From NCBI RefSeq assembly GCF_030408775.1, contig NZ_CP047210.1, positions 496,001 through 560,000 on the forward strand: DNA of 64,000 nucleotides. The letters are read 5' to 3'. The notes under the pieces are model-generated. The model saw only the letters and a list, made by a program, of their open reading frames with translations, ran no database searches and was not told the DNA's origin. The position numbers were made by a program, and so were the translations under genes. Origin of the DNA: Corynebacterium fournieri (lineage in GTDB: Bacteria; Actinomycetota; Actinomycetes; Mycobacteriales; Mycobacteriaceae). Shown here in pieces: positions 1 to 64,000 of the stretch; positions within the stretch are counted from its first letter, which is position 1, and each line of letters opens with the position of its first letter.

Positions 1-3000
1 CGATGGTGGTCACGCCGATTCTCGGAGCGGCACCCGCCGCAGCCGCCAGTGCCGCCACAGCCCGGGTGTGCGCTTCCTCGCGCTCCTCAAGTGGCGCGTA
101 TTCGGGGCGCGCCGTGTCGGGCACCTGAATCGTGTCCACCTCGCCGAGGGAGTCGCGGCTGACCAACGAAATTCCCGCCCCCGCAAGCTCTTTCGCGGTG
201 CCGTTTTCTTGCGCTTCAGCTATCACCTCTCGCATCGCCTCCATCAGCGCGGTGCCCTTGGTGCTGCGAAGCTCGTCCGAGTTAGCTCTGGTGCCCACGT
301 GCAGCGGTACGGCGAGGACCGATTCAGCGCGGGTGAGGGCGACGTACATGAGCCGCTTCAGCTCGTCTTGCGCGGCTTGTGCCTCGTAGTCTTTCAGCGG
401 CTCGAAGTCGGGGCTTTGGATAGAGCCGAACTTCAGCTGCGCCACCCGTTTGTCGTCTTTGGAAAATCCCTGCTGCAGGCCCGAAAACCTGTAGTCCTGG
501 CTGAGGTTGGCCACGATGACCATGGGAAATTCCAGGCCCTTGGAGCGGTGAATGGTCATGATCCTGACCCCGTCGGCGTTGTTGTCCAGCACGGGATCGG
601 ACGCACCGTTGTTGCTGTCTGCCTGTTCGTCGGCCCAGCGCACGAATTCGCGCAAGCCCAGCCCGGTGGTGCGGGCGAATTGATCGGCCAGGGTGAGCAG
701 CTGCTCCAAGCTGCCCAGCGCATCTTCCTTGCCTTGCGCCACGAAGCTGTCCGCGAGGCCGAACTCGGTCACAATCTCGCGCACGAGCGTGCCCACATCC
801 GTCCCGCCAGCGTTGCGGGAGACCTCCCGCAACCATTGCCTCTTGTTCTCGACCCGGTCGGAGACCGGCTGGCCAAGCGCATCAGCGGCGATCTCGGCGT
901 CCGAGCATCCCAGCAGGGCGGTGCGCAATGCGGCGATTTGGGTGAAGGAGTCCGCAGGGTCGCCGAGCGCGCGCAGCACCGTGAGCAAGTCGTTGATCTC
1001 GGGTACCAAAAACAGGCGCGTGGATCCCTCGGAGACGTACGGGATTGCAGCCCGCGCCAGCGCGCGCTGCACCCTGCGCGAATCTGCGTGCGTGTGCACC
1101 AGCACCGCGATGTCCGAGTAGCGCAGTGGCTTAGCGACGTCGCTTCCGTCCTCCCCGCGAACGGGTTTGTGGGAGAAGTACTCGCCGTTTGCGTTGCTCA
1201 CCGCCGCGCGGACGATGGCGACGATGTCTTCTTCCTCCGCCACCTTCCGGGCATCGCTGGCCTTTGCTTGCGCGGCCTCGTCAGAGTAGACGAAGACCAC
1301 CTTGCCCGGAAGCGTCGCTGTTGTTCCGTCTGGCAGCTGCGCTGACTTGGCCGCCTGGGGCAGCATGTCCTCGTACGACGCCTGCGTTGGGCTTCCCGGC
1401 GCAGGCTCAACATCGGTGAAGACCTTGGCAAACAGGGCGTTTACCGCCCCGATCACTCGCTGAGAGGAGCGGAAGTTCTGTGTGAGGTTGACCAGCACGC
1501 CTTCGCCGGAGCCGTCCTGGTGGTAGGTGGCTTTGACCTTGTTGTAGTTGTCGATGTCGGCGTTTCTGAACCGGTAAATGGACTGCTTCGGGTCACCGAC
1601 CATAAACAGGCTGCCGGGGGCCGGAGGTGCGTCGAGAAGCCCGGCGGCAATGACGCGGACAATCTCGTACTGGACGGGGTCGGTGTCCTGGAACTCGTCG
1701 ACGAAAATGACCCTGTACTTGTCGTGCAGCTCCTTACGGATCCGATCGTTTTCGGGTGCCGTGACCAACTGCTTGGCCAGGAAGATCATGTCGTGATACT
1801 CGAGGGTGCCCCGCTTCAGGCGGTCGTTTTTCGCGTCCAGCACCACAGCGGCGAGCAGGGGAGTGACGTGGGTGAGCGCCTCGATGAGACCGGGCCGCGC
1901 GCGGGCGCTAAACCGCGCCCGAACGTTTTTGAGTGCTTCGACCACCGCGGCCTTCGGGTCGTCCGGATCAACCTCGAGGCCGCGGCTGGCCAGCTCGGCG
2001 AGCACGTGGTCGGGCAGCACCACGGCCTTCCAATTCGGCTTGCGTCCTTTCCTGCCCACGCTGGGCAGCACGGGCTGCCACAGGCCGAGGTCGCCCTGCG
2101 CACCGCCCGCGAAGGGCTGGATCAGCTCCAAATACGTTTCCAGGCACTGCAACAGCGTGTCGTCGGGGCTGACACCTTCAGCTGCGGCGTGCAGCTCCTG
2201 CAGTAACGCGAACTCTCCAGCGACGAATTCGGCGTCGTTTGCAGCAAACCAGCGCGGCTGCGCAAGCGTGGGGTCAAGCTCTCCCCACCGCTCATCCATC
2301 CACCGGGCAGCCTCGCCGATCGCGGACATGCGAACCCCGTAGCCGAGCAGGGTTTCAAGGTCTCCAGCAATCGTGGACGGGTCGATGTCGATGCCGAATG
2401 CGTCCTTGAGCCTCGCAACATCTTCCGCGGCGCGCGGATCGCCGGCGATAAGTTGCGTCAACGTTTCAATCACCCGGTCCGTGCGCAGGCTGGCATCCAT
2501 CTGCTGCCGCAGCTCGTCCACCTTGTCCACCTTGGGCGGCAGCCCCGCCTGCAGCGGATACTGCTTGAGCAGACGGAGGCAAAACGAATGCAGTGTGCCG
2601 ATCGCTGCGCCGGGCAGTCCTTCAAGCGCGGCCTGCGCGCGACGTTTCACCTCTTCGGGGTCGGCGACCTTTCGGAACGTGGTCTCCTTCCCGGGGAAGG
2701 GGCTGTGCTTCGCCTCGCGTGCAACCTGGGTCAGGGCTGCGCGCAAATCGGAGACGAGCTTGCCGCCGGCGGCCTCGGTGAAGGTGATGGCGGCAATTTG
2801 TTCGATGGTGATCGCGTCGTCGACGATGAGCGTCAGGATGCGCTGAATCAGCGTCGTGGTCTTTCCCGAGCCCGCGCCCGCTTGGACGAAGACGTTGGTG
2901 CCGGTGCTCCACTGGATGAATTCCCTGCCGTTGATGTCAGTTTGCAGGCTGTCGCCGGCGGCGATGTCAGCGGGGGTGAGGTAGGTAGGGCGTGCAGTCA

Positions 3001-3001
3001 T
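1..3001 (-). CDS. UvrD/AddA-like ATP-dependent helicase, 3' end cut by window
   Basis: A superfamily 1A DNA helicase of the UvrD/RecB/AddA type. Reading in from the ATG at 3001 gives a Walker A motif GAGSGKT (residues about 42-48), LHSFC (motif Ic), VDEFQDT (Walker B, about 433-440), GDPKQSIYRFR, NFRSS, TIHRSKGLEF and MYVALTRA (motif VI, about 885), so the motor is complete. At least 1000 residues lie in the window; whether a C-terminal nuclease follows is out of view. Its ATG is two bases after the stop of the nuclease gene upstream, so the two are translationally coupled and probably form one complex that unwinds and resects DNA ends. It is distinct from the AdnAB genes at 50-56 kb. Confidence 0.9.
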   Translation of the reverse strand, partial: MTARPTYLTPADIAAGDSLQTDINGREFIQWSTGTNVFVQAGAGSGKTTTLIQRILTLIVDDAITIEQIAAITFTEAAGGKLVSDLRAALTQVAREAKHSPFPGKETTFRKVADPEEVKRRAQAALEGLPGAAIGTLHSFCLRLLKQYPLQAGLPPKVDKVDELRQQMDASLRTDRVIETLTQLIAGDPRAAEDVARLKDAFGIDIDPSTIAGDLETLLGYGVRMSAIGEAARWMDERWGELDPTLAQPRWFAANDAEFVAGEFALLQELHAAAEGVSPDDTLLQCLETYLELIQPFAGGAQGDLGLWQPVLPSVGRKGRKPNWKAVVLPDHVLAELASRGLEVDPDDPKAAVVEALKNVRARFSARARPGLIEALTHVTPLLAAVVLDAKNDRLKRGTLEYHDMIFLAKQLVTAPENDRIRKELHDKYRVIFVDEFQDTDPVQYEIVRVIAAGLLDAPPAPGSLFMVGDPKQSIYRFRNADIDNYNKVKATYHQDGSGEGVLVNLTQNFRSSQRVIGAVNALFAKVFTDVEPAPGSPTQASYEDMLPQAAKSAQLPDGTTATLPGKVVFVYSDEAAQAKASDARKVAEEEDIVAIVRAAVSNANGEYFSHKPVRGEDGSDVAKPLRYSDIAVLVHTHADSRRVQRALARAAIPYVSEGSTRLFLVPEINDLLTVLRALGDPADSFTQIAALRTALLGCSDAEIAADALGQPVSDRVENKRQWLREVSRNAGGTDVGTLVREIVTEFGLADSFVAQGKEDALGSLEQLLTLADQFARTTGLGLREFVRWADEQADSNNGASDPVLDNNADGVRIMTIHRSKGLEFPMVIVANLSQDYRFSGLQQGFSKDDKRVAQLKFGSIQSPDFEPLKDYEAQAAQDELKRLMYVALTRAESVLAVPLHVGTRANSDELRSTKGTALMEAMREVIAEAQENGTAKELAGAGISLVSRDSLGEVDTIQVPDTARPEYAPLEEREEAHTRAVAALAAAAGAAPRIGVTTI

Positions 3002-3003
3002 GT

Positions 3004-6000
3004 TCAGTTCCTTGCTTCTGCCTCGGGGTGTTGTGGATCAACGGTGTCGTCGAACGGAGTGGTGATATCGAGCGGAGTCAGTTCCTGCTCTGCTAACGCT
3101 TCGGTCACTACCGTGTACTGCGCGCGGCCGATGCGCACCTCTGCGTCGTCGGTCCACAACGACTTCGGCAACGCATGGGGAGGGAAGGTGCCCGCGGCGA
3201 TGTACTGGTAAATGTTCGCCAGGTTCGTTCTCAGCGTGGCAATTGCCTTGTCGTCGATGTCGAGGTGTGGCTGGCCGTCTTCGTCCTCCGGCGCTTGGAA
3301 ATACCAGTACCGTGCCTGCACCGCTTGTACTGGAGGTTTTCCCTCTACAGCTTCGGCGATCTGTGGAAACCAGCTGGCCGCGTCGGGATCCGGGGCGTCC
3401 ACGAATCGGTGGTGGACTGCCCAGCCGTAGAGCGCCAACTGGAAGTAGTGCTCCTTTGCCGGATCCCCGGTCGGTGAGCGTCTCAGCGCAGACGCGACGT
3501 CTTTGTGTTTGTTGCCGGTCTTGTAGTCGGTGATTCGGATTTCGGTGTAGGCAAGCTGGGATTCGTCTGCAGCTGTCGGCTCGACGACGCGGTAATCGAC
3601 CCGGTCGATCAACCCCCGAAATTCCATCGCGGCGGTGCTGCCGGCGCCCGTTGGCACGTGCAGGACCGGGGCGGGATAGTCGCTGCCGTCGCGGCTGTTG
3701 CTGCCGAAGGCGAGTTCGGCGGCAATCGGCCGCCAGCCTGCGCGGTACTCAGCGCGCTCTGTGGCGTACCAGCGGTCGATGTCGCGCCACAGGTTGGTCT
3801 CAAACCCTTTCCACACTGCTTCGTTGACGCGTGCGCTCCGGTGGTCTTGCAGCGTCTCGGCGACAATGGTTTCGAGGGCGCGGCGGCCGGCCCCGTCCCA
3901 CCACTCAGGATCATCTGGCGCGGTGGCGTCCCCACCGAGCAGGACCTCTTTGGTCCAACGCTCGAAGATGACGTGGTAGAGCGTGCCGCGTTCTCGCGCA
4001 TCCATGTCCAGCGTGTGCACCCGATCCTCGAGCTGGTAGGCGTCCAGCACACGCTCGATGAAGAAGAACTGCGGCGAGCGGGTAAACAATTCCAGCGCGG
4101 AGTTAGAGATCTGCTTGCTCAAAAACTGCAGGCCCACCTCACTTCGCGTGTACCCATTGAATTCTGCGCCCTCTGACTCGCCGGCGGCACCGGTATCGCG
4201 GTAGCCCATGATCTCGCTGTAGCGGCTGACGTGCTCATCTGCCTGGCCGTGCGCGGTGCGCACGAGCGACAGGTCCGCCGCGCCCACTGGCGTGATCTGC
4301 CCGGTAAGCAGCATGGTGCTCAGCGGTGGCATCGCTACGATGCCGTCGGCGGGGCTGTCTGCGGCAGTGGAGAGACTCAGTCCGTGTGCCTCCAGCTCCT
4401 CTTTGGACACCCATTGGGACGGCTCGGTTCGTCCCGAACCGTCCTGGTGCGAGCGCGGATGGGTGATAACCGCGTTCGGTGCGCAGCGCAGTGCCGCGTC
4501 GAGAGCGCGCCGGCGTACGCCGATGAACGCCTCCGCGCTTAAGTGGGACTGTGTCTCGGTCACCGTGGCGCTGGGGGTGATGGAGCCGGGCAACGCGTCG
4601 TCCAGCGCACCGACGATGAACACGGTGTGGAGGTTTCGCCCCGTGAGTGACTCCAGCGCACCGATGCGCACCAGCCCGCGCGTTGCTGTTGGCTGCGCCT
4701 GTTCAAACAGTGGGGCAACAGCGTCGACTGCGCGTGCTCTGTGCACAGGCCCTTGCTGGCGCTCTAGAGCGCGGAAGAACTCTTCTTCGTAGACCGTTTC
4801 TTCGCCCCTCGGGTTGCGCAGCCAGCGGCGGGCAACCGTGCGCAACGCGTTAGCCATTGTATTCCAGTCGGAAGCGGCCCAGACTGTGTGTAGCTCATCT
4901 GCCAGCGTGTTCACCCAATGCACAACCGCGGTGGCCTGCTTTTCCAGCTTGCCTGAGGCAATCTCTTTCGGGTGCCAGTCCTCGCCGGCGTAAAACTGCT
5001 GGTCCGAGTTTCTGCTCACCCGGTCAAAGTCCACGATCCACGGAGACTGCGTCTCTTCCCCGCGGCTGAGTACACCGGTGGATAATAGCGCTGCCAGGTC
5101 GCGGCGGTTCATCTCTTCCGGATCGATCCGCAGAATGAGGCTCAGCGCCCGGAAGTAAGGGTTTTGCGCCCACACGGAAGTGGCCGGTGCGTGGTGGGAA
5201 ATGCCGGCCTCGTTGAACGCTCGCACGAGATAGGGCAGTGACGCCTCGCTGCAGTAGCCGACCGCAAGCTCGTGCAGCTGGGCACCGTCGTCCAGCGCCT
5301 TCGCCACGGCGTCGGCGACGTACTTCGCCTCATCCAACTCCGCGACGAAGGAGCGGTGCTCCACTGTTGCAGCAAACTCTCCGGGCTGGATCTGGACTGA
5401 CTGGCCGGCAATTTTTTCCAGCGCCCACTCGGATAACGGGTCCAGTGCAATATCTCCCATGACGATAAGTTGCCGCTCGGCGGCGAATGCAGCGGCGGCG
5501 TCTACGGCTTCTGGGAAGGTGTAGAAGCGGTGAGACAGCTTCGCCAGAATGCCGTTTGCAAGCTCGGCGCAGATCCGCGGCAACTCCGCATCCTGGTGTT
5601 GGCTGCGCCAGGGCTCGGGCAGCGTCGACAACGTGAACACCGCGTCCGTGAGCCCCTCGAGCGTGGCGGCCGACTCGTTGAGACCTTTGCGGTGGAAGAC
5701 GGTTTGTGTTGGAGCGTCCGGTCGCAGTGCGGCCGCAACCTCAGCCGCGACCTCGGAGCGCTGTAGGCGAGGCTTGGCCAGGAGAGCAGCGGCGCTGTGG
5801 ATGAATACCTCCAGCGGTTGCACCTCAACGTTGACAAAGGGCTTGTCGGATTTTGCAAGCGCTGAGGTGACGTCATCTACTGCACCCGGACCGCACAGGA
5901 CGGTGACGGGGGTGAACGGGTCGGTGCTTTTGGCGCTTCGAACTGCGGAAACAAGGCGGTCGCTGAACTGGCTGCTGCGGCTGCGGAAACTCTGCGCGGA

Positions 6001-6006
6001 GGTCAT
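3004..6006 (-). CDS. PD-(D/E)XK nuclease family protein, AddB-like
   Basis: About 1000 residues, arranged like AddB: a long helicase-like body and a C-terminal RecB-type nuclease. The nuclease signature is GLIDRVD (about residue 798) followed by ITDYKTG (about 825), supplying the metal-binding Asp residues and the catalytic Lys. No P-loop is visible in the N-terminal region, so it probably does not hydrolyse ATP. The segment LFTRSPQFFFIERVL (about 639) aligns with the usual CP of AddB/Cas4 iron-sulfur nucleases but has Ser for Cys, and no C-terminal cysteine triplet follows. Start chosen at MTSAQS (6006); an upstream ATG at 6060 (MSEHSPAP) is possible, and neither has a clear ribosome site. 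First gene of a two-gene operon with the helicase. Confidence 0.82.
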   Translation of the reverse strand: MTSAQSFRSRSSQFSDRLVSAVRSAKSTDPFTPVTVLCGPGAVDDVTSALAKSDKPFVNVEVQPLEVFIHSAAALLAKPRLQRSEVAAEVAAALRPDAPTQTVFHRKGLNESAATLEGLTDAVFTLSTLPEPWRSQHQDAELPRICAELANGILAKLSHRFYTFPEAVDAAAAFAAERQLIVMGDIALDPLSEWALEKIAGQSVQIQPGEFAATVEHRSFVAELDEAKYVADAVAKALDDGAQLHELAVGYCSEASLPYLVRAFNEAGISHHAPATSVWAQNPYFRALSLILRIDPEEMNRRDLAALLSTGVLSRGEETQSPWIVDFDRVSRNSDQQFYAGEDWHPKEIASGKLEKQATAVVHWVNTLADELHTVWAASDWNTMANALRTVARRWLRNPRGEETVYEEEFFRALERQQGPVHRARAVDAVAPLFEQAQPTATRGLVRIGALESLTGRNLHTVFIVGALDDALPGSITPSATVTETQSHLSAEAFIGVRRRALDAALRCAPNAVITHPRSHQDGSGRTEPSQWVSKEELEAHGLSLSTAADSPADGIVAMPPLSTMLLTGQITPVGAADLSLVRTAHGQADEHVSRYSEIMGYRDTGAAGESEGAEFNGYTRSEVGLQFLSKQISNSALELFTRSPQFFFIERVLDAYQLEDRVHTLDMDARERGTLYHVIFERWTKEVLLGGDATAPDDPEWWDGAGRRALETIVAETLQDHRSARVNEAVWKGFETNLWRDIDRWYATERAEYRAGWRPIAAELAFGSNSRDGSDYPAPVLHVPTGAGSTAAMEFRGLIDRVDYRVVEPTAADESQLAYTEIRITDYKTGNKHKDVASALRRSPTGDPAKEHYFQLALYGWAVHHRFVDAPDPDAASWFPQIAEAVEGKPPVQAVQARYWYFQAPEDEDGQPHLDIDDKAIATLRTNLANIYQYIAAGTFPPHALPKSLWTDDAEVRIGRAQYTVVTEALAEQELTPLDITTPFDDTVDPQHPEAEARN

Positions 6007-6161
6007 GGGCACGACGCTAGTCGACGGCTCCGACACCGGGGCCGGGGAATGCTCCGACATCGAACAAAAAAGGGAACAGGTGTGCGAATGTCGGTGGCCG
6101 GTGTCGGCCCCGTTTCTAAGTTTCTCGGTGCAGCGCAAAATTCAGCCGAAAGGACCCAGCC

Positions 6162-7067
6162 GTGTCTGACCACCCGACCCCCGCATTGTTCGCCCGCATC
6201 TCGCACAAGCCAGTCGCCGCCATCCACCACGTCGCCCGTCTCACCGGCGAGTCACCGTGCGTGGACATCGCAGCTGCGGTCAACGGCCGCACCATGTTTC
6301 TGGCGGCGGAGCCTGTGCGTGACCACGCTGACGTGCACCGCGTCCTGCTCAACGCGCTCAAGCGGGTCTGGGCCCACGCAGACGGCGGCCTTGCGGTATA
6401 CGGGCTTCCGGTGGAACTGCGCGAGGTAGCGCAGTTGGACCCGGAATTTCGCGGCATCGAGTTTCCAGCTACCACCACAGGGCGCATGCGCGGCACGTGG
6501 GAAGCATGCCGCGCGAGCTTCGCCGCCATGCAAGAAACCCTCTACGCCAAGCCGCTGCCGGAAAAGGCGCCGGCAGCCCCGGTTCACCTGACCATTGCCA
6601 CCGACGCGTCAAAGCAGAAGTGCTCCAACGTCGTCGGCATCGCGGCGGTGAGCACTTCCGGCCGCATCGCTACCGCCAAGGTCAACTCCTCGAAGGTGTT
6701 GGAAGGCGAGTTCGCCGCGATCGAGCTTGCGCTGTCGACCGTGCGCGGCAACGTGGCAAGTGTCGAGGTGCTCACCGACTCGTTAAAAGCAGCCCGCTAC
6801 CTCAACATCATCCTCGATGGCGCGCTGACGCAGCGCCCCGGCAGCGGGCCGGAAGAAATTAAATGTCTGCGCCGCTTGGCGCGCGTGCGCCGCAACGGCG
6901 TTGACATCAGCGTGCGGTGGGTGCGCGGGCACAACGGCCACCCGCTCAACGAGCTGGCACACCGCAGTGCTGTGACTGCGCGCCGGAACGCGCAGTGGGA
7001 CCTGGAGGGCACCCCGCAGATTGCGCACCTGTGTGAGGAGCTCCGCCAGGTCGTTGCGGTGGGGTAA
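6162..7067 (+). CDS. RNase HI-domain protein
   Basis: 301 residues. The C-terminal half (about residues 145-285) is an RNase HI fold: TIATDASKQ supplies the first Asp, LEGEFAAIELAL the Glu, VEVLTDSLKAARYL the second Asp, and VRGHNGHPLNELAHRSA resembles the His/Asn region near the last acidic site. The first 140 residues match no domain I recognise. Expected to cut RNA in RNA-DNA hybrids, though the last acidic position is not certain. GTG start at 6162 is supported by AAAGGA 8 bases upstream. It is divergent from the AddB-like gene and convergent with the catalase gene, whose stop codon abuts its own with no base between. Confidence 0.75.
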   Translation: MSDHPTPALFARISHKPVAAIHHVARLTGESPCVDIAAAVNGRTMFLAAEPVRDHADVHRVLLNALKRVWAHADGGLAVYGLPVELREVAQLDPEFRGIEFPATTTGRMRGTWEACRASFAAMQETLYAKPLPEKAPAAPVHLTIATDASKQKCSNVVGIAAVSTSGRIATAKVNSSKVLEGEFAAIELALSTVRGNVASVEVLTDSLKAARYLNIILDGALTQRPGSGPEEIKCLRRLARVRRNGVDISVRWVRGHNGHPLNELAHRSAVTARRNAQWDLEGTPQIAHLCEELRQVVAVG

Positions 7068-9155
7068 CTAGCGCTCCCAAACGCGGTGGGACGCCAGCAG
7101 CTCCTTGACCGGCTCGGCCGCCGCATCCGCGGAGTCGACGACAGTGATGCCCGGCTGGTCTGCGGGAACGCGCGCGGCCTCGAGCGCCTGCTTGCCTGTC
7201 TCGCCGACGGCGATGATGGCCTTCTTGTGGCGCTCAAACTCGCCCAGCATGGTGTCCACGTCGGGCGTCGCCGGCGGGTTGACCACCACGGCAGCGTCAA
7301 ACTCGATGGAGCTTGCGGTCAGGTAGGTGCGCGAGATCGGGGTGTCCTTTCCGCCCAACTTCACTGTGCCGCCCTTTTCTGCAACCAGGAGCGGGGTGGT
7401 GCCGGCGGCGGAGAGCTCGTCGACAAGCTTGCCCACGGCTGCGGCCTCGTCGCCAGCCAGCTCGGTGGAGATGAGCACGCCGATCTGGCGGCCGTCGATA
7501 GGCCAGGTGCCACCCATCTGGGACAGTGCCTCAGACGGTGTGACGTCCGCGACCTCCTGCTTCGCCGGATGCGCCAGGCCCAGGTTGTCGGCCACCGTCT
7601 CAGCCAGAGCCTGGTCCACGTGGGCGAGCACCTCGAGGTAGCGCGTCTTCACGGACTCCTCGTAGCACTTGCCCAGCTCAAACGACAGTGCCTGGGTCAG
7701 GTGCTCCTGCTCCACGTCGTTCAGGGAGATGTAGAACAGGCGCGCCTGGGAGAAGTGGTCGTCGAAGGACGCCGGGTGCTCGCGAGTGATCTCGCCTTCC
7801 ACGGCGACGGGGACGTCGATAAACGCGCCCTCGTCCTCGGTCGCCTCGGACGGTGCGCCGCCGTCGAGCGTGTTCGGCTTGTACGGGGCGACGCCGGTGT
7901 GGGAGGCCACCTGGTGCATGCCGTCGCGCAGGTTGTCATTGACCGGCGCCTGCGGCCGGTTGATCGGCAGCTGCGCAAAGTTCGGCCCGCCCAGACGCGA
8001 AATCTGGGTGTCCAGGTAGGAAAACAGGCGGCCCTGCAGCAGCGGGTCGGCGGTGACGTCGATACCCGGAGGCAGGTGGGACGGGCAGAACGCGACCTGC
8101 TCAACTTCCTCGAAGTAGTTGCGCGGGTTCTTGTTCAGCGTCATCGTGCCGATGACCTCCACCGGAGCGAGCTCCTCCGGCACCAGCTTGGTCGGGTCGA
8201 GCAGGTCAATGCCCTCGAACATCTGGTCCTCAGTGTCCGGGAAGACCTGCACTCCCAGATCCCACTGCGGGAAAGCGCCGGCCTCGATGGCGTTGTAGAG
8301 GTCGCGGCGGTGGAAGTCCGGGTCCATGCCGCCGGTGATCTGCGCTTCTTCCCAAACCTGGGAGTGCACGCCGAACTTCGGCTTCCAGTGGAACTTCACC
8401 AGGGAGGTCTCGCCCGCGTCGTTGATGAAGCGGAAGGTGTGGATGCCGAAGCCTTCCATCATGCGCAGCGAGCGCGGGATACCGCGATCCGACATGTTCC
8501 ACAGCGTGTGGTGGGTGGCCTCGGTGTGCTGGCCCACAAAATCCCAGAAGGTGTCGTGTGCGGACTGAGCCTGGGGGATCTCGCGGTCCGGGCGGGGCTT
8601 GCCCGCGTGGACGACGTCCGGGAACTTAATGGCGTCCTGGATGAAAAAGACCGGGATGTTGTTGCCCACCAGGTCCCAGTTGCCCTCTTCGGTGTAGAAC
8701 TTGGTGGCCCAGCCGCGGGTGTCGCGCACGGAATCGGCGGAGCCGCGCGAGCCCAGCACGGTGGAGAAGCGCACGAAGACCGGGGTCTCGGCGTCCTTCT
8801 TGAACACCTTGGCCTTGGAAATCTTCGAGGCGTTGCCGTTGGCTACGAACGTGCCGTGCGCACCCACGCCGCGGGCGTGGACGGCGCGCTCCGGGATGCG
8901 CTCGTGGTCGAAGTGGGTGATCTTCTCGCGGAAGTGGTGGTCCTGCACTAGCAGCGGGCCGCGCTCGCCGGCGCGCAGGGACTTCGAAGTCTCGCTCAAG
9001 CGCGCACCCTGGGACGTGGTCAGGTACTCGCCCTGCTGCGAACGCGGGTCCGCGTCGCTGGCGCCGATGTGGAACGGGCAGCCGGTGGGGGACACGGCGG
9101 CCGGGCCCTGCTGTTCCGGCGCGTCCTGGGGCGGGTTTTGGTTCTTGTCGGTCAT
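7068..9155 (-). CDS. katE: Large-subunit heme catalase
   Basis: 695 residues, the size of clade 2 (HPII-type) catalases, which split hydrogen peroxide to water and oxygen. The distal His lies in [12 protein letters not shown], the active-site Asn in [17 protein letters not shown], and the heme-ligating Tyr in RLFSYLDTQ. The last roughly 150 residues (from about GRQIGVLIS) form the extra flavodoxin/DJ-1-like domain found only in large catalases. Start at 9155 (MTDKNQ) is supported by AGAGGTGG a few bases upstream; a longer reading from 9233 lacks support. Cytoplasmic, no signal peptide. The 142-base gap to birA carries both divergent promoters; I see no clear regulator box for catalase there. 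Confidence 0.93.
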
Positions 9156-9284
9156 CTCAATCCACCTCTTCGTTGATATGCGGGGACGTGGCCGAGGGTA
9201 GGGGCGTTCGACGTGGGTGTGTCGGACAAGCATTCAAGATCGGCGGTGGAGTGCGCGGTGGGCGGAACGAACGTCGACAAGCAA

Positions 9285-9290
9285 TATGCT
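9285..9290 (+). promoter_or_regulatory. birA -10 box (leaderless geometry)
   Basis: TATGCT followed by exactly 7 bases and then the ATG at 9298, which would place transcription start on the start codon. Confidence 0.5.
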
Positions 9291-9297
9291 CGGGGGC

Positions 9298-10026
9298 ATG
9301 ACTGTGCGCGACATTCAAGCCATCCAGGACGCGGTGGAGCAATACTGGCCGAACGTGCGCTGGGTGGAATCCACCGGCTCTACAAACGCAGACCTGCTCA
9401 AAGAAGGTGCACCGGGCACCGTGCTCATCGCCGACGAACAAACCGCGGGGAAGGGGCGCCTGGGCCGCCAGTGGGTCTCGCCGAAAGGTTCCCAGCTGGC
9501 CATGAGCATGGTGGTGGAGGTGGGCGCGACCCCGCCGCCGTTCGGGCTGCTGTCCATCGCTCCGGGGGTGGCCGTGACCGACGTGGTGCCGCAGGCGCAG
9601 CTGAAGTGGCCCAACGACGTGCAGATAGGCGGCAAGAAGATCGCCGGCATCCTGTCTGCGCTGGACATGCCGCGGGTGATCGTGGGCATCGGCATCAACG
9701 TGGCCATGCGGCGCGAAGAGTTGCCGGTGGAGACTGCCACGGCGCTCAACCTCGAGGGCATCGAGGTGGATTTCGACGACTTCACCGCCGACATCCTGCT
9801 GGCCATGGGCAAGAGGCTGACCCAGTGGCGCGAGGGCGACCCCCAGCTGCTGGAGGACTACCGCGCGGTGTGCGCCACCATCGGCCAGCAGGTGCGGCTG
9901 GAAATGCGCGAGGGGGAAGAGACCGTCCGCGGCATGGTCACCGGGGTCAACGACCAGGGCGAAGTGCTTATCGACGGCGCCGCGTACTCGGTGGGCGACG
10001 TCCACCATCTGCGGCCGACGTCCTAG
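9298..10026 (+). CDS. birA: Biotin--[acetyl-CoA-carboxylase] ligase
   Basis: 242 residues. Attaches biotin to the carrier lysine of acyl-CoA carboxylases and pyruvate carboxylase, which corynebacteria need for fatty and mycolic acid synthesis. Motifs seen: GSTNADLL, the biotinyl-AMP loop GKGRLGRQW (a GRGRxGR variant) and KWPNDVQIGGKKIAGIL. There is no N-terminal helix-turn-helix, so this is the single-domain type without repressor function. The start at 9298 (MTVRDI) lies exactly 7 bases after TATGCT and suggests a leaderless mRNA; an upstream in-frame ATG at 9286 lies inside that box. The following PH-domain gene begins 22 bases downstream and has its own -10-like box. Confidence 0.9.
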   Translation: MTVRDIQAIQDAVEQYWPNVRWVESTGSTNADLLKEGAPGTVLIADEQTAGKGRLGRQWVSPKGSQLAMSMVVEVGATPPPFGLLSIAPGVAVTDVVPQAQLKWPNDVQIGGKKIAGILSALDMPRVIVGIGINVAMRREELPVETATALNLEGIEVDFDDFTADILLAMGKRLTQWREGDPQLLEDYRAVCATIGQQVRLEMREGEETVRGMVTGVNDQGEVLIDGAAYSVGDVHHLRPTS

Positions 10027-10048
10027 GTGTGCAGTACCCTGCCTGGTT

Positions 10049-10516
10049 ATGTCCGGCAAAGCACCGTTTCGCGTTGGCGGGGACGAAGTGGTCCTCGCCG
10101 ACGTGTGCGCGCCGATTTCCTCGCTGACCATCCCGCTGTTGGAAGTCGTAGCCGTCACCGGCGTGGCGTGGATGGCTATCGGCTGGATGGACGTGACCCC
10201 GCACGTGGATGCGGGCATGCGCAACATCGTGGTGCTCGTCTGGGCGCTGTTGGTGTTGTGGCGGTTTGTCCTCCCGCTGGTGGCGTCGCGAAGGCGGCGC
10301 TTCATCCTCACCGACAAGCGCATCCTCGCCCGCGGCCGGCGCGGGGCAGTGGATTCGATCCCGCTGCGCCAGATCCATTCCGTGCGCCGGGAGCACGGCG
10401 GGTTGCAGGTGGCGGTGTACGGATACGCGCAACCGGTCGTGTTTGAGCGGGTGGGCCGGACCCGCGCCGTAGAGAAGGCGGTCCAGCGCGCACTCACCGG
10501 GCAGCGCCAGCGTTAG
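10049..10516 (+). CDS. PH domain (bPH2) membrane protein
   Basis: 155 residues. Two hydrophobic segments (about residues 25-45 and 55-78) precede a YdbS/bPH2-like domain beginning RRRRFILTDKRILARG and running through DSIPLRQIHSV. Function unknown; such domains often sit in membrane complexes. The order birA - PH-domain protein - purK - purE is conserved in actinobacteria as I remember it. TACCCT lies 8 bases before the ATG, so it may also have its own leaderless transcript. Convergent with the decarboxylase gene, 15 bases away. Confidence 0.75.
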   Translation: MSGKAPFRVGGDEVVLADVCAPISSLTIPLLEVVAVTGVAWMAIGWMDVTPHVDAGMRNIVVLVWALLVLWRFVLPLVASRRRRFILTDKRILARGRRGAVDSIPLRQIHSVRREHGGLQVAVYGYAQPVVFERVGRTRAVEKAVQRALTGQRQR

Positions 10517-10531
10517 GCGCCGGGTGCGCCG

Positions 10532-11272
10532 CTAGCGCGTCGCCTCGTCTTTGATTTCGGTGGTGTGCAGCTGCTCGTCCAGGTCGTCGGGGGAGAGCTG
10601 GCCGCCCAAAAACTCCGCGGTCACCGGCAGGTGCAGCTCCATGTCGGTGCCGGGGCACAGCTCGATTGTGGCTTCGTCGACTGTGTAGTCCAGCACGTGG
10701 CCGCCGCGGGAGTGGGCGTCGTCGATGAAGTGCACGTGGCAGCCCGGCACGCCAATGCCCTTCGCGTATGCGGGGGTGCGAAAGCCCCCGATGACGCCGT
10801 CGACGTCGGTGAAGACGTGCTCGGCGTCATCGGAGACCGCCTGCGACATCGGCGGGTAGGGCTTTTCCTGCTTGGTCACGGTGCGCACGCGGACCTGCTT
10901 GAACCGGCCGGTGATTTTCACGGCGGTGAAGAAGTTGTGGCTGGGCTCGGCGTCGTCGATGAACCTGGCCAGCTCGGAGCGCAACATTCCTGCGGGCGCG
11001 TCGAAGCGCAGGCGGGGCACGAAGTTGGTCACCACGGTAAACGGGGTGCGCTGGTCCAAATCGGCCACGCGTGCCTTGCCGTCGGAGGTGAGCTGGTGGC
11101 ACACGCCGTCGAGGATGAGCATTTCGCCGTCGAGGGCGTCGAAGGTGCCGAGTCCGAAGTTGCCTTTGCTCAAGATGTCGCCGATGGAAAGCTCGCCGTC
11201 GTAGATGCCGTCGAGCAGCGCGGTCATCAGGGAGTTCTGGAAGATGGTGTGGCGGGCGATCGTTGCAGACAT
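10532..11272 (-). CDS. budA: Alpha-acetolactate decarboxylase
   Basis: 246 residues. Converts 2-acetolactate to acetoin, diverting pyruvate-derived acetolactate away from valine and limiting acidification. Family signatures: FTAVKITGRFKQVRVRTV, with a metal-site segment GVPGCHVHFIDDAHSRGGHVLDY containing the zinc-binding histidines. No dedicated acetolactate synthase gene is adjacent, so the substrate probably comes from the branched-chain amino acid enzyme. Single gene, divergent from purK with 40 bases between start codons; TAGCAT lies 7 bases before the ATG, again leaderless geometry. I do not recall this enzyme in C. glutamicum, so it may be a lineage-specific trait. Confidence 0.88.
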   Translation of the reverse strand: MSATIARHTIFQNSLMTALLDGIYDGELSIGDILSKGNFGLGTFDALDGEMLILDGVCHQLTSDGKARVADLDQRTPFTVVTNFVPRLRFDAPAGMLRSELARFIDDAEPSHNFFTAVKITGRFKQVRVRTVTKQEKPYPPMSQAVSDDAEHVFTDVDGVIGGFRTPAYAKGIGVPGCHVHFIDDAHSRGGHVLDYTVDEATIELCPGTDMELHLPVTAEFLGGQLSPDDLDEQLHTTEIKDEATR

Positions 11273-11279
11273 GGCTGCG

Positions 11280-11305
11280 ATGCTAGTCGGAGGGGCGACT
11301 AGAGT
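11280..11305. promoter_or_regulatory. Divergent budA/purK promoter pair
   Basis: On the minus strand TAGCAT (11280-11285) is 7 bases from the budA ATG. On the plus strand TAGAGT (11300-11305) is 7 bases from the purK GTG. The two -10 boxes are 14 bases apart, so polymerases for the two genes must compete for the same DNA. Confidence 0.5.
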
Positions 11306-11312
11306 GTGCAGG

Positions 11313-12494
11313 GTGAGTAACGCCTATGGGATGCCCGTCGTCGCCGTCATCGGCGACGGCCAGTTGGCACGGATGATGCAAACGGACGCGATCGAGCTTG
11401 GGGTGGACACCCGCGTGCTCGCCTCGAGCAAGGAGGCTTCCGCGGCGCAGGTCTTCGGCGACGTGCGCCTCGGCGATTACACCAAGTTGGAGGATCTGCG
11501 GGCGGTCACCGACGGCGCGGATGCGGTCACGTTCGACCACGAGCATGTGCCCAACGAGTACGCGCAGATGCTTATCGACGGCGGCGTGACCGTCGAGCCC
11601 CGCCCCGACGCCTTGATCTACGCCCAGGACAAACTCGAGCAGCGCACCCGGCTTTCTCAGGCCGGCCTGCCCGTGCCGGCCTTCGCCGCGATCGAGTCGA
11701 AAGCGGATGCGGAGGCGTTCTGGGGCGAAAAAGACGGCCAGGTGTGCCTGAAGGCCACCCGCGGCGGCTACGACGGCCACGGCGTGTGGTTTCCGAAGTC
11801 GAAGGATGAGTGCGCCGAGCTGGTGGAAGAGCTGCTCGGGCGCGACCTGCCGCTGATGGCGGAGCAAAAGGTCGCGTTCACCCGCGAGCTGTCCGCCATG
11901 GTGGCGCGCAACCGCTCCGGCGACGTGCGCGCCTGGCCGGTGGTGGAGTCGCGCCAGGACGGCGGCATCTGCCGGGTTGCTATCGCACCTGCGCCGAACA
12001 TGTCCGCCGAGCTGGCGAAGCACTGCGAGGAGCTGGCCGTGCGCGTCGCGGAGGGCCTCGGCGTGACCGGCGTGCTGGCGGTGGAGCTGTTCGAGTACGA
12101 GGGCGAAAACGGCCCGGAGGTCAGCGTCAACGAGCTGGCCATGCGCCCGCACAACACCGGCCACTGGACGCAGGACGGGTGTGTGACCTCCCAGTTCGAG
12201 CAGCATCTGCGCGCGGTGCTGGATTGGCCGCTCGGGGCCGTCGACACGCTGGCTCCGGCGACGGTGATGGTCAACACCCTCGGCGGCGACGAAGACCCGG
12301 ACACCCCGATGGCCGAGCGCGTCGTTGCGGTGATGCGTAAGTACCCGCAGGCCAAGGTTCACCTCTACGGCAAGGACCACCGCCCAGGCCGCAAGATGGG
12401 CCACATCAACGTGTGCGCGGACAGCGTCGACGAGGCGCTCGCGGTGGCGGAGGACGCCGCGCACTACATCATCCACGCAACCTGGAAGGACTAG
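11313..12494 (+). CDS. purK: 5-(carboxyamino)imidazole ribonucleotide synthase
   Basis: 393 residues. ATP-grasp enzyme that carboxylates AIR to N5-CAIR in purine synthesis. Seen: the N-terminal GDGQLARMM (usually GgGQLGrM), [13 protein letters not shown] in the ATP-grasp lid, and [19 protein letters not shown] near the C-terminus. The start is set at GTG 11313 ([10 protein letters not shown]), 7 bases after TAGAGT; an in-frame ATG lies at 11331. It is directly followed by purE after 4 bases, so the two successive reactions are co-expressed. Confidence 0.92.
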
Positions 12495-12498
12495 ACAG

Positions 12499-13002
12499 TT
12501 GGCACAGCCGCAAGTTGGCATCATCATGGGCTCCGATTCGGACTGGGACACCGTTGCCCCGGCCGCGGAGGTACTCGCCGAGTTCGGCATCCCGTTCGAG
12601 GTGGGTGTGGTCTCCGCGCACCGCACGCCGGAGAAGATGCTGGCCTACGCCAAGGAGGCCCACACCCGCGAACTCAAGGTGATCATCGCCTGCGCCGGCG
12701 GTGCGGCTCACCTGCCGGGCATGGTCGCCGCAGCCACGCCGCTGCCCGTCATCGGCATCCCGCGCGCACTGGACACCCTCGACGGGCTGGATTCGCTGCT
12801 GTCTATCGTGCAGATGCCGGGCGGGGTTCCGGTCGCGACCGTGTCCATCGGCGGCGCGAAAAACGCGGGCCTGCTCGCCGCGCGCATCTTGGGGGCGGAC
12901 GACCCGTCGGTGCAGCGCCAGATGGTGGACTACCAGGCCCGCATGGCCAGCGAGGTGGAGCGCAAAGACGAGGCGCTGCGCCAGCGCCTGATGGGTGAAT
13001 AG
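12499..13002 (+). CDS. purE: N5-CAIR mutase, class I PurE
   Basis: 167 residues. Moves the carboxyl group of N5-CAIR to make CAIR. Class I signatures: [17 protein letters not shown] and [11 protein letters not shown], with [11 protein letters not shown] near the end. The start is a TTG at 12499 (read MAQPQVG), 4 bases after the purK stop, which implies translational coupling. Its last 8 bases overlap the GTG of the next gene. Confidence 0.93.
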
Positions 13003-13462
13003 CCCCATCGTCGTTTTGGGCGCCCGCATCATCGACGGGCGCCCGTCGCGCATGCTCGAATTCCGGCTGCGCAAAGCACTGCAGGTCTGGCAGGCCGCAC
13101 CAGCTCCGTTGGTGGTGTCCGGCTCCGGCGAGGCGGAGGTGATGGCCGACTGGTTGCTGGCCCGCGGGGTGCCGGAGGCGTCGATAGTTAAAGAGCCGCA
13201 GGCGCGCTCCACCAACGAAAACCTGGAGCGCTCCCGGGCACTGTTCCCGGAAGCGGAGTACCTGACTGTGGTCACTAGCAGTTTCCACGTCCCGCGCACG
13301 CGGGTGTGGGCGTGGCACTTAGCCATTCCGGTGCGCGTGATTGCCGCGCCGACGCCGGAGACGTCGCGGATGAAAAACTACGCGCGCGAAGTGGTGGCGC
13401 TGCCGCATTCCGTCACGCGGGTGGTTTGGCGGCGTTTCGTGCGCCGCGTTTTTGGGCGGTAG
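12995..13462 (+). CDS. YdcF/SanA family protein (DUF218)
   Basis: 155 residues with the DUF218 pattern: [13 protein letters not shown] at the start, [24 protein letters not shown] in the middle and [15 protein letters not shown] near the C-terminus. The family is linked to envelope functions and its biochemical activity is unclear; polar residues in these motifs suggest a nucleotide or sugar-nucleotide pocket. Here no membrane segment is seen, so only the soluble core is present. Overlaps purE by 8 bases, therefore the third gene of the purKE operon. Confidence 0.72.
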
Positions 13463-13493
13463 CCGCCGGGGTGAACCCGCAGCCCTGGGACCC

Positions 13494-13796
13494 CTACTTC
13501 TGCACGCCGGGCAGCTGAATGCCCAGGTGCGGGCCGGCGAAGTACAGGCCGGCGGTGCCCAGGGTAGCCACGATGGCGAGGATGCCTGCGAGCAGGCCCG
13601 CGAAGCGCTTCGCGTTATCCACCTCCGCCTGGGTGAAGTCGGAGCTGCCCGGGCCGGACGCCTTTTGGACTGCAGTGTTCGGAGTGTTTGGGGTGCCCGC
13701 CGGTGCAGCGGTGGCCGCCGGAGCGAAACCGCCTGCCGCCACGGCGACAGCGAGTGCGGGGGCGATGGCGCGGCGGGAGATGGAGCGGGTGAGCAT
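13494..13796 (-). CDS. Small secreted or membrane protein
   Basis: 100 residues, not assigned to a family. It begins with a signal peptide (MLTRSISRRAIAPALAVAV, cleavage probably after ATAAPA near residue 33), continues with a Thr/Pro/Ser-rich linker (NTPNTAVQKASGPGSSD) and has one C-terminal hydrophobic helix (GLLAGILAIVATLGTAGLYFAG). This suggests a small exported protein anchored by its C-terminus. Start 13796 is supported by GAAGGAC upstream. Function unknown. A similar short anchored layout is common in corynebacterial envelopes. Confidence 0.6.
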   Translation of the reverse strand: MLTRSISRRAIAPALAVAVAAGGFAPAATAAPAGTPNTPNTAVQKASGPGSSDFTQAEVDNAKRFAGLLAGILAIVATLGTAGLYFAGPHLGIQLPGVQK

Positions 13797-13854
13797 GGGC
13801 AGGTCCTTCGTCGGCGTTGGCGGGTATATCCGCCACAGAATAGCCGATGGAGGG

Positions 13855-14514
13855 CTACTGCCCGTCAATGAAGCGGGTGACTTTTTCCGCCTCGGCGATC
13901 TCCTGCAGCCGCTCGGCGGAGACCAGACCCGCTACGACGACCACGGAACCGCCCGCGGCGATTGGGGCGAGCACGGAGCTGACGAATTCTTCGGTGGTGT
14001 GCCAGTCCTGCACGAGGTAGCGCTCCGCCTCGACGCCCGGGGCCGAAAAGGAACTCAGCTCTGGGGAGGAGCCGAAGTAGGCGTCGCCGTAGAAGCGCAC
14101 GGTGGGGCCGAAGTCGACGGTGCCGACCGGCAGTTCACCGCCGGCTTCCACCACGCCGCGGCCGAACGGGTCGTCGGAGACGACCACGCAGTCCGGCACG
14201 TCGCTCCACCGGGCGGCGCCGTCCACAGTGGTGAAGACGACGTCGGGGGAGGGGGTGCCGGAGGCGTCAATAAGCGGAGTGCGCGAGGAGTTGAACGCGC
14301 CGATGGCGATGACGGCCGCCTGCCAGGACACGGGCAGATCGATGGCGATGCCGCCCTCGATTTCGAATTCCTCGTCCAGCATGTTGGCCACCTTGCTGGC
14401 CCAGTTGTCCAGCGTCTGAGCCGAGAAATCCATGCGCACGCCGCGCGCGTCGTCGTAGACGGTCAAGCGCGGTGCGGCGGGATCGGTCTGCATCAATGGT
14501 GCGAGCATGCTCAT
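13855..14514 (-). CDS. TIGR03089-like family protein
   Basis: 219 residues, resembling the small actinobacterial family TIGR03089, which looks like a truncated AMP-binding (acyl-CoA synthetase) N-terminal fold: LTVYDDARGVRMDFSAQTLDNWASKVANML, then DLPVSWQAAVIAIGAF, and SVVVVAG near the end. No adenylation core motif (SGTTGxPK) is present, so it is unlikely to be a working ligase. Start at 14514, 8 bases after TACGAT on the minus strand, which fits a leaderless message; ATG 14508 is an alternative. Located next to the LCP/WbbL envelope cluster; function unknown. Confidence 0.7.
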   Translation of the reverse strand: MSMLAPLMQTDPAAPRLTVYDDARGVRMDFSAQTLDNWASKVANMLDEEFEIEGGIAIDLPVSWQAAVIAIGAFNSSRTPLIDASGTPSPDVVFTTVDGAARWSDVPDCVVVSDDPFGRGVVEAGGELPVGTVDFGPTVRFYGDAYFGSSPELSSFSAPGVEAERYLVQDWHTTEEFVSSVLAPIAAGGSVVVVAGLVSAERLQEIAEAEKVTRFIDGQ

Positions 14515-14541
14515 GCCCGCCCATCGTAAGGGGCAATTGCT

Positions 14542-16152
14542 TTACGACGCCAGCATGATCGACGCCCCGGGGCCCAGCGGCAGGTCGAACTGGTACCAGA
14601 TGAACAGCAGCACCACCCAGAAGAGCCAGAACGACACGGTGAACACGATCAGGCGCGACATCAGGGTGCCGATGCCGGCCTTGGGTTCGTAGCGGCGCAG
14701 CTGGGTGAGAATGACAATGATGTACGGGTTGAGCGGGGTGATGATCTGCGTTGCGGAATCACCCAGGCGGTACGCGGCCTGGATGAACGCCGGATCGAAG
14801 CCGAGCAGCGCGAACATGGGCACGAACACCGCGGCCATGAGCGTCCAGAGCGCGGAACCGGAGGTGATGAGCAGGTTCAGGCAGGACGCGAGGATGACGA
14901 AGGTGAGGATTGCGCCGAAGCCGTCGATGCCGGCGGCCTCGAGCGCCTGCGCGCCCCTCACCGCGGTCCAGGCGCCGATGCCGGACCAGTTGAACAGGGC
15001 GATGAACTGGCCCAGGATGAACGCGAGGACGAGAAACCCTGTCATTTCCTTGATGGATTCGCCCATCATCTCGGTCACGTCCGTCACCCGCTTGATGGTG
15101 CCGGCTGCCCGGCCGTAGACCAGGCCCATGACCACGAAGTAGAGCACGACGATGAACACGGAGGACTCCATCAACGGCGAGTCCGGCAGGAAGGTGCCCT
15201 CCTCGTTGCGCCACGGGGAATTAGGCACCAGCACGGCGGCGGTGCCCACGACGGTGAGCAAGAGCGTGGCCCACAGGGTGGCGGCCAGGCCGCACTTTTC
15301 CGCCGGGGTGAGCTCCGCGGTGATCTCGTTGCCCTTGTCGTCCAAGTCCGGGGCGTGGTCTCCCTTGGCGATCTCGGCGGGCACACCTTGCTTGACTAGG
15401 CGCGGCTCCAACACCTTGTCAATGAGCAGCCCGGCGAGAAAACCGAGGAAGGATGCGGAGGCCACGTTGAACCAGTAGTTGGACATCACGGTGACCTCGT
15501 TGGCCTGCAGGCTGGGCAGCACCTCCATCACGGAGTTGGTGATGCCGGCGAACAGCGCGTCGAGCGAGCCGGGCAGAATCGAGGTGGCGTAGCCCGCGCC
15601 GACGGAGGCGAACCCGCCCAGCAAGCCGGCCACCGGGTGGCGGCCGGCGGCCTTGAACACCATCGCGGCCAGCGGCGGAATGACAATGAATGCCGGGTCG
15701 GCGATGAGGGAGGCGGACACGCCGATCAGCCCCACCGCGTAAGGCAGGATGGCTTTGTTCGCGGAACCGAACAAGCGGCGGATGAGGGCGGAGAGCATCC
15801 CGGAGCGCTCCGCGATGCCCACAGCCAAAATAATGGGCATGACGTAGACCAGCGGCGGGAAGCCGACGTAGTTTTCACCGAGGTTGACCGTGAACCACGC
15901 CAGACCATCTTTGGTGAAGAGGCCGTGGATCGGCTTGACCTCGTCGGAGCCGGGGACCTGCACTTGCGCACCGGACCAGGCCATGAGCGTGGAGATGACC
16001 GCGGTGATGAAAAAGAGCAGGAGGAAGAGGGTGAACGGCTCGGGGAGCTTGTTTCCCGCCTTCTCAATGGTGTGCAAGACACGGTCAGCAGCGCCAGGTT
16101 TCGCGGGCTGTGCCGTATCTTGCTGCGGATTGGGTCGTGTGGTGTTGGTCAT
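14542..16152 (-). CDS. AbgT family transporter
   Basis: 536 residues with about 11-13 hydrophobic helices. The AbgT family moves p-aminobenzoyl-glutamate (a folate breakdown product) inward or, in MtrF/YdaH members, exports sulfonamides; direction here is unknown. Recognisable segments: LPEPFTLFLLLFFITAV, PPLVYVMPIILAVGIAERSG, the internal LIADPAFIVIPPLAAMVF and SGSALWTLMAAVFVPMFALL near the second re-entrant loop. Start chosen at ATG 16152 (MTNTTRP); a TTG at 16170 is possible. Transcribed singly; the 120 bases upstream carry a repeat described separately. Confidence 0.88.
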   Translation of the reverse strand: MTNTTRPNPQQDTAQPAKPGAADRVLHTIEKAGNKLPEPFTLFLLLFFITAVISTLMAWSGAQVQVPGSDEVKPIHGLFTKDGLAWFTVNLGENYVGFPPLVYVMPIILAVGIAERSGMLSALIRRLFGSANKAILPYAVGLIGVSASLIADPAFIVIPPLAAMVFKAAGRHPVAGLLGGFASVGAGYATSILPGSLDALFAGITNSVMEVLPSLQANEVTVMSNYWFNVASASFLGFLAGLLIDKVLEPRLVKQGVPAEIAKGDHAPDLDDKGNEITAELTPAEKCGLAATLWATLLLTVVGTAAVLVPNSPWRNEEGTFLPDSPLMESSVFIVVLYFVVMGLVYGRAAGTIKRVTDVTEMMGESIKEMTGFLVLAFILGQFIALFNWSGIGAWTAVRGAQALEAAGIDGFGAILTFVILASCLNLLITSGSALWTLMAAVFVPMFALLGFDPAFIQAAYRLGDSATQIITPLNPYIIVILTQLRRYEPKAGIGTLMSRLIVFTVSFWLFWVVLLFIWYQFDLPLGPGASIMLAS

Positions 16153-16205
16153 ACACTCTGGTTCTACCAAAGCATCTACCTGGATTCCTTCGGTACGGCA
16201 AAAAT

Positions 16206-16234
16206 TCGTGGAATAAGTTTCCCAACTCGTGGAA
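16206..16234. repeat. Direct repeat TCGTGGAA, 21-bp period, before AbgT gene
   Basis: TCGTGGAA occurs at 16206-16213 and 16227-16234. The start-to-start distance of 21 bp is two helical turns, so a dimer could bind one DNA face. Between them is a small dyad GGAA-taagt-TTCC (16210-16222). It lies 54-82 bases upstream of the transporter start. Confidence 0.35.
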
Positions 16235-16255
16235 CGCAGGTGGGCGTTCGGGGCG

Positions 16256-16274
16256 GGCGCGCGGCTTGCGCGCC
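16256..16274 (-). terminator. Possible hairpin after the LCP gene
   Basis: GGCGCGC and GCGCGCC form a perfect 7-bp stem with a 5-base loop just past the LCP stop codon. No U-run follows, so termination by it alone is uncertain. Confidence 0.3.
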
Positions 16275-16275
16275 G

Positions 16276-17868
16276 TTAGTTCACGCAGCGCGGGCTGTCG
16301 CCGTCTGCGGTGATCTCCGGCGCGATCTCGGCGGCGCCGAAGTCCTCGCCAGGCGTGCCAACCGGGGCGTCTTGCTCGGCTTCCTCAGCAGTCAACATTC
16401 CGGGACCCGCGTAGTCCGAGGAGACCACCGCGATCAGGCTGCCGGGCTCGAGCGTGGCGTTGGCCACCACCGGCACACCGCCGAGCAGCTGTGCGAGCTC
16501 CTGCGCCGCCGGGTCGTCCGCGTCCGGCGCGAGCACCTGGCTTTGGGCGTACAGCCCTTCCATGGCGTTGGCCACCTCGGCCACCTCGACGCCTTGCTTG
16601 CCCAGCTCCTCGCTCACCCGGCCGGCCTGCCCCGGCACGCCGCCGGCGTTGAGCACGGTGACGTTGTAGGCGCTGAACACGGAGGAATCTGCGGCAGAAG
16701 AGGAGCTCGTCTCCGTTGACGAGTTCTCGCCCTCGGAGCCGTCGTCGGCCTCCACGGTGTCCTCCATGAACCGGTGCACCTCGGGCACATCAACGGTGAT
16801 GATGGACTCGCCGTAGTCGCCCACACCGTTGACGGAGGTCACCGGGATGGTGGTGAAGGTGACGTTGTCGCCAGCCAGCCCGGAAAGCTGCTGGGCGAAG
16901 CGGACCACGTCCCACCCCTTGTCCAGGGTGACAGAGCGCTCCGCCGCGTTGGCCAGCTCGCGCAGCCGAGCCGGGTTGGTCAAGGTGCCCGCCGAGAGCA
17001 TGTTGCGCACCAGGGAGGCCATGAACACCTGCTGGCGCACGATGCGGTCGAGATCGCCGCGTGGCAGGTCGTGGCGCTGGCGTACGAAAGACAGTGCCTG
17101 GGTGCCGTTGAGCGTTTGCACTCCGGCGGGGAAGCGGGCGCCAGACAGCGGCTCGTTCACCTCGTTGTTCAAACACACGGTCACTCCGCCGACTGCGTCG
17201 GTGAGCAGGACGAAACCGAGCAGGCCCACCTGTGCAAAGTGGTCGACTTCCACACCGGTGAGGTTGGCCACTGCGTCGATAAGCCCTTCCTGGCCCGCGC
17301 GCGCAACCTGCTGCTCCAGCTCCTGGCCTTCGGACATGCCGTGCTCTTCAATCAACTCCTCGCGCTTGTCCGCTGCATAAGCGCCATACACGCCGTTGAT
17401 CTTGAGGTTGCCGTATGTCTCGTCGTGGACGTACGTGTCGCGCGGGATGGACACGGCTGTCGCCTTCGAACCGTCCTCGGGTACGCGGATGACCATGATC
17501 GTGTCGGTGTTGATCTCGCCGTCCGCCACACCGGCGTTGAGGCGGGAGAGCTCTTCCTCGCTCAGCGGGTTGCCCTGCGCGTCGGTGCGGGAATCCGAGC
17601 CGACCAACAGGATATCCACCGCGCCGTCAAGGGCGTCGGCGTCCTTCTTGCCTTTGGTTCTGCTCTGCGAGCTCACGTCCAGCTCGGAGGCGGAAAGTTG
17701 GCCGCCCAAGCGGCCGACGGAGAAGTAGCCCACGCCTGACAGAGTCAGCGCCAGGGCGGACACCGCCGCTAGGACACCCTTGACTACCGGGTGGCCGGAC
17801 TGCGACACGTCGCGCGTTCGCGAGGGTGCCGCCTGGATGTCGCGGGCGCGCCGGTTGGGGTCAGTCAC
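16276..17868 (-). CDS. lcpA: LytR-CpsA-Psr family ligase with LytR_C domain
   Basis: 530 residues. LCP enzymes transfer lipid-linked glycopolymers to peptidoglycan; in corynebacteria LcpA attaches arabinogalactan. Layout: cytoplasmic N-terminus, one membrane helix (about residues 28-50), LCP domain with VGSDSRTD, VSIPRDTYV and the Arg-rich DLPRGDLDRIVRQQVF, a Ser/Glu-rich linker, then a LytR_C domain starting YNVTVLNAGGVPGQAGRV. It is divergent from wbbL, which builds the linker that this enzyme would transfer. GTG start at 17868 is exactly 7 bases after TATACT on the minus strand, predicting a leaderless mRNA. Confidence 0.9.
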   Translation of the reverse strand: MTDPNRRARDIQAAPSRTRDVSQSGHPVVKGVLAAVSALALTLSGVGYFSVGRLGGQLSASELDVSSQSRTKGKKDADALDGAVDILLVGSDSRTDAQGNPLSEEELSRLNAGVADGEINTDTIMVIRVPEDGSKATAVSIPRDTYVHDETYGNLKINGVYGAYAADKREELIEEHGMSEGQELEQQVARAGQEGLIDAVANLTGVEVDHFAQVGLLGFVLLTDAVGGVTVCLNNEVNEPLSGARFPAGVQTLNGTQALSFVRQRHDLPRGDLDRIVRQQVFMASLVRNMLSAGTLTNPARLRELANAAERSVTLDKGWDVVRFAQQLSGLAGDNVTFTTIPVTSVNGVGDYGESIITVDVPEVHRFMEDTVEADDGSEGENSSTETSSSSAADSSVFSAYNVTVLNAGGVPGQAGRVSEELGKQGVEVAEVANAMEGLYAQSQVLAPDADDPAAQELAQLLGGVPVVANATLEPGSLIAVVSSDYAGPGMLTAEEAEQDAPVGTPGEDFGAAEIAPEITADGDSPRCVN

Positions 17869-17875
17869 GCGGGGA

Positions 17876-17881
17876 AGTATA
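17876..17881 (-). promoter_or_regulatory. lcpA -10 box
   Basis: TATACT on the minus strand, 7 bases before the GTG start at 17868. The divergent wbbL promoter is about 90 bases away. Confidence 0.55.
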
Positions 17882-17966
17882 CGACATCACCGTCCAAACC
17901 CGGCCAAACCCATCCAAACACTGGTTTAGCCCTGTGCCGTACACCGTTTTCAGCCTTTGCCGTGGG

Positions 17967-17972
17967 TATGAT
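17967..17972 (+). promoter_or_regulatory. wbbL -10 box
   Basis: TATGAT, 10 bases before the GTG at 17983. The in-frame ATG at 17968 lies inside this hexamer and would not be transcribed from it, which favours the GTG as start. Confidence 0.45.
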
Positions 17973-17982
17973 TCCAGCCATT

Positions 17983-18906
17983 GTGAACGCAGATTTTTCA
18001 AACTCGACCGCCTCTGACGCGCCGCTGGCGGTGATTACGGTGACGTATTCGCCCGGCGAGCATCTGTCGCACCTGATCGCCTCGCTCGATGCGGCGTCTA
18101 CAGGAGAGGTGCTGCTGGTCTGCGCGGACAACGGCTCCACTGACGGGGCCCCGCAGCGCGCCGCCGCCGAGCACGGCAACGTCGAGTTCTTCTCCACTGG
18201 CGGCAACATCGGCTACGGTGCCGCCATCAACGCGGCGGTGGCAGCGCTCGCGCAGCGTCGGCGCACTGGGGCGATTCGCGGCGACTACTTCCTCATCGTG
18301 AATCCGGACGTGGAGTTCGGCCCGGGCAGTGTGGACGAGCTGCTTCGCTGCATCGACGCGGACCTGCGCGTGGGTGCGGCGGGGCCGCGGATTGAAGAGG
18401 CGGACGGGTCCGCCTACCCCAGCGCCCGCGAGGTGCCCGGCCTTGCCACGGGCATCGGGCATGCGGTGCTTTACGACGTCTGGCCTGGCAACCCGTTTTC
18501 CCGCGCCTACCAGGCCAACGCCAACATGCACGCCCAGCGCACCGCAGGGTGGCTCTCCGGGGCGTGCCTGCTGGTGCGCTGGGATGCCTTCGACGCTATC
18601 GGCGGTTTCGACGAGCGCTACTTCATGTACTTAGAGGACATCGACTTCGGCGACCGGCTCTCCCGGGCGGGGTGGGACAACCTGTACTGCCCGTCGTCAG
18701 TCATCCTGCACGACCAAGGGCACGTGGCGGGGAAGTTCCGCAAAGTCACGGTGCCCGCGCACCATGGGTCGGCCTACCGCTTCCAGCGCGACCGGCACCC
18801 GCACGCGTGGCAGGCGCCGCTGCGTTGGGCGTTGTGGCTGGGGCTGAAAGTGCGCGGCGCCTTCCAGCTCGGGCTGCGCTCGCCGCGCCGGGCGGTTAAG
18901 ACATAG
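17983..18906 (+). CDS. wbbL: Rhamnosyltransferase of the arabinogalactan linker
   Basis: 307 residues from the GTG at 17983. A GT2-type enzyme expected to add rhamnose from dTDP-rhamnose to GlcNAc-PP-decaprenol, making the linker between peptidoglycan and arabinogalactan. Seen: VITVTYSPGEHL, the nucleotide-binding DNGSTDGAP, GGNIGYGAAIN, the metal site NPDVEF, and GGFDERYFMYLEDIDFGDRL with the acceptor-side acidic residues. No membrane helix, so it works at the cytoplasmic face. Neighbours lcpA (divergent) and manC (54 bases downstream) share the envelope pathway. Start alternative: ATG 17968. Confidence 0.88.
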   Translation: MNADFSNSTASDAPLAVITVTYSPGEHLSHLIASLDAASTGEVLLVCADNGSTDGAPQRAAAEHGNVEFFSTGGNIGYGAAINAAVAALAQRRRTGAIRGDYFLIVNPDVEFGPGSVDELLRCIDADLRVGAAGPRIEEADGSAYPSAREVPGLATGIGHAVLYDVWPGNPFSRAYQANANMHAQRTAGWLSGACLLVRWDAFDAIGGFDERYFMYLEDIDFGDRLSRAGWDNLYCPSSVILHDQGHVAGKFRKVTVPAHHGSAYRFQRDRHPHAWQAPLRWALWLGLKVRGAFQLGLRSPRRAVKT

Positions 18907-18960
18907 ACGATCCGGGCGCTCTCCGGACATCGAAGATCAGCGAGAAGAAAAGGACAGGCA

Positions 18961-20079
18961 ATGGCAACTTCGGAGCACAACGGCGCAACTCAGGCGCCCG
19001 ACGGAGCAGTCACCGAAATGGATGCGGTGATCCTGGTCGGCGGGCGCGGCACTCGCTTGCGTCCGCTGACGGTTTCTACTCCGAAGCCGATGCTGCCCAC
19101 AGCCGGCTACCCGTTTTTGGCGCACTTGCTGGCGCGCATCCGCCAGGCGGGCATGCGCCACGTGGTGCTGGGGACGTCGTACAAGGCTGAGGTGTTTGAG
19201 GAGTACTTCGGCGACGGTTCCGAGTTCGGCTTGGAGATCGAGTACGTCGTAGAGGAAGAGGCGCTGGGCACCGGCGGCGGTATCCGCAACGTCTACGACA
19301 AGCTGCGCTACGACAACGCCATGGTGTTTAACGGCGACGTGCTCTCGGGCGCAGACCTGTCCGCCATCGCGACCACGCACGTGGATAAGGACGCGGATGT
19401 GACTCTGCACCTGGTGCGCGTGCCGGATCCGCGCGCGTTCGGCTCGGTACCGACGGACGAGGACGGCAACGTCCAGGCATTCTTGGAAAAGACGGAGGAT
19501 CCGCCGACCGACCAGATTAATGCGGGCTGCTACGTGTTCAAACGCTCCGTGATTGAGCAGATTCCTGCTGGGCGGGTGGTCTCGGTTGAGCGCGATACCT
19601 TCCCGGGCCTTCTGGAGTCGGGTGCGAAGGTGGTCGGCCATGTGGACTCGTCCTACTGGCGCGACATGGGCCGCCCGGACGATTTTGTTCAGGGGTCCTC
19701 GGACGTGGTGCGTGGCATTGCCTACTCGCCGTTGCTGGAGGGGCGTACGGGCGAGTCGCTTGTGGACGAATCCGCAGGCGTTGCCCACGGCGTGATTCTC
19801 ATGGGCGGCACCGCTGTGGGCCGCGGCTGCGAGATCGGCGCCGGATCGCGCGTGGACGACTCGGTGATCTTCGACGGCGTGACCATCGAGCCGGGGGCCA
19901 TGGTGCGCAACTCCATCATCGCCGCAGGCGCGACGATTGGCGCGAACGCGCGGGTTACGGATTGCGTCATCGGTGAGGGGGCCCGCATCGGCGCGCGCTG
20001 CGAGCTGCAGGCTGGCATGCGTGTGTGGCCGGGCGTGGAAATCCCGGATTCGGGAGTGCGTTTTTCCCCGGACGCGTAA
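18961..20079 (+). CDS. manC: Mannose-1-phosphate guanylyltransferase
   Basis: 372 residues. Makes GDP-mannose for lipomannan, PIM and glycoprotein mannosylation. The nucleotidyltransferase domain has VILVGGRGTRLRPLTVSTPKP with the catalytic loop, FNGDVL and EKTEDPPTDQINAGCYVF. From about residue 275 there is a left-handed beta-helix of hexapeptide repeats (IGAGSRVDDSVIFDG, IIAAGATIGANARVTDCVIG). The similar fold also makes dTDP-glucose (RmlA), so substrate is inferred from the manA/pmmA neighbours. Strong ribosome site AAAAGGA before ATG 18961. Confidence 0.87.
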   Translation: MATSEHNGATQAPDGAVTEMDAVILVGGRGTRLRPLTVSTPKPMLPTAGYPFLAHLLARIRQAGMRHVVLGTSYKAEVFEEYFGDGSEFGLEIEYVVEEEALGTGGGIRNVYDKLRYDNAMVFNGDVLSGADLSAIATTHVDKDADVTLHLVRVPDPRAFGSVPTDEDGNVQAFLEKTEDPPTDQINAGCYVFKRSVIEQIPAGRVVSVERDTFPGLLESGAKVVGHVDSSYWRDMGRPDDFVQGSSDVVRGIAYSPLLEGRTGESLVDESAGVAHGVILMGGTAVGRGCEIGAGSRVDDSVIFDGVTIEPGAMVRNSIIAAGATIGANARVTDCVIGEGARIGARCELQAGMRVWPGVEIPDSGVRFSPDA

Positions 20080-20119
20080 GCGACACGCCAAAACCGGCAA
20101 TTAGTTGCCTGAAATCGCA

Positions 20120-20141
20120 GGGGTACTACATGTAGTACCCC
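20120..20141. promoter_or_regulatory. 22-bp perfect palindrome upstream of whcD
   Basis: Half-site GGGGTACTACA followed at once by its exact reverse complement, centred between 20130 and 20131. The symmetry ends at the next base pair. It lies 41 bases after manC and about 220 bases before the whcD start. It looks like an operator for a dimeric regulator; no terminator-type T-run follows. Confidence 0.6.
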
Positions 20142-20168
20142 CTATATCTACCCCCGATCAGCGCCCGT

Positions 20169-20192
20169 TGTGACTCGTGTGACTTGTGTGAC
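20169..20192 (+). promoter_or_regulatory. Three TGTGAC boxes at 9-bp spacing before whcD
   Basis: TGTGAC starts at 20169, 20178 and 20187. The reverse complement GTCACA with 9-bp periodicity resembles the GTCACAgcg-type direct repeat reported for mycobacterial MtrA, as I recall it. MtrA is encoded 7.5 kb away. Confidence 0.5.
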
Positions 20193-20359
20193 GGGCGACG
20201 TGGGAAATGGGTCGGCGGGAGCGAAAACTCCGGAATTCTGGTTGCAGCTATTTAGTGTCGCGGTGTGTAATCACAGCAGTGTTATCCGCAGGGCCCGCTT
20301 CCCGGGAACTGCGGTCACCACTCTTATACGACCGACAAGCAACTAAGGAAGGTAATGGC

Positions 20360-20656
20360 GTGGAAAACCAAACGGACGCCATCCTCCGCGGCGCGGCCGC
20401 AGGAGGGATGACCCTCGACGAGTTGTTCGGCGCCGTCGAGCAGGAGTGGCAGGATCAGGCGCTGTGCGCCCAAACCGATCCGGAGGCGTTCTTCCCGGAG
20501 AAGGGTGGCTCCACCCGCGAGGCGAAGCGGATTTGCAAGGCCTGCGCTGTGCGTGACGAGTGTCTGGAATACGCACTCGAGCACGACGAGCGTTTCGGCA
20601 TCTGGGGCGGGCTCTCGGACCGTGAGCGTCGCCGCTTGAAAAAGCAGATCGGCTAA
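20360..20656 (+). CDS. whcD: WhiB2-type regulator WhcD
   Basis: 98 residues. An iron-sulfur regulator of the WhiB2/WhmD group, tied to cell division and septation. Cluster ligands are C36, C59, C62 and C68 (C-x22-C-x2-C-x5-C); the turn GIWGGLSDRERRRLKK and a basic C-terminus follow. The GTG start is supported by AAGGAAGG 7 bases upstream. The long leader (280 bases since manC) holds a 22-bp palindrome and three TGTGAC boxes, pointing to complex control, probably including MtrA. In the same place in C. glutamicum as I recall it. Confidence 0.92.
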   Translation: MENQTDAILRGAAAGGMTLDELFGAVEQEWQDQALCAQTDPEAFFPEKGGSTREAKRICKACAVRDECLEYALEHDERFGIWGGLSDRERRRLKKQIG

Positions 20657-20677
20657 TCGGCGAAGGCCGGGGATGGT

Positions 20678-21151
20678 CTACCAGGGGAAACCCGGGTCGA
20701 TCATTCTCGGGTCCAAGTTGAGGTAGTTGGCTACAAGAGCGGTCAGAACCCAGGTGATGAGTTCTGACCGCTCTTGCGTGTTCGCGGTGCGGTGCTCGAT
20801 GGGCATGCGGAAGACCACGAAGCGGGCGCGGGTGGGGTTGCCGCGCCTGTCCACGCCCGCCTGCAGCACGCGCCCGAGCGGTACGGGCCCGTCGGCGATG
20901 ATCTCGTCCGGAAAAACCGTCATGTCGGGGCTGAGCCGCATGCGCGGAATGGTGTCCACCGCCAAGTCCACCCCTGCCAGTTCCGTGAAGTACTGGTTGT
21001 GCAGTGGGGCGTAGGCGTCGATGACCAGCTGGTCGAAGGCATTGGCGCGCGTGCGGTAGCGGGGCACGCCCACGGGCAGGATGGGGCCGCGCACGCCCCG
21101 GCCGTGGCGGTTTCGGGCCGGTTGCACGTGTGAAGGGCCGGTGGAGCTCAT
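20678..21151 (-). CDS. Rv3259-like metallopeptidase-family protein
   Basis: 157 residues. Resembles the actinobacterial family around M. tuberculosis Rv3259, often labelled metallopeptidase: RGPILPVGVPRYRTRANAFD, then DEIIADGPVPLGRVLQAGVD and RARFVVFRMPIEHR. The segment where zincin relatives carry HExxH reads SELITWVLTALVANYL, so no zinc motif is present and proteolysis is doubtful. Start 21151 (MSSTGP) lies 8 bases after TAGCAT on the minus strand. Conserved beside whiB2 and the DUF3499 gene in mycobacteria as I recall it; function unknown. Confidence 0.7.
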   Translation of the reverse strand: MSSTGPSHVQPARNRHGRGVRGPILPVGVPRYRTRANAFDQLVIDAYAPLHNQYFTELAGVDLAVDTIPRMRLSPDMTVFPDEIIADGPVPLGRVLQAGVDRRGNPTRARFVVFRMPIEHRTANTQERSELITWVLTALVANYLNLDPRMIDPGFPW

Positions 21152-21231
21152 AGGTGGCAATGCTATTGCGCTTCCCCGCGCCGTTGGCGTGGGCGCGCCG
21201 CGTTGCGTCGCCGAAATCTCAACTTGGGGTT

Positions 21232-21237
21232 TAGACT
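21232..21237 (+). promoter_or_regulatory. -10 box of the DUF3499 gene
   Basis: TAGACT, 7 bases before the GTG start at 21245. Confidence 0.5.
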
Positions 21238-21244
21238 TGGCGCC

Positions 21245-21784
21245 GTGAATGTTTACCGCCGTTGTTGCCGCCCAGGGTGCGGCCGGCCCGCTGTGGCCAC
21301 GCTGATCTACGCGTACGCGGATTCGACGGCAGTGATCGGTCCGCTCGCACCAACCCCGGACCCGCATGCGTGGGACCTGTGTGAGCGCCACTCCGCCCAC
21401 ATCACTGCACCGGTGGGGTGGGAGCTGGTGCGCGTCGAGCACGTCGAGCTCGACGACGATGACTTGGGAGACTTGGACGAGGAGAACACCGACATCACCG
21501 CACTCGCAGAAGCCGTGCGCGAGGCGGGGCGCGTGACCACCGGGCTGGTGGAAACCGGCCAGGACCCGATCGAATACTCCGCGGACAAAGACTTCAATAA
21601 CCCGGAAACCTCGAACCACCCGGTGCACCGCACCAAGCGCGTCGAAGACCAGATTGCGGCGCACAAGGCCGCGCGCCGTTCGCACCTGCGCATCGTGCCC
21701 GACCCGGACACGCAACCCGACCCGGGTACAGAACCGGATGAGCAACCGCGCGGCAGGCACGCGCTGCGCGAGGACGGCGAGTAG
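21245..21784 (+). CDS. DUF3499 family protein
   Basis: 179 residues, actinobacterial family of unknown function. The N-terminus VYRRCCRPGCGRPAVATLIY holds a Cys cluster (CC-x3-C) and LCERHS follows about 45 residues later, together suggesting a zinc ribbon. The rest is acidic (VEHVELDDDDLGDLDEE) and ends in a disordered Asp/Pro-rich tail. The start at GTG 21245 is 7 bases after TAGACT, implying a leaderless transcript. Located directly upstream of pmmA as in related genomes. Confidence 0.8.
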   Translation: MNVYRRCCRPGCGRPAVATLIYAYADSTAVIGPLAPTPDPHAWDLCERHSAHITAPVGWELVRVEHVELDDDDLGDLDEENTDITALAEAVREAGRVTTGLVETGQDPIEYSADKDFNNPETSNHPVHRTKRVEDQIAAHKAARRSHLRIVPDPDTQPDPGTEPDEQPRGRHALREDGE

Positions 21785-21829
21785 CCGCGACGCAGGCGCG
21801 AGTAAGCGGGCGCTGCGCACCCGGCGCGA

Positions 21830-21835
21830 TAAGAT
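21830..21835 (+). promoter_or_regulatory. pmmA -10 box
   Basis: TAAGAT, 7 bases before the ATG at 21843. Confidence 0.5.
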
Positions 21836-21842
21836 ATCGCGC

Positions 21843-23219
21843 ATGGCTATTGAGCACACTGCAGAGACGCTGAAGAGCGTGATTAAGGCGTACGACGTCC
21901 GCGGCGTTGTGGGGGAGACCATCGACGAGGACTTCGTCCGCGTCGCGGGAGCCGCTTTCGCGCACATCCTGCGAAAAGAAGGCGAGACCCGCATTGCGGT
22001 GGGGCACGACATGCGCCCGTCTTCGCCGTCGCTTTCGGAAGCGTTCGCCGAGGGTGCCGCCAGCCAGGGGCTCGACGTCACACTGCTGGGGTTGACCTCC
22101 ACGGACGAGCTGTACTTCGTGGCTGGCACGCAGCGCTGCGCGGGTGCGATGTTCACCGCCTCGCACAACCCGGCGCAGTACAACGGCATCAAGCTGTGCC
22201 GCGCCGGAGCCACGCCGGTGTCCACGGATACGGGCTTGGGTGAGATTGCCCGCATGATCCTTGAAGGGGTGCCAGATTTTGGTGGGGAACCTGGGGTCGT
22301 CGACAAGCATGACGCCCTCGACGAGTACGCCGCTTACCTGCGCGAACTGGTGCCCGTGCCGACGGGGCGCACGCTGGTGGTCGCGGTGGACGCGGCCAAC
22401 GGCATGGCCGGAATGACGGTGCCGGCGGTGCTGGGCAAGCTAGACATCGACATCCGCCCGCTGTACTTCGAGCTCGACGGCACCTTCCCCAACCACGAGG
22501 CCAACCCGCTGGACCCGAAGAACTTGGTGGACCTGCAGAAGTTCACGGTGGAGCAGGGTGCGGACATCGGCCTGGCCTTCGACGGGGATGCGGACCGCTG
22601 CTTCGTGGTGGACGAGCGCGGCGAGGCCGTCTCCCCGTCCGCGATCACCGCGCTGATTGCCACGCGCACGCTGGCGCAACACCCGGGTGCGACGATCATC
22701 CACAACCTGATCACCTCCCGTGCGGTGCCTGAGATCATTGAGGAACACGGTGGCACCGCTGTGCGCACGCGCGTGGGCCACTCCTACATCAAGGCCCAGA
22801 TGGCGCAGCACTCCGCGCTGTTCGGCGGCGAGCACTCCGCCCACTACTACTTCTCCGAGTTCTTCAACGCGGACTCCGGCCTGGTCGCCGCGCTGCACGT
22901 GTTGGCGGCGCTGGCGGAGCAGGACGGCCCGCTCAGCGCGCTGATGCAAGAGTACGACCGCTACGCCGCCTCCGGCGAGATCAACTCCGAGGTCGCCGAC
23001 CAGGCCGCCGCCACCCAGCGGGTGGTGGACGCGTTCGCAGACCGCGCTGAAACCGTGGACACGCTCGACGGCGTGACCGTGCAGCTGAAAGACTCCAAGG
23101 CCTGGTTCAACGTTCGCGCCTCCAACACCGAGCCACTGCTGCGCCTGAACGCGGAGGCGCCCACGAAGGAGGAAGTGGACGCGTTGACGAGCGAGATTTT
23201 GGCCATCATCCGCGCGTAA
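21843..23219 (+). CDS. pmmA: Phosphomannomutase/phosphoglucomutase
   Basis: 458 residues, alpha-D-phosphohexomutase family. Interconverts mannose-6-P and mannose-1-P, feeding ManC. Catalytic phosphoserine loop TASHNPAQYNG (about residues 103-113), metal site DGDADRC, sugar-binding GEHSAHYYF and the C-terminal phosphate-binding VRASNTEPLLRLN are all present. ATG at 21843 sits 7 bases after TAAGAT. Together with manA and manC it forms the complete route from fructose-6-P to GDP-mannose. A dual glucose/mannose activity is possible. Confidence 0.93.
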   Translation: MAIEHTAETLKSVIKAYDVRGVVGETIDEDFVRVAGAAFAHILRKEGETRIAVGHDMRPSSPSLSEAFAEGAASQGLDVTLLGLTSTDELYFVAGTQRCAGAMFTASHNPAQYNGIKLCRAGATPVSTDTGLGEIARMILEGVPDFGGEPGVVDKHDALDEYAAYLRELVPVPTGRTLVVAVDAANGMAGMTVPAVLGKLDIDIRPLYFELDGTFPNHEANPLDPKNLVDLQKFTVEQGADIGLAFDGDADRCFVVDERGEAVSPSAITALIATRTLAQHPGATIIHNLITSRAVPEIIEEHGGTAVRTRVGHSYIKAQMAQHSALFGGEHSAHYYFSEFFNADSGLVAALHVLAALAEQDGPLSALMQEYDRYAASGEINSEVADQAAATQRVVDAFADRAETVDTLDGVTVQLKDSKAWFNVRASNTEPLLRLNAEAPTKEEVDALTSEILAIIRA

Positions 23220-23240
23220 GCGCAAGTAGGCTCGCGCGGT

Positions 23241-24239
23241 ATGAGCGGACTTTCCCGGGAAGACACCCTGTTTTTCGATGTCGCGCACGAGGGGGCGCAG
23301 ATTCGCGCCGTCGGCCAAGCTGCGGCCTCGCTCGCTGGTTTGCGAGGCCTCGACCCGCGCAGCGTGGTGGTGCTGGCCACCGACCAGGTCGCGGCCGCCG
23401 CGGCCCGCGCGGTGTGCACGTTTGCCGCACCGCTGCAGGTCCCGGTGGTGATCGCAGACGTGTTGCCCGGCTACGTCGGGCCACTGGACGTCGTGGTCGT
23501 CGTCGGCGAGAACGCGCAGCACGAGGATTGCCTGCGCGGCCTGATCACCGCCGCGGATCGCGGCGCAGAAACGGTTGTGGCCGGTCCGAAGCAGGGGCCG
23601 TTGCTTGACGACGCACCGAATGCCACCACCGTCATCCCCGCCCTGCCCGACACCTCCGGCGCTTCGCCGCTGCGCACCTGTGCGGCGGTGGGCGCGGTGC
23701 TTTCTGGCCTGCACCAACCTGCAGAGATGGTGGCCGAGCGCTTCGAGCTACTCGCGGCGGAAGTGGACGCGGAACTCGAAGGTGTTTCCCCGCGCCGCGA
23801 CATCGCGGTCAACGCCGCCCGCCAGCTTCGGGCGCACGCCGAGGGCGCCCGAGTGCTGCACACCGGCTTCGGGCGCGCAGGCGAGGCGGTCGCCGAGCTG
23901 GCCGCCGCGGTGTGGTCGACGCACGGCATTGCCTCGAGCGCGGTAGGCGCCCACGAGCTGCCGCACGCCGTCGAGCGTGCTCAGGAGGGCAATGCGGGTG
24001 CTCGGCCGGGCGATATCTTCTACGACCCCTACCTCGATGGTCCGGCAGAACTGGTAGGTTTAACAACCGTTGTTTGGTCGTGCGAGGCCACCGATCCGGT
24101 GGTCCCAGCGGGAAGCCGGACCGAGTCCGTGGAAACGGACGCAACCGATTCGGCTGTCCGCGCGGTGCGTTTGCTCGCACGGGCGTACGCGGCGACGGCG
24201 CTTTCCGCCGATGCGCCCGACGCCGACACGGAGGAGTAG
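23241..24239 (+). CDS. SIS-domain protein, TobH/Rv3256c-like
   Basis: 332 residues. Resembles a sugar isomerase (SIS) fold: VVVLATDQVAAAAARAVCTF, DVVVVVGENAQHEDCLRGLITAADRGAETVVAGP and VLHTGFGRAGEAVAELAA. Proteins in this position between pmmA and manA are conserved in corynebacteria and mycobacteria and are often annotated as phosphosugar isomerase-like. A true catalytic Glu/His pair cannot be judged by eye, so the role may be binding or regulation. TAGGCT lies 8 bases before the ATG. Ten bases separate it from manA, so they are co-transcribed. Confidence 0.7.
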   Translation: MSGLSREDTLFFDVAHEGAQIRAVGQAAASLAGLRGLDPRSVVVLATDQVAAAAARAVCTFAAPLQVPVVIADVLPGYVGPLDVVVVVGENAQHEDCLRGLITAADRGAETVVAGPKQGPLLDDAPNATTVIPALPDTSGASPLRTCAAVGAVLSGLHQPAEMVAERFELLAAEVDAELEGVSPRRDIAVNAARQLRAHAEGARVLHTGFGRAGEAVAELAAAVWSTHGIASSAVGAHELPHAVERAQEGNAGARPGDIFYDPYLDGPAELVGLTTVVWSCEATDPVVPAGSRTESVETDATDSAVRAVRLLARAYAATALSADAPDADTEE

Positions 24240-24249
24240 AAGGAGAGTC

Positions 24250-25428
24250 ATGGAGCACCTCGAAGGAGCTCTGCGCCCCTACCCGTGGGGTTCGCGCACT
24301 TTGATCCCGCAGCTGCGCGGCGAGCCCTCGCCCAGCCAGCAGCCGCAGGCCGAGCTCTGGTTCGGCGCGCACCCCGCGGCACCGGCAACGGTGGACGGGC
24401 GGGGCCTCGACGCCGCGATCGCGGACGATCCGGCGGCGGCACTCGGCGCCCGCGTGCAGAAGCAGCACGGCGACCAGCTGCCGTTTCTGGTGAAGCTGCT
24501 GGCGGCAGCCGCGCCGCTGAGCATCCAGGCCCACCCGTCTCTGGAGCAGGCGCAGGAGGGCTACGCGCGGGAAAACGCTGAGGGCATCGAGCTCAACAGC
24601 CCGAACCGCAACTACAAAGACCCGAACCACAAGCCGGAACTGATTGTGGCGCTGACGCAGTTCCGCGCGCTCGCCGGGTTCCGCCCTGTGGAAGACACCG
24701 CCGCGTTCTTCGCCGCGCTGGGCAGCCCCGAGCTGGACCGCTACGCCACCTTGCTGCCCACAGAAGGGGAGGGGGACCTGCGGGCGCTGTTTACCACCCT
24801 GATTTCACTGCCGCACCAACCGCGCACGGAGCTGATCAGCTCCGTGGAGCGGGCGGCGCGAAACCTCGTGGACGATCCTTCTCACCCCGCGTGGATGCTG
24901 GAGTCGGCAGGCGTCTTCCTCGAGCTCAACGAGGCGTACCCGGGCGACGTTGGAGTGCTGGCGGCGCTGCTGCTCAACGTGCTCACGCTCGAGCCGGGCG
25001 AAGCGGCGTTCTTGCGCGCAGGTCAGCTGCACGCTTACCTGTCCGGCTTGGGCGTGGAGGTGATGGCCAATTCCGACAATGTGTTGCGCGGCGGCCTGAC
25101 CACCAAGCACGTCGATGTGCCGGAGCTTGTGCGCGTGCTGGACTTCAGCACGCTGGAAAATCCGCGCGCGGCAACTGCCCCGTCTCATGGCGGCGTGGAG
25201 TTCCAGCTGCCGGTGGACAGTTTCGCGGTGCGCATGCACACGCTTGACCATGGCGAAGCGCTGCACCTCGACGACGACGGCCCTGCGATCGTGTTGTGCA
25301 CGTCCGGCACGGTGCGCGCCGGGGATTTCACCCTGACGCAGGGCCACGCTGCGTGGGTCCCGGCCAACGAGGGGACGAGCGAACTTATCGCGGACGGCGC
25401 GGCCGAAGTATTCGTCGCGACGGTCTAG
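24250..25428 (+). CDS. manA: Mannose-6-phosphate isomerase, type I
   Basis: 392 residues. Zinc enzyme converting fructose-6-P to mannose-6-P. Zinc ligands are visible as SIQAHPS (Gln and His), KPELIVAL (Glu) and QLHAYLSGLGVEVMANSDN (His); the family motif continues with NVLRGGLTTKHVD. Ribosome site GGAGAG precedes ATG 24250. Last gene of the pmmA-SIS-manA unit. The next gene is convergent, 9 bases away. Confidence 0.93.
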   Translation: MEHLEGALRPYPWGSRTLIPQLRGEPSPSQQPQAELWFGAHPAAPATVDGRGLDAAIADDPAAALGARVQKQHGDQLPFLVKLLAAAAPLSIQAHPSLEQAQEGYARENAEGIELNSPNRNYKDPNHKPELIVALTQFRALAGFRPVEDTAAFFAALGSPELDRYATLLPTEGEGDLRALFTTLISLPHQPRTELISSVERAARNLVDDPSHPAWMLESAGVFLELNEAYPGDVGVLAALLLNVLTLEPGEAAFLRAGQLHAYLSGLGVEVMANSDNVLRGGLTTKHVDVPELVRVLDFSTLENPRAATAPSHGGVEFQLPVDSFAVRMHTLDHGEALHLDDDGPAIVLCTSGTVRAGDFTLTQGHAAWVPANEGTSELIADGAAEVFVATV

Positions 25429-25437
25429 AGCCGCGCG

Positions 25438-26451
25438 CTACTGGGGCCTGATCCCGGTGATCTTGTCAAAGACATCGCGTGGGGTGATGCCGCCGTTTTC
25501 CTGCGGGTAGCCCGCGACGTCTTCCTTGCCGGCCACTCGCGTCGGGCCCGCGGGGGCTGCGTCGGGAGCCTGAGAGGCTGGCGGGGCTTGACTCGGTTCG
25601 GCTGCGGCCGCTTCCGGCACGGTCTCAGCAAGCGTACCTTCCGGCCCTTGGGGAGCGCTTTGCGCCGCGGCGTTAGCTTGCGGTTGCTCAGCGGGGATCT
25701 CGCCCGCCGGCTCGGGCTGGGAGCTTTGCTCGGTGCTGCCCGGCTCGTTTGCCGAGCCATCCTCCTGCTGCGAGGACTCCTCCCGCTTCGACGGCTCCGG
25801 TGCGGGGGTGTGCGCAGGCTCGACGCTTTCGGACGGCTGGGTTGCAGAACCACCCGGCGTCGGGGTGACGGAGCTGCTCGGCTGCGCGGTTTCGCTGTTC
25901 TGCGGCTCCTTCGCAGGCGTGCTGCCAGGAGTCGGCTGCGACGTGGAGCGGGCAGTGGTGGGGTTCTGTGCGCCTGCCGGCTCCTCCACCTGACGGTTGC
26001 CCTGCTGGGCGGCCTTCGGCGCGGCGGTGGGCACGATGTTGGACGGACGGTAGACGCGGGAAGGCTGTGCCTGACCTTCCGCCGGTGCCACGACTGCGTG
26101 CGGCGGCAGGTACGGGTCGGACTCCGCCTTGTAAGCGGACGGCATGGCTGCACCCGCGCGGCCCGGCCCCGGTTCCGCCTGCGCCGCACCCCCGTTGCCT
26201 GTCGCACCCGCGTTGCGTGCAGAGCTGTGCACAGTGTGCGTGCGGGTTTCGCTTTCGGTGACAGTCGCGGTAGTCGGGCTCGACGTCGTTTCAGCTGCGC
26301 TTGGCTCCGTGGTGCCCGCTGCTTCAGCGGTGAATCCGGCGCGGTTGTGCTGGCCGGGCGAGGAGGTGGCCCACACGGTGAATCCGACTAAGGCCGCGAG
26401 TAGTACACCTGCGCCGAAGAACACGGCTACCCGGCGTGTCGTCCCTTCCAC
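25438..26451 (-). CDS. Membrane-anchored Pro/Ser/Glu-rich stalk protein
   Basis: 337 residues, not assigned to a family. One N-terminal membrane helix (about 8-28, VAVFFGAGVLLAALVGFTVWA) is followed by about 290 residues of low-complexity sequence rich in Pro, Ala, Ser, Thr, Glu and Gln, then a short ordered tail (YPQENGGITPRDVFDKITG). This is a type II anchored, probably cell-wall-spanning and disordered protein, and its Ser/Thr/Pro content makes O-mannosylation plausible next to mannose genes. The GTG start has a strong GGGAGGAG site. No sorting signal or catalytic motif is seen. Confidence 0.65.
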   Translation of the reverse strand: MEGTTRRVAVFFGAGVLLAALVGFTVWATSSPGQHNRAGFTAEAAGTTEPSAAETTSSPTTATVTESETRTHTVHSSARNAGATGNGGAAQAEPGPGRAGAAMPSAYKAESDPYLPPHAVVAPAEGQAQPSRVYRPSNIVPTAAPKAAQQGNRQVEEPAGAQNPTTARSTSQPTPGSTPAKEPQNSETAQPSSSVTPTPGGSATQPSESVEPAHTPAPEPSKREESSQQEDGSANEPGSTEQSSQPEPAGEIPAEQPQANAAAQSAPQGPEGTLAETVPEAAAAEPSQAPPASQAPDAAPAGPTRVAGKEDVAGYPQENGGITPRDVFDKITGIRPQ

Positions 26452-26673
26452 GGTGGCTCCTCCCGGAGGTCGTTTTCGCCCCTCGAATTCATTACAACTT
26501 TATAACGTTTGGGTTAGTAGCACTGTTTATAGCACGCAATCGTGAAGATTGGAACCCCCTCAGTGGTATTGGGGTGTGCGTTCCTCCGCCCCGCAGCGGC
26601 GTTATGCCGTATACAGATGGTGGAAATACTTCGCGTGGGCGCCCGCCCGCGCACCAACGGAAGGAGCGCCGCA
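26452..26673. other. Divergent intergenic region between stalk protein and DUF4259-like gene
   Basis: 222 bases, AT-rich near 26490-26540 (TATAACG, GTTTATAGC) and probably holding promoters for both directions. An in-frame ATG at 26542 would lengthen the plus-strand gene but lacks coding-like sequence. In C. glutamicum sahH lies close by; no trace of it is seen here. Confidence 0.4.
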
Positions 26674-27024
26674 GTGAGTACGTGGGACGAGCAGATTTTC
26701 ACGGTCGACACCAACAACGATTTCCTTGACGAGCTGGTTGACCTCGATTTCGAGGAGGTGTTTGAGGCAGTCCGCGACGCGGTTCTCCTCGCCGCCAAGC
26801 AGGACCCGTCTGAGGACGAGCTGCTCAACGGCCAAGCGGCTGCGACTATTGCCGCGATCTGGGCGGGCGCGCCGTTTTCTGCGGGCGAGATCGCAGAGAC
26901 CTACCCGTTTATCCGGGAGCGGCCGGACGAGATGGACGAGCAGCTGACGGAGTCCGCTGCCGCTGTGCTCGAGGAAGCGGACACGGACGTGGATCTGGAG
27001 CAGTTCCTCGAGGCGCTGGCCTAA
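26674..27024 (+). CDS. DUF4259-like small acidic protein
   Basis: 116 residues, strongly acidic. The start STWDEQIFTVDTNNDFLDEL resembles the MGxWGxGIFxNDxAxDFL opening of DUF4259 proteins; the rest is helical with repeated Glu/Asp. GTG 26674 is preceded by AAGGAG at 7 bases. It ends 4 bases before tmk, so they are likely co-transcribed. Function unknown; assignment to DUF4259 is by eye only. Confidence 0.55.
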   Translation: MSTWDEQIFTVDTNNDFLDELVDLDFEEVFEAVRDAVLLAAKQDPSEDELLNGQAAATIAAIWAGAPFSAGEIAETYPFIRERPDEMDEQLTESAAAVLEEADTDVDLEQFLEALA

Positions 27025-27028
27025 CCGC

Positions 27029-27637
27029 ATGATCGTTGCAGTAGAAGGTATCGACGGCGCGGGCAAGAACACGCTCGTCACCGCGGTCAAGGAGCGCTTC
27101 GGGGCGCAGACGTTGGCTTTTCCCCGCTACGAGGAGTCCATCCATGCGCAGCTCGCGCACGACGCCCTGCACGGACGGATGGGCGATCTGACGGACTCCG
27201 CGTTCGGCATGGCCACCATGTTCGCGTTGGACAGGCATGGGACCAAGCAGCTTCTCGACGGCTTCGCGGGTGCCCCGGACCGCATCATCATCTTGGACCG
27301 CTACGTCGCCTCGAACGCGGCCTACACCAGCGCCCGCACAGGGGATCCAGCGGCGGTGAAGTGGGTCTACGAGCTGGAATTTGAAAAGCTCGCCCTGCCC
27401 AAGCCGGACCTGCAGGTGTTGGTGGATACCACTCCGGACGTCGCGCGCGAGCGCGCAGAGGCCCGCGAGGAGCAGGACGCGACGCGCGCCCGCGACCGCT
27501 ACGAGCGCGACGCGGCGCTGCAGGCAGCAACGTTCGAGGCCTACGTGGAGCTGGCGCGGCAAAGCTGGGCGAGCCAGTGGCTTCGCACGTCGGATCCGGC
27601 GGTTATCATGCAGGCAGTGAGTGAACTGGCGCCATAG
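27029..27637 (+). CDS. tmk: Thymidylate kinase
   Basis: 202 residues. Phosphorylates dTMP to dTDP. P-loop GIDGAGKNT (note Asn where Ser/Thr is usual next to Lys), the DRY motif in ILDRYVASNAAYTSA, and a LID region with Arg residues (DATRARDRYE). Directly upstream of mtrA as in other corynebacteria and mycobacteria. The mtrA promoter probably lies within or just after this gene. Confidence 0.92.
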   Translation: MIVAVEGIDGAGKNTLVTAVKERFGAQTLAFPRYEESIHAQLAHDALHGRMGDLTDSAFGMATMFALDRHGTKQLLDGFAGAPDRIIILDRYVASNAAYTSARTGDPAAVKWVYELEFEKLALPKPDLQVLVDTTPDVARERAEAREEQDATRARDRYERDAALQAATFEAYVELARQSWASQWLRTSDPAVIMQAVSELAP

Positions 27638-27682
27638 ACGCAGGCGCGGTGCAAAAAGTGCGTGACTGAAAGAGGAGGACGC

Positions 27683-28366
27683 ATGGCCCCGAGGATCCTC
27701 GTGGTGGACGACGACCCGGCGATCAACGAAATGTTGACCATCGTGCTGGAGGCTGAGGGTTTCCAAACCAGCTCCGTCACGGACGGCGCTGAGGCGGTGT
27801 CCGCCTTCCGCTCCTTCGACCCGGAACTGATCCTGCTGGACCTGATGCTGCCGGGGATGAACGGCATCGACATCTGCCGCGAGATCCGCAAGGAGTCTGC
27901 GGTGCCGATTGTCATGTTGACCGCGAAAACGGACACGGTGGATGTGGTGCTGGGCCTGGAGTCCGGTGCGGACGACTACATCACTAAACCGTTCAAACCG
28001 AAGGAGCTCGTCGCCCGCATCCGCGCCCGGCTGCGCCGCACGGACGAGTCTCCGGCGGACGTGCTGGAGGTCGGCGATCTGACCGTGGACGTGCCTCAGC
28101 ACACGGTCACCCGCGGCAGCGAAGAGATCCAGCTGACGCCGCTGGAGTTCGACTTGCTCGTGGAAATGGCGCGCAAGCCCAACCAGGTGCACTCGCGCGA
28201 ACAGCTGCTGGAATCCGTATGGGGCTACCGCAACGCCTCCGATACCCGCCTGGTCAACGTGCACGTGCAGCGTCTGCGCTCCAAAATCGAGCACGACCCC
28301 GAAAACCCGGAGATCATCCTCACCGTGCGCGGTGTGGGATACAAGACCGGCAAGGCGGAGGTGTAG
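27683..28366 (+). CDS. mtrA: Response regulator MtrA
   Basis: 227 residues, OmpR/PhoB class. Receiver domain with acidic pocket VVDDD and phospho-acceptor D53 in LILLDLMLPG, switch Thr in MLTAKTD and Lys in YITKPFKPKEL; winged-helix DNA-binding domain in the second half ending GVGYKTGKAEV. Controls peptidoglycan remodelling, osmostress and division genes in actinobacteria. Strong site AGAGGAGGA before ATG 27683. First gene of mtrA-mtrB-lpqB. Confidence 0.97.
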   Translation: MAPRILVVDDDPAINEMLTIVLEAEGFQTSSVTDGAEAVSAFRSFDPELILLDLMLPGMNGIDICREIRKESAVPIVMLTAKTDTVDVVLGLESGADDYITKPFKPKELVARIRARLRRTDESPADVLEVGDLTVDVPQHTVTRGSEEIQLTPLEFDLLVEMARKPNQVHSREQLLESVWGYRNASDTRLVNVHVQRLRSKIEHDPENPEIILTVRGVGYKTGKAEV

Positions 28367-28399
28367 CACCTGGACGCCATACGTCGTGTTCGCGACCGT

Positions 28400-30049
28400 G
28401 TGCGGCACGCCTGGTCCACGAGGCTGCAGGTGCGCTTCGTGGGCACAGTGCTGCTGGTGTCCACGGTCGTGATGTCGGTGCTCGGTTTCGCGCTGGCCTC
28501 CGTGGTCACCGACCGCATCACCGCCGCCAAGATTGAAACGGCCACCGTAGAAATTGAGCGCGCTCGCACAACGGTGGAGTACCAGCTGACCAGCTCGGGG
28601 ACGTCTGCTTCCCTGCAGGCCCGGTTGAACTCCGCGCGCGCCGGGCTGACGCAGCGCGCCCAGGAAAGCGGAGACTCGTCGAGCTTTTACGAGCCGGTAC
28701 TGGTGGTCGAATCCCCCAACGGCCAGGTCACCTCCTCGCCGGAGGCGTACCAGATTCCGCAGCGCTTGGGCGACTACGTCGCGCACGGCAACGTGGCGTA
28801 CCAGTTTGCCACTGTGGAACGGCCGGACGGCTCCGCCTACGACGCGTTGATTGTGGGCACCCCCACCGACGCAGAGGTGCCGAACCTGCGCCTGTACCTG
28901 GTCATGAACATGCAAAGTGAGGCCTCCACGGTTGCGCTGATGCGGGGCATTTTGGCCTCTGCCGCGGTGATTGTGGTGGTGCTTTTGATGGGCATTTCTT
29001 GGCTGGCTTCCCAGCAGATTGTCGGGCCGGTGCGTTCCGCTTCCCGCACGGCGCAGCGCTTCGCGTCCGGACACCTGCGCGAGCGCATGCCTGTCGACGG
29101 CGAGGACGAGATGGCCGTGTTGGCCATGTCCTTCAACGACATGGCCGATACGCTGAGCAAGCAGATTGCGAACCTGGAGGAGTACGGCTCCCTGCAGCGC
29201 CAGTTCACCTCGGACGTCTCGCACGAGCTGCGCACGCCGCTGACCACCGTGCGCATGGCGGCCGACATGATCGCGGCGAACGAGGATTCGCTCGAGCCCG
29301 CCACCAGGCGCGCCTCCCAGCTGATGACGACGGAGCTGGACAGGTTCGAGGCCCTGCTCAACGACCTGCTGGAGATCTCCCGCCACGACGCCGGCGTGGC
29401 CGAGCTGTCCGAGGCGAACGTGGACGCGCGCCAGCCGGTGGAGTCCGCCTGGCAGCAAACGCAGCACTTGGCCGAGGAGCTCGACGTCGACGTCATCTTC
29501 GACATTCCCGACGAGCCGCAGATGCTTAAGGGGGATGCCCGCCGCATCGAACGGGTGGTGCGCAACCTCATCGCCAATGCCATCGACCACTCTGAGGGCA
29601 ACCCCGTCACGGTGCGGATGCGCTCGAACGACGAGGCGGTGGCGATCACCGTGACCGACGGCGGCGTGGGGCTCAAGCCCGGCGAGGACGAGCTGGTGTT
29701 CAACCGTTTCTGGCGCGCGGACAAATCCCGCAAGCGCCACTCCGGTGGCACAGGGCTCGGGCTGGCCATCGCGCGCGAGGACGCGCAGCTGCACGGCGGC
29801 GTGCTGGACGCGGTCGGCGAGTTCGGTGTGGGCTCGCAGTTCCGTCTCGTGCTGCCGCGCGACGTCGAAGCCGGGTTCACTGAGGCTCCGCTGCCGCTCG
29901 AGGCCCCGCGGGCGGACCAAGCCGACGTCGTTGACGCGGCCGAGGCGGACGCGGCCGAAGCAGGCGGGAGCGCTGGAGACGGGGCGAGCGGCGAACCGGA
30001 GGACGTCGATAAGCAAACGCTTCAGGAGGATAGCGATGCGCGCGCGTAA
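28400..30049 (+). CDS. mtrB: Sensor histidine kinase MtrB
   Basis: 549 residues. Two membrane helices (about 12-35 and 173-197) flank an extracytoplasmic domain; then HAMP, HisKA with the phospho-acceptor H275 in FTSDVSHELRTPL, and HATPase_c with NAIDHSEGN and GGTGLGLAI. An acidic Ala-rich tail of about 45 residues follows. Phosphorylates MtrA. The start is uncertain: GTG 28400 has no clear ribosome site, while an in-frame CTG at 28370 follows GGAGGTG. Overlaps lpqB by 14 bases. Confidence 0.95.
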   Translation: MRHAWSTRLQVRFVGTVLLVSTVVMSVLGFALASVVTDRITAAKIETATVEIERARTTVEYQLTSSGTSASLQARLNSARAGLTQRAQESGDSSSFYEPVLVVESPNGQVTSSPEAYQIPQRLGDYVAHGNVAYQFATVERPDGSAYDALIVGTPTDAEVPNLRLYLVMNMQSEASTVALMRGILASAAVIVVVLLMGISWLASQQIVGPVRSASRTAQRFASGHLRERMPVDGEDEMAVLAMSFNDMADTLSKQIANLEEYGSLQRQFTSDVSHELRTPLTTVRMAADMIAANEDSLEPATRRASQLMTTELDRFEALLNDLLEISRHDAGVAELSEANVDARQPVESAWQQTQHLAEELDVDVIFDIPDEPQMLKGDARRIERVVRNLIANAIDHSEGNPVTVRMRSNDEAVAITVTDGGVGLKPGEDELVFNRFWRADKSRKRHSGGTGLGLAIAREDAQLHGGVLDAVGEFGVGSQFRLVLPRDVEAGFTEAPLPLEAPRADQADVVDAAEADAAEAGGSAGDGASGEPEDVDKQTLQEDSDARA

Positions 30050-31745
30050 AACCCTTGCCTGCCTGGTGGCGGCGACGACCATGGCCGCGGCCGGATGTGC
30101 CTCGCTGCCGACGAACTCGGCGCCGCACGTGATCCGCACCTTTTCCCCCTCGGAGACTGAGACGCAGGCGGCCGGGCCGAAAGACGGGCAAGAACCCGAC
30201 CTGTTGCTGCGCGACTTCTACGCCGCTTCCGCGCGCTCGGATGCGGACTACGAAGCGGCGCGCGCCTACCTGACAGACGCGGCCGCGGCGGCCTGGGACC
30301 CCAACGGGCAAAAGCTGGTGGTAGACAACATCGGCATGACCACCCTGCCGGGCTCGTCGGTGGGGCAGCGCAGCTACTCGGTGCACGGGCACGTGGTGGG
30401 CGCGATCCGGCAGGGCGGGTCTTACTCTCCGGAGCGCGGCACGTACGAAGCCACGATCGACATGGAGATGGTGGACGGACAGTGGCGCATCACCTCCCTG
30501 CCCGAAGGGGTGGTGCTCGAGCGCACGGAGCTGCGAAATCAATACCAGCCCTACAACCTGTACTTCTTCGACGCGGACGACCGTGAGTTGGTCACGGACC
30601 GCCGCTGGGTGCATTCGCAGCGCGAGACGTTGGCCAGCGACCTGATCGGGCTGCTCATGGAGGGCCCGTCGGAGCGTCTGCGGCCGGCGCTGACAGGTTC
30701 GCTGCCGTCGAGCGTGTCCTACACCGGCGAGCAGGACGGCGCTTACACCTTCACCGGCTTTTCCGGGGTCAGCCAGGAAGAGCGCGCCCGCTTCGCCGCG
30801 CAGGTGGTTTGGACACTCGCCACCGCGGGCGTGACCGGGCCGTACGTGCTCAAGGCGGACGGTGAGATGCTTATCGACGGCGCGGACAGCCTCGACACCG
30901 ACGACTTCATCGCCGCGAGCCCGATCGTGGAATCGGTCGGCGAAACCACGCTGTATGCGTTGACCGGGGGCAAAGTGGTGCGCGTCGGGGCGGAGTCGAC
31001 GCAGGCGGTGGAAGGCAGCCTCGGTTCCGCGTCCGACGTCACGTCAGTCGATATTGCCGGCGACGGCGAATGGGCGGCCGTGTTCGGCGCACCCGGCGAC
31101 GCGGCGGACGACATCTTCCGTGTCGGCACCTTCGGTGGCCGGGAGTCGGAGGTCATGCGAGCGGGTACGTTCACCCGCCCCACTTTCGAGCCGGATGCCT
31201 CGGCGGTGTGGGCGGTGGCCGACGGCAAGCGGATCTTGCGCACGGTACAGTCCGCGGCCACCGACAGCTTGACCACCGGCGAGGTGAAGGTGGAGTTGCC
31301 GGAAGGTGTCAACGGCAACATCTCGGTGCTGCGGCTGTCGCGAACCGGCACTCGGGTGGTGATGGTCATCGACGGTCACCTCTACACGGGCATAGTGCGC
31401 CGGCAGACCTCCGGCGAGCGCTCCGTCGTCAACGTCTACGAGTACGCCCAAGAGCTGGCCGGCAGCGTCATCTCCGCCGAGTGGAGCCCGGACGGCTCGC
31501 TGCTGGTGGGCACAACCACCTCCACGCCGGTGATGCGCGTGGAACAAGACGGCTCCTCCATGACCGCCATGTCCGCGGGCAACATCTCCGCGCCGGTGGT
31601 GGCGGTAGCCGCCTCCCCGAGCACGCTGTACGTCACCGACGCCAACGCCTTGCTGCAAGTGCCCGCGTCCGGCGCCGACAACCCGATCTGGCGGGAGGTG
31701 CCGGGCCTAGAGGGTGTGCGTGCGCTGCCGATCACCTCGCGCTAA
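30036..31745 (+). CDS. lpqB: Lipoprotein LpqB
   Basis: 569 residues. Secreted lipoprotein that works with MtrB. Signal peptide ends in the lipobox MAAAGC with acylated C21; a GerMN domain lies in the first half (SLPSSVSYTGEQDGAYTF region) and a beta-propeller-like domain in the second (VISAEWSPDGSLLVGT). Start at 30036 is set by GGAGGATAGCG before ATG and overlaps the mtrB end by 14 bases, a coupling conserved in actinobacteria. Confidence 0.95.
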   Translation: MRARKTLACLVAATTMAAAGCASLPTNSAPHVIRTFSPSETETQAAGPKDGQEPDLLLRDFYAASARSDADYEAARAYLTDAAAAAWDPNGQKLVVDNIGMTTLPGSSVGQRSYSVHGHVVGAIRQGGSYSPERGTYEATIDMEMVDGQWRITSLPEGVVLERTELRNQYQPYNLYFFDADDRELVTDRRWVHSQRETLASDLIGLLMEGPSERLRPALTGSLPSSVSYTGEQDGAYTFTGFSGVSQEERARFAAQVVWTLATAGVTGPYVLKADGEMLIDGADSLDTDDFIAASPIVESVGETTLYALTGGKVVRVGAESTQAVEGSLGSASDVTSVDIAGDGEWAAVFGAPGDAADDIFRVGTFGGRESEVMRAGTFTRPTFEPDASAVWAVADGKRILRTVQSAATDSLTTGEVKVELPEGVNGNISVLRLSRTGTRVVMVIDGHLYTGIVRRQTSGERSVVNVYEYAQELAGSVISAEWSPDGSLLVGTTTSTPVMRVEQDGSSMTAMSAGNISAPVVAVAASPSTLYVTDANALLQVPASGADNPIWREVPGLEGVRALPITSR

Positions 31746-31772
31746 CCTCCCATTCGGGAAGGGGGATGGCAC

Positions 31773-32399
31773 ATGGGGGACGTGTTCGCGCAAACGAGTG
31801 AGCTGCTGCTGCCGCGCTGGTGCGCGGGATGCCGCCGGCCGGGGGAGCTGCTGTGCAGCGCGTGCCGGCGCGGCTTGGCCGCCCCGCCGCAGCGAGTTTT
31901 TCCCAAAACAGCCCCGCACGCCCCGGTGTTCGCCCTCGGGCCCTACGCGGACCCGCACCGCGGCGTGATCTTGGCTATGAAGGAGCGCAACCATCTGGCG
32001 GTGCGCCGCCACGTCGGCGCCGTGCTTGCCGCCGCGCTGGACTACCTGGAGGCGCGCGGTGAGATTCCGGACCAGGCGGTGCTCGTGCCCGCGCCGACAC
32101 GAGCGAGATCCGCCCGTGCCCGCGGCGGGGACCCCGTGGAGCAGGTGTGCCGGGCAAGCGGGCGGGCAGTCACGGCCGTGCTGGCGCTCGACCCGCGCGC
32201 GGCCGACCAGTCCGGCCTGGACGAGGCGTCGCGGCGCAGCAACCTGGCCGGGCGCGTGCGCATCACCGGGGTGCCGAAAGGACGGATTGTGGTGGTCGAC
32301 GACGTGGTCACCACGGGTGCGACACTGCAAGCCAGCACCGCTGTATTGCTCTCCCGGGGCGCAGACGTGGCCGCCTGTGTGACGCTGTGCGCGGCTTAA
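31773..32399 (+). CDS. ComF family phosphoribosyltransferase-like protein
   Basis: 208 residues. N-terminal zinc finger with paired cysteines (WCAGCRRPGELLCSAC) and a phosphoribosyltransferase core ending in the PRPP loop VVVDDVVTTGATLQ. Relatives of ComF take part in DNA uptake or nucleotide salvage; role here unproven. Only 27 bases after lpqB, it is a likely last member of the mtrA operon, an arrangement shared with mycobacteria. Confidence 0.82.
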   Translation: MGDVFAQTSELLLPRWCAGCRRPGELLCSACRRGLAAPPQRVFPKTAPHAPVFALGPYADPHRGVILAMKERNHLAVRRHVGAVLAAALDYLEARGEIPDQAVLVPAPTRARSARARGGDPVEQVCRASGRAVTAVLALDPRAADQSGLDEASRRSNLAGRVRITGVPKGRIVVVDDVVTTGATLQASTAVLLSRGADVAACVTLCAA

Positions 32400-32502
32400 A
32401 GGGTGGTTTTGCGCATACTTTCACCGAAACCGACGGAATTGGTCATAACCAGTTGTATGGTGGTGGTGGACACAGTTCCTACTACCGCAAGGGAGGACGC
32501 AG

Positions 32503-33207
32503 ATGACTTCTGCAGACCGCAATCCGGCCCAAGGTGAGACACTGAGCCCGGAAGCTCAGGTCACCATCACCGGGCGCAACGTCGAGGTCCCGGAGCACTT
32601 TCAGGAACGAGTAAACGGCAAGCTGGCCAAGATTGAAAAGCTTGACCCGACGCTGAAGTCGTTCCACGTGGAGCTGAAGCACGAGCCGAACCCCCGCCGC
32701 GAGGCGGAGGCGGAGCGCATCCAGATCACCGCCACGGGCTCGGGCCACCTGGCCCGCGCGGAAGCCAAGGAAGAGAACTTCTACGCGGCCCTCGAAACTG
32801 CGGTGGACAAGCTGGAGCGCTCCCTGCGCAAGGTTAAGGCACGCCGTAACATCGCACTGTCCGGCCACCGCGCGCCGAAGAGCACCGGCGTGATCGCCGC
32901 TGAGATGGAGGCGGACGCCAAGGCCGAGCAAGAGCGTGCGGCGAAGGAGGCCGGCAAGTACGACGTGGACCCGTACGCTGACCAGGTCGAGGACCTCACT
33001 CCCGGCCAGATCGTGCGCTCCAAGGTGCACTCCGACACTCCGCGCAGCGTGGACGACGCGCTCAGCGAGATGGAGCTGGTGGGGCACGACTTCTACCTCT
33101 TCGTCAACGAGGAGACCAACCGCCCGGCGGTGGTGTACCGCCGTCACGCTTTCGATTACGGCTTGATCGAGCTTGCGCCTGAGGCTGATGCGGAGGTCGC
33201 TGAGTAG
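32503..33207 (+). CDS. hpf: Long ribosome hibernation promoting factor
   Basis: 234 residues, the long HPF form. The N-terminal domain (about 18-120, VTITGRNVEVPEHFQERV) binds the 30S decoding region; the C-terminal dimerisation domain (about 170-228) has SVDDALSEMELVGHDFYLF and VVYRRHAFDYGLIEL, which pairs two 30S subunits into 100S ribosomes. Ribosome site GGGAGGACGCAG before the ATG. The 100-base leader has a short dyad (TTGGTCATAACCA). A strong hairpin follows the gene. Confidence 0.94.
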   Translation: MTSADRNPAQGETLSPEAQVTITGRNVEVPEHFQERVNGKLAKIEKLDPTLKSFHVELKHEPNPRREAEAERIQITATGSGHLARAEAKEENFYAALETAVDKLERSLRKVKARRNIALSGHRAPKSTGVIAAEMEADAKAEQERAAKEAGKYDVDPYADQVEDLTPGQIVRSKVHSDTPRSVDDALSEMELVGHDFYLFVNEETNRPAVVYRRHAFDYGLIELAPEADAEVAE

Positions 33208-33234
33208 GTCCGTTTTTCGCGGCGCGACATCGCA

Positions 33235-33284
33235 ACACCTGCCCCGGACTGGGCCCTGAAAAGGCTCCGGTCCGGGGCAGGTGT
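33235..33284 (+). terminator. Strong hairpin between hpf and secA
   Basis: Perfect 15-bp stem: ACACCTGCCCCGGAC (33235-33249) and its complement (33270-33284), loop of 20 bases that can itself pair (GCC/GGC). No T-run follows, so it may act as a terminator with help or as a processing/stability element for hpf mRNA. Confidence 0.6.
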
Positions 33285-33325
33285 CGCTACCAAGCAAAAG
33301 GCTTTGCTGTGGAGTGCCTATGAGG

Positions 33326-33356
33326 TTGTCTATACCGGGGCAGGCGTGCGTACAAT
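33326..33356 (+). promoter_or_regulatory. secA promoter candidate
   Basis: TTGTCT (33326-33331) and TACAAT (33351-33356) with 19 bp between. Transcription would start near 33363, giving a leader of about 47 bases with AAAGGA before the GTG. Confidence 0.5.
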
Positions 33357-33409
33357 GGCGGTTTGTATCACCATGGCCCTGTCATCCATCAGTAAAGGAC
33401 TTTGCAGAA

Positions 33410-35974
33410 GTGTTTGGACTGTCAAAGCTGCTCCGCGCCGGTGAGGGGCGCACCGTCAAGCGCCTCGCCAAAATCGCCGATCAGGTGATGGCACTCGACG
33501 ACGAGTACTCCGCGCTGACCGATGAGGAGCTCAAGGCCAAGACCGCCGAGTTCAAAGAGCAGCTCGCCGACGGCGCCAGCCTGGACGACATCCTGCTCGA
33601 CGCGTTTGCCACCGCGCGCGAAGCCTCCTGGCGTGTGCTGGGGCAGAAGCACTTCAAGGTGCAGATCATGGGCGGCGCAGCCCTGCACTTCGGCAACGTC
33701 GCCGAGATGAAAACCGGTGAGGGCAAGACCCTGACCTCGGTGCTGCCCGCGTACCTCAACGCGCTGTCCGGCAAGGGCGTGCACGTGGTCACCGTGAACG
33801 ACTACCTGGCAAAGCGCGACGCCGAGATGATGGGCCGTATCCACCACTTCCTGGGCCTTGAGGTGGGTGTGATCCTGTCGGACATGCGCCCGGCCGAGCG
33901 CAAGAAGGCGTACGACGCCGACATCACCTACGGCACCAACAACGAGCTCGGCTTCGACTACCTGCGCGACAACATGACGCGCTCTGTCAACGACATCGTG
34001 CAGCGCGGCCACAACTACGCCATCGTTGACGAGGTGGACTCCATCCTGATCGACGAGGCGCGTACCCCGCTGATCATCTCCGGTCCCGTGGACGGCTCGA
34101 GCCAGTTCTACACCGTGTTCGCCCAGCTCGCCCCGCGCATGCGCGAGGGCATCCACTACGAGGTGGACCACCGCAAGCGCACCGTGGGCATCTCCGAGGA
34201 GGGCGTGGAGTTCGTCGAGGACCAGCTGGGCATTGACAACCTGTACGCACCGGAGCACTCGCAGCTGGTCAGCTACCTCAACAACGCCATCAAGGCGAAG
34301 GAGCTGTTCGAGCGCGACAAGGATTACATCATCCGCCAGGGCGAGGTGATGATCGTGGACGGCTTCACCGGTCGCGTGCTGGCGGGCCGCCGCTACAACG
34401 AGGGCATGCACCAGGCCATCGAGGCCAAGGAACAGGTGGAGATCAAAAACGAGAACCAGACCCTGGCGACGGTGACGCTGCAGAACTACTTCCGCCTCTA
34501 CGACAAGCTGTCCGGCATGACCGGTACGGCTGAGACTGAGGCGGCAGAGCTGCACCAGATTTACAAGATGGACGTCGTGCAGATCCCGCCGAACCGTCCG
34601 AACCAGCGCCGCGACCGCGACGACCTGATCTACAAGACCCAGGAGGCCAAGTTCGCCGCAGTTGCCGAGGACATTGCGGAGCACGCGGCCAAGGGCCAGC
34701 CGGTGCTGGTGGGTACCACGTCCGTGGAGCGCTCGGAGTACCTGTCGCAGCTGCTCACCCGCAAGGGCGTTGAGCACAACGTGCTCAACGCGAAGTACCA
34801 CGAGGAAGAGGGCCGTATTATCGCTGAGGCGGGCCTGCCCGGCAAGGTGACCGTGTCCACCAACATGGCTGGCCGCGGTACCGACATCGTGCTCGGCGGC
34901 AACCCGGAAATCCTGCTGGACGCGAAGCTGCAGGCACAGGGCCTGGACCCGTTCGAAGACGAGGAGAGCTACCAGGAGGCGTGGGACGCGCAGCTGCCGG
35001 CCGCCAAGGAGCGTTCCCAGCAGCTCGGCGACGAGGTGCGAGAGGCCGGCGGCCTGTACGTCATCGGCACGGAGCGCCACGAGTCGCGCCGCATTGACAA
35101 CCAGCTGCGCGGCCGCTCCGGGCGTCAGGGCGATCCGGGCGAGACCCGCTTCTACCTGTCCATGCGCGACGAGCTCATGGTGCGCTTCGTGGGACAGTCC
35201 ATGGAAAACATGATGAACCGCCTCAACGTGCCGGACGATGTGCCGATTGAGGCGAAGATGGTCTCCAACGCTATTAAGGGCGCGCAGTCTCAGGTGGAGA
35301 ACCAGAACTTCGAGATGCGCAAGAACGTGCTCAAGTACGACGAGGTGCTCAACGAGCAGCGCAAGGTGGTCTACCGCGAGCGCCAGGAGATCCTGGGCTC
35401 CAAGGACATCGCTGGCCAGGTGCGCCGCATGATCGAGTCCACCATCGGCGCTTACGTCGTCGGCGCGACCGCCGAGGGCTACGTGGAGGACTGGGATCTG
35501 GACGAGCTGTGGAACGCGCTCGATTCCCTCTACGGCCCGAAGGTGTCCGCGCAGGAGCTCGTCGACGGCGACGAGTACGGCCGCGCCGGCGAGCTGACTC
35601 CCGAGCAGCTGCGTCAGGCGCTGCTCGACGACGCGAACGCCCAGTACGACCAGCTCGAGGAGAACGTTTCCGCCATCGGTGGCGAGGAGCAGATGCGCAA
35701 CCTCGAGCGCATGGTGATCCTGCCGATCATCGACACGAAGTGGCGCGAGCACCTCTACGAGATGGACTACCTGAAGGAGGGCATCGGCCTGCGCGCGATG
35801 GCGCAGCGCGACCCACTGGTGGAGTACCAGAAAGAAGGCGGCGACATGTTCAACGCCATGAACGAGGGCATTCAGGAAGAGACGGTGCGCCAGCTGTTCG
35901 CCATGCGCAAGCAGTTCGAGTCGCAGGACGAGGCGCCGCAGCAGGCTGCTGAGGGTGGCTCCACCGCCATCTAG
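33410..35974 (+). CDS. secA: Preprotein translocase ATPase SecA
   Basis: 854 residues. Motor that drives unfolded preproteins through SecYEG. Walker [28 protein letters not shown] (Walker B region), [20 protein letters not shown] and [10 protein letters not shown] are all present. The C-terminus is short and has no CxCx8CH zinc site, typical of actinobacterial SecA1. GTG 33410 (VFGLSKLL) is chosen over a longer reading because it matches the family start and follows AAAGGA. Confidence 0.97.
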
Positions 35975-36000
35975 CAGGTTGCTTGGCGACGAGCTGACGC

Positions 36001-36435
36001 TTACAACACCTTGAAGGAGATCAGCTTGCCGTCCTGGATCTTCGCTGCGTAAGCCTTCTTGGTGCCGTCTGCAGCTTCGACGGTGCCGAAGAATTCCCCG
36101 CCCTCGCGGGCGTGGCAGGTGCGGATTCGCACTCTGCCCGCCGCGGGGGCGCTTCGTTTGTTCTGGCTCGCCAGCACGGCGGCGCGTTGACGGGCGCGGA
36201 TGTGGGCGCGCACGGCCGGGGCGAAGCGCCAGGCCATCATGGACGTGGCCCGGTCTTTGCTCAGCGCGGCGTTGAGCGCTTCCGCGACAACCGGCTCGAC
36301 ATCGGCGGCAGGTGTGTGCGTGACCGAACCCGCGGGCCGGTCAGTGCCTGCGGGCCGGGAAAGCGCGGCGCTCGCCCGGTGCGCCTGCGGCACGAGCACT
36401 TGGATGTGCCTGTGGCCTGGGGCGGTGTAGTACAT
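36001..36435 (-). CDS. Rv3235-like family protein
   Basis: 144 residues. Resembles the actinobacterial Rv3235 family found near secA: a variable Pro/Arg-rich start, then AEALNAALSKDRATSMMAWRFAPAV and a C-terminal REGGEFFGTVEAADGTKKAYA. Ribosome site GGAGGA precedes ATG 36435. Family function unknown, no signal peptide or membrane helix seen. Transcribed alone, convergent with secA. Confidence 0.7.
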   Translation of the reverse strand: MYYTAPGHRHIQVLVPQAHRASAALSRPAGTDRPAGSVTHTPAADVEPVVAEALNAALSKDRATSMMAWRFAPAVRAHIRARQRAAVLASQNKRSAPAAGRVRIRTCHAREGGEFFGTVEAADGTKKAYAAKIQDGKLISFKVL

Positions 36436-36591
36436 GGCGGGTGTTCCTCCCTCGCTCGCACGGGAATGCGTGGTGGAGGGGGACGGGCAGGCTGCGGGGT
36501 AGGTATCATTGTTCCCGTTCGTAGCCGCCCGTGTAAAGGGTGTGCACACTAAACTAGGCATCCGCGACGCAACCAACGAAAGAGGGATTCC

Positions 36592-37005
36592 GTGCAGGGC
36601 TTGATCATCGATTACGCAGGCGTGTTGGACACCGGTGCAGAGGACGAGCAGCGCTGGAAGCCCCTCATCCAGGCGGTGAAGGAGAAAGAGATCTCCGTGG
36701 GCATCCTCTCCAACGAGGAGGGCGACGGCGAGATGGCGGAAAAGATCCGCGAGTGGGAGTTCAACGGCGTGGTTGACGCTGTGGTGCTCTCGGGCGAGAT
36801 CGGGGCTGAAAAGCCGGAGCGCGCCGCGTTCCAGGCCGCGGCTGACGCCATCGGCGTGGACTTGAACGACTGCGTGATGGTCGACGACGACATCATGAAC
36901 GTCCGCGCGGCGGTGGAGTACAACATGATCGGCATTTTGCACACCGCCATCGACCGCACCGCGGTGGAGATCCAGTCCCTGTTCGACGTCGAGGGCGAGT
37001 TCTAG
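36592..37005 (+). CDS. HAD-like hydrolase with DxA nucleophile motif
   Basis: 137 residues, a small haloacid dehalogenase fold. Motif I is IIDYAGVLD with D7 as likely nucleophile; position +2 is Ala, not the Asp of phosphatases. Motif II ILSNEE, motif III Lys in EKPER and motif IV VMVDDD are present. No cap domain is evident. GTG start at 36592 follows GAGGG. TAAACT at 36550-36555 could be the promoter. The next gene overlaps by one base. Catalytic role uncertain. Confidence 0.78.
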   Translation: MQGLIIDYAGVLDTGAEDEQRWKPLIQAVKEKEISVGILSNEEGDGEMAEKIREWEFNGVVDAVVLSGEIGAEKPERAAFQAAADAIGVDLNDCVMVDDDIMNVRAAVEYNMIGILHTAIDRTAVEIQSLFDVEGEF

Positions 37006-37508
37006 TGCGCGTCTACCTTCCCGCAACCTTTGGCATGCTCGCCTCCTTGGAGGAGCACCGGCTGATCCACGCGCGCAACGGTTGGGCGTTCGCCGCCACC
37101 GAGGCGCTGCACGAGTTTTTCACCTCCGGCGACCAGGAAGAGATTGAGGCGGTCGCGTTCGACGACGCGGCGCTGGCTTCGATCCGTCTGCTGGCCATCG
37201 GCGACGAGGAGCGCCACCCGCACCGCCGCGTGGTTGTCTCGGCCGACGTACCGGACAGCCAGGCCACGCCGGATCCGGAGATGGGAGAATCCGTGGTCAA
37301 GCTCGCCGGCCCCGTGTCTTTGGAGGATGTCGCGGCGATCCACGTGGACATCGCTGAGGCCGAAGCGGCTACCGCGAAGGCGATCGAGGTCGTCGACGCC
37401 GCCGATCTGGGCGATGAGGACGCCGAGTTGGCCGTGGGGGATGCCCAGGACAACTACATGGCGTTCTACGACCCGAGCGAGCTACCGGTGCTCGTCGAGC
37501 TGCTTTAA
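37005..37508 (+). CDS. Uncharacterised protein, resembles DUF6912
   Basis: 167 residues. Begins RVYLPATFGMLASLEEHRLI and has long Ala/Glu/Asp-rich helical stretches later (VDIAEAEAATAKAIEVVDAADLGDEDAELAVGDAQDNYM). I think this matches the actinobacterial DUF6912 group, but that is by memory. GTG 37005 shares a base with the stop of the HAD gene, so the two are translated together. Its last 27 bases overlap the end of rsgA on the other strand. Confidence 0.55.
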   Translation: MRVYLPATFGMLASLEEHRLIHARNGWAFAATEALHEFFTSGDQEEIEAVAFDDAALASIRLLAIGDEERHPHRRVVVSADVPDSQATPDPEMGESVVKLAGPVSLEDVAAIHVDIAEAEAATAKAIEVVDAADLGDEDAELAVGDAQDNYMAFYDPSELPVLVELL

Positions 37509-38507
37509 CTCCCAGTCGTTGTTGGAGTGCAGGGCCGAAAGCAGGCCCCGCACCGCAAGTGCGCGCCGGCCGACGGGTGAGGCCGGGTCCAGCTCGTCCC
37601 AGGCGCATTCCGGGTCCGCTGGCGGGCCGAGGTGCGTGCAGCCACGCGGGCACTGCTCGGCGGCTAGCGCCAGATCCGGGAACACCTCAACGATCGCTTC
37701 GGGGGCGACGTGCGCGAGGCCGAAGGAGCGGATGCCGGGGGTGTCGATGATCCAGCCACCGCCGGGCACCTCCAGCGCCACGGACTGGGTGGAGGTGTGC
37801 CGGCCTTTGCCTACGCCGGAGACCGCGCCAGTTTCGCGCTCAGCGTCCGGCACGATGCGGTTGACCAGCGTGGATTTGCCCACACCGGAGTGGCCGATCA
37901 ACGCGGAGATGCGACCGCGAATCAGCTCGCCCAGCGCGTCGACACCGTCGTCGACGCCGGTGCGCAGCACTTGAACGCCCATGTCCGCCAGCTCGCGCTC
38001 GAAGTCTGAGGGGTCGGCGAGATCCGACTTGGTCACGCACACCACCGGCGTCACGCCGCCGACGAACGCGGCGATGAGCGCGCGCTCCACAAAACCGGTG
38101 CGCGGCGGCGGATCTGCCGCGGCCACCACGATGAGCATCAGCTGCGCGTTGGCCACGATGATGCGCTCGTAGGGGTCCGTGTCGTCGGCGGTGCGGCGTA
38201 GCACCGAGGAGCGCTCTTCGCGTTTGACGATGCGGGCGAGCGTGTCCTTGGCGCCGGAGGTGTCGCCGACAACGCCGACGCGGTCGCCGACCTCGATGGA
38301 GGTGCGCTTCAGCTCGCGGGCACGGGTGCACTGCAGGCGCGTGCCGGAGCCGTCGAGCACCACGCCCCAGCGACCGCGGTCCTTAGCCACCACGAGACCG
38401 AATTCGGCGTCGTCGTGCGTCGGGCGGTTCTTCGAGCGCGGCCGCGACCCCTTGCCGGGGCGCACGCGCACGTCGGACTCGTCGTAGTCGGCGAAGCTGC
38501 GGCCCAT
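37482..38507 (-). CDS. rsgA: Ribosome biogenesis GTPase RsgA
   Basis: 341 residues. Circularly permuted GTPase that matures the 30S subunit: OB-fold start, then G4 (TKSD), G1 GHSGVGKSTL and G3 DTPGIRSFGL in permuted order, and a C-terminal zinc knuckle CPRGCTHLGPPADPEC. Its ATG shares one base with the aroA stop (TAATG), so it is translated by coupling with aroA. C-terminus overlaps the 37005-37508 gene on the plus strand. Confidence 0.94.
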   Translation of the reverse strand: MGRSFADYDESDVRVRPGKGSRPRSKNRPTHDDAEFGLVVAKDRGRWGVVLDGSGTRLQCTRARELKRTSIEVGDRVGVVGDTSGAKDTLARIVKREERSSVLRRTADDTDPYERIIVANAQLMLIVVAAADPPPRTGFVERALIAAFVGGVTPVVCVTKSDLADPSDFERELADMGVQVLRTGVDDGVDALGELIRGRISALIGHSGVGKSTLVNRIVPDAERETGAVSGVGKGRHTSTQSVALEVPGGGWIIDTPGIRSFGLAHVAPEAIVEVFPDLALAAEQCPRGCTHLGPPADPECAWDELDPASPVGRRALAVRGLLSALHSNNDWELKQLDEHR

Positions 38508-39778
38508 TACTGCGCCACCACCTCCGACCACATCTCGGCGAATCCGGGCAGGGTCTTGGACGTGGTGTCGATGTTTTCCACTTCCATGCCCTTGACCACC
38601 AAGCCGATGATGGCGCCGGCGGTGGCCATCCTGTGGTCGTCGTAGGTGTGCCAGACGCCTGCACGCATGCGGGTGGGGGTGATGCGAAGCCCGTCGCCAA
38701 GCTCCTCGCAATCGCCGCCCAGCTCGTTGATCTCGCGCGCCAGCGCCGACAGGCGGTCAGTTTCGTGTCCGCGCAGGTGCGCGATGCCGGTCAGCTCGCT
38801 GGGGGTGGTGGCGCAGGCGGCGATCGCCGCGACGGTGGGGGCGAGCTCGCCGATGTCGCTCATGTCGATGCGGATGCCGCGCAGGGTGCCCGGCTCCGGG
38901 CCACGCACACGCAGAGTGTGGCCCGCGCCCTCGGCGACGAGCTCCACCTCGCACCCCATGCGTTCCAGGATGGGGTGCATGGTCGCGCCCGGCTGGGTAG
39001 TGACGACCGGCCAGTGGGGGATGCGCACCTCGCCGCCGGTGACGGCCGCCGCGGCCAAAAACGGGGCGGCGTTGGACAGATCCGGCTCGATTACCCAGTG
39101 CGTGCCGCGGATCTCCTGCGTGCCCACAGACCAGGAATTCTGCTCGGCCTTCACGCGCACGCCGGTGTCTGCGAGCATGGCCACCGTCATCTCGATGTGC
39201 GGCAGGGATGGCAAGGTGGCGCCCGTGTGGCGGATCTGCACACCGCGCTCGAACCGGGCGGCTGACAGCAACAGTCCGGAGACGAACTGGGACGAACCGG
39301 ACGCGTCGATCTCCACCGGTCCGCCCTCTGCGGAGCCGGTGCCGTGGACCGTAAACGGCAGCGTCTCGCCGGCGACGTCGACGCCCAAGGCGCGCAGCGC
39401 GTCCAGAATGGTGGACATAGGACGGTTGCGGGCGTGCGCGTCGCCGTCGAAAAGCACGGGCCCCTCCGCGAACGCCGCGACCGGCGGCACGAAACGCATC
39501 ACAGTGCCGGCCAGCCCGCAGTCCACCTCGGTTCCGTGCAGCTCGCCCGGGGTGACGCGGATGGTGTCGCCGTCGTGCTCGATGCGGGTGCCCATGGCGG
39601 CCAGCGCGGCCTCCATGAGGTCCGTGTCGCGCGAGCGTAGCGCTCCTGTGATGGTGGACGGCCCGGACGCGAGCGCCGAAAGAATGTAGGCGCGGTTGGT
39701 CATGGATTTCGACCCCGGCACCCGTTGCGTGTGGGTGATGGGGCTGGGATGAAACGGTGCGGGCCACATCTCGGTCAT
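38507..39778 (-). CDS. aroA: 3-phosphoshikimate 1-carboxyvinyltransferase
   Basis: 423 residues. EPSP synthase of the shikimate pathway. Substrate-binding [36 protein letters not shown], the [10 protein letters not shown] segment and [11 protein letters not shown] are all visible; the class I LFLGNAGTAxRPL motif reads [10 protein letters not shown]. Start at 39778 (MTEMWPAPF) is 7 bases after TATTAT on the minus strand. Divergent from yedK and coupled to rsgA downstream. Confidence 0.95.
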
Positions 39779-39785
39779 GCAGGCA

Positions 39786-39793
39786 ATAATAAT
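39786..39793. promoter_or_regulatory. Overlapping divergent -10 boxes of aroA and yedK
   Basis: An 8-bp AT run holds TATTAT on the minus strand (39786-39791), 7 bases from the aroA ATG at 39778, and AATAAT on the plus strand (39788-39793), 7 bases from the yedK ATG at 39801. The boxes overlap by 4 bp. Confidence 0.55.
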
Positions 39794-39800
39794 GGAGCGC

Positions 39801-40484
39801 ATGTGTGGACGATTCGTTCTTTTCACTTCAGGTGAGGACCTCATTGACGCAGTGGAGGCGCTGCCCGGCATTTCGGACGTGGATGCGCCCGACGGCACCC
39901 CGCCGCCGCGCTACAACATCGCGCCGACCCAGCAGGTACCGCTAATCAGGGTGGCGGAGAGCCACGCGCGTATCGACGCCGCACGCTGGGGGCTGCTGCC
40001 GACCTGGAAGAAGGACGAAACCGGCCCGCCGCTGTTTAACGCCCGCGGCGAGACCGTGGCGGAAAAACCGTCGTTTCGCAGCGCGTTCAAAGCCCGCCGC
40101 GGCCTGATGGTGCTCGACGGCTACTACGAGTGGAAGCAGACGGAAAACGGCAAGCAGCCCTACTTCGTGCGCGCGGCGGAGGGGATGCTGTTCGCCGCTG
40201 CGTTGTGGGAGACGGGACTGGACCGGCTCTCCACGACAATGGTGACCACCGACGCGACAGAGAACATGGCTTGGCTGCACCACCGGCTGCCGCTGTTTCT
40301 GCGCGCGGACGAGATCCGCACCTGGGTCGACGGCACCCCGCAGGAGGCGCTGGAGCTCGTGCGGCCCTCGCGTGTGGCGGAGCAGCTGGTGTTCAACGAG
40401 GCAGCCCAGGAGGTGGGCAACACCCGCAACGATTACGCGGAGTTGATGGGGTTGATGGGGTTGATGGGCGGAAGCGACGCTTAG
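39801..40484 (+). CDS. SOS response-associated peptidase, YedK/HMCES type
   Basis: 227 residues. Crosslinks to abasic sites in single-stranded DNA. The catalytic Cys is residue 2 (MCGRFVLF), exposed after Met removal; other family residues are RYNIAPTQ (Asn), GYYEWK (Glu) and WLHHRLP (His). The start must be 39801 because Cys2 has to be N-terminal; an ATG at 39777 (MQAIIMER) would bury it. The C-terminus carries a 9-bp tandem repeat (LMGLMGLMG). Convergent with ybaK, their stops overlapping. Confidence 0.92.
40443..40469 (+). repeat. Three 9-bp tandem units TTGATGGGG in yedK
   Basis: TTGATGGGG at 40443-40451 and 40452-40460, then TTGATGGGC at 40461-40469. In frame, it encodes repeated LMG near the protein end and could vary in copy number. 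Confidence 0.6.
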
Positions 40485-40945
40485 GGGGCGCTGATTTCGG
40501 CGAACTGCGCCCCAGTCAGCGCGGCTAGGTCCTGCGGGGCCAGCCGGGCCGAAAGGCCGCGCTGGCCGGCAGAGACGGTGATGGCTGGGAGGTCGGCCAC
40601 GGAGGCATCGATAAGCGTCGCAAGCTTTTGCATCGTGCCGAGCGGGGAGATGCCGCCGACGACGTAACCCGTGGCGCGCTGCGCTTTGGCCGGGTTCGCC
40701 ATCTCCGCGCGCTTCCAGCCGAGCGCCTTTGCCGCGGCCTTGAGCGACAGGTGCCCGGCCACTGGCACACAGCAGATAGCCAAGTCGCGCTCGTGGGCGA
40801 TGACCAACGTCTTGAGCACCGCAGCCGGATCCAGTCCGAGCTCGGCTGCGGCATGCTCGCCGAAGTGGTCCTGGCCGGGGGAGTAGGTGAGCACCTCGTG
40901 CGCGGTGCCTTTGAGTGCTGACAGTGCGTGAGTCTTCTCGGCCAT
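40481..40945 (-). CDS. YbaK/EbsC-type aminoacyl-tRNA deacylase
   Basis: 154 residues. Cys-tRNA(Pro)/Cys-tRNA(Cys) deacylase family, correcting mischarged tRNA. Conserved stretch [16 protein letters not shown] with the binding Lys context, plus [21 protein letters not shown] and the opening [20 protein letters not shown]. Start 40945 lies 6 bases after TACCCT on the minus strand. Divergent from sigH, with 45 bases between the start codons. Confidence 0.88.
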
Positions 40946-40977
40946 GGGGACAGGGTAGCGGCGCACAAATGGGGCCC

Positions 40978-40983
40978 TACAAT
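40978..40983 (+). promoter_or_regulatory. sigH -10 box
   Basis: TACAAT, 7 bases before the ATG at 40991. It matches the housekeeping sigma pattern and would give a leaderless sigH message. Confidence 0.55.
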
Positions 40984-40990
40984 GGCGGGC

Positions 40991-41659
40991 ATGCCCGAAA
41001 CCGAGCCGGACAACGGCGTAAGCGACGACCTGAAGGCCCGCTTCGACGAGGAAGCGATGCCGCTTTTGGACCAGCTGTACGGCGGCGCGCTGCGCATGAC
41101 GCGCAACCCGCAAGACGCAGAAGACCTGGTGCAGGAGACCTACTTAAAGGCCTACAAAAACTTCGGCAGCTTCACACCGGGCACCAACCTCAAGGCGTGG
41201 CTGTATCGGATTATGACCAACACGTACATTAACTCGTACCGCAAAAAGCAGCGCCGCCCGCTGGAGACGTCTGCGGACGAGGTGACGGACAACCAGCTCT
41301 ACACCTCCAGCTCCCACGACTCCACCGGCTTGGAGTCCGCCGAGGTTGAGGCGCTGAAATCCATGCCGAACTCCCGGATCTCGGACGCGCTCAACGCGCT
41401 GAACGAGGACTACCGCATGGTGGTCTACTACGCGGATGTAGAGGGGATGGCCTACAAGGAAATCGCGGAGGTGATGGACATTCCCATCGGCACTGTGATG
41501 AGCCGATTGCACCGCGGAAGAAAACAGCTGCGCGGGATGTTGAAAGACGTGGCACAGGAGCGAGGCATCGGCCTCGACCACGCCGATATGGCAACATCCG
41601 CCGGCACTGCTGGCACTGCCGGCACGCAAGACACCGCACAGGACGCGAAGGAGAAGTAA
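40991..41659 (+). CDS. sigH: RNA polymerase sigma factor SigH
   Basis: 222 residues, SigR/SigH group of ECF sigma factors for thiol-oxidative and heat stress. Region 2 contains [17 protein letters not shown] and [16 protein letters not shown]; region 4 contains [27 protein letters not shown]. The C-terminal tail is Thr/Ala-rich with short GTAGTAGT repeats. Its TAA overlaps the rshA ATG by one base. Expected targets include thioredoxin, mycothiol and Clp genes; whcE nearby is a target in C. glutamicum as I recall it. Confidence 0.94.
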
Positions 41660-41937
41660 TGTCCACCGGACACACCCACACCGACGCTCATGGCTGCGAA
41701 GCCACTCACCGCTTGCTGTGCGAGCTGTTCGATGCGGACACCCCGCCGGCGCGCAGGGAGGAAATCCGCAAGGACCTGGCCGCGTGCCCGGAGTGTCTTG
41801 CCGTTGCCCAGTCCGAGCGTGACGTGCGCGCCATAGTGCGCGAGTGTTGCGGGCCGGCCAAGGCCCCAGAACCTCTGCGCCAGCGCATCGTTGCCTCTCT
41901 CACCACGGTGACCTACACCGAAGTTCATTACCGCTAG
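41659..41937 (+). CDS. rshA: Anti-sigma factor RshA
   Basis: 92 residues, zinc-binding anti-sigma factor for SigH. A distal Cys (C21 in CELFD) and C43/C46 (AACPECL) are present, but the position four before C43, His in the classical H-x3-C-x2-C pattern, is Asp39. Two extra cysteines occur as RECCGP. Ribosome site GAAGGAGAAGTA and the TAATG overlap couple it to sigH. Oxidation would release SigH. Confidence 0.88.
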   Translation: MSTGHTHTDAHGCEATHRLLCELFDADTPPARREEIRKDLAACPECLAVAQSERDVRAIVRECCGPAKAPEPLRQRIVASLTTVTYTEVHYR

Positions 41938-41954
41938 GCGCTTTTTCGTGGTTG

Positions 41955-41981
41955 CCCGCAGCCTTTCGGCTGCGGGTTTTT
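41955..41981 (+). terminator. Rho-independent terminator after sigH-rshA
   Basis: Perfect 9-bp stem CCCGCAGCC/GGCTGCGGG with loop TTTC, followed by TTTTT. Confidence 0.85.
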
Positions 41982-42062
41982 CGTGTGGGAGGAGCGTTGT
42001 TTGCTTATCGACGCCCCATCGTCCCGCAACGGGGGTAAAAAGCGGGGGTAGAGCGTAACGCG

Positions 42063-42383
42063 GGATTGGTGAACAATCCGCGGACTTTTGAACAATCTGG
42101 CCTGTCCGCGGGGTTCGGGGAATGGAAAAACCGATAACTGAGAAACTATGAATTGTCTATACGTGCAAAGGCGCAGGTCATAGCGGGGATTGGCTCCAAT
42201 GTGTGGATATGTCTCGACACGCATAAAATGCATTAACGGCGGATTGTTCAACCATCCTCCACGGGGACGGAGCAGATCGTTGAACAATGTTTTTAAAGAT
42301 CATATCCACAACGGTGGATTGGTGAACAATCCGCAGGCAAGAACGTGTAGAAACGTTGAACAATCCGTAAACAATGTTCAACG
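42063..42383. repeat. Cluster of TGAACAATC-type repeats
   Basis: Six exact GAACAAT copies: plus strand at 42071, 42090, 42282, 42324 and 42358; minus strand at 42243-42249. The 19-mer GGATTGGTGAACAATCCGC occurs identically at 42063-42081 and 42316-42334; each is an inverted repeat GGATTG-gtgaa-CAATCC. A 9-bp inverted repeat CGTTGAACA/TGTTCAACG spans 42354-42383. The surrounding 41982-42507 is non-coding; rows here run about 37-50% G+C against roughly 65% nearby. Likely a multi-site operator for the metzincin gene downstream. Confidence 0.65.
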
Positions 42384-42507
42384 ATTTGGGGAATTTTTCA
42401 GGCATTCTTTCTGCGTTTTACCTGCGCATAAACAGTGCATAAACTCTTGGCTGTAACAAAGAGAAAAAGCCCCAAGCAACCGGGACTGAATCCAAGGAGA
42501 AACCGAG

Positions 42508-43863
42508 ATGCGAGCAGCATTCCGAAACAGTGTCGCAGCGGGCCTCGCTGCAGCAATCGCCTTCTCCGGCGTGAACGTCGCAGAAGCGGCAGCTGAATTC
42601 GAGCTGGCTCCCATGGTTAGCAACACCGCTGCCATGGCGGACTCCGACAGTGACGGTCTCCCGGACATCTGGGAACAAGAGGGGGTCGTGCTGGCCGACG
42701 GCACGGAGATCCCTCTGCCGGACTGGGGCGCGGACCCGAACCGCCCGGACCTGTTTGTCCAGCTGAACTGGATGGCATCCGAATACGACACCCTCGGCTG
42801 CGATACCCGCAAGCTTCAGGAGTGTGCAGACGCGAACCGTGCCTCTTACGCCCCGTCCAAGCAGTCCTTGGACGAGCTAGTGAATCTGTTCGATGCGCAC
42901 GGCATCACCCTTCACATCGATGCCGGCGCGCATTACTCGAATATTCCGCACTACGCGAAGCGCTTCGGGGGCGAGACCCTGGATTACCGCCCCGTGTACT
43001 TCGACGGCAGCATCCACGAAGCGATCCAGCTGCTGAATACGGTGGAGGATCTCGGCGATCGCGCCAACATCTTCCGTCCTGGCGTGCTCGGCGACCGGAT
43101 GCGCGCAGGCTCCAACACGACGGGCCTGTCCCTGGTGGGCGACAACTCCTTCTACGTTGCAAACCCGGGCGGCCGTGCAACGGACGAGCAGGTACGCAAC
43201 ACCATCCTGCACGAGTTTGGCCACACTCTCGGCCTGCGCCACTGGGGAGCACAGAAGTACACCGGCAGCATTGCTGAGGGGTCGCCGATGCAAGAGGCGT
43301 ACCACTCGGTGATGAACTACGACCGCCAGTTCGACTACTTCAACTACTCCGAACAGCCGTACTTCGCGGATACTCCGGAAGGCAAGCTCTTGGTGCCGGC
43401 TGACTGGGATTCGCTGGAGATGGACAACATCCGCATCGGCGCCTACGCCGAATCCATCGGCGCTCGCGCCAAGGCGGAGGACGAGGTCGAGATCGAGCAG
43501 CCGGAAGAGCGTATTGAGGTGGAAAAGCCCGCGCCGGTCGAGGTCGCGGACGACAACAATGCCCCGCAGGTGGGTCACGCGGCCAACAAAGCAGAAGCGA
43601 TGCCGGGCTCGCTCCCCACCGGGAAGCCGGTGGGGCAGAAAGCGCCTGTCGAGGTCGAAAAGCCAGAAAAGACTGAGGAACCGGCAAAGGTTGAAAAGGC
43701 TGAGCAGCCTGCCAAGGAGGTGAAGGCCGAGAAGAAAGCCAAAAAGAAGGTCGACTCCAAGGCTGCTGGCTCCCAAGTCAACGTCGCAGCCATCATCGGT
43801 GGTGTGGTCGTCGCCCTCGCTGCCCTGGGTATCGGCTACGGTGTCCTGTTCATGAACAAGTAG
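42508..43863 (+). CDS. Membrane-anchored metzincin-like metalloprotease
   Basis: 451 residues. Signal peptide (about 1-28), then a Ca-binding DSDSDGLPDIWE loop, a catalytic domain with H235, E236, H239 and H245 in HEFGHTLGLRH and a Met-turn SVMNY with M269, followed by about 130 residues of Glu/Lys/Pro-rich stalk, and a C-terminal membrane helix (VNVAAIIGGVVVALAALGIGY) ending in MNK. No LPxTG is seen. Such a protein would display a zinc protease outside the cell. Strong site AAGGAGAAACCGAG before the ATG. Not tied to a named family; the upstream repeat cluster suggests tight control. Confidence 0.82.
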   Translation: MRAAFRNSVAAGLAAAIAFSGVNVAEAAAEFELAPMVSNTAAMADSDSDGLPDIWEQEGVVLADGTEIPLPDWGADPNRPDLFVQLNWMASEYDTLGCDTRKLQECADANRASYAPSKQSLDELVNLFDAHGITLHIDAGAHYSNIPHYAKRFGGETLDYRPVYFDGSIHEAIQLLNTVEDLGDRANIFRPGVLGDRMRAGSNTTGLSLVGDNSFYVANPGGRATDEQVRNTILHEFGHTLGLRHWGAQKYTGSIAEGSPMQEAYHSVMNYDRQFDYFNYSEQPYFADTPEGKLLVPADWDSLEMDNIRIGAYAESIGARAKAEDEVEIEQPEERIEVEKPAPVEVADDNNAPQVGHAANKAEAMPGSLPTGKPVGQKAPVEVEKPEKTEEPAKVEKAEQPAKEVKAEKKAKKKVDSKAAGSQVNVAAIIGGVVVALAALGIGYGVLFMNK

Positions 43864-43882
43864 TAAGGCCAGGCGGCAAGCC

Positions 43883-43921
43883 AAAAGCGGGTCCTTCCCG
43901 AATAGGGAAGAACCCGCTTTT
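43883..43921. terminator. Bidirectional terminator after the metzincin gene
   Basis: Stem AAAAGCGGGT with ACCCGCTTTT, one mismatch, then six more pairs (CTTCCC/GGGAAG) around loop GAATA. T-runs lie on both strands, serving the metzincin gene and bL37. Confidence 0.85.
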
Positions 43922-43938
43922 ACACTTCGTTGCAGCGC

Positions 43939-44013
43939 TTATGCGCTAGGGCGCTTACCGTGGTTTGCGCTCTTCTTACGACGATCCTTGCGCTTGCGAC
44001 CACGCTTGCTCAT
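43939..44013 (-). CDS. 50S ribosomal protein bL37
   Basis: 24 residues, too short for routine gene calling. The protein MSKRGRKRKDRRKKSANHG, ending KRPSA, is almost entirely basic and matches the actinobacterial bL37 (AURKAIP1/COX24-type) that binds 23S rRNA in mycobacterial ribosomes. AAGGAGG lies 4 bases upstream of ATG 44013. Downstream of whcE by 83 bases; a terminator follows. Confidence is high from composition and position. Confidence 0.88.
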   Translation of the reverse strand: MSKRGRKRKDRRKKSANHGKRPSA

Positions 44014-44032
44014 GGGGCCTCCTTGAATATGG

Positions 44033-44044
44033 GTAACCGGTTAC
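44033..44044. promoter_or_regulatory. Palindrome GTAACCGGTTAC before bL37
   Basis: Perfect 12-bp palindrome 19-31 bases upstream of the bL37 start, on the edge of its ribosome site; possible operator or leader element. Confidence 0.4.
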
Positions 44045-44096
44045 AGATGTTCCACTGTATCGCCCCGTGCAGCGCACGGGGTAATCCGGAGCCCTG

Positions 44097-44360
44097 TTAT
44101 GCGGAGAGGCGGGCGCGGTTGCGGGCGCGTGCCTTGTTGCGACGCTTGAGCGCGCGACGCTCCTCCTCGGACAGGCCGCCCCAGACGCCGGCGTCCTGAC
44201 CGGTCTCCAGTGCCCACTTCAGGCACTGGGAGGTGACGGGGCAGCGGTGGCAGACCAGCTTGGCCTGGGCGATCTGGCTCAGGGCCGGACCGGAGTTGCC
44301 GACCGGGAAGAACAGTTCCGGGTCCTCGTCGCGGCAGATAGCTTCGTGGCGCCAATCCAT
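44097..44360 (-). CDS. whcE: WhiB1-type regulator WhcE
   Basis: 87 residues. Cluster ligands are C9, C37, C40 and C46; GVWGGLSEEERRAL is the WhiB turn, and the tail is Lys/Arg-rich (KRRNKARARNRARLSA). Spacing matches WhiB1, and gene position after sigH-rshA matches whcE of C. glutamicum, a positive regulator of oxidative-stress response as I recall it. AGGAGAGTCATCATC precedes the ATG. A roughly 450-base non-coding region lies upstream. Confidence 0.9.
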   Translation of the reverse strand: MDWRHEAICRDEDPELFFPVGNSGPALSQIAQAKLVCHRCPVTSQCLKWALETGQDAGVWGGLSEEERRALKRRNKARARNRARLSA

Positions 44361-44813
44361 GATGATGACTCTCCTTTAAAGATCGGGTGTGTGTTCCATG
44401 TGCAATTACGTGCGCACCACAAACACCCGCGTCGAGCGGATGCGTTGCAAACGAAGTTTGATTCCTGGCACCAGGCGGAGCTTCCCGTTGGATGCGGGAC
44501 CCGTCTTCCGGTTTACCGGGCGTTAACCCTGTGGTGGCGGAGGGTTAAGGGCTGTGTAACCAGCCCGTTGTTTTTGCTACCCGGAAATAATGGCACGTTC
44601 ACCTACACTGCGCTAGGGGTGTATGCCAAATTGTGACTGGAATCATAGAATGTAACCCAGTATTTATCTGGCGGAGTTCTGGGAGTGGCCGGGGAATGCT
44701 GGCTGTTTTATGGTTTTGAACTGCGAAAACGGTAGTCCGCTGAGGCTTGTGTCACCGTCAAATCGCTCCGGGTGAATGGGAGCCCACGGGAGTGGGGCCT
44801 ACACTACTTCGAT
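44361..44813. other. Long intergenic region upstream of whcE
   Basis: 453 non-coding bases. It holds an inverted repeat TTAACCCT/AGGGTTAA (44523-44548, 10-base spacer) and directly after it a hairpin with a T-run (44549-44575), then AT-rich sequence to about 44720. I see no gene. The plus-strand hairpin has no visible transcript unless one starts inside this region; the whcE promoter must lie here on the minus strand. Confidence 0.55.
44549..44575 (+). terminator. Orphan terminator-like hairpin
   Basis: GGGCTG/CAGCCC stem of 6 bp, loop TGTAAC, then GTTGTTTTT. No plus-strand gene ends nearby, so it may end a small RNA. Confidence 0.45.
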
Positions 44814-45272
44814 GTGAAAACCAACAACGAGCCCGTTCAGACCACGCCCGGAACCGTGCCCGCACTCATGCGCTTCAGCGCAATCGTTGTGCTGGTGCAG
44901 TGCGCCGCCATCGTCGTCTATGTGGCATCCCTGATCATCTCTCAATTCACCGAGCACACTTCCACGCTGGAATCGCAGTCACCGGCGGCCAACTACGTCA
45001 ACATCGGCACCGCGCTGTTCCTACTCATCATCTTCGGCTACGTCGGGTTCGCCGCCGTGTCGACGCTGCGGGGCAACCCGCGTGCGATCGGCGCGGTGGT
45101 GCTGGTTGAGGCGATTTTGGCCGGTGTAGCCATCTACATGTTCCGCGGCGGAATTCCGCTGTTGGGCGCGGCCACGTTGGCATCGGCTGCACTCGCTCTG
45201 ATCGGGATCTTCCACCCCGCATCGCGCGAGTTCAACGAAGCGCGTTACGCGCAACGAAAAGCGCGGCGCTAG
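44814..45272 (+). CDS. Four-helix membrane protein
   Basis: 152 residues from the GTG at 44814. Four hydrophobic helices, beginning ALMRFSAIVVLVQCAAIVVYVASL, then NIGTALFLLIIFGYVGF and two more up to LASAALALIGIF. No family recognised; occupies a position that also carries a small membrane protein near whcE in related genomes. TACACT lies 8 bases before the start. The end is followed by a strong hairpin. Confidence 0.7.
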   Translation: MKTNNEPVQTTPGTVPALMRFSAIVVLVQCAAIVVYVASLIISQFTEHTSTLESQSPAANYVNIGTALFLLIIFGYVGFAAVSTLRGNPRAIGAVVLVEAILAGVAIYMFRGGIPLLGAATLASAALALIGIFHPASREFNEARYAQRKARR

Positions 45273-45285
45273 AAAGCGCCGCGCT
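45260..45285 (-). terminator. Terminator after the rhlE operon
   Basis: Perfect 11-bp stem AGCGCGGCGCT/AGCGCCGCGCT with a 4-base loop. Read on the minus strand it is followed by TTTTCG, so it ends the 45301-47834 transcript; it overlaps the end of the convergent membrane gene. Confidence 0.65.
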
Positions 45286-45300
45286 AGGGGGACAGGGGGA

Positions 45301-46512
45301 TTAGGTGTTCGCCTTCATTACCACGACCTCGTCGCCGCGCTTTTCCACCACCGTAGCCCCGGCGGAGGAGATGTGGACTGGACCGGTGTAGCCACCACGG
45401 TTGACCGGGATGATCTTGTCCACCGCGTTTTTATCCCAGTCCACAACCGCGATGCCGCCGTCAGAGGCGTAGAGCAACTTCTCCCCGGCGGAGAAGCCGG
45501 TACCCAATGCTCCCTGGAAAACACCGGTCACGGCAAGGGCAGACGGCTCCATGAGCAGCAGGGAATTGTTTTCCCAGTACGACATATGGTGCGGCAGGTC
45601 CGCCACCGGCAAGTTCTTGATCGTGCCGTCCGGGCCGATTTCTGGGCTGTCCATCTGCGGCACCGACGAGGAACTGATGTTCGTGCCTTCCGTGTTGTAG
45701 CCGCGGACCTCAGAGGTGGTCGGGTCATACACCGCCGCCGCGTCCTGGGAAATGGACACAAGGTAGGCGTCCGGGCTGATTTCGACGTCGGCGAGCACCT
45801 CGGGCTTGCGGGAATCTTCCGGCGTGGCCTCCTGCAGGCGCAAATACGTGCCGTCGTTGCAGACCTCCGTGATTGCCACCAGCTCAGTGCGGGTCAGTGC
45901 CGAGGTGATGGTGCACTCGTGCGGCTGCATGTCCGGCTCCTGCTTCGCCTCCACGTAGCCGTACTCGACGGTGCGCACCAGATCGGAGCGCCACACCTCG
46001 GCGCGCGAGGAGCTGGCGTAGCCGACACGGTCGTTGGACGCGAGGCGCACTACGTTTTCCGGCGCAATGGCCGAACGGGTGCCTGCGTAGTTGCCCGTTT
46101 TCGCGTCGATGGCGACCACGTCGCCGCAGCCCGCATTGTCGCGGTAAGTGGCCACGACCTTGCCCCAGGCCTGATCCACCAAGCACAGCTCGTTGGGTCG
46201 CTCGTACGTCCACACCGTCTCGCCCTCCGGAGAGGTAGCGGTCAGCGTGTGGTCGTTGTACGTGATGATCAAACCGTTCGCCACCAGCGGCTGGTCGCGG
46301 CCGGAGGTGTCCGGCAGCGTGAAGCCTTCGCTGAAAGATTTCGGCACCACGGCGAGTTGGCCGAAGTCCTGCTGTTCTTCTGCAGCCGAGACCAGGTGTG
46401 CGTCGCGCGCGGGGGCAGTAAAGAATGCGGTGCCCAGCAGCAGTGCTGAGACGCCTGCGATCACTCCAGTAGCGAGCAGATCTCCGCGGGTGCGGCGCAA
46501 GGGAGCGTTCAT
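45301..46512 (-). CDS. Rv3212-like anchored beta-propeller protein
   Basis: 403 residues. One N-terminal membrane helix (about 12-34, LLATGVIAGVSALLLGTAFF), then an extracytoplasmic region built of PQQ/WD-like beta strands (VWTYERPNELCLVDQAWGK, DVVAIDAKTGNY). Resembles the mycobacterial Rv3212 family, function unknown. Its ATG overlaps the stop of rhlE (ATGA), so it is translated with the helicase. Three cysteines in the outer part may form disulfides. Confidence 0.75.
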   Translation of the reverse strand: MNAPLRRTRGDLLATGVIAGVSALLLGTAFFTAPARDAHLVSAAEEQQDFGQLAVVPKSFSEGFTLPDTSGRDQPLVANGLIITYNDHTLTATSPEGETVWTYERPNELCLVDQAWGKVVATYRDNAGCGDVVAIDAKTGNYAGTRSAIAPENVVRLASNDRVGYASSSRAEVWRSDLVRTVEYGYVEAKQEPDMQPHECTITSALTRTELVAITEVCNDGTYLRLQEATPEDSRKPEVLADVEISPDAYLVSISQDAAAVYDPTTSEVRGYNTEGTNISSSSVPQMDSPEIGPDGTIKNLPVADLPHHMSYWENNSLLLMEPSALAVTGVFQGALGTGFSAGEKLLYASDGGIAVVDWDKNAVDKIIPVNRGGYTGPVHISSAGATVVEKRGDEVVVMKANT

Positions 46513-47834
46513 CGCCGTTTCCTTCCTCGAGCTTGTGCTGGGCGTGCCCCGAGCACTTTACGCGGGCGCCCAACGCGTGCCGTCGCTGACTCCGGGATAT
46601 CCAGTGCCTCATGCAACTCCGGTGAGGTGGAAAACCACTCGGGCAAATCCCGGATGCCCAGCTTCAGCTCATCGTTGATGGCCGCCCACTTGCGCACTTC
46701 GTCGTAGCCGACCAGCGTCACAGCCGTGCCGTTCTTTCCCGCGCGGCCGGTGCGGCCGATGCGGTGGACGTACGTCATCGGATCGTCCGGAGTCTGGAAA
46801 TTGATCACGTGGGTGACATCGTCGACGTCGATGCCCCGGGCCGCGACGTCGGTGGCGACCAAGATGTCGGCCGCACCACGTCGAAAAGCATCGAGGGACT
46901 CCTCGCGCGCACGCTGGCCGAGGTCGCCGTGGACCGTGGCCACAGTAAAGCCGCGCCCGGCGAGATCGTCCGCCAGCTCCGCCGCGGAGCGCTTCGTCCG
47001 CGCGAAAATGATGGTGCGCCCGCGACCTTGAGCTTGCAGGATACGGGCGACGACTTCGGATTTGTCCATGCGGTGGGACTTCAACACCACCTGGCGGGTG
47101 GTGTCGTGGGTGCGCGACGCGCTCGGCGCTTCAGCCCGGATGTGGACCGGTTTGCGCATCTTCGCCCGCGCCAAGGCGAGGATCGGCCCCGGCATCGTCG
47201 CAGAAAACAGCATGGTCTGCGCGTCAGGGCGCACCGCTGCCCAAAGCTTCTCAATGTCCGGTAAAAACCCCATAGCCAGCATCTCGTCCGCCTCGTCGAG
47301 CACCAGGATGGCAACCGCAGATAGGGCCAGATCCCCGCGGTCATACAGGTCGATGAGGCGGCCCGGCGTGCCGACGACCACGTCCACGCCATCCGCCAGC
47401 GCGGCGATCTGATCCTCGTAGGGGCGCCCTCCGTAGATGGTGGTCACCCGCACAGGGGTCTGGGAAGCGGCGTGGGTGAGGTCGTCGCCCACCTGCACCG
47501 CGAGCTCACGCGTGGGCACGACAACCAGCGCGCGCGGAGTGCCGTCGAGCTCGTCGATGTCCGCGTCGTCAAAGACGCGGTCCAGCAGCGGCACGCCGAA
47601 GCCGAGCGTTTTGCCCATGCCTGTCCGGGCTTGGCCGATGATGTCGCGGCCTATCAAAGCGCGGGGGAGCGTCAACTCCTGGATGGAAAACGGGCGGACG
47701 ATGTTTCGTGCGGCGAGCGCGTCGGCGATCTCGGCGGCGACACCCAGCTGAGCAAACGTCGGCGGCTGTGTCTTTTTGCCGGCCGGGGCGCCGGCTTCGG
47801 CGCGGTTGTGTTCACTCTCAGCTGAATAGGGCAC
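46509..47834 (-). CDS. rhlE: DEAD-box RNA helicase RhlE
   Basis: 441 residues. Q motif FSIQELTLP, motif I ARTGMGKT, PTRELAVQV, DEADEML, SAT, and HRIGRTGRAG in order. Likely acts in RNA decay and ribosome assembly. The C-terminus ends in a basic tail (GRPRKVLGARPAQARGRKRR) typical for RNA contact. The GTG start at 47834 is 6 bases after TAAGAT on the minus strand. First of two genes with the Rv3212-like protein. Confidence 0.93.
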   Translation of the reverse strand: MPYSAESEHNRAEAGAPAGKKTQPPTFAQLGVAAEIADALAARNIVRPFSIQELTLPRALIGRDIIGQARTGMGKTLGFGVPLLDRVFDDADIDELDGTPRALVVVPTRELAVQVGDDLTHAASQTPVRVTTIYGGRPYEDQIAALADGVDVVVGTPGRLIDLYDRGDLALSAVAILVLDEADEMLAMGFLPDIEKLWAAVRPDAQTMLFSATMPGPILALARAKMRKPVHIRAEAPSASRTHDTTRQVVLKSHRMDKSEVVARILQAQGRGRTIIFARTKRSAAELADDLAGRGFTVATVHGDLGQRAREESLDAFRRGAADILVATDVAARGIDVDDVTHVINFQTPDDPMTYVHRIGRTGRAGKNGTAVTLVGYDEVRKWAAINDELKLGIRDLPEWFSTSPELHEALDIPESATARVGRPRKVLGARPAQARGRKRR

Positions 47835-47840
47835 GCGTTC

Positions 47841-47846
47841 ATCTTA
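47841..47846 (-). promoter_or_regulatory. rhlE -10 box
   Basis: TAAGAT on the minus strand, 6 bases from the GTG at 47834. Confidence 0.45.
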
Positions 47847-47967
47847 ACGGCAGGCCGTTACAATGGGGCTACTGCGCGGGCGGGCCTAGATAGGCCCGAT
47901 GAGCCCGCCGCCGCGTAACCGCGGCGTAACGCCGAAGCGAATGAAGTGAAGGACAGTGAGCGACACC

Positions 47968-48192
47968 ATGGATATCAAGATCGGTCTTGCAGACAGCCCC
48001 CGCGAACTGACGATCAAACTGCCTGAAGGTCAAGACGACATCATCTCCACCGTGGAGCAGGCCATCGCAGGCGACCAGGCCACGCTCAAGTTGGAGGACG
48101 ACAAGGGTCGCGCTTACCTCATCCGAACCGAGCGCATCGTGTACGTGGAGCAGGGCAATACCGCGGCCCGCTCCGTCGGGTTCATGCGCTAA
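47968..48192 (+). CDS. DUF3107 family protein
   Basis: 74 residues from ATG 47968 (MDIKIGLADSPRELTIKLPEG). Small actinobacterial alpha/beta protein with unknown role; usually next to genes as here. A GTG at 47956 would add four residues (MSDT). Ribosome signal is GAAGGACA, too close to the GTG and far from the ATG, so the exact start is open. The next gene's promoter overlaps its stop. Confidence 0.8.
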   Translation: MDIKIGLADSPRELTIKLPEGQDDIISTVEQAIAGDQATLKLEDDKGRAYLIRTERIVYVEQGNTAARSVGFMR

Positions 48193-48203
48193 ATTACGCA
48201 TTT

Positions 48204-49361
48204 ATGGCACAACGGCACGGCGCACATGAGCGGGGCGCGTGGGACAACGAGTCCCGTAAGGCGCACCGCCAGTCCGGCGACGACGATTTCGGCGATTGGT
48301 TCGACTCCTGGGAGTTTGAACCCGAAGACGACACGTCGAGGACGGAACACCGCCGTCGCCGCGGCGAGCACGCCTCCCGTCCGAGCCGCCGGTCGCGCAC
48401 GCGCACGACGCGTGGAAGGGACATCCGCCCCGCCCGGCCGCAGTTCGCGCACGAGGGCGCGGTAGAAGACAGCAAGTTGGCGGAGTTCGCGCGCGAGTAC
48501 GGCTGGCGCGCTTACGCCATCCCTGTGCTCGCAGTGATCACGGTGTTCATGCTGATCAACATGTTCCAAAATCCCGAGGACGTAGCGTTGGGGACGACCA
48601 CGGCTTCGGAGGAGGCAGAAGCGTCTTCGCCGGCGTCGCTCGAAGAAGACGCGGATGGTGGGGTCGCGCCGCTGGAACCAGCAAAGATTGCGGAAGGCGA
48701 GTTTGACCCCCATGACCTGCCGCCGGGCGGGCCGTACACCACTCAGGGTGAAGGAACGTACTACGAGGTGGGCACTCCCGGCATGACCGCGGGCGAGGGG
48801 ACCGAATTGGTGGTGCGCTACACCGTCGAGGTGGAGCACGGCATTGACACCTCCGGCTACGGCGGGGACCAGGCGTTCGCGCACATGGTTGACGCGACGC
48901 TGAGCGATCCCCGCGGCTGGACCAACGATCCGCGCTTCCGCTTCGAGCACGTCGGCGCCGGTGACGATCCGACGTTGAAAATCCGGCTGACGTCCCTGGA
49001 TACTACGGCTGAGCTATGCGGGGCCCAGTTGGGTACCGAGACGAGCTGCCGCACCCGCATCACTGGTGAAGACACGGTATTGATCAACGAGTCGCGCTGG
49101 GTGCGCGGTGCGGTGCCGTTCCAGGGGGATGTGGGCAGCTACCGCCAGTACGTGATCAACCACGAAGTCGGCCACGCAGTGGGCTTTGCGGAGCACGAGG
49201 CTTGCCCGGCGCCGAACGCGCTCGCGCCGACTATGATGCAGCAGACCCTGAGCCTGAAAAACTCCGAGCTGCGGGCCATGAGCCCCGAAGAGCCGTACCC
49301 GGACAACCCGGACACGTGCCGGCCGAACCCGTGGCCGTACCCGCGTCCGGCGGTGCAGTAA
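48204..49361 (+). CDS. DUF3152 family zincin-like membrane protein
   Basis: 385 residues. A charged, disordered N-terminus, one membrane helix (about 109-127, YAIPVLAVITVFMLINMF), acidic linker, and an extracytoplasmic DUF3152 domain with NHEVGHAVGFAEH, an HExxHxxGxxxH-type zinc site near residue 320. Conserved in actinobacteria; a protease role is suggested by the motif but unproven. Two cysteine pairs are plausible (ELCGAQLGTETSC, EACP...DTC). TAAATT, overlapping the stop of the gene before, is 8 bases from the ATG. Confidence 0.85.
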   Translation: MAQRHGAHERGAWDNESRKAHRQSGDDDFGDWFDSWEFEPEDDTSRTEHRRRRGEHASRPSRRSRTRTTRGRDIRPARPQFAHEGAVEDSKLAEFAREYGWRAYAIPVLAVITVFMLINMFQNPEDVALGTTTASEEAEASSPASLEEDADGGVAPLEPAKIAEGEFDPHDLPPGGPYTTQGEGTYYEVGTPGMTAGEGTELVVRYTVEVEHGIDTSGYGGDQAFAHMVDATLSDPRGWTNDPRFRFEHVGAGDDPTLKIRLTSLDTTAELCGAQLGTETSCRTRITGEDTVLINESRWVRGAVPFQGDVGSYRQYVINHEVGHAVGFAEHEACPAPNALAPTMMQQTLSLKNSELRAMSPEEPYPDNPDTCRPNPWPYPRPAVQ

Positions 49362-49372
49362 GGGGGCTGTCT

Positions 49373-50116
49373 GTGGGCGAGCACAAGGATTCGCGCACCC
49401 CGGGTGATATCCCCGGCCACGTTTTGTCGGCGTTCCAGCTCGATGGCCGCGCCGGCGTGCCACTGGGGCCAGAGTGGGACAACGGCGTGCGCTTCGGCAG
49501 GGTCGTCGTTGCCCGGGCCAGCGCTACCGCAGCGTGGTCTGGCAAGGTGCGAGAGCACGCAGGCGAGTTCGGGTCCGGCATTGCCGTATCCCGCCCGGTG
49601 CGCGCCACTGACGGGCGCCTCGTTGTCGGAGGGTTTAAGGCCAACGAGTTCGTCGAGGGACGAGTGCTTTCGCGTATCGACGAAACAGTCGCTGCCGCCT
49701 TGCGTTACGACGAAGCCGCGGCTGGCATCGAAGCGCCCTCCGCCGACCGGGGCGACGTGTTTGCCACTGCCGAGCGGGCGGTGTGGCACGGTTACACGCC
49801 GCAGCCTGACGACGTGGTGGCGCACGTGGACTTCGCCTCCTGCCTGCTCTTTTCAGGAGACGCAGTGCCGACGCTGACAGACCTGGTGCCCTCGTCGGGC
49901 CTGCGCCCCCGAGGTTTGAGTGCGGCTCTGGTGATTGTGGACGGACTGCTGGCCGGGCTGGTGGATGCGGCCGTGCTGGAGCGATGGGCGCACGTGCCGG
50001 ATTTGGAGGCGCTCGTGCGCCGCGCTCTGGAATACCGTGCGGCCTGCGCAAAGGCCGCCGGTTCGGACATACGTTCGAAAGTTGAGTTGGTGGAAGCGCT
50101 ACTTGTGTCGGAGTGA
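49373..50116 (+). CDS. TIGR02569 family protein
   Basis: 247 residues, actinobacterial TIGR02569 group, possibly an aminoglycoside phosphotransferase-like fold without visible catalytic motifs. Seen: HVLSAFQLDGRAGVPLGPEWDNGVRFGRVVVARAS and HGYTPQPDDVVAHVDFASCLLF. GTG 49373 follows AGGGGG at 6 bases. It overlaps the first codon of adnA, so it belongs to the adnAB operon. Function unknown. Confidence 0.75.
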   Translation: MGEHKDSRTPGDIPGHVLSAFQLDGRAGVPLGPEWDNGVRFGRVVVARASATAAWSGKVREHAGEFGSGIAVSRPVRATDGRLVVGGFKANEFVEGRVLSRIDETVAAALRYDEAAAGIEAPSADRGDVFATAERAVWHGYTPQPDDVVAHVDFASCLLFSGDAVPTLTDLVPSSGLRPRGLSAALVIVDGLLAGLVDAAVLERWAHVPDLEALVRRALEYRAACAKAAGSDIRSKVELVEALLVSE

Positions 50117-53100
50117 GTGACACAATCTTCGGCATGGCCAATACTCGACCTTCCCCGGTGCCCCCGACCGCACTCGAACCGAGGGCGTACCTCGTGTCGC
50201 GCTCGCGTCCGGCGCACGCGCGCGAATGGCCGGTGGAGCTACCCAAAGCAGGGCTCTACAAAGTCACGGGAGAGCCGGGGTCGGGAGTATCGAGCTTTCT
50301 GTTGGATACTGCCTCGGCGGCCATTCGGCGGTGCACGGAAATTGGCGCCGAGCACGGCGGAAACGCAGGCCCGGGCGGGGTGTTGGTGCTTACGGATTCG
50401 AAGGAGACTGGCGCGCGGCTGCGTGCGGAGCTGTCAGACACGCTGGCGGCATCCGGATTCGTCTCAGACGAGCCGGTCGTGCGCTCCGTGCACTCATTGG
50501 CGTTCGCGCTTGTGCGCCAAGAGCTCGACAGTGAACTGCGCCTTATTTCCGGCGCCGAACAAGACGCGGTGATCCGACAGCTGCTGCAAGGGCACGCTGA
50601 GGACGGTGGGGGCAGTTGGCCCGAGGAATTGCGGCCTGCGCTGCCGATGGTGGGCTTTGCCCGCCAGTTGCGAGACTTCCTCCTGCGGTCCATCGAGCGC
50701 GGTTTAGGGCCGGAAGAACTCATCCAGTTAGGTCGGCGCCACGGCATTGACATCTGGTCCGCTTCGGGCTCCTTCTTGCGCGAGTACCAGCAGGTGATGG
50801 CGCTGTCTGGCGCGCACAGGATGTCTGCCTCGGAGCTGGTTGCTGCCGCGCTCGAGGTGGAGCTGCCGGCGCAGTGGCACACCGTCATCGTCGATGACGC
50901 ACAGCACCTCGCGCCAGCGTCGGCGAAGTTGGTGCAGCGGCTCTTAGCGCAGGCGGAACTCGGGGTGGTCGGCGGCGACATGGAGCAGTCTGTGTTTCAC
51001 TTCCGCGGCGCCTCGCCGGAGTTTTTCCGCACCATGGGTGGATTGGACCACCAGGTCATCGACCTCGGCGCCACGCGCAGAACACCGGAGAAAACCGCCG
51101 CAATCGCAGACAGCGGCGGCACCCAACTCGCGTTGGTCGCCGACACGTTGCGCCGCGCTCACCTCGAAGACGAAGTGGATTACCGGGACATGGCAGTGGT
51201 GGTGCGCTCCACACCGCTGCTGGAGCCGGTGCGGCGAGCGCTGTTGCACGCTGGGGTACCCGTCTCGCTCAACCCCACGGACCTGGTGTTAGGCGAGCAG
51301 CGCATTGGCGCGGCGCTGCTGTTAGGCGTTCGAGCGCTGTACGAGGAGCTGTCGGCCGCGCAGTGGAGGGATTTGCTGCTCAGCCCGGTCGGCGGTGCGG
51401 ACCCGGTGACCCTGCGGCGGCTGCTTCGAGGCCTGCGCCGTTGGGCGCCGGAGACGCGCGCGGAAGAAACCCTGCGTGAACTGCTTGTTACGCAGGCCGG
51501 GCTACCAGATTTCGGCACGGTGCTCACGGACCGGGAGCTGGACATCCTGCGGCACGTGCGCGACGTGCTCGACGCTGGGCGTGCGGCGCTGGCAGACGGG
51601 GGCAGCGTCGAGGAAGTGCTCTGGGCACTATGGCACGCCACGGGCCTGTCCAACCGCCTGTTGGCCGCGGCGTTGCGCGGTGGCGCAACAGGTTCGCAGG
51701 CGGACCGAGACTTGGACGCCGTGATGGCGCTGTTCGATGCGGCGGGCGACCACACCGAGCGCAGGCCGAGCGCAGGCATCGAGTCCTTCGTCGCCTCAAT
51801 CACCGAACAAGAACTGCCCACAGGTGTGCGCGACCGCCGCAACGCCACCCCGGACGCCGTTGCGCTTCTGACTGCGCACGGCGCGACCGGCCGGGAGTTT
51901 CGTCGCGTGATTGTGGCCGGGGTGCAAGAGATGGCGTGGCCGAGCTTGGGGGAGACCGGTTCCTTATTCCGCCAGGAGGATCTGGTGGACCTCATCGACG
52001 AGGGGGTGGATCCGGCAGTGCCGGTTTCCCACGTCAACGAGCGCCTGGTCGAAGAACGCCGGCTGTTCACGGTAGCTACCAGCCGTGCGACCGAGCAGCT
52101 CCTTGTCACTGCTGTGGAAAGCGACGACGGCGATGAGGTTGAGCAGCGGTCCCGCTTCGTGGAGGAGTTCTGCCGGGACTTTCGCATAACGGCGCGGCCA
52201 GTACGTGTTGCGGGCACGCTAGAGGAGGCGGTACGCAGCACACGTGTGCAGGGGGCAGACGCCGATGACGATGTGTCTGTGGTGCGAGTGCTCGCGCACG
52301 ACGATCTCATCGCGGAGTTTCGCCGCGTGCTCACAGACCCGGACGCGGCAGAAGCGCAGCGCCGCCAAGCGGCGCGACAGCTTGCGCGTCTCGCACACGC
52401 TGGTGTGTTGGGGGCGGCGCCGGGGCAGTGGTGGTCGACCACGGAGCCGTCGACAAGCACAGCGCTCAACGTTGCGCCGGCGCTGTCCCCGTCGCGCGTG
52501 GAGCAGCTGCTCGCGTGCCCCATGCGCGCGGTGCTGGAGCGGATGGCCGGCCTGAACGAAACGCTGGACATGGTCTACGGCTCGATGGCGCACGCCTTTT
52601 TCGAAGCACTTGGCCAAGGCGTCGACGAAGAGGCGGCGCTCGAGGCGACGGTGGCGGCGCGCCGGGCGGCGGATAGCTCGCCCGAGTGGAAAGTGGAGCG
52701 CGACATCGCGGATTTCCGGGCCATGCTCGAGCGCACATATTCATGGTTGCAGGCCAGTCGCGGCGCCTTCGAGCAACTCGCTGTGGAGGCGGACGTGGAC
52801 GTGCAGGTCAGCGAGCACGTGAGAATCCGCGGCAGGCTGGACCGGCTTGAGCGCGATGAGCGCGGGGCGGTGCACATCGTGGACCTGAAAACCGGGGCGA
52901 CGCCGCCGACCGTTGCTGCGACAGCGGACAACCCCCAGCTGGCCACCTACCAGTTGGCGCTGTCGCACGGCCAGTTCGTCGACGGCAAGGTGGTCACCGC
53001 AGCCCATGACACCGATCCACTCGAGGTCGGCGGTGCGGTGCTGGTGTATCCGAACGCTGGCAAGACTTCTCTGACCACGCGCGAGCAAGCCGCCAAAACC

Positions 53101-53259
53101 GACGAAGAATTTGCCGAGCTTGCGGCCGCGCTCGACGGGCTGCCCGAAGAGATCGCAGGCCCCACACTTATGGCCGTGACCGGCCCGCAGTGCGACCGCT
53201 GCGCGGTGCGCGCTTTGTGCCCCGTTCAGCCGGAAGGAGCGACGATTCACCATGCCTAA
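50113..53259 (+). CDS. adnA: AdnA-type helicase-nuclease subunit
   Basis: 1048 residues. Subunit of the AdnAB complex that resects double-strand breaks. The N-terminal motor is degenerate: the P-loop reads GEPGSGVS (53-60), with Val59 where Lys is needed, and Walker B is VIVDDAQHL. The C-terminal RecB nuclease has IRGRLDRLE and VDLKTG (about 905-925). Iron-sulfur ligands C802 (LLACPM) and C1027, C1030, C1036 (CDRCAVRALC) are present. GTG 50113 overlaps the previous stop; ATG 50134 after CACAAT is an alternative. Confidence 0.9.
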   Translation: MSDTIFGMANTRPSPVPPTALEPRAYLVSRSRPAHAREWPVELPKAGLYKVTGEPGSGVSSFLLDTASAAIRRCTEIGAEHGGNAGPGGVLVLTDSKETGARLRAELSDTLAASGFVSDEPVVRSVHSLAFALVRQELDSELRLISGAEQDAVIRQLLQGHAEDGGGSWPEELRPALPMVGFARQLRDFLLRSIERGLGPEELIQLGRRHGIDIWSASGSFLREYQQVMALSGAHRMSASELVAAALEVELPAQWHTVIVDDAQHLAPASAKLVQRLLAQAELGVVGGDMEQSVFHFRGASPEFFRTMGGLDHQVIDLGATRRTPEKTAAIADSGGTQLALVADTLRRAHLEDEVDYRDMAVVVRSTPLLEPVRRALLHAGVPVSLNPTDLVLGEQRIGAALLLGVRALYEELSAAQWRDLLLSPVGGADPVTLRRLLRGLRRWAPETRAEETLRELLVTQAGLPDFGTVLTDRELDILRHVRDVLDAGRAALADGGSVEEVLWALWHATGLSNRLLAAALRGGATGSQADRDLDAVMALFDAAGDHTERRPSAGIESFVASITEQELPTGVRDRRNATPDAVALLTAHGATGREFRRVIVAGVQEMAWPSLGETGSLFRQEDLVDLIDEGVDPAVPVSHVNERLVEERRLFTVATSRATEQLLVTAVESDDGDEVEQRSRFVEEFCRDFRITARPVRVAGTLEEAVRSTRVQGADADDDVSVVRVLAHDDLIAEFRRVLTDPDAAEAQRRQAARQLARLAHAGVLGAAPGQWWSTTEPSTSTALNVAPALSPSRVEQLLACPMRAVLERMAGLNETLDMVYGSMAHAFFEALGQGVDEEAALEATVAARRAADSSPEWKVERDIADFRAMLERTYSWLQASRGAFEQLAVEADVDVQVSEHVRIRGRLDRLERDERGAVHIVDLKTGATPPTVAATADNPQLATYQLALSHGQFVDGKVVTAAHDTDPLEVGGAVLVYPNAGKTSLTTREQAAKTDEEFAELAAALDGLPEEIAGPTLMAVTGPQCDRCAVRALCPVQPEGATIHHA

Positions 53260-56200
53260 CCCGAACCCCATGTCACCGGTGCTGCTGTCGCGCTACCTGG
53301 GGCAGCAGTACCCGCCCACCGAACAGCAAGCGGACGTCATCGGTGCGGACCCGGGCCCGCTGCTGGTCGTCGCAGGTGCCGGCGCCGGAAAAACCGAGAC
53401 CATGGCCGCACGTGTGGTGTGGCTAGTGGCCAACGGGTTCGCCCGCCCCGACGAGGTGCTGGGGCTGACGTTTACCCGCAAGGCGGCACAGGAGATGGGC
53501 AAGCGCATCAGAGACCGGCTGGGTGCGCTCGCGCAGAACACGGAGTTGGTGCGTCGGCTGGACCCGTCCGGCGAGCTCGCGGAACATCTCCAGGTCATCG
53601 CGCCGACAGTATCGACCTATGACTCATACGCCGGGGAACTCATCCGCGAGTACGGACTGCTGGTGCCGGTGGAGCCGGACGCGAGGCTGATCACCGACGC
53701 GGAGCTGCACGCTATCGCCACCGACGTGGTGGTCAACTACTCCGGCGGGCTGCTCACACAGCTGGGATCCAACCCCTCGCTCGCCACTGTCGTGGAGGAC
53801 CTGCTGGCGCTGAACACCTCCATGGGCAACGAGCTCGCCGCGCCGGGTTGGGTGCGCGAGCACGCGCACGATTTCCTCGCCGAGACGGAGTCGTACCCGA
53901 CCGGCCCGCGCGCGCGGGTGGAGTTCACGAAGGTGCTCACCCGCTGGCGCTCCAAGCAGGAAGAACGCGCGAATCTGCTGCCCCTGGTGGAAGAGCTCGG
54001 CGCGGAGCTTCGCCGTCGCGGGGTGGTGACCTTCAACGAACAGATGTCGGTGGCCGCGCAGTTGGCGCGGGACCACCGGGTGGTGGGGGCGTCGCAACGC
54101 TCCCGCTTCCGCGTGGTCATGCTGGACGAATACCAGGACACCTCCCATGCGCAACGAGTGCTGCTGCGCAGCCTGTTCGGCAACGGCGCGGACCCCGCGC
54201 TGACAGTGACGGCAGTGGGGGACCCGATGCAGGCGATCTACGGTTGGCGCGGCGCCACGGCCGCGAACCTGGAAGCGTTCGTGGAGGATTTCCCCACCGC
54301 TGACGGCACGGCGCCGAAAAAGCAGCTGACCACCTCCTGGCGCAACCCGCCGGAGGTGCTGGCGTTGGCGAACGGCGTGTCCGACGCGGTGCTCGGTACA
54401 GGGAAAAGCAGAGCGGTTGCGGCTCTGTCGGCTCGCCCCGGTGCGGATGCCGGTGACGTGACTTTGGGGTTTTTCCCCGACCAGGAGAGCGAGATCGATT
54501 TCGTTGCGGACCGCCTCGCGCAGGAATACCGGGCTGCGCAAGAAGGTGGACTGCCGTTTTCGGCGGCGGCGCTGGTGCGGAAAAACCGGCACTCGCCGCC
54601 GCTTGCTGCGGCGCTTGAGGCGCGCGGGGTGCCCTACGAGATCGTGGGGCTTGCCGGGCTTTTAGACGTGCCGGAGGTCGCCGACACCGTGGCCATTGCC
54701 ACCATGCTGGTGCGCCCGGAGGACACGGCAGCGGCGTTGCGCATCCTCGGCGGACCTGCAGTCGGGCTGGGGCTGGCCGACCTAAATGCGCTGGCGTCGC
54801 GAGCGAAAAACCTGCGGGGGGCCAACAGTGCACACGAGGCTGCTGAGGAGGAGGCGGATGCGGCTGCCGGAGCGGAGGAGCACCTGCATGAGCAGCTCGC
54901 AGATTTAGTGGCGCGTGCCGCGGAAATCTCCGCCCGCACGGACAAGCCGGAAGGCCTCACGGACGCGTTGGCGGATTTGGGCGAGCCGGAGCGCTACAGC
55001 GAGGAGGGACTGGTGCGGATGCGCGATACCGCGGCGAAACTGCGGTGGCTGCGCACGCATAGCCTGGGCAAGCGCTTGAGCGATTTGTTTGCAGACATCA
55101 TCCACGTCTTTGGCATTCGCACGGAGGTGCTCGCCCGAGGATCCGCAACGGGCGCGGTGCACCTGGACCGACTGCTCGAGGAGGTCGCGGCTTACCCCGG
55201 GGCGAGTCTGGACGGGCTGCTGAATTTCTTCGACCTCGCCCGCGCCTTCGAGGACGGGCTGACACCGGGGGCGGTGGCGGTCAAGGAAGACCGCGTGCAG
55301 ATCCTCACCGCGCACAAGGCCAAGGGCCTGGAGTGGGACACGGTTGCGGTGCTACACGCGGACGCGGAGACGTACAAGGCCAAGACGGAGACTTTCCTCA
55401 CGTTCACCCGCTACCTGCCCACCGACACGTTCGGCGACCCGGACATTTACCCAGTGTTCGCGGAGGTGGAAAACCGCACCGACTTTGAGAAGGCAGGCAA
55501 GGCCTGGCTCAAGGAGGTCGCCGGCGATTTGGCGGAGGAGACCTCCCGGCTGTTCTACGTGGCGGTGACCCGAGCGGCGAAACGGCTCATCGTCACTGGT
55601 TCGCGCCGCCGCGACGGGGCGGCGAAAGAAGCCGAGCCGTACTCCCACTTCGCCGCGATGCGCGAGCGCGTCCCGGAATCGAGCGTGGTGGTGTGGGACG
55701 ACGGGCTCGACACCGGCACAGCCCAGCCCGGCAACGAAGCAGGCGCCCCCGGCCAGGCTGCGGCACCGGAGACTGGCCGCTGGCCCCACTATGCACCAGC
55801 GCAGCAGGACCTCGCCGCCGCGGAGGCAGTGCGTGCCGCGATAGACGAGTTGCCGGACTACACCGACGGCGAGCTGTTCGCGCTGTGGGAACGCGATGCC
55901 ACAGCCTTGATCGAGGAGCACGAGGCGGCGCAGGCCGCGGATGTGGCGGTGGTGATGCCGGGCGAGCTCACGGCCTCCGACGTCGTCGCCCTGAAGGCAG
56001 ACCCGCAGCAGTTCGCGCGGCGTGCGCGCCGTCCTGTGCCGTTTAAGCCCAACACCTACGCCAAGCGCGGCACCGCGTTCCACGAGTGGCTGGAACAGTT
56101 CTACGGCGCGCGCCCTCTGCTGACTGAAGACGAGCTGCCGGGCAGCGACGAGGCGGAGGTGGACCGCACCACGCTGGAGCGGCTGCAGCGCAATTTCGAG

Positions 56201-56602
56201 GCAAGCGAATGGGCCAACCGCACCCCGGCGTATGTGGAGCACCCCTTCGAGCTCGCGCTGGGCAATTCGGTGGTGCGCGGGCGCATGGACGCGGTGTTTT
56301 CGGATGAAAACGGCTGGGTTGTGGTGGACTGGAAGACGGGTGAAAAGCCCGGCCGGGACGCGATGGAATCGGCGCAACTGCAGCTGGCGGTCTACCGTGA
56401 GGCGTGGCGCCGTATCGCAAGTGACGGCAAGCCGGTGCGGGCTGTATTTTTCTACGTACGTACCGGCGAGACGTTCGCGCCGCATGCTTTGCCGGATCTC
56501 GCGCAGCTGGAGACAATGCTTGGCGGCGCGGCGGCAGGCTCGGCCGCTGATGCGGGCCTGCAAGGCGATGGAACTGAGATGGAAAGCGAGGAGCGGCAGT
56601 AG
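53252..56602 (+). CDS. adnB: AdnB-type helicase-nuclease subunit
   Basis: 1116 residues. The working motor of AdnAB: Walker A GAGAGKT (42-48), LTFTRKAAQEM, LDEYQDTSH, VGDPMQAIYGWRGA, SWRNPPEV, ILTAHKAKGLEW and LFYVAVTRAAKRL are all intact. Its C-terminal RecB nuclease has VRGRMDAVFS and VVDWKTGEK. There are no iron-sulfur cysteines here; those are in AdnA. Overlaps adnA by 8 bases and shares one base with the K+ channel gene. Confidence 0.95.
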   Translation: MPNPNPMSPVLLSRYLGQQYPPTEQQADVIGADPGPLLVVAGAGAGKTETMAARVVWLVANGFARPDEVLGLTFTRKAAQEMGKRIRDRLGALAQNTELVRRLDPSGELAEHLQVIAPTVSTYDSYAGELIREYGLLVPVEPDARLITDAELHAIATDVVVNYSGGLLTQLGSNPSLATVVEDLLALNTSMGNELAAPGWVREHAHDFLAETESYPTGPRARVEFTKVLTRWRSKQEERANLLPLVEELGAELRRRGVVTFNEQMSVAAQLARDHRVVGASQRSRFRVVMLDEYQDTSHAQRVLLRSLFGNGADPALTVTAVGDPMQAIYGWRGATAANLEAFVEDFPTADGTAPKKQLTTSWRNPPEVLALANGVSDAVLGTGKSRAVAALSARPGADAGDVTLGFFPDQESEIDFVADRLAQEYRAAQEGGLPFSAAALVRKNRHSPPLAAALEARGVPYEIVGLAGLLDVPEVADTVAIATMLVRPEDTAAALRILGGPAVGLGLADLNALASRAKNLRGANSAHEAAEEEADAAAGAEEHLHEQLADLVARAAEISARTDKPEGLTDALADLGEPERYSEEGLVRMRDTAAKLRWLRTHSLGKRLSDLFADIIHVFGIRTEVLARGSATGAVHLDRLLEEVAAYPGASLDGLLNFFDLARAFEDGLTPGAVAVKEDRVQILTAHKAKGLEWDTVAVLHADAETYKAKTETFLTFTRYLPTDTFGDPDIYPVFAEVENRTDFEKAGKAWLKEVAGDLAEETSRLFYVAVTRAAKRLIVTGSRRRDGAAKEAEPYSHFAAMRERVPESSVVVWDDGLDTGTAQPGNEAGAPGQAAAPETGRWPHYAPAQQDLAAAEAVRAAIDELPDYTDGELFALWERDATALIEEHEAAQAADVAVVMPGELTASDVVALKADPQQFARRARRPVPFKPNTYAKRGTAFHEWLEQFYGARPLLTEDELPGSDEAEVDRTTLERLQRNFEASEWANRTPAYVEHPFELALGNSVVRGRMDAVFSDENGWVVVDWKTGEKPGRDAMESAQLQLAVYREAWRRIASDGKPVRAVFFYVRTGETFAPHALPDLAQLETMLGGAAAGSAADAGLQGDGTEMESEERQ

Positions 56603-57678
56603 TGAAGCTTCGGAGCCTGTTGTCGCTACGCGCAGACGCGACAAACCTCACCGAGATCCCGGTGCACAGCCTGCTGGACGTGGTCAATATTCCGACGGCG
56701 GCTCGCGCTACGCCGTGGGCGCTGATCGCCCGGCGTTTCGCTTACGCGCTGCTGCTGATCGTCGCTGTCGCGTTTGTGGCGTACTTGGATCGCAACGGCT
56801 ACTCGGAGCCGCTAACGTTCATCGACGCGTTGTACTACTCCGCGGTGACGCTGTCTACTACCGGCTACGGCGACATCACGCCGATGACGCAGTCGGCGCG
56901 CCTGGTCAACATCTTCCTGGTCACACCGGCGCGTGTGGCCTTCCTCATGGTCCTCGTCGGCACCACCTTGTCGGTGCTCACGGAGGATTCCCGCAAGACG
57001 CTCCGGATCCAACAGTGGAGGAATAGCGTGCGTAACCACACGATTGTCATCGGATACGGCACCAAGGGCCGGTCCGCCATCGATGCGCTTATCGCAGGCG
57101 GCGCAGCGCCGTCGTCGATCGTGGTCATCGACCCGGACCCCGCCGCGCTGACGGTGGCGGAAAAGCGCGGTTTGATCACGGTGCACGGCAACGGCACGAA
57201 GTCGGACGTGTTGCGGGTGGCGGCTGTCAGCCGGGCGCGTTCCGTAATTGTGGCGCCGTCTTCGGACGACACGGCGGTGCTGATCACGTTGTCGGTGCGC
57301 GAGATGGCGCCGAGCGCGATGATCGTGGTCAGTGTGCGGGAAAGCGAGAACCAGCACCTGCTCATGCAGTCTGGTGCGGATTCGGTGATCGTTTCGTCTG
57401 AGACCGCGGGCCGCCTCCTCGGCATCGCTACCGTCACTCCGCCGGTGGTGGAGATGATGGAGGATCTGCTCAGCCCGGACGAGGGGTTCGCGGTGGCGGA
57501 GCGCCAGATCGCGGACGACGAGGTCGGTGCAAACCCCCGCCACTTGGCGGACATTGTGCTGGGTGTGGTGCGCTCGGGCGAGCTCTACCGCATCGATTCC
57601 CCTGAGGCGGAGACGGTGGAGCCGGGCGATCGCCTGTTGTACGTGCGCATGAACGGCGCGATTACCGGCCAGGACTAG
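56602..57678 (+). CDS. Two-helix potassium channel with RCK domain
   Basis: 358 residues, MthK/CglK type. Helices about 42-62 and 108-127 flank the pore helix and selectivity filter TTGYGD (86-91). The RCK domain follows from about residue 146 (TIVIGYGTKGRSAI), with an NAD/Ca-binding Rossmann fold and TrkA_C at the end. GTG 56602 shares a base with the adnB stop. An internal GGAGG-6-GTG at 57017-57030, in frame at V143, could make a free RCK protein. Likely K+ uptake and pH homeostasis. Confidence 0.92.
   Translation: MKLRSLLSLRADATNLTEIPVHSLLDVVNIPTAARATPWALIARRFAYALLLIVAVAFVAYLDRNGYSEPLTFIDALYYSAVTLSTTGYGDITPMTQSARLVNIFLVTPARVAFLMVLVGTTLSVLTEDSRKTLRIQQWRNSVRNHTIVIGYGTKGRSAIDALIAGGAAPSSIVVIDPDPAALTVAEKRGLITVHGNGTKSDVLRVAAVSRARSVIVAPSSDDTAVLITLSVREMAPSAMIVVSVRESENQHLLMQSGADSVIVSSETAGRLLGIATVTPPVVEMMEDLLSPDEGFAVAERQIADDEVGANPRHLADIVLGVVRSGELYRIDSPEAETVEPGDRLLYVRMNGAITGQD
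57017..57030 (+). promoter_or_regulatory. Internal ribosome site and start codon in K+ channel gene
   Basis: GGAGG (57017-57021), 6 bases, then GTG (57028-57030), in frame with the channel. Product would be 216 residues beginning VRNHTIVIGYG, i.e. the RCK domain alone. Confidence 0.6.
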
Positions 57679-57682
57679 CGCG

Positions 57683-58456
57683 ATGTTGCTGCTCATCGAT
57701 GCCGCCGGGCGCTTCCCGCTCGGCGCGAACGGGGAGCCTTTGCTTATCGACGTCCCTCCGGCCGCCGCCGCCACGTCCAGCCACGTCCGTATCGCTGCGG
57801 AGGTCACCGCGGCCCGTGTGCACGGTATCGACGCCGCTGATCTCGCCGGGCCGGCGGGCGCAACCGGCGATGCCCGTTCCCACGCGAACCACCCGCTGGC
57901 CGCGCGCGCTATCGGCCTTGTCCGCGCCCGCGAGCGCTACCGTTTCGATCCCACGGACGGCTCTGAGCTGCAGTGGGGCGACGGCGGCATTGTCGCTCGC
58001 GGCGCCAGTGGCACGCCGATTTTCCCGCGGCTGGACCCGTGCGTGATCGGCGTGGTGGAAGACCCCGCCGGCGAGCGCATTTTGCTGGTAGAAAACTCCC
58101 GCCGGCCCGGCTACTTCACGCTCGTGGCGGGGTACGTGGATGTGGGAGAGACGCTGGAGGCGGCGTTTACGCGGGAGGTGCGGGAGGAAACCGGCCGCCG
58201 CGCAACCGACGTGCGCTACGTGTCTTCCCAACCGTGGCCGGCCTCTGGTGCGCTGATGCTGGGGATGACGGCGCGCAGCGCGGACGTGGATGCCCACGGC
58301 CCCACCGATGGGGAACTGTCGCGTGTGGTCTGGGCTACCCGCGAGGAATTGCCCACGTTGCGCTTGGCCGCTGAAGGCACCATCGCCCGCACGCTGATCG
58401 AGCGCTGGGCACGAACCGAACCACACTTTTTGGAAGGAGCCCACCCGTGGCCATAG
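57683..58456 (+). CDS. nudC: NudC-type NAD(+) diphosphatase
   Basis: 257 residues. Hydrolyses NADH/NAD and can remove NAD caps from RNA. Nudix box parts are GYVDVGETLEAAFTREV followed by REETG, and the NudC-specific SQPWPASGALMLGM lies shortly after. The zinc ribbon is not seen: the stretch DGSELQWGDGGIVARGASG has no paired cysteines, so the metal site is lost. Start 57683 lies 4 bases after the channel stop. Overlaps uvrD2 by 10 bases. Confidence 0.9.
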   Translation: MLLLIDAAGRFPLGANGEPLLIDVPPAAAATSSHVRIAAEVTAARVHGIDAADLAGPAGATGDARSHANHPLAARAIGLVRARERYRFDPTDGSELQWGDGGIVARGASGTPIFPRLDPCVIGVVEDPAGERILLVENSRRPGYFTLVAGYVDVGETLEAAFTREVREETGRRATDVRYVSSQPWPASGALMLGMTARSADVDAHGPTDGELSRVVWATREELPTLRLAAEGTIARTLIERWARTEPHFLEGAHPWP

Positions 58457-60495
58457 ACCTCAGCGTGCTCGACGACGACCAACGTGTCGCTGCGGAAGCG
58501 CCGCGCGGGCCGGTGTGCATCCTCGCCGGTGCGGGCACGGGCAAAACGCGCACGATCACCTACCGCATTGCCAACCTCATCGACCGCGGGCAGGTCGCAC
58601 CAACGCGCGTGCTGGCGGTGACGTTTACCAAGCGTGCGGCTGGTGAAATGCGTGACCGTCTCACCGCCATGGGCATCGGTGGGGTGCAGGCGCGCACGTT
58701 CCACTCGGCGGCGATGCGCCAGTTGCGGTACTTCTGGCCCCAAATCGCGGGTGATTTGCCGTGGCGGGTGCTGGACAACAAGTTTCCCCTCGTCGCCCGC
58801 GCCACCCGCGCCGCCGGCTTGGACACCGGCAAGGAGATGGTGCGCGACTTGCTCAGCGAGATTGAGTGGGCCAAGTCCAGCGTGATCGGCCCGGAGGATT
58901 ACGTCCAACGCATCGGCGATTCTGCGCGCACCCCGCCGGCGGACGCGCAGAAGGTCGCCCAGGTCTACCGCCTCTACGAGGAGGCGAAGACGAGCCCGGA
59001 GGGCATGTTGCTGGATTACGACGATTTGCTCATCCACGTCGCCGGGGCGCTGGAGCACGCGCCGGCGGTGGCGGAGGAGTTCCGCGCCCAGTACCAGTCC
59101 TTTGTGGTGGACGAGTACCAGGACGTCACGCCGTTGCAGCAGCGGGTGCTGGAAGGCTGGCTGGGCACGCGGGACGACCTGACGGTGGTGGGCGATGCCA
59201 ACCAGACCATTTACTCGTTTACGGGTGCGACTCCGGATTACTTGTTGAATTTTTCGCGGACGTACGGTCACGCGACCGTCGTGAAGCTGCAGCGCGACTA
59301 CCGCTCGACGGTGGAGATCACGGATTTGGCCAACACGGTCATCGGCAAGGCGTCGGGCCGTATCGCGGGCACGCGCCTGCAACTCGAGGGCATGCGCGGC
59401 CACGGCCCGCAGCCGCAGTTCAACGGCTACGACGATGAGCCGTCCGAGGCGCGCGCTGTGGCCCGGCGGGTGCGCAAGCTGCTTGACGACGGCGTTCCGG
59501 CCCGCGAAATCGCAATCTTGTACCGCATCAACGCCCAGTCCGCCGCCTTCGAAGCGGCGCTGGCGGACGAAGGGATTGTCTACCAGGTCCGCGGCGGCGA
59601 GGGCTTTTTCCAGCGCGCGGAGATCCGCGAGGCGTTCGCGCAGCTGGTGCGCGCGACGAAACGGGCGGACCTGCCGGATGATCCGGTGCGCGTCGCGCGT
59701 GCCGCGCTGGCCCCGCTCGGGCTGACACCGACGGAGCCGGAGGGTGCGCAGGCGCGGGAGCGCTGGCAGTCCCTCAGCGCCCTGGTGGACTTGATCGAGG
59801 AGATCATGCGCACCCGCGAGGCATCGAACATGGAAGAGGTCATGGTCTCGCTGCGCCGGAGGGCGGACGCGAAGCAGCCGCCGGCGGTGGACGGGGTGAC
59901 CTTGGCCAGCCTGCACGCCGCGAAGGGCTTGGAGTGGGACGCGGTGTTTTTGGTCGGGCTGGTGGAAAAGACTCTGCCGATTTCGCACGCGATCAAGGCG
60001 GGCGACGAGCAGATTGAAGAGGAGCGCCGCCTGTTCTACGTCGGCGTGACCCGTGCCCGCGAGCACCTGCATTTGTCGTGGTCGCTGGCGCGGCAGGAGG
60101 GCGGGCACAAAAACCGCTCCCGGTCACGTTTTTTGGACGGGCTGGTGCCTGAGCTCGAGGTGGAGAAGTCGCCGGAGCGGCTCAAGCGCACGAAGCGCTG
60201 CAGCGTGTGCCGCAACCTGCTGGCCACGCCGGCGGAAAAGGCGTTGGGCAGGCACGAAGAGTGCGAGCCGAACTTCGACGAGGCGGTCTACGCGGCGCTG
60301 AAGCGTTGGCGGCTCGACGTCTCGCGCGCGGCCGGGCAGCCGGCGTACGTGGTGTTTACGGATGCGACCTTGATGTCGATCGCGGAGGCGATGCCGATAG
60401 ACGAGCGGGAACTGCTCGGGGTCTCCGGCATCGGCCCGGTGAAGGTGGACAACTACGGCGCGGGGGTGCTGGGCGTGCTGGAGCAGTTCCGCTAG
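58447..60495 (+). CDS. uvrD2: DNA helicase UvrD2
   Basis: 682 residues. SF1A helicase with Walker A GAGTGKT, LAVTFTKRAA, VDEYQDVTPLQ, GDANQTIYSFTGA, QRDYRST, LASLHAAKGLEWDAV and LFYVGVTRARE. The UvrD2 hallmark follows: a zinc-binding C585, C588, H603, C606 (CSVC...HEEC) and a C-terminal HRDC domain. His603 replaces the third Cys of the mycobacterial tetracysteine. GTG 58447 overlaps nudC and follows AAGGAG at 7 bases. No mycoredoxin gene sits between nudC and uvrD2. Confidence 0.94.
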   Translation: MAIDLSVLDDDQRVAAEAPRGPVCILAGAGTGKTRTITYRIANLIDRGQVAPTRVLAVTFTKRAAGEMRDRLTAMGIGGVQARTFHSAAMRQLRYFWPQIAGDLPWRVLDNKFPLVARATRAAGLDTGKEMVRDLLSEIEWAKSSVIGPEDYVQRIGDSARTPPADAQKVAQVYRLYEEAKTSPEGMLLDYDDLLIHVAGALEHAPAVAEEFRAQYQSFVVDEYQDVTPLQQRVLEGWLGTRDDLTVVGDANQTIYSFTGATPDYLLNFSRTYGHATVVKLQRDYRSTVEITDLANTVIGKASGRIAGTRLQLEGMRGHGPQPQFNGYDDEPSEARAVARRVRKLLDDGVPAREIAILYRINAQSAAFEAALADEGIVYQVRGGEGFFQRAEIREAFAQLVRATKRADLPDDPVRVARAALAPLGLTPTEPEGAQARERWQSLSALVDLIEEIMRTREASNMEEVMVSLRRRADAKQPPAVDGVTLASLHAAKGLEWDAVFLVGLVEKTLPISHAIKAGDEQIEEERRLFYVGVTRAREHLHLSWSLARQEGGHKNRSRSRFLDGLVPELEVEKSPERLKRTKRCSVCRNLLATPAEKALGRHEECEPNFDEAVYAALKRWRLDVSRAAGQPAYVVFTDATLMSIAEAMPIDERELLGVSGIGPVKVDNYGAGVLGVLEQFR

Positions 60496-60503
60496 GCGGG
60501 CAC

Positions 60504-61352
60504 CTAGAAGCACAGGGAGCAGTCCGGGTGCGGCGGCAGCTGCGCCGCGGTCACCGGCACCGGCGCGAACGGGTCCACCACCGTCAGGTGGCCTGCGCGC
60601 GGCGCGGGCGCGGACACCCCGGGCGGGTCCGGAACTCCGGCGAGGCGCCGCAGCACCACTGAAGCGACGGCTGCCCCCGCGGCCGCAGCTGTCGGTTCGC
60701 CCTTGACGCTTAACGGCGCGTGCTGCTCCACCACGGGCCAGTTCGGGTCCCGGTCCAACAGGTAGAGGCGCACGCACAGCGGGCACGGGCCGGGGCGGGC
60801 GCATACGGGGCCGACTATGACCCGTGCGTCCGTTTGCGTCACCGGCACAACGGGCCCCCGGCGTTGGCGGGTGTGCGCGGCCAGTTCGTTGAACAGGGCA
60901 GTGGCGTTGACTGCGGCCACGGGCATCCACCGGTCGCCGCGGAGCAGAAACTTTGCCAGCGCCTCGTTGCGGGCGGGGCTGCGCACCTGCACGCCGGCGT
61001 CGCGCAGCTGCGCGCTCAGCGCCGCCGCGAGCGGTCCGTGTCCCACCAGCAGTACACCAGGTGCCGCCGCGGGGACGAGGACGCGGTAGCTGACTAGGTC
61101 GTCTGCGAGGCTTCGCGCGGCGTCCGCCCCGATGGCTGCGCTGAGCTGGTCCACCACCCACCCCAGCTGCCGTCCTCGGACAAGTCCGGCGAGCAGCGCG
61201 GAGACTTCTTCGGCGTTGTCCGTGGTCACCATGCCCGTGCGCGTAGCGTCCGCCCCGAATTGGATGACGTTGTTGGCGCGCAGAAACGGGTGTGCGCCGA
61301 AGGCGAGTTTTACCCGCGTGTGGTCGTTGATCATCGTTGCATCCACCCCCAC
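60504..61352 (-). CDS. ThiF/cyclodehydratase-like protein (Rv3196-type)
   Basis: 282 residues. Rossmann-like centre (VLLVGHGPLAAALSAQLRDAGVQVRSP) and two CxxC motifs (PCPLC near residue 195 and CSLC in the last five residues), resembling the E1-like partner proteins of azole-peptide synthesis and the actinobacterial Rv3196 group. No ATP-binding core of real E1 enzymes is evident. No precursor peptide is visible nearby. Start GTG 61352 is 6 bases after TAGGAT; ATG 61334 is an alternative. Confidence 0.65.
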   Translation of the reverse strand: MGVDATMINDHTRVKLAFGAHPFLRANNVIQFGADATRTGMVTTDNAEEVSALLAGLVRGRQLGWVVDQLSAAIGADAARSLADDLVSYRVLVPAAAPGVLLVGHGPLAAALSAQLRDAGVQVRSPARNEALAKFLLRGDRWMPVAAVNATALFNELAAHTRQRRGPVVPVTQTDARVIVGPVCARPGPCPLCVRLYLLDRDPNWPVVEQHAPLSVKGEPTAAAAGAAVASVVLRRLAGVPDPPGVSAPAPRAGHLTVVDPFAPVPVTAAQLPPHPDCSLCF

Positions 61353-61358
61353 GGCGGG

Positions 61359-61368
61359 ATCCTACAAT
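61359..61368. promoter_or_regulatory. Overlapping divergent -10 boxes
   Basis: TAGGAT on the minus strand (61359-61364) and TACAAT on the plus strand (61363-61368) share 2 bp and lie 6 and 8 bases from the two start codons. Confidence 0.5.
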
Positions 61369-61376
61369 GCATTGCC

Positions 61377-61892
61377 ATGGCTGGCAGGAAAACTGACGGC
61401 GCCGCGACGCCGTACCGCGTGATCCGCTCTGCGCGCAGAACGCGTTCTGTGCAGGCGAAATTGGTTGGCGGGGTGGCGGAGATCCGCATTCCCGCCCACT
61501 TCACAAAAGCGCAGGAGCGGGAGGCGGTGGAGCAGATGCTTTCAAAGCTGGAGCAAAAGACCAAGGCGCGCCCGCGTGACGACGCCTCCTTGCGGGCCCG
61601 CGCCGATTCCCTCAACACCGCCGTTTTGGAAGGCCAGGCGCGCATCGGCTCTATCCGGTGGGTGTCGAACCAGCGTTCGCGCTGGGGTTCGTGCACCGTG
61701 GCCACGGGCGATATCCGCATCAGCGACCGGCTCAAGCAGGTGCCGGATTACGTGCTAGACGCGGTGATCGTGCACGAGCTGACGCACACGTTCATCCCCA
61801 ATCACAGCAAGGAGTTCTACGCGTGGGCGGATCGGGCGCCCAACGCGGAGCGGGCACGCGGCTACCTGGAGGCCTACCAGCGCTTCGGGTAG
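61377..61892 (+). CDS. YgjP-like metallopeptidase domain protein
   Basis: 171 residues. DUF45/YgjP-type zincin: SIRWVSNQRSRWGSC then VIVHELTHTFIPNHSKEFYAW, giving HExxH (about residue 132) with a third ligand region downstream. No signal peptide, so it works in the cytoplasm. Function unknown; related SprT-type proteases cut DNA-protein crosslinks. ATG 61377 lies 8 bases after TACAAT. Its stop lies in a dyad that may terminate both convergent genes. Confidence 0.82.
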   Translation: MAGRKTDGAATPYRVIRSARRTRSVQAKLVGGVAEIRIPAHFTKAQEREAVEQMLSKLEQKTKARPRDDASLRARADSLNTAVLEGQARIGSIRWVSNQRSRWGSCTVATGDIRISDRLKQVPDYVLDAVIVHELTHTFIPNHSKEFYAWADRAPNAERARGYLEAYQRFG

Positions 61893-61915
61893 GCGCCTCT
61901 CAAGTTCGGCGCCTA
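61890..61915. terminator. Dyad between convergent genes
   Basis: TAGGCGCC (61890-61897) and GGCGCCTA (61908-61915), 8-bp stem and 10-base loop, overlapping the stop of the YgjP-like gene. No T-run. Confidence 0.35.
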
Positions 61916-61927
61916 GAAGCGTGGCCC

Positions 61928-63394
61928 TTAAAGTTCCGTGCCGTCTTCGCGGCCGTCGTCCTTGCCGTCGCCGTCTTCGCGCTTGAGCTGCGGGTTGTCG
62001 CGCAACTCCTGCTCGAGCTTGGCAAACTCGTCGTCGAAGTCGGTGTCCGGCTGGTCGTCCAGCAGCGTGTCAATGAACGCGGCGGGGTTGTCCAGGTGCT
62101 CTGCGGTGGGGAGGAAGTCCGGGTGGTTCCACACCTGGTCGCGCCGCTCGGTGCCGACGGCGGTGTCGATGCGGCGCCACAGCTCCGCAGCGTCGCGCGT
62201 GCGGGGCGCGCCGAGCTCGATGCCCACGATGTTGGCAAAGGCCTGCTCGGCAGAGCCGCCGGTGGCGCGGCGGCGAGTCCACGCTTCCGCCAACTGCGGC
62301 GTCGAGGGGATGCGCTCGCCCAGCGCCTCGGCCACCACCACGTCGACCCAGCCTTCGACAAGCGCGATGAGGGTTTCCAGGCGGGAGGTCGCCCCGGCGT
62401 TGCGGGTGCCCACGCGAGGGGAGAGGTCTTCGCCCTGCAAATTCTGCAGCGCTTCTTGGATCTGTTGCGGGTCGCCGCCTTCGAGGTTGAGGTTGCGGGC
62501 GATCTCCTCGATGTGCGAGGTGTCGATTTCCAGGCCCGCGGCGTACTCCTCGACGGAGGAGACGATGCGTTCCACCAGCCACGGCACGTGGCGGAACAGA
62601 CGCTGGCGCGCGGCCTCGCGGGCGGCGATGTAGACCATCACTTCCTGGCCCGCCAGGTCGAGGCCCTTGGAAATCTCGGCGATGTTGCGCGGCAGCAGCG
62701 CTGCGGTGCCGGCTGGGGCGACCGGCAAGCCGAAGTCCGTGCCGGTGAGCGCTTGTTGCGCCAGGTCGCCGAGGGCGTGGCCGAGCTTCATGCCAAATTG
62801 CATGGAGTTCATCTGGTTCATCATCCCAGCCATCGGGCCCATCATCTCGCGGGCCTGCTCTGGCATGTTGTCCAGCTGCGCGCGGTTCATGTGCTCCGCC
62901 ACGGGGTTGACCAGACGCTTCCACATCGGCATCGTCTGGTTGAGCCACTGCTCGGCGTTCCACGCCTTCGCGGTTGCGCCGCTGGCCGGCAGGTCGGTTG
63001 CCTCATCCAGCCACAGCTCCACCAGGCGCACGGACTCCTCCGCCGCGCGGGTGTCCGCGTCAGAGACGGGGTTGGCGCCCGCGATGCGCTGGCGCGCCAT
63101 CCGGGCCGCCAGCTCAAAGTTCACCGCGTCGCTCTTGTCCTGGGCGTTCATGGACGTGCCCATGCCGGAGAGCATCTGGCCGAGCTGGTTGAACATGTCC
63201 CCGAGGCCGCCCCCGCCTGCCGCACCGGATTTGCCCCCGCCGAAGCTTCCCCCGAAGCCGAACGCCGCAAACGGGTTGGACGCGTCGCCGCGGCCGTCGT
63301 TGTCGCGGCCGTTGCCGTCGCCACGTTTGTTGGCGTCGTTGTCGCCGTCGTCGTTCGAGTCGTTTGGAAAGGAGAAACCAAATCCGTTAGTCAT
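61928..63394 (-). CDS. DUF2342/zinc-dependent metalloprotease family protein
   Basis: 488 residues. N-terminal Asn/Asp/Gly-rich low-complexity stretch, then an alpha-helical body with YIAAREAARQRLFRHVPWL and ALVEGWVDVVVAEAL. Related proteins are annotated as zinc metalloproteases, but the segment that carries zinc-binding His in relatives has Trp here (EGWVDVV), so activity is doubtful. Resembles Rv3195. TATTCT sits 7 bases before ATG 63394, on the minus strand. Divergent from the PDZ protease gene. Confidence 0.8.
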   Translation of the reverse strand: MTNGFGFSFPNDSNDDGDNDANKRGDGNGRDNDGRGDASNPFAAFGFGGSFGGGKSGAAGGGGLGDMFNQLGQMLSGMGTSMNAQDKSDAVNFELAARMARQRIAGANPVSDADTRAAEESVRLVELWLDEATDLPASGATAKAWNAEQWLNQTMPMWKRLVNPVAEHMNRAQLDNMPEQAREMMGPMAGMMNQMNSMQFGMKLGHALGDLAQQALTGTDFGLPVAPAGTAALLPRNIAEISKGLDLAGQEVMVYIAAREAARQRLFRHVPWLVERIVSSVEEYAAGLEIDTSHIEEIARNLNLEGGDPQQIQEALQNLQGEDLSPRVGTRNAGATSRLETLIALVEGWVDVVVAEALGERIPSTPQLAEAWTRRRATGGSAEQAFANIVGIELGAPRTRDAAELWRRIDTAVGTERRDQVWNHPDFLPTAEHLDNPAAFIDTLLDDQPDTDFDDEFAKLEQELRDNPQLKREDGDGKDDGREDGTEL

Positions 63395-63401
63395 AGCCGC
63401 C

Positions 63402-63407
63402 AGAATA
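63402..63407 (-). promoter_or_regulatory. -10 box of the DUF2342 gene
   Basis: TATTCT on the minus strand, 7 bases before ATG 63394. Confidence 0.5.
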
Positions 63408-63470
63408 CAGCCAGCCTGACAGCTCATGGGTTCGCTGAGAGCTAGCAACGGAGTTTCAAGCGGCCTGCGC

Positions 63471-63476
63471 TAGAAT
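63471..63476 (+). promoter_or_regulatory. -10 box of the PDZ protease gene
   Basis: TAGAAT, 8 bases before ATG 63485. Confidence 0.5.
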
Positions 63477-63484
63477 CTGCGCCT

Positions 63485-64000
63485 ATGTCCAAAGCGCGCG
63501 AAGCACGGAACCGGCGGTGGTCGACACTGGTGTGGGGGTCCATTCCCGTGGTGCTGCTTGCGGGTGCGTTGACCGCAGACCACATCCCGGGCACCGATAT
63601 CCGCCTCACCGTCCCGTACGCGGCGGAGGGGCCGGGCCCCATGTTTGACACGCTCGGCGAGGTCGGCGGCGAGCCCGTGGTGGACGTCGTGGGCGCAGAA
63701 ACGCTCGATACCGGCGGCCAGCTCAACATGACCACGGTGTCGGTGCGCACGAACATGACGCTGGGCCAGGCCCTGGGGCGCTGGATTGCCACGGACGACA
63801 CCATCGTCCCGGTGGAGCAGATCATGCCGCCGGACTTGGACGAAGAGCAGGTGCGCGAAGCCAACCAGCAGGCCTTCGTCGCCTCGGAGGCGTCCGCCAC
63901 CGTCGCCGCCATGCACTACCTTGACCGCCCCACCACGGTCGCGGTCCACGACGTGGTGGAAGGCAGCGCGTCTGACGGCATCCTGCAGCCAGGGGACCTG
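63485..64000 (+). CDS. YlbL-type PDZ/Lon-like protease, 3' end cut by window
   Basis: First 172 residues only. A membrane helix (about 16-32, LVWGSIPVVLLAGALTA) is followed by VPYAAEGPGPMFDTLGEVGG and TTVSVRTNMTLGQALGRWI, typical of YlbL/Rv3194c proteins, which have a PDZ and an S16 (Lon-like) protease domain outside the membrane; both would lie past the window edge. VHDVVEGSASDGILQPGDL is the start of the PDZ domain. TAGAAT is 8 bases before ATG 63485. Confidence 0.85.
   Translation, partial: MSKAREARNRRWSTLVWGSIPVVLLAGALTADHIPGTDIRLTVPYAAEGPGPMFDTLGEVGGEPVVDVVGAETLDTGGQLNMTTVSVRTNMTLGQALGRWIATDDTIVPVEQIMPPDLDEEQVREANQQAFVASEASATVAAMHYLDRPTTVAVHDVVEGSASDGILQPGDL

Follow-up and report, generated by a model that had tools for sequence, protein, structure and literature searches.

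Gene content of the locus

The stretch of DNA analysed here (the window; 64,000 nucleotides of Corynebacterium fournieri contig NZ_CP047210.1) contains a gene for a metzincin of 451 amino acids, with an array of short repeats upstream of it. The genes around the array are as follows:

40928..41659, plus strand: ECF-type sigma factor gene (Pfam Sigma70_r2/r4_2), upstream of the array and outside it
41659..41937, plus strand: small ORF overlapping the sigma factor gene, no Pfam match; presumably anti-sigma-like, judging by its position
42508..43863, plus strand: surface metzincin gene, 451 aa, with HEFGHTLGLRH zinc motif and Met-turn
44097..44360, minus strand: WhiB regulator gene (Pfam Whib), downstream of the metzincin gene

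Residues H235, E236, H239, H245 and M269 of the metzincin are invariant among 12 homologues. The protein shares the HEXXHXXGXXH motif and the downstream Met-turn with metzincins of the serralysin and myroilysin types, and weak profile matches of its zinc-site region pointed to alkaline protease/serralysin and myroilysin (E-value = 0.045 or worse). It differs from them in matching no Pfam or NCBIfam family and in being apparently membrane-anchored, with, by inspection, a signal-like N-terminus and a C-terminal hydrophobic anchor. The genome contains three such short-form metzincin genes in all; the two paralogues (C1:13315-14229, minus strand, and C1:63769-65010, plus strand) share 52 and 72% identity with the window protein.

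The repeat array

Positions 42064-42386, before the metzincin gene, hold seven copies (S1-S7) of a palindrome with the consensus GATTGNTSAACAATC. The unit is a 15-bp odd palindrome, GATTGTTSAACAATC (GATTGTT-S-AACAATC), in which the central base is G or C. The sites, together with the other elements recognized around them, are listed here:

42031-42037 and 42044-42050, plus strand: GGGGGTA pair, just upstream of S1
42064..42078, plus strand: operator S1, GATTGGTGAACAATC, 13/14
42083..42097, plus strand: operator S2, GACTTTTGAACAATC, 12/14
42221..42229, plus strand: putative -10 element of the upstream promoter P2, GCATAAAAT
42242..42256, minus strand: operator S3, GATTGTTCAACCATC, 13/14; the sole inverted TGAACAATC copy
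42275..42289, plus strand: operator S4, GATCGTTGAACAATG, 12/14
42317..42331, plus strand: operator S5, GATTGGTGAACAATC, 13/14
42351..42365, plus strand: operator S6, AAACGTTGAACAATC, 11/14
42372..42386, minus strand: operator S7, CAATGTTCAACGATT, 10/14
42417..42445, plus strand: putative core promoter P1, TTTACC-N17-TAAACT

The seven copies agree with GATTGTTSAACAATC at 10-13 of 14 positions (three of them at 13), so that all are close and none is perfect, and the centre-to-centre distances from S1 to S7 are 19, 159, 33, 42, 34 and 21 bp. An earlier note on this DNA had described six GAACAAT copies, five in one orientation and one inverted, and a 19-bp unit occurring twice, 253 bp apart. Both were recovered: GAACAAT at 42071, 42090, 42282, 42324 and 42358 of the plus strand, with ATTGTTC at 42243, and GGATTGGTGAACAATCCGC at 42063 and 42316. 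On the plus strand of the whole window, GAACAAT occurs only in those five copies. The 9-bp inverted repeat noted nearest the gene also exists (CGTTGAACA at 42354 and TGTTCAACG at 42375), but it is better read as S6 facing S7; likewise, the repeats are real, but seven copies of one 15-bp odd palindrome describe them better than a 7-mer with assorted inverted repeats.

The repeats had been judged far above chance, and neither shuffles nor Markov sequences of intergenic composition ever matched the observed counts. Allowing up to three mismatches, GATTGTTGAACAATC gave 11 matches (on both strands, at six places) in the whole window against 0.47 expected, a number that none of 100 shuffles reached. 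Within the 64 kb, all six places that fit the palindrome at 11/14 or better, and seven of the ten at 10/14 or better, lie inside the stretch, whereas 3000 Markov sequences of intergenic composition held at most two places at 11/14. The description of the stretch as AT-rich holds in a relative sense (G+C of 0.47 for 42063-42383 vs 0.66 for the window). ORFs of at least 80 aa overlap 42063-42383 (88 aa on the plus strand; 117 and 144 aa on the minus strand); because the paralogous regions diverge between the sites, we take the stretch as non-coding, as the earlier note did.

A DnaA-box cluster or replication element (boxes resembling TTATCCACA) was considered and rejected, since the two 8/9 boxes of the window copy, an inverted pair of ATATCCACA words (42202, minus strand; 42302, plus strand), do not recur in the rest of the aligned arrays. 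The GGGGGTA pair is present in all 11 distal regions aligned and is possibly a site for another factor.

Arrays in the genome and in related species

When the 2.39-Mb genome was searched with GATTGNTNAACNATC at up to two mismatches, clusters were found at only three places (C1:14331-14579, C1:63339-63666 and the window array), each preceding a metzincin paralogue, a distribution unlike that of a motif scattered at random over intergenic sites. A metzincin profile search of 242 genomes gave 38 matches in 21 genomes, of which 24 were long-form and 14 short-form, the latter including a fragment in genome G163. The array precedes all 13 of the readable intact short-form genes, from six species: three in C. 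fournieri, three in C. haemomassiliense (G187), two each in C. sp. MSK008 (G038), G151 and G188, and one in G016. Eleven of these 13 arrays have seven sites at 10/14 or better, that of G016 (G016_1) has six and the C. fournieri array G000_C has five; an array likewise stands upstream of the G163 fragment, with an IS-like ORF in between. None of the 18 long-form loci scanned (of 24; two of the 18 are partly readable at one end) has an array, and two of them have a single match at 11 or better. The array, which the earlier note had assigned to the downstream protease, is thus kept before all short-form genes that are intact and readable. As side observations, G163 holds six arrays in one genome, with one metzincin copy interrupted by an IS-like ORF, and C. 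fournieri and G202 each have a contig of exactly 2389603 bases, yet their metzincin contents differ.

A pattern search in six genomes added arrays beyond the loci of the profile search, so that at least 28 arrays in 11 genomes are known, of which 28 were examined. The next gene is readable at 14 of them, being an intact short-form metzincin at 13 and an interrupted one at the last; four others stop at a contig end. Seven sites are present in 22 arrays, six in three and five in three (including the incompletely readable G121_3). The S5-S6-S7 distances are 34 and 21 bp in 27 of the 28, partly by construction, as these sites served as the anchor. In 25 of those 27 the distance from S4 forward to S6 is 76 or 75 bp, and in G000_C and G077_2 it is 66 bp.

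For a comparison of columns, arrays with block indels (G000_C, G077_2, G121_3, G187_3 and G163_6) were excluded; redundancy filtering, by which an array sharing 95% identity or more with a preceding one was discarded, then reduced the other 23 to 17. In the S3-S7 block of these 17 arrays, 49 of 75 columns within the sites are invariant vs two of 90 between them; the mean majority frequency is 0.92 in the sites vs 0.58 elsewhere, and none of 164 rotations of the site mask did as well. At S3 and S4 the relatives have either G or C in the centre while the arms are mostly kept, as would be expected of a dimer site with an uncontacted centre. A recent acquisition of the element, which the earlier note had offered as an alternative, is unsupported, since the arrays occur in 11 genomes with conserved sites and diverged spacers; this footprint of conserved site columns contradicts a recently acquired or neutral repeat.

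Some intervals differ among the arrays by exactly 10 bp: S4-S5 is 32 instead of 42 bp and S6-P1 is 49 instead of 59 bp in G000_C and G077_2, which may reflect one inherited event, and S1-S2 is 29 instead of 19 bp in G185. These shifts hint, as a suggestion only, at helical-turn phasing; the variable gap between S2 and S3 and an interval of 47 bp in five of the G163 arrays are less simply accommodated.

Promoter-like elements

Two conserved elements of the array region, at 42417-42445 and 42221-42229, can be read as promoters P1 and P2. P1 is fully readable in 20 arrays: 17 match TTTAC-N18-TAAA[CG]T, and the other three, all from G163, read TTTACC-N17-TAACCT. Seven partly readable copies agree as far as they go, and one array ends before P1. 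The element begins 59 bp from the centre of S6, or 49 bp in the two arrays with the shorter interval. For P2, GCATANNAT is kept in 25 of the 28 arrays, 27-28 bp before the centre of S3 and 136-137 bp before S6 (102 bp in the incompletely readable G121_3, which was anchored on S5); it is missing from G000_C, G077_1 and G077_2, and no convincing -35 element was seen with it. S3 lies just downstream of the putative P2 -10 element, whereas P1 has no operator so placed. Words of the GCATA type are common to both promoter-like elements (42221-42232 and 42417-42445) and could be promoter parts or sites of a second regulator. Promoters of the ECF-sigma type have the pattern GGAAT...GTT; such a promoter before the metzincin gene was rejected, as the pattern is not conserved in the array alignment.

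Identity of the operator and a candidate regulator

According to a report of May 2026 (PMC13274462), PxpR of C. glutamicum is a 5-oxoproline-sensing GntR repressor of pxpTABC, which binds 5-oxoproline with a KD of 726 nM. The same report (PMC13274462) places the pxpT operator, 5'-agattgttcaacaatct-3', downstream of the promoter -10 region, for which TAACCT is the putative hexamer, and reports that altering or deleting the site raised reporter output 6.5-fold. By comparison of the sites, the array motif equals this published operator; the motif, which the earlier note could not connect with a known corynebacterial regulator, therefore has a published counterpart. In genome G178, which we take, partly by gene context, to be C. 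glutamicum ATCC 13032, the exact 17-mer agattgttcaacaatct stands at divergent transporter-like and pxpR-like ORFs, followed by pxpA, and the exact 13-bp core occurs once.

In C. fournieri, exact ATTGTTSAACAAT was found only at C1:41766 and C1:724144. A PxpR-type gene with GntR and FCD domains (Pfam E-value = 2.9e-19 and 6.9e-13) lies at C1:723419-724081, directly upstream of pxpA (LamB_YcsF) and then a fused pxpBC (CT_C_D + CT_A_B), and the palindrome TATTGTTCAACAATG stands before it at C1:724143, ending 7 bp before a -10-like hexamer, TATACT. Its product is 33.5% identical to C. glutamicum PxpR overall, a level at which the ligand is assumed from context, and matches it at 34 of 59 positions of the helix-turn-helix region, with GVSRNTLREAF and IPNRGVF intact. 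At an E-value of 0.001 the genome encodes only two FCD proteins. The second matches at 17 of 40 positions, lacks both of these motifs and thus the recognition helix, and is encoded at a locus where no palindrome reaches 11/14, so that it was rejected as regulator of the arrays. All 11 array genomes contain a match to the PxpR-type regulator at 82% identity or more, possibly broken in two of them (in G163 it contains one stop; in G077, which is 77% complete, it is split into two pieces at separate places).

The system resembles that of C. glutamicum (PMC13274462) in the 15-bp palindrome core and in a GntR protein with the same recognition helix, encoded next to the 5-oxoprolinase genes. It differs in that one site before pxpT is described there, whereas five to seven sites precede surface metzincins here, and in that the regulator gene here stands directly upstream of pxpABC with the palindrome before the regulator gene. 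These arrays of five to seven PxpR-type sites, at near-fixed spacing and with two promoter-like elements, before short-form metzincins are what is new here. Operators of the FadR subfamily of GntR proteins have the form TNGTNNNACNA, which TTGTTSAACAA fits; unlike them, the sites described here are clustered in a fixed multi-site layout. In the open PMC literature, nothing was found that joins oxoproline, GntR, protease and operator, no Corynebacterium metzincin work on such control was recognized by titles and abstract openings, and PxpR appeared in PMC13274462 only among the matches listed.

Proposed control of the metzincin gene

That a dedicated regulator binds the array, as the earlier note had proposed, is very probable as a prediction, with clusters of the motif found genome-wide only before metzincins. 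We put at roughly 0.7 the probability that a PxpR-type (GntR/FCD) protein controls the protease gene by way of the array, be it as repressor or as activator, because the site equals the PxpR operator, because the genome encodes a PxpR-type protein that shares the PxpR recognition helix and has its own palindrome, and because the array is conserved before every readable intact short-form gene. The sign is the least certain step; we favour repression. PxpR dimers would occupy S1-S7. The two distal sites, S1 and S2, and the proximal group from S3 to S7, which enclose P2 and lie upstream of P1, would cooperate and together repress both promoters; S3 would act from just downstream of the P2 start, and P1 would be silenced by looping or by a nucleoprotein block. 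Release of PxpR by intracellular 5-oxoproline would then raise synthesis of the surface protease along with the pxp operon. Repression by looping between several operators is known from the lac and gal operators of E. coli, which are similar in the regular distances at which distal and proximal operators flank promoters; they have two or three operators, compared with up to seven here, where looping is only proposed.

The same regulator and array might also work with the opposite sign, PxpR activating P1 through dimers at S7 and S6 that contact RNA polymerase, in which case the protease would be made without 5-oxoproline, the reverse of the pxp operon. All sites lie upstream of P1 and, unlike a simple repressor site, none overlaps it; the predicted P1 start is about 73 bp downstream of S7 and about 94 bp downstream of S6, and the distance from S6 to P1 is either fixed or shorter by exactly 10 bp. 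Such positions would suit an activator too and keep this variant alive. FadR-type GntR proteins can repress as well as activate, which also counts for it. However, PxpR of C. glutamicum is a repressor (PMC13274462), and both the palindrome 7 bp before TATACT at the regulator gene and the position of S3 just after P2 are repressor-like, so we consider activation rather unlikely. We hold it distinctly less probable that the array is the target of another regulator that shares the half-site, be it of the GntR type or unrelated, and that PxpR is only a relative. The array sites are imperfect, operators of the TNGTNNNACNA type are shared among GntR proteins while the survey in C. fournieri covered FCD proteins, and the PxpR-type match is perhaps broken in G163 and G077, both of which have arrays; yet the only other FCD protein lacks the recognition-helix residues, and the PxpR-type match at 82% or more is found in every array genome.

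The many sites (19 over the three C. fournieri arrays, and more over the six of G163) could also serve chiefly as a sponge that soaks up PxpR and makes pxp induction steeper, with the protease as a bystander, which we think very improbable, given that the readable next genes are all of the metzincin family (13 intact, one interrupted) and that the distances to P1 and P2 are fixed, as no sponge needs. Hardly credible at all is a repeat without function that has travelled with duplicated genes or with a mobile element: the arrays do go with the paralogues, and G163 has six copies, one of them beside the IS-like ORF, but the site columns are conserved and the spacing is kept while the spacers have diverged, and the S4-S5 and S6-P1 changes in G000_C and G077_2 are each of exactly 10 bp.

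On PxpR-type control, a metabolic repressor appears to have been co-opted for the control of surface proteases as its operators multiplied. The 2026 description of this regulator concerned the use of 5-oxoproline in C. glutamicum; the arrays would tie it to surface proteases of other corynebacteria, with a concrete candidate ligand, and would represent a natural case of regulon expansion by multiplication of operators at fixed spacing, in which sites, spacers, promoters and paralogues can be compared across species. PMC11077960 describes 2-pyrrolidone-5-carboxylic acid, a synonym of 5-oxoproline, as a skin-specific amino acid derivative, and as a skin metabolite it could act as a cue of the skin surface. 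The odds seem evenly balanced to us for a wider proposal, that in one clade a one-site metabolic repressor has become, through multiplication of its operator to as many as seven and their duplication along with the gene copies, a 5-oxoproline-responsive switch for surface metalloproteases and for the secreted-looking protein of C1:40243-41652 (see below), with 5-oxoproline as the skin-surface cue that tunes surface proteolysis. If skin 5-oxoproline is indeed the cue, host chemistry would be linked to the surface proteolysis of a commensal.

Palindromes elsewhere in the genus

The exact 13-bp core occurs in 128 of the 242 genomes and a GntR homologue (E-value of 1e-25 or better) in 118; both are present in 103, the core only in 25, the gene only in 15 and neither in 99 (Fisher p = 1.8e-27, uncorrected for phylogeny). 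At the closest regulator loci (at least 77% identity), a palindrome of 11-13/14 stands beside the regulator gene in 17 of 17, and at more distant ones (42-47%) 12 of 13 have none of 11/14 or better at the regulator gene. Among the matches listed, 13 palindromes were sampled, and 11 of these are near pxpA or a PxpR-type homologue: six immediately precede pxpA, two are flanked by a pxpR-like gene and a pxpA homologue, and three lie 2-3 kb from a pxpR-like gene (the one of these looked at further has an NRAMP-type transporter and a D-Glu_cyclase there).

Within C. fournieri, the gene of the secreted-looking protein (C1:40243-41652, minus strand; no Pfam match) has a 13/14 palindrome centred 120 bp upstream. 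In G187, G188, G002 and G151 the homologous genes carry a 13/14 site 118-122 bp upstream, and the site before the G016 homologue is perfect, at an extrapolated distance of about 77 bp. The gene is a likely further target of the PxpR-type regulator. A 12/14 site also lies about 245 bp upstream of C1:18281-22717, which encodes a surface-type protein of 1478 aa. Since the site is uneven among the homologues (13/14 and 12/14 before two of them in G016, 11/14 in G188, none of 11 or better in G151), this gene is left as a tentative target.

The other two of the 13 sampled palindromes are located elsewhere, one inside an ORF of 1012 aa and one at proB/proA-like genes. The latter, at G040:C33:51274, is a perfect palindrome between the proB-like and the proA-like gene, seen in one genome, and perhaps represents an extension of the regulon to proline synthesis.
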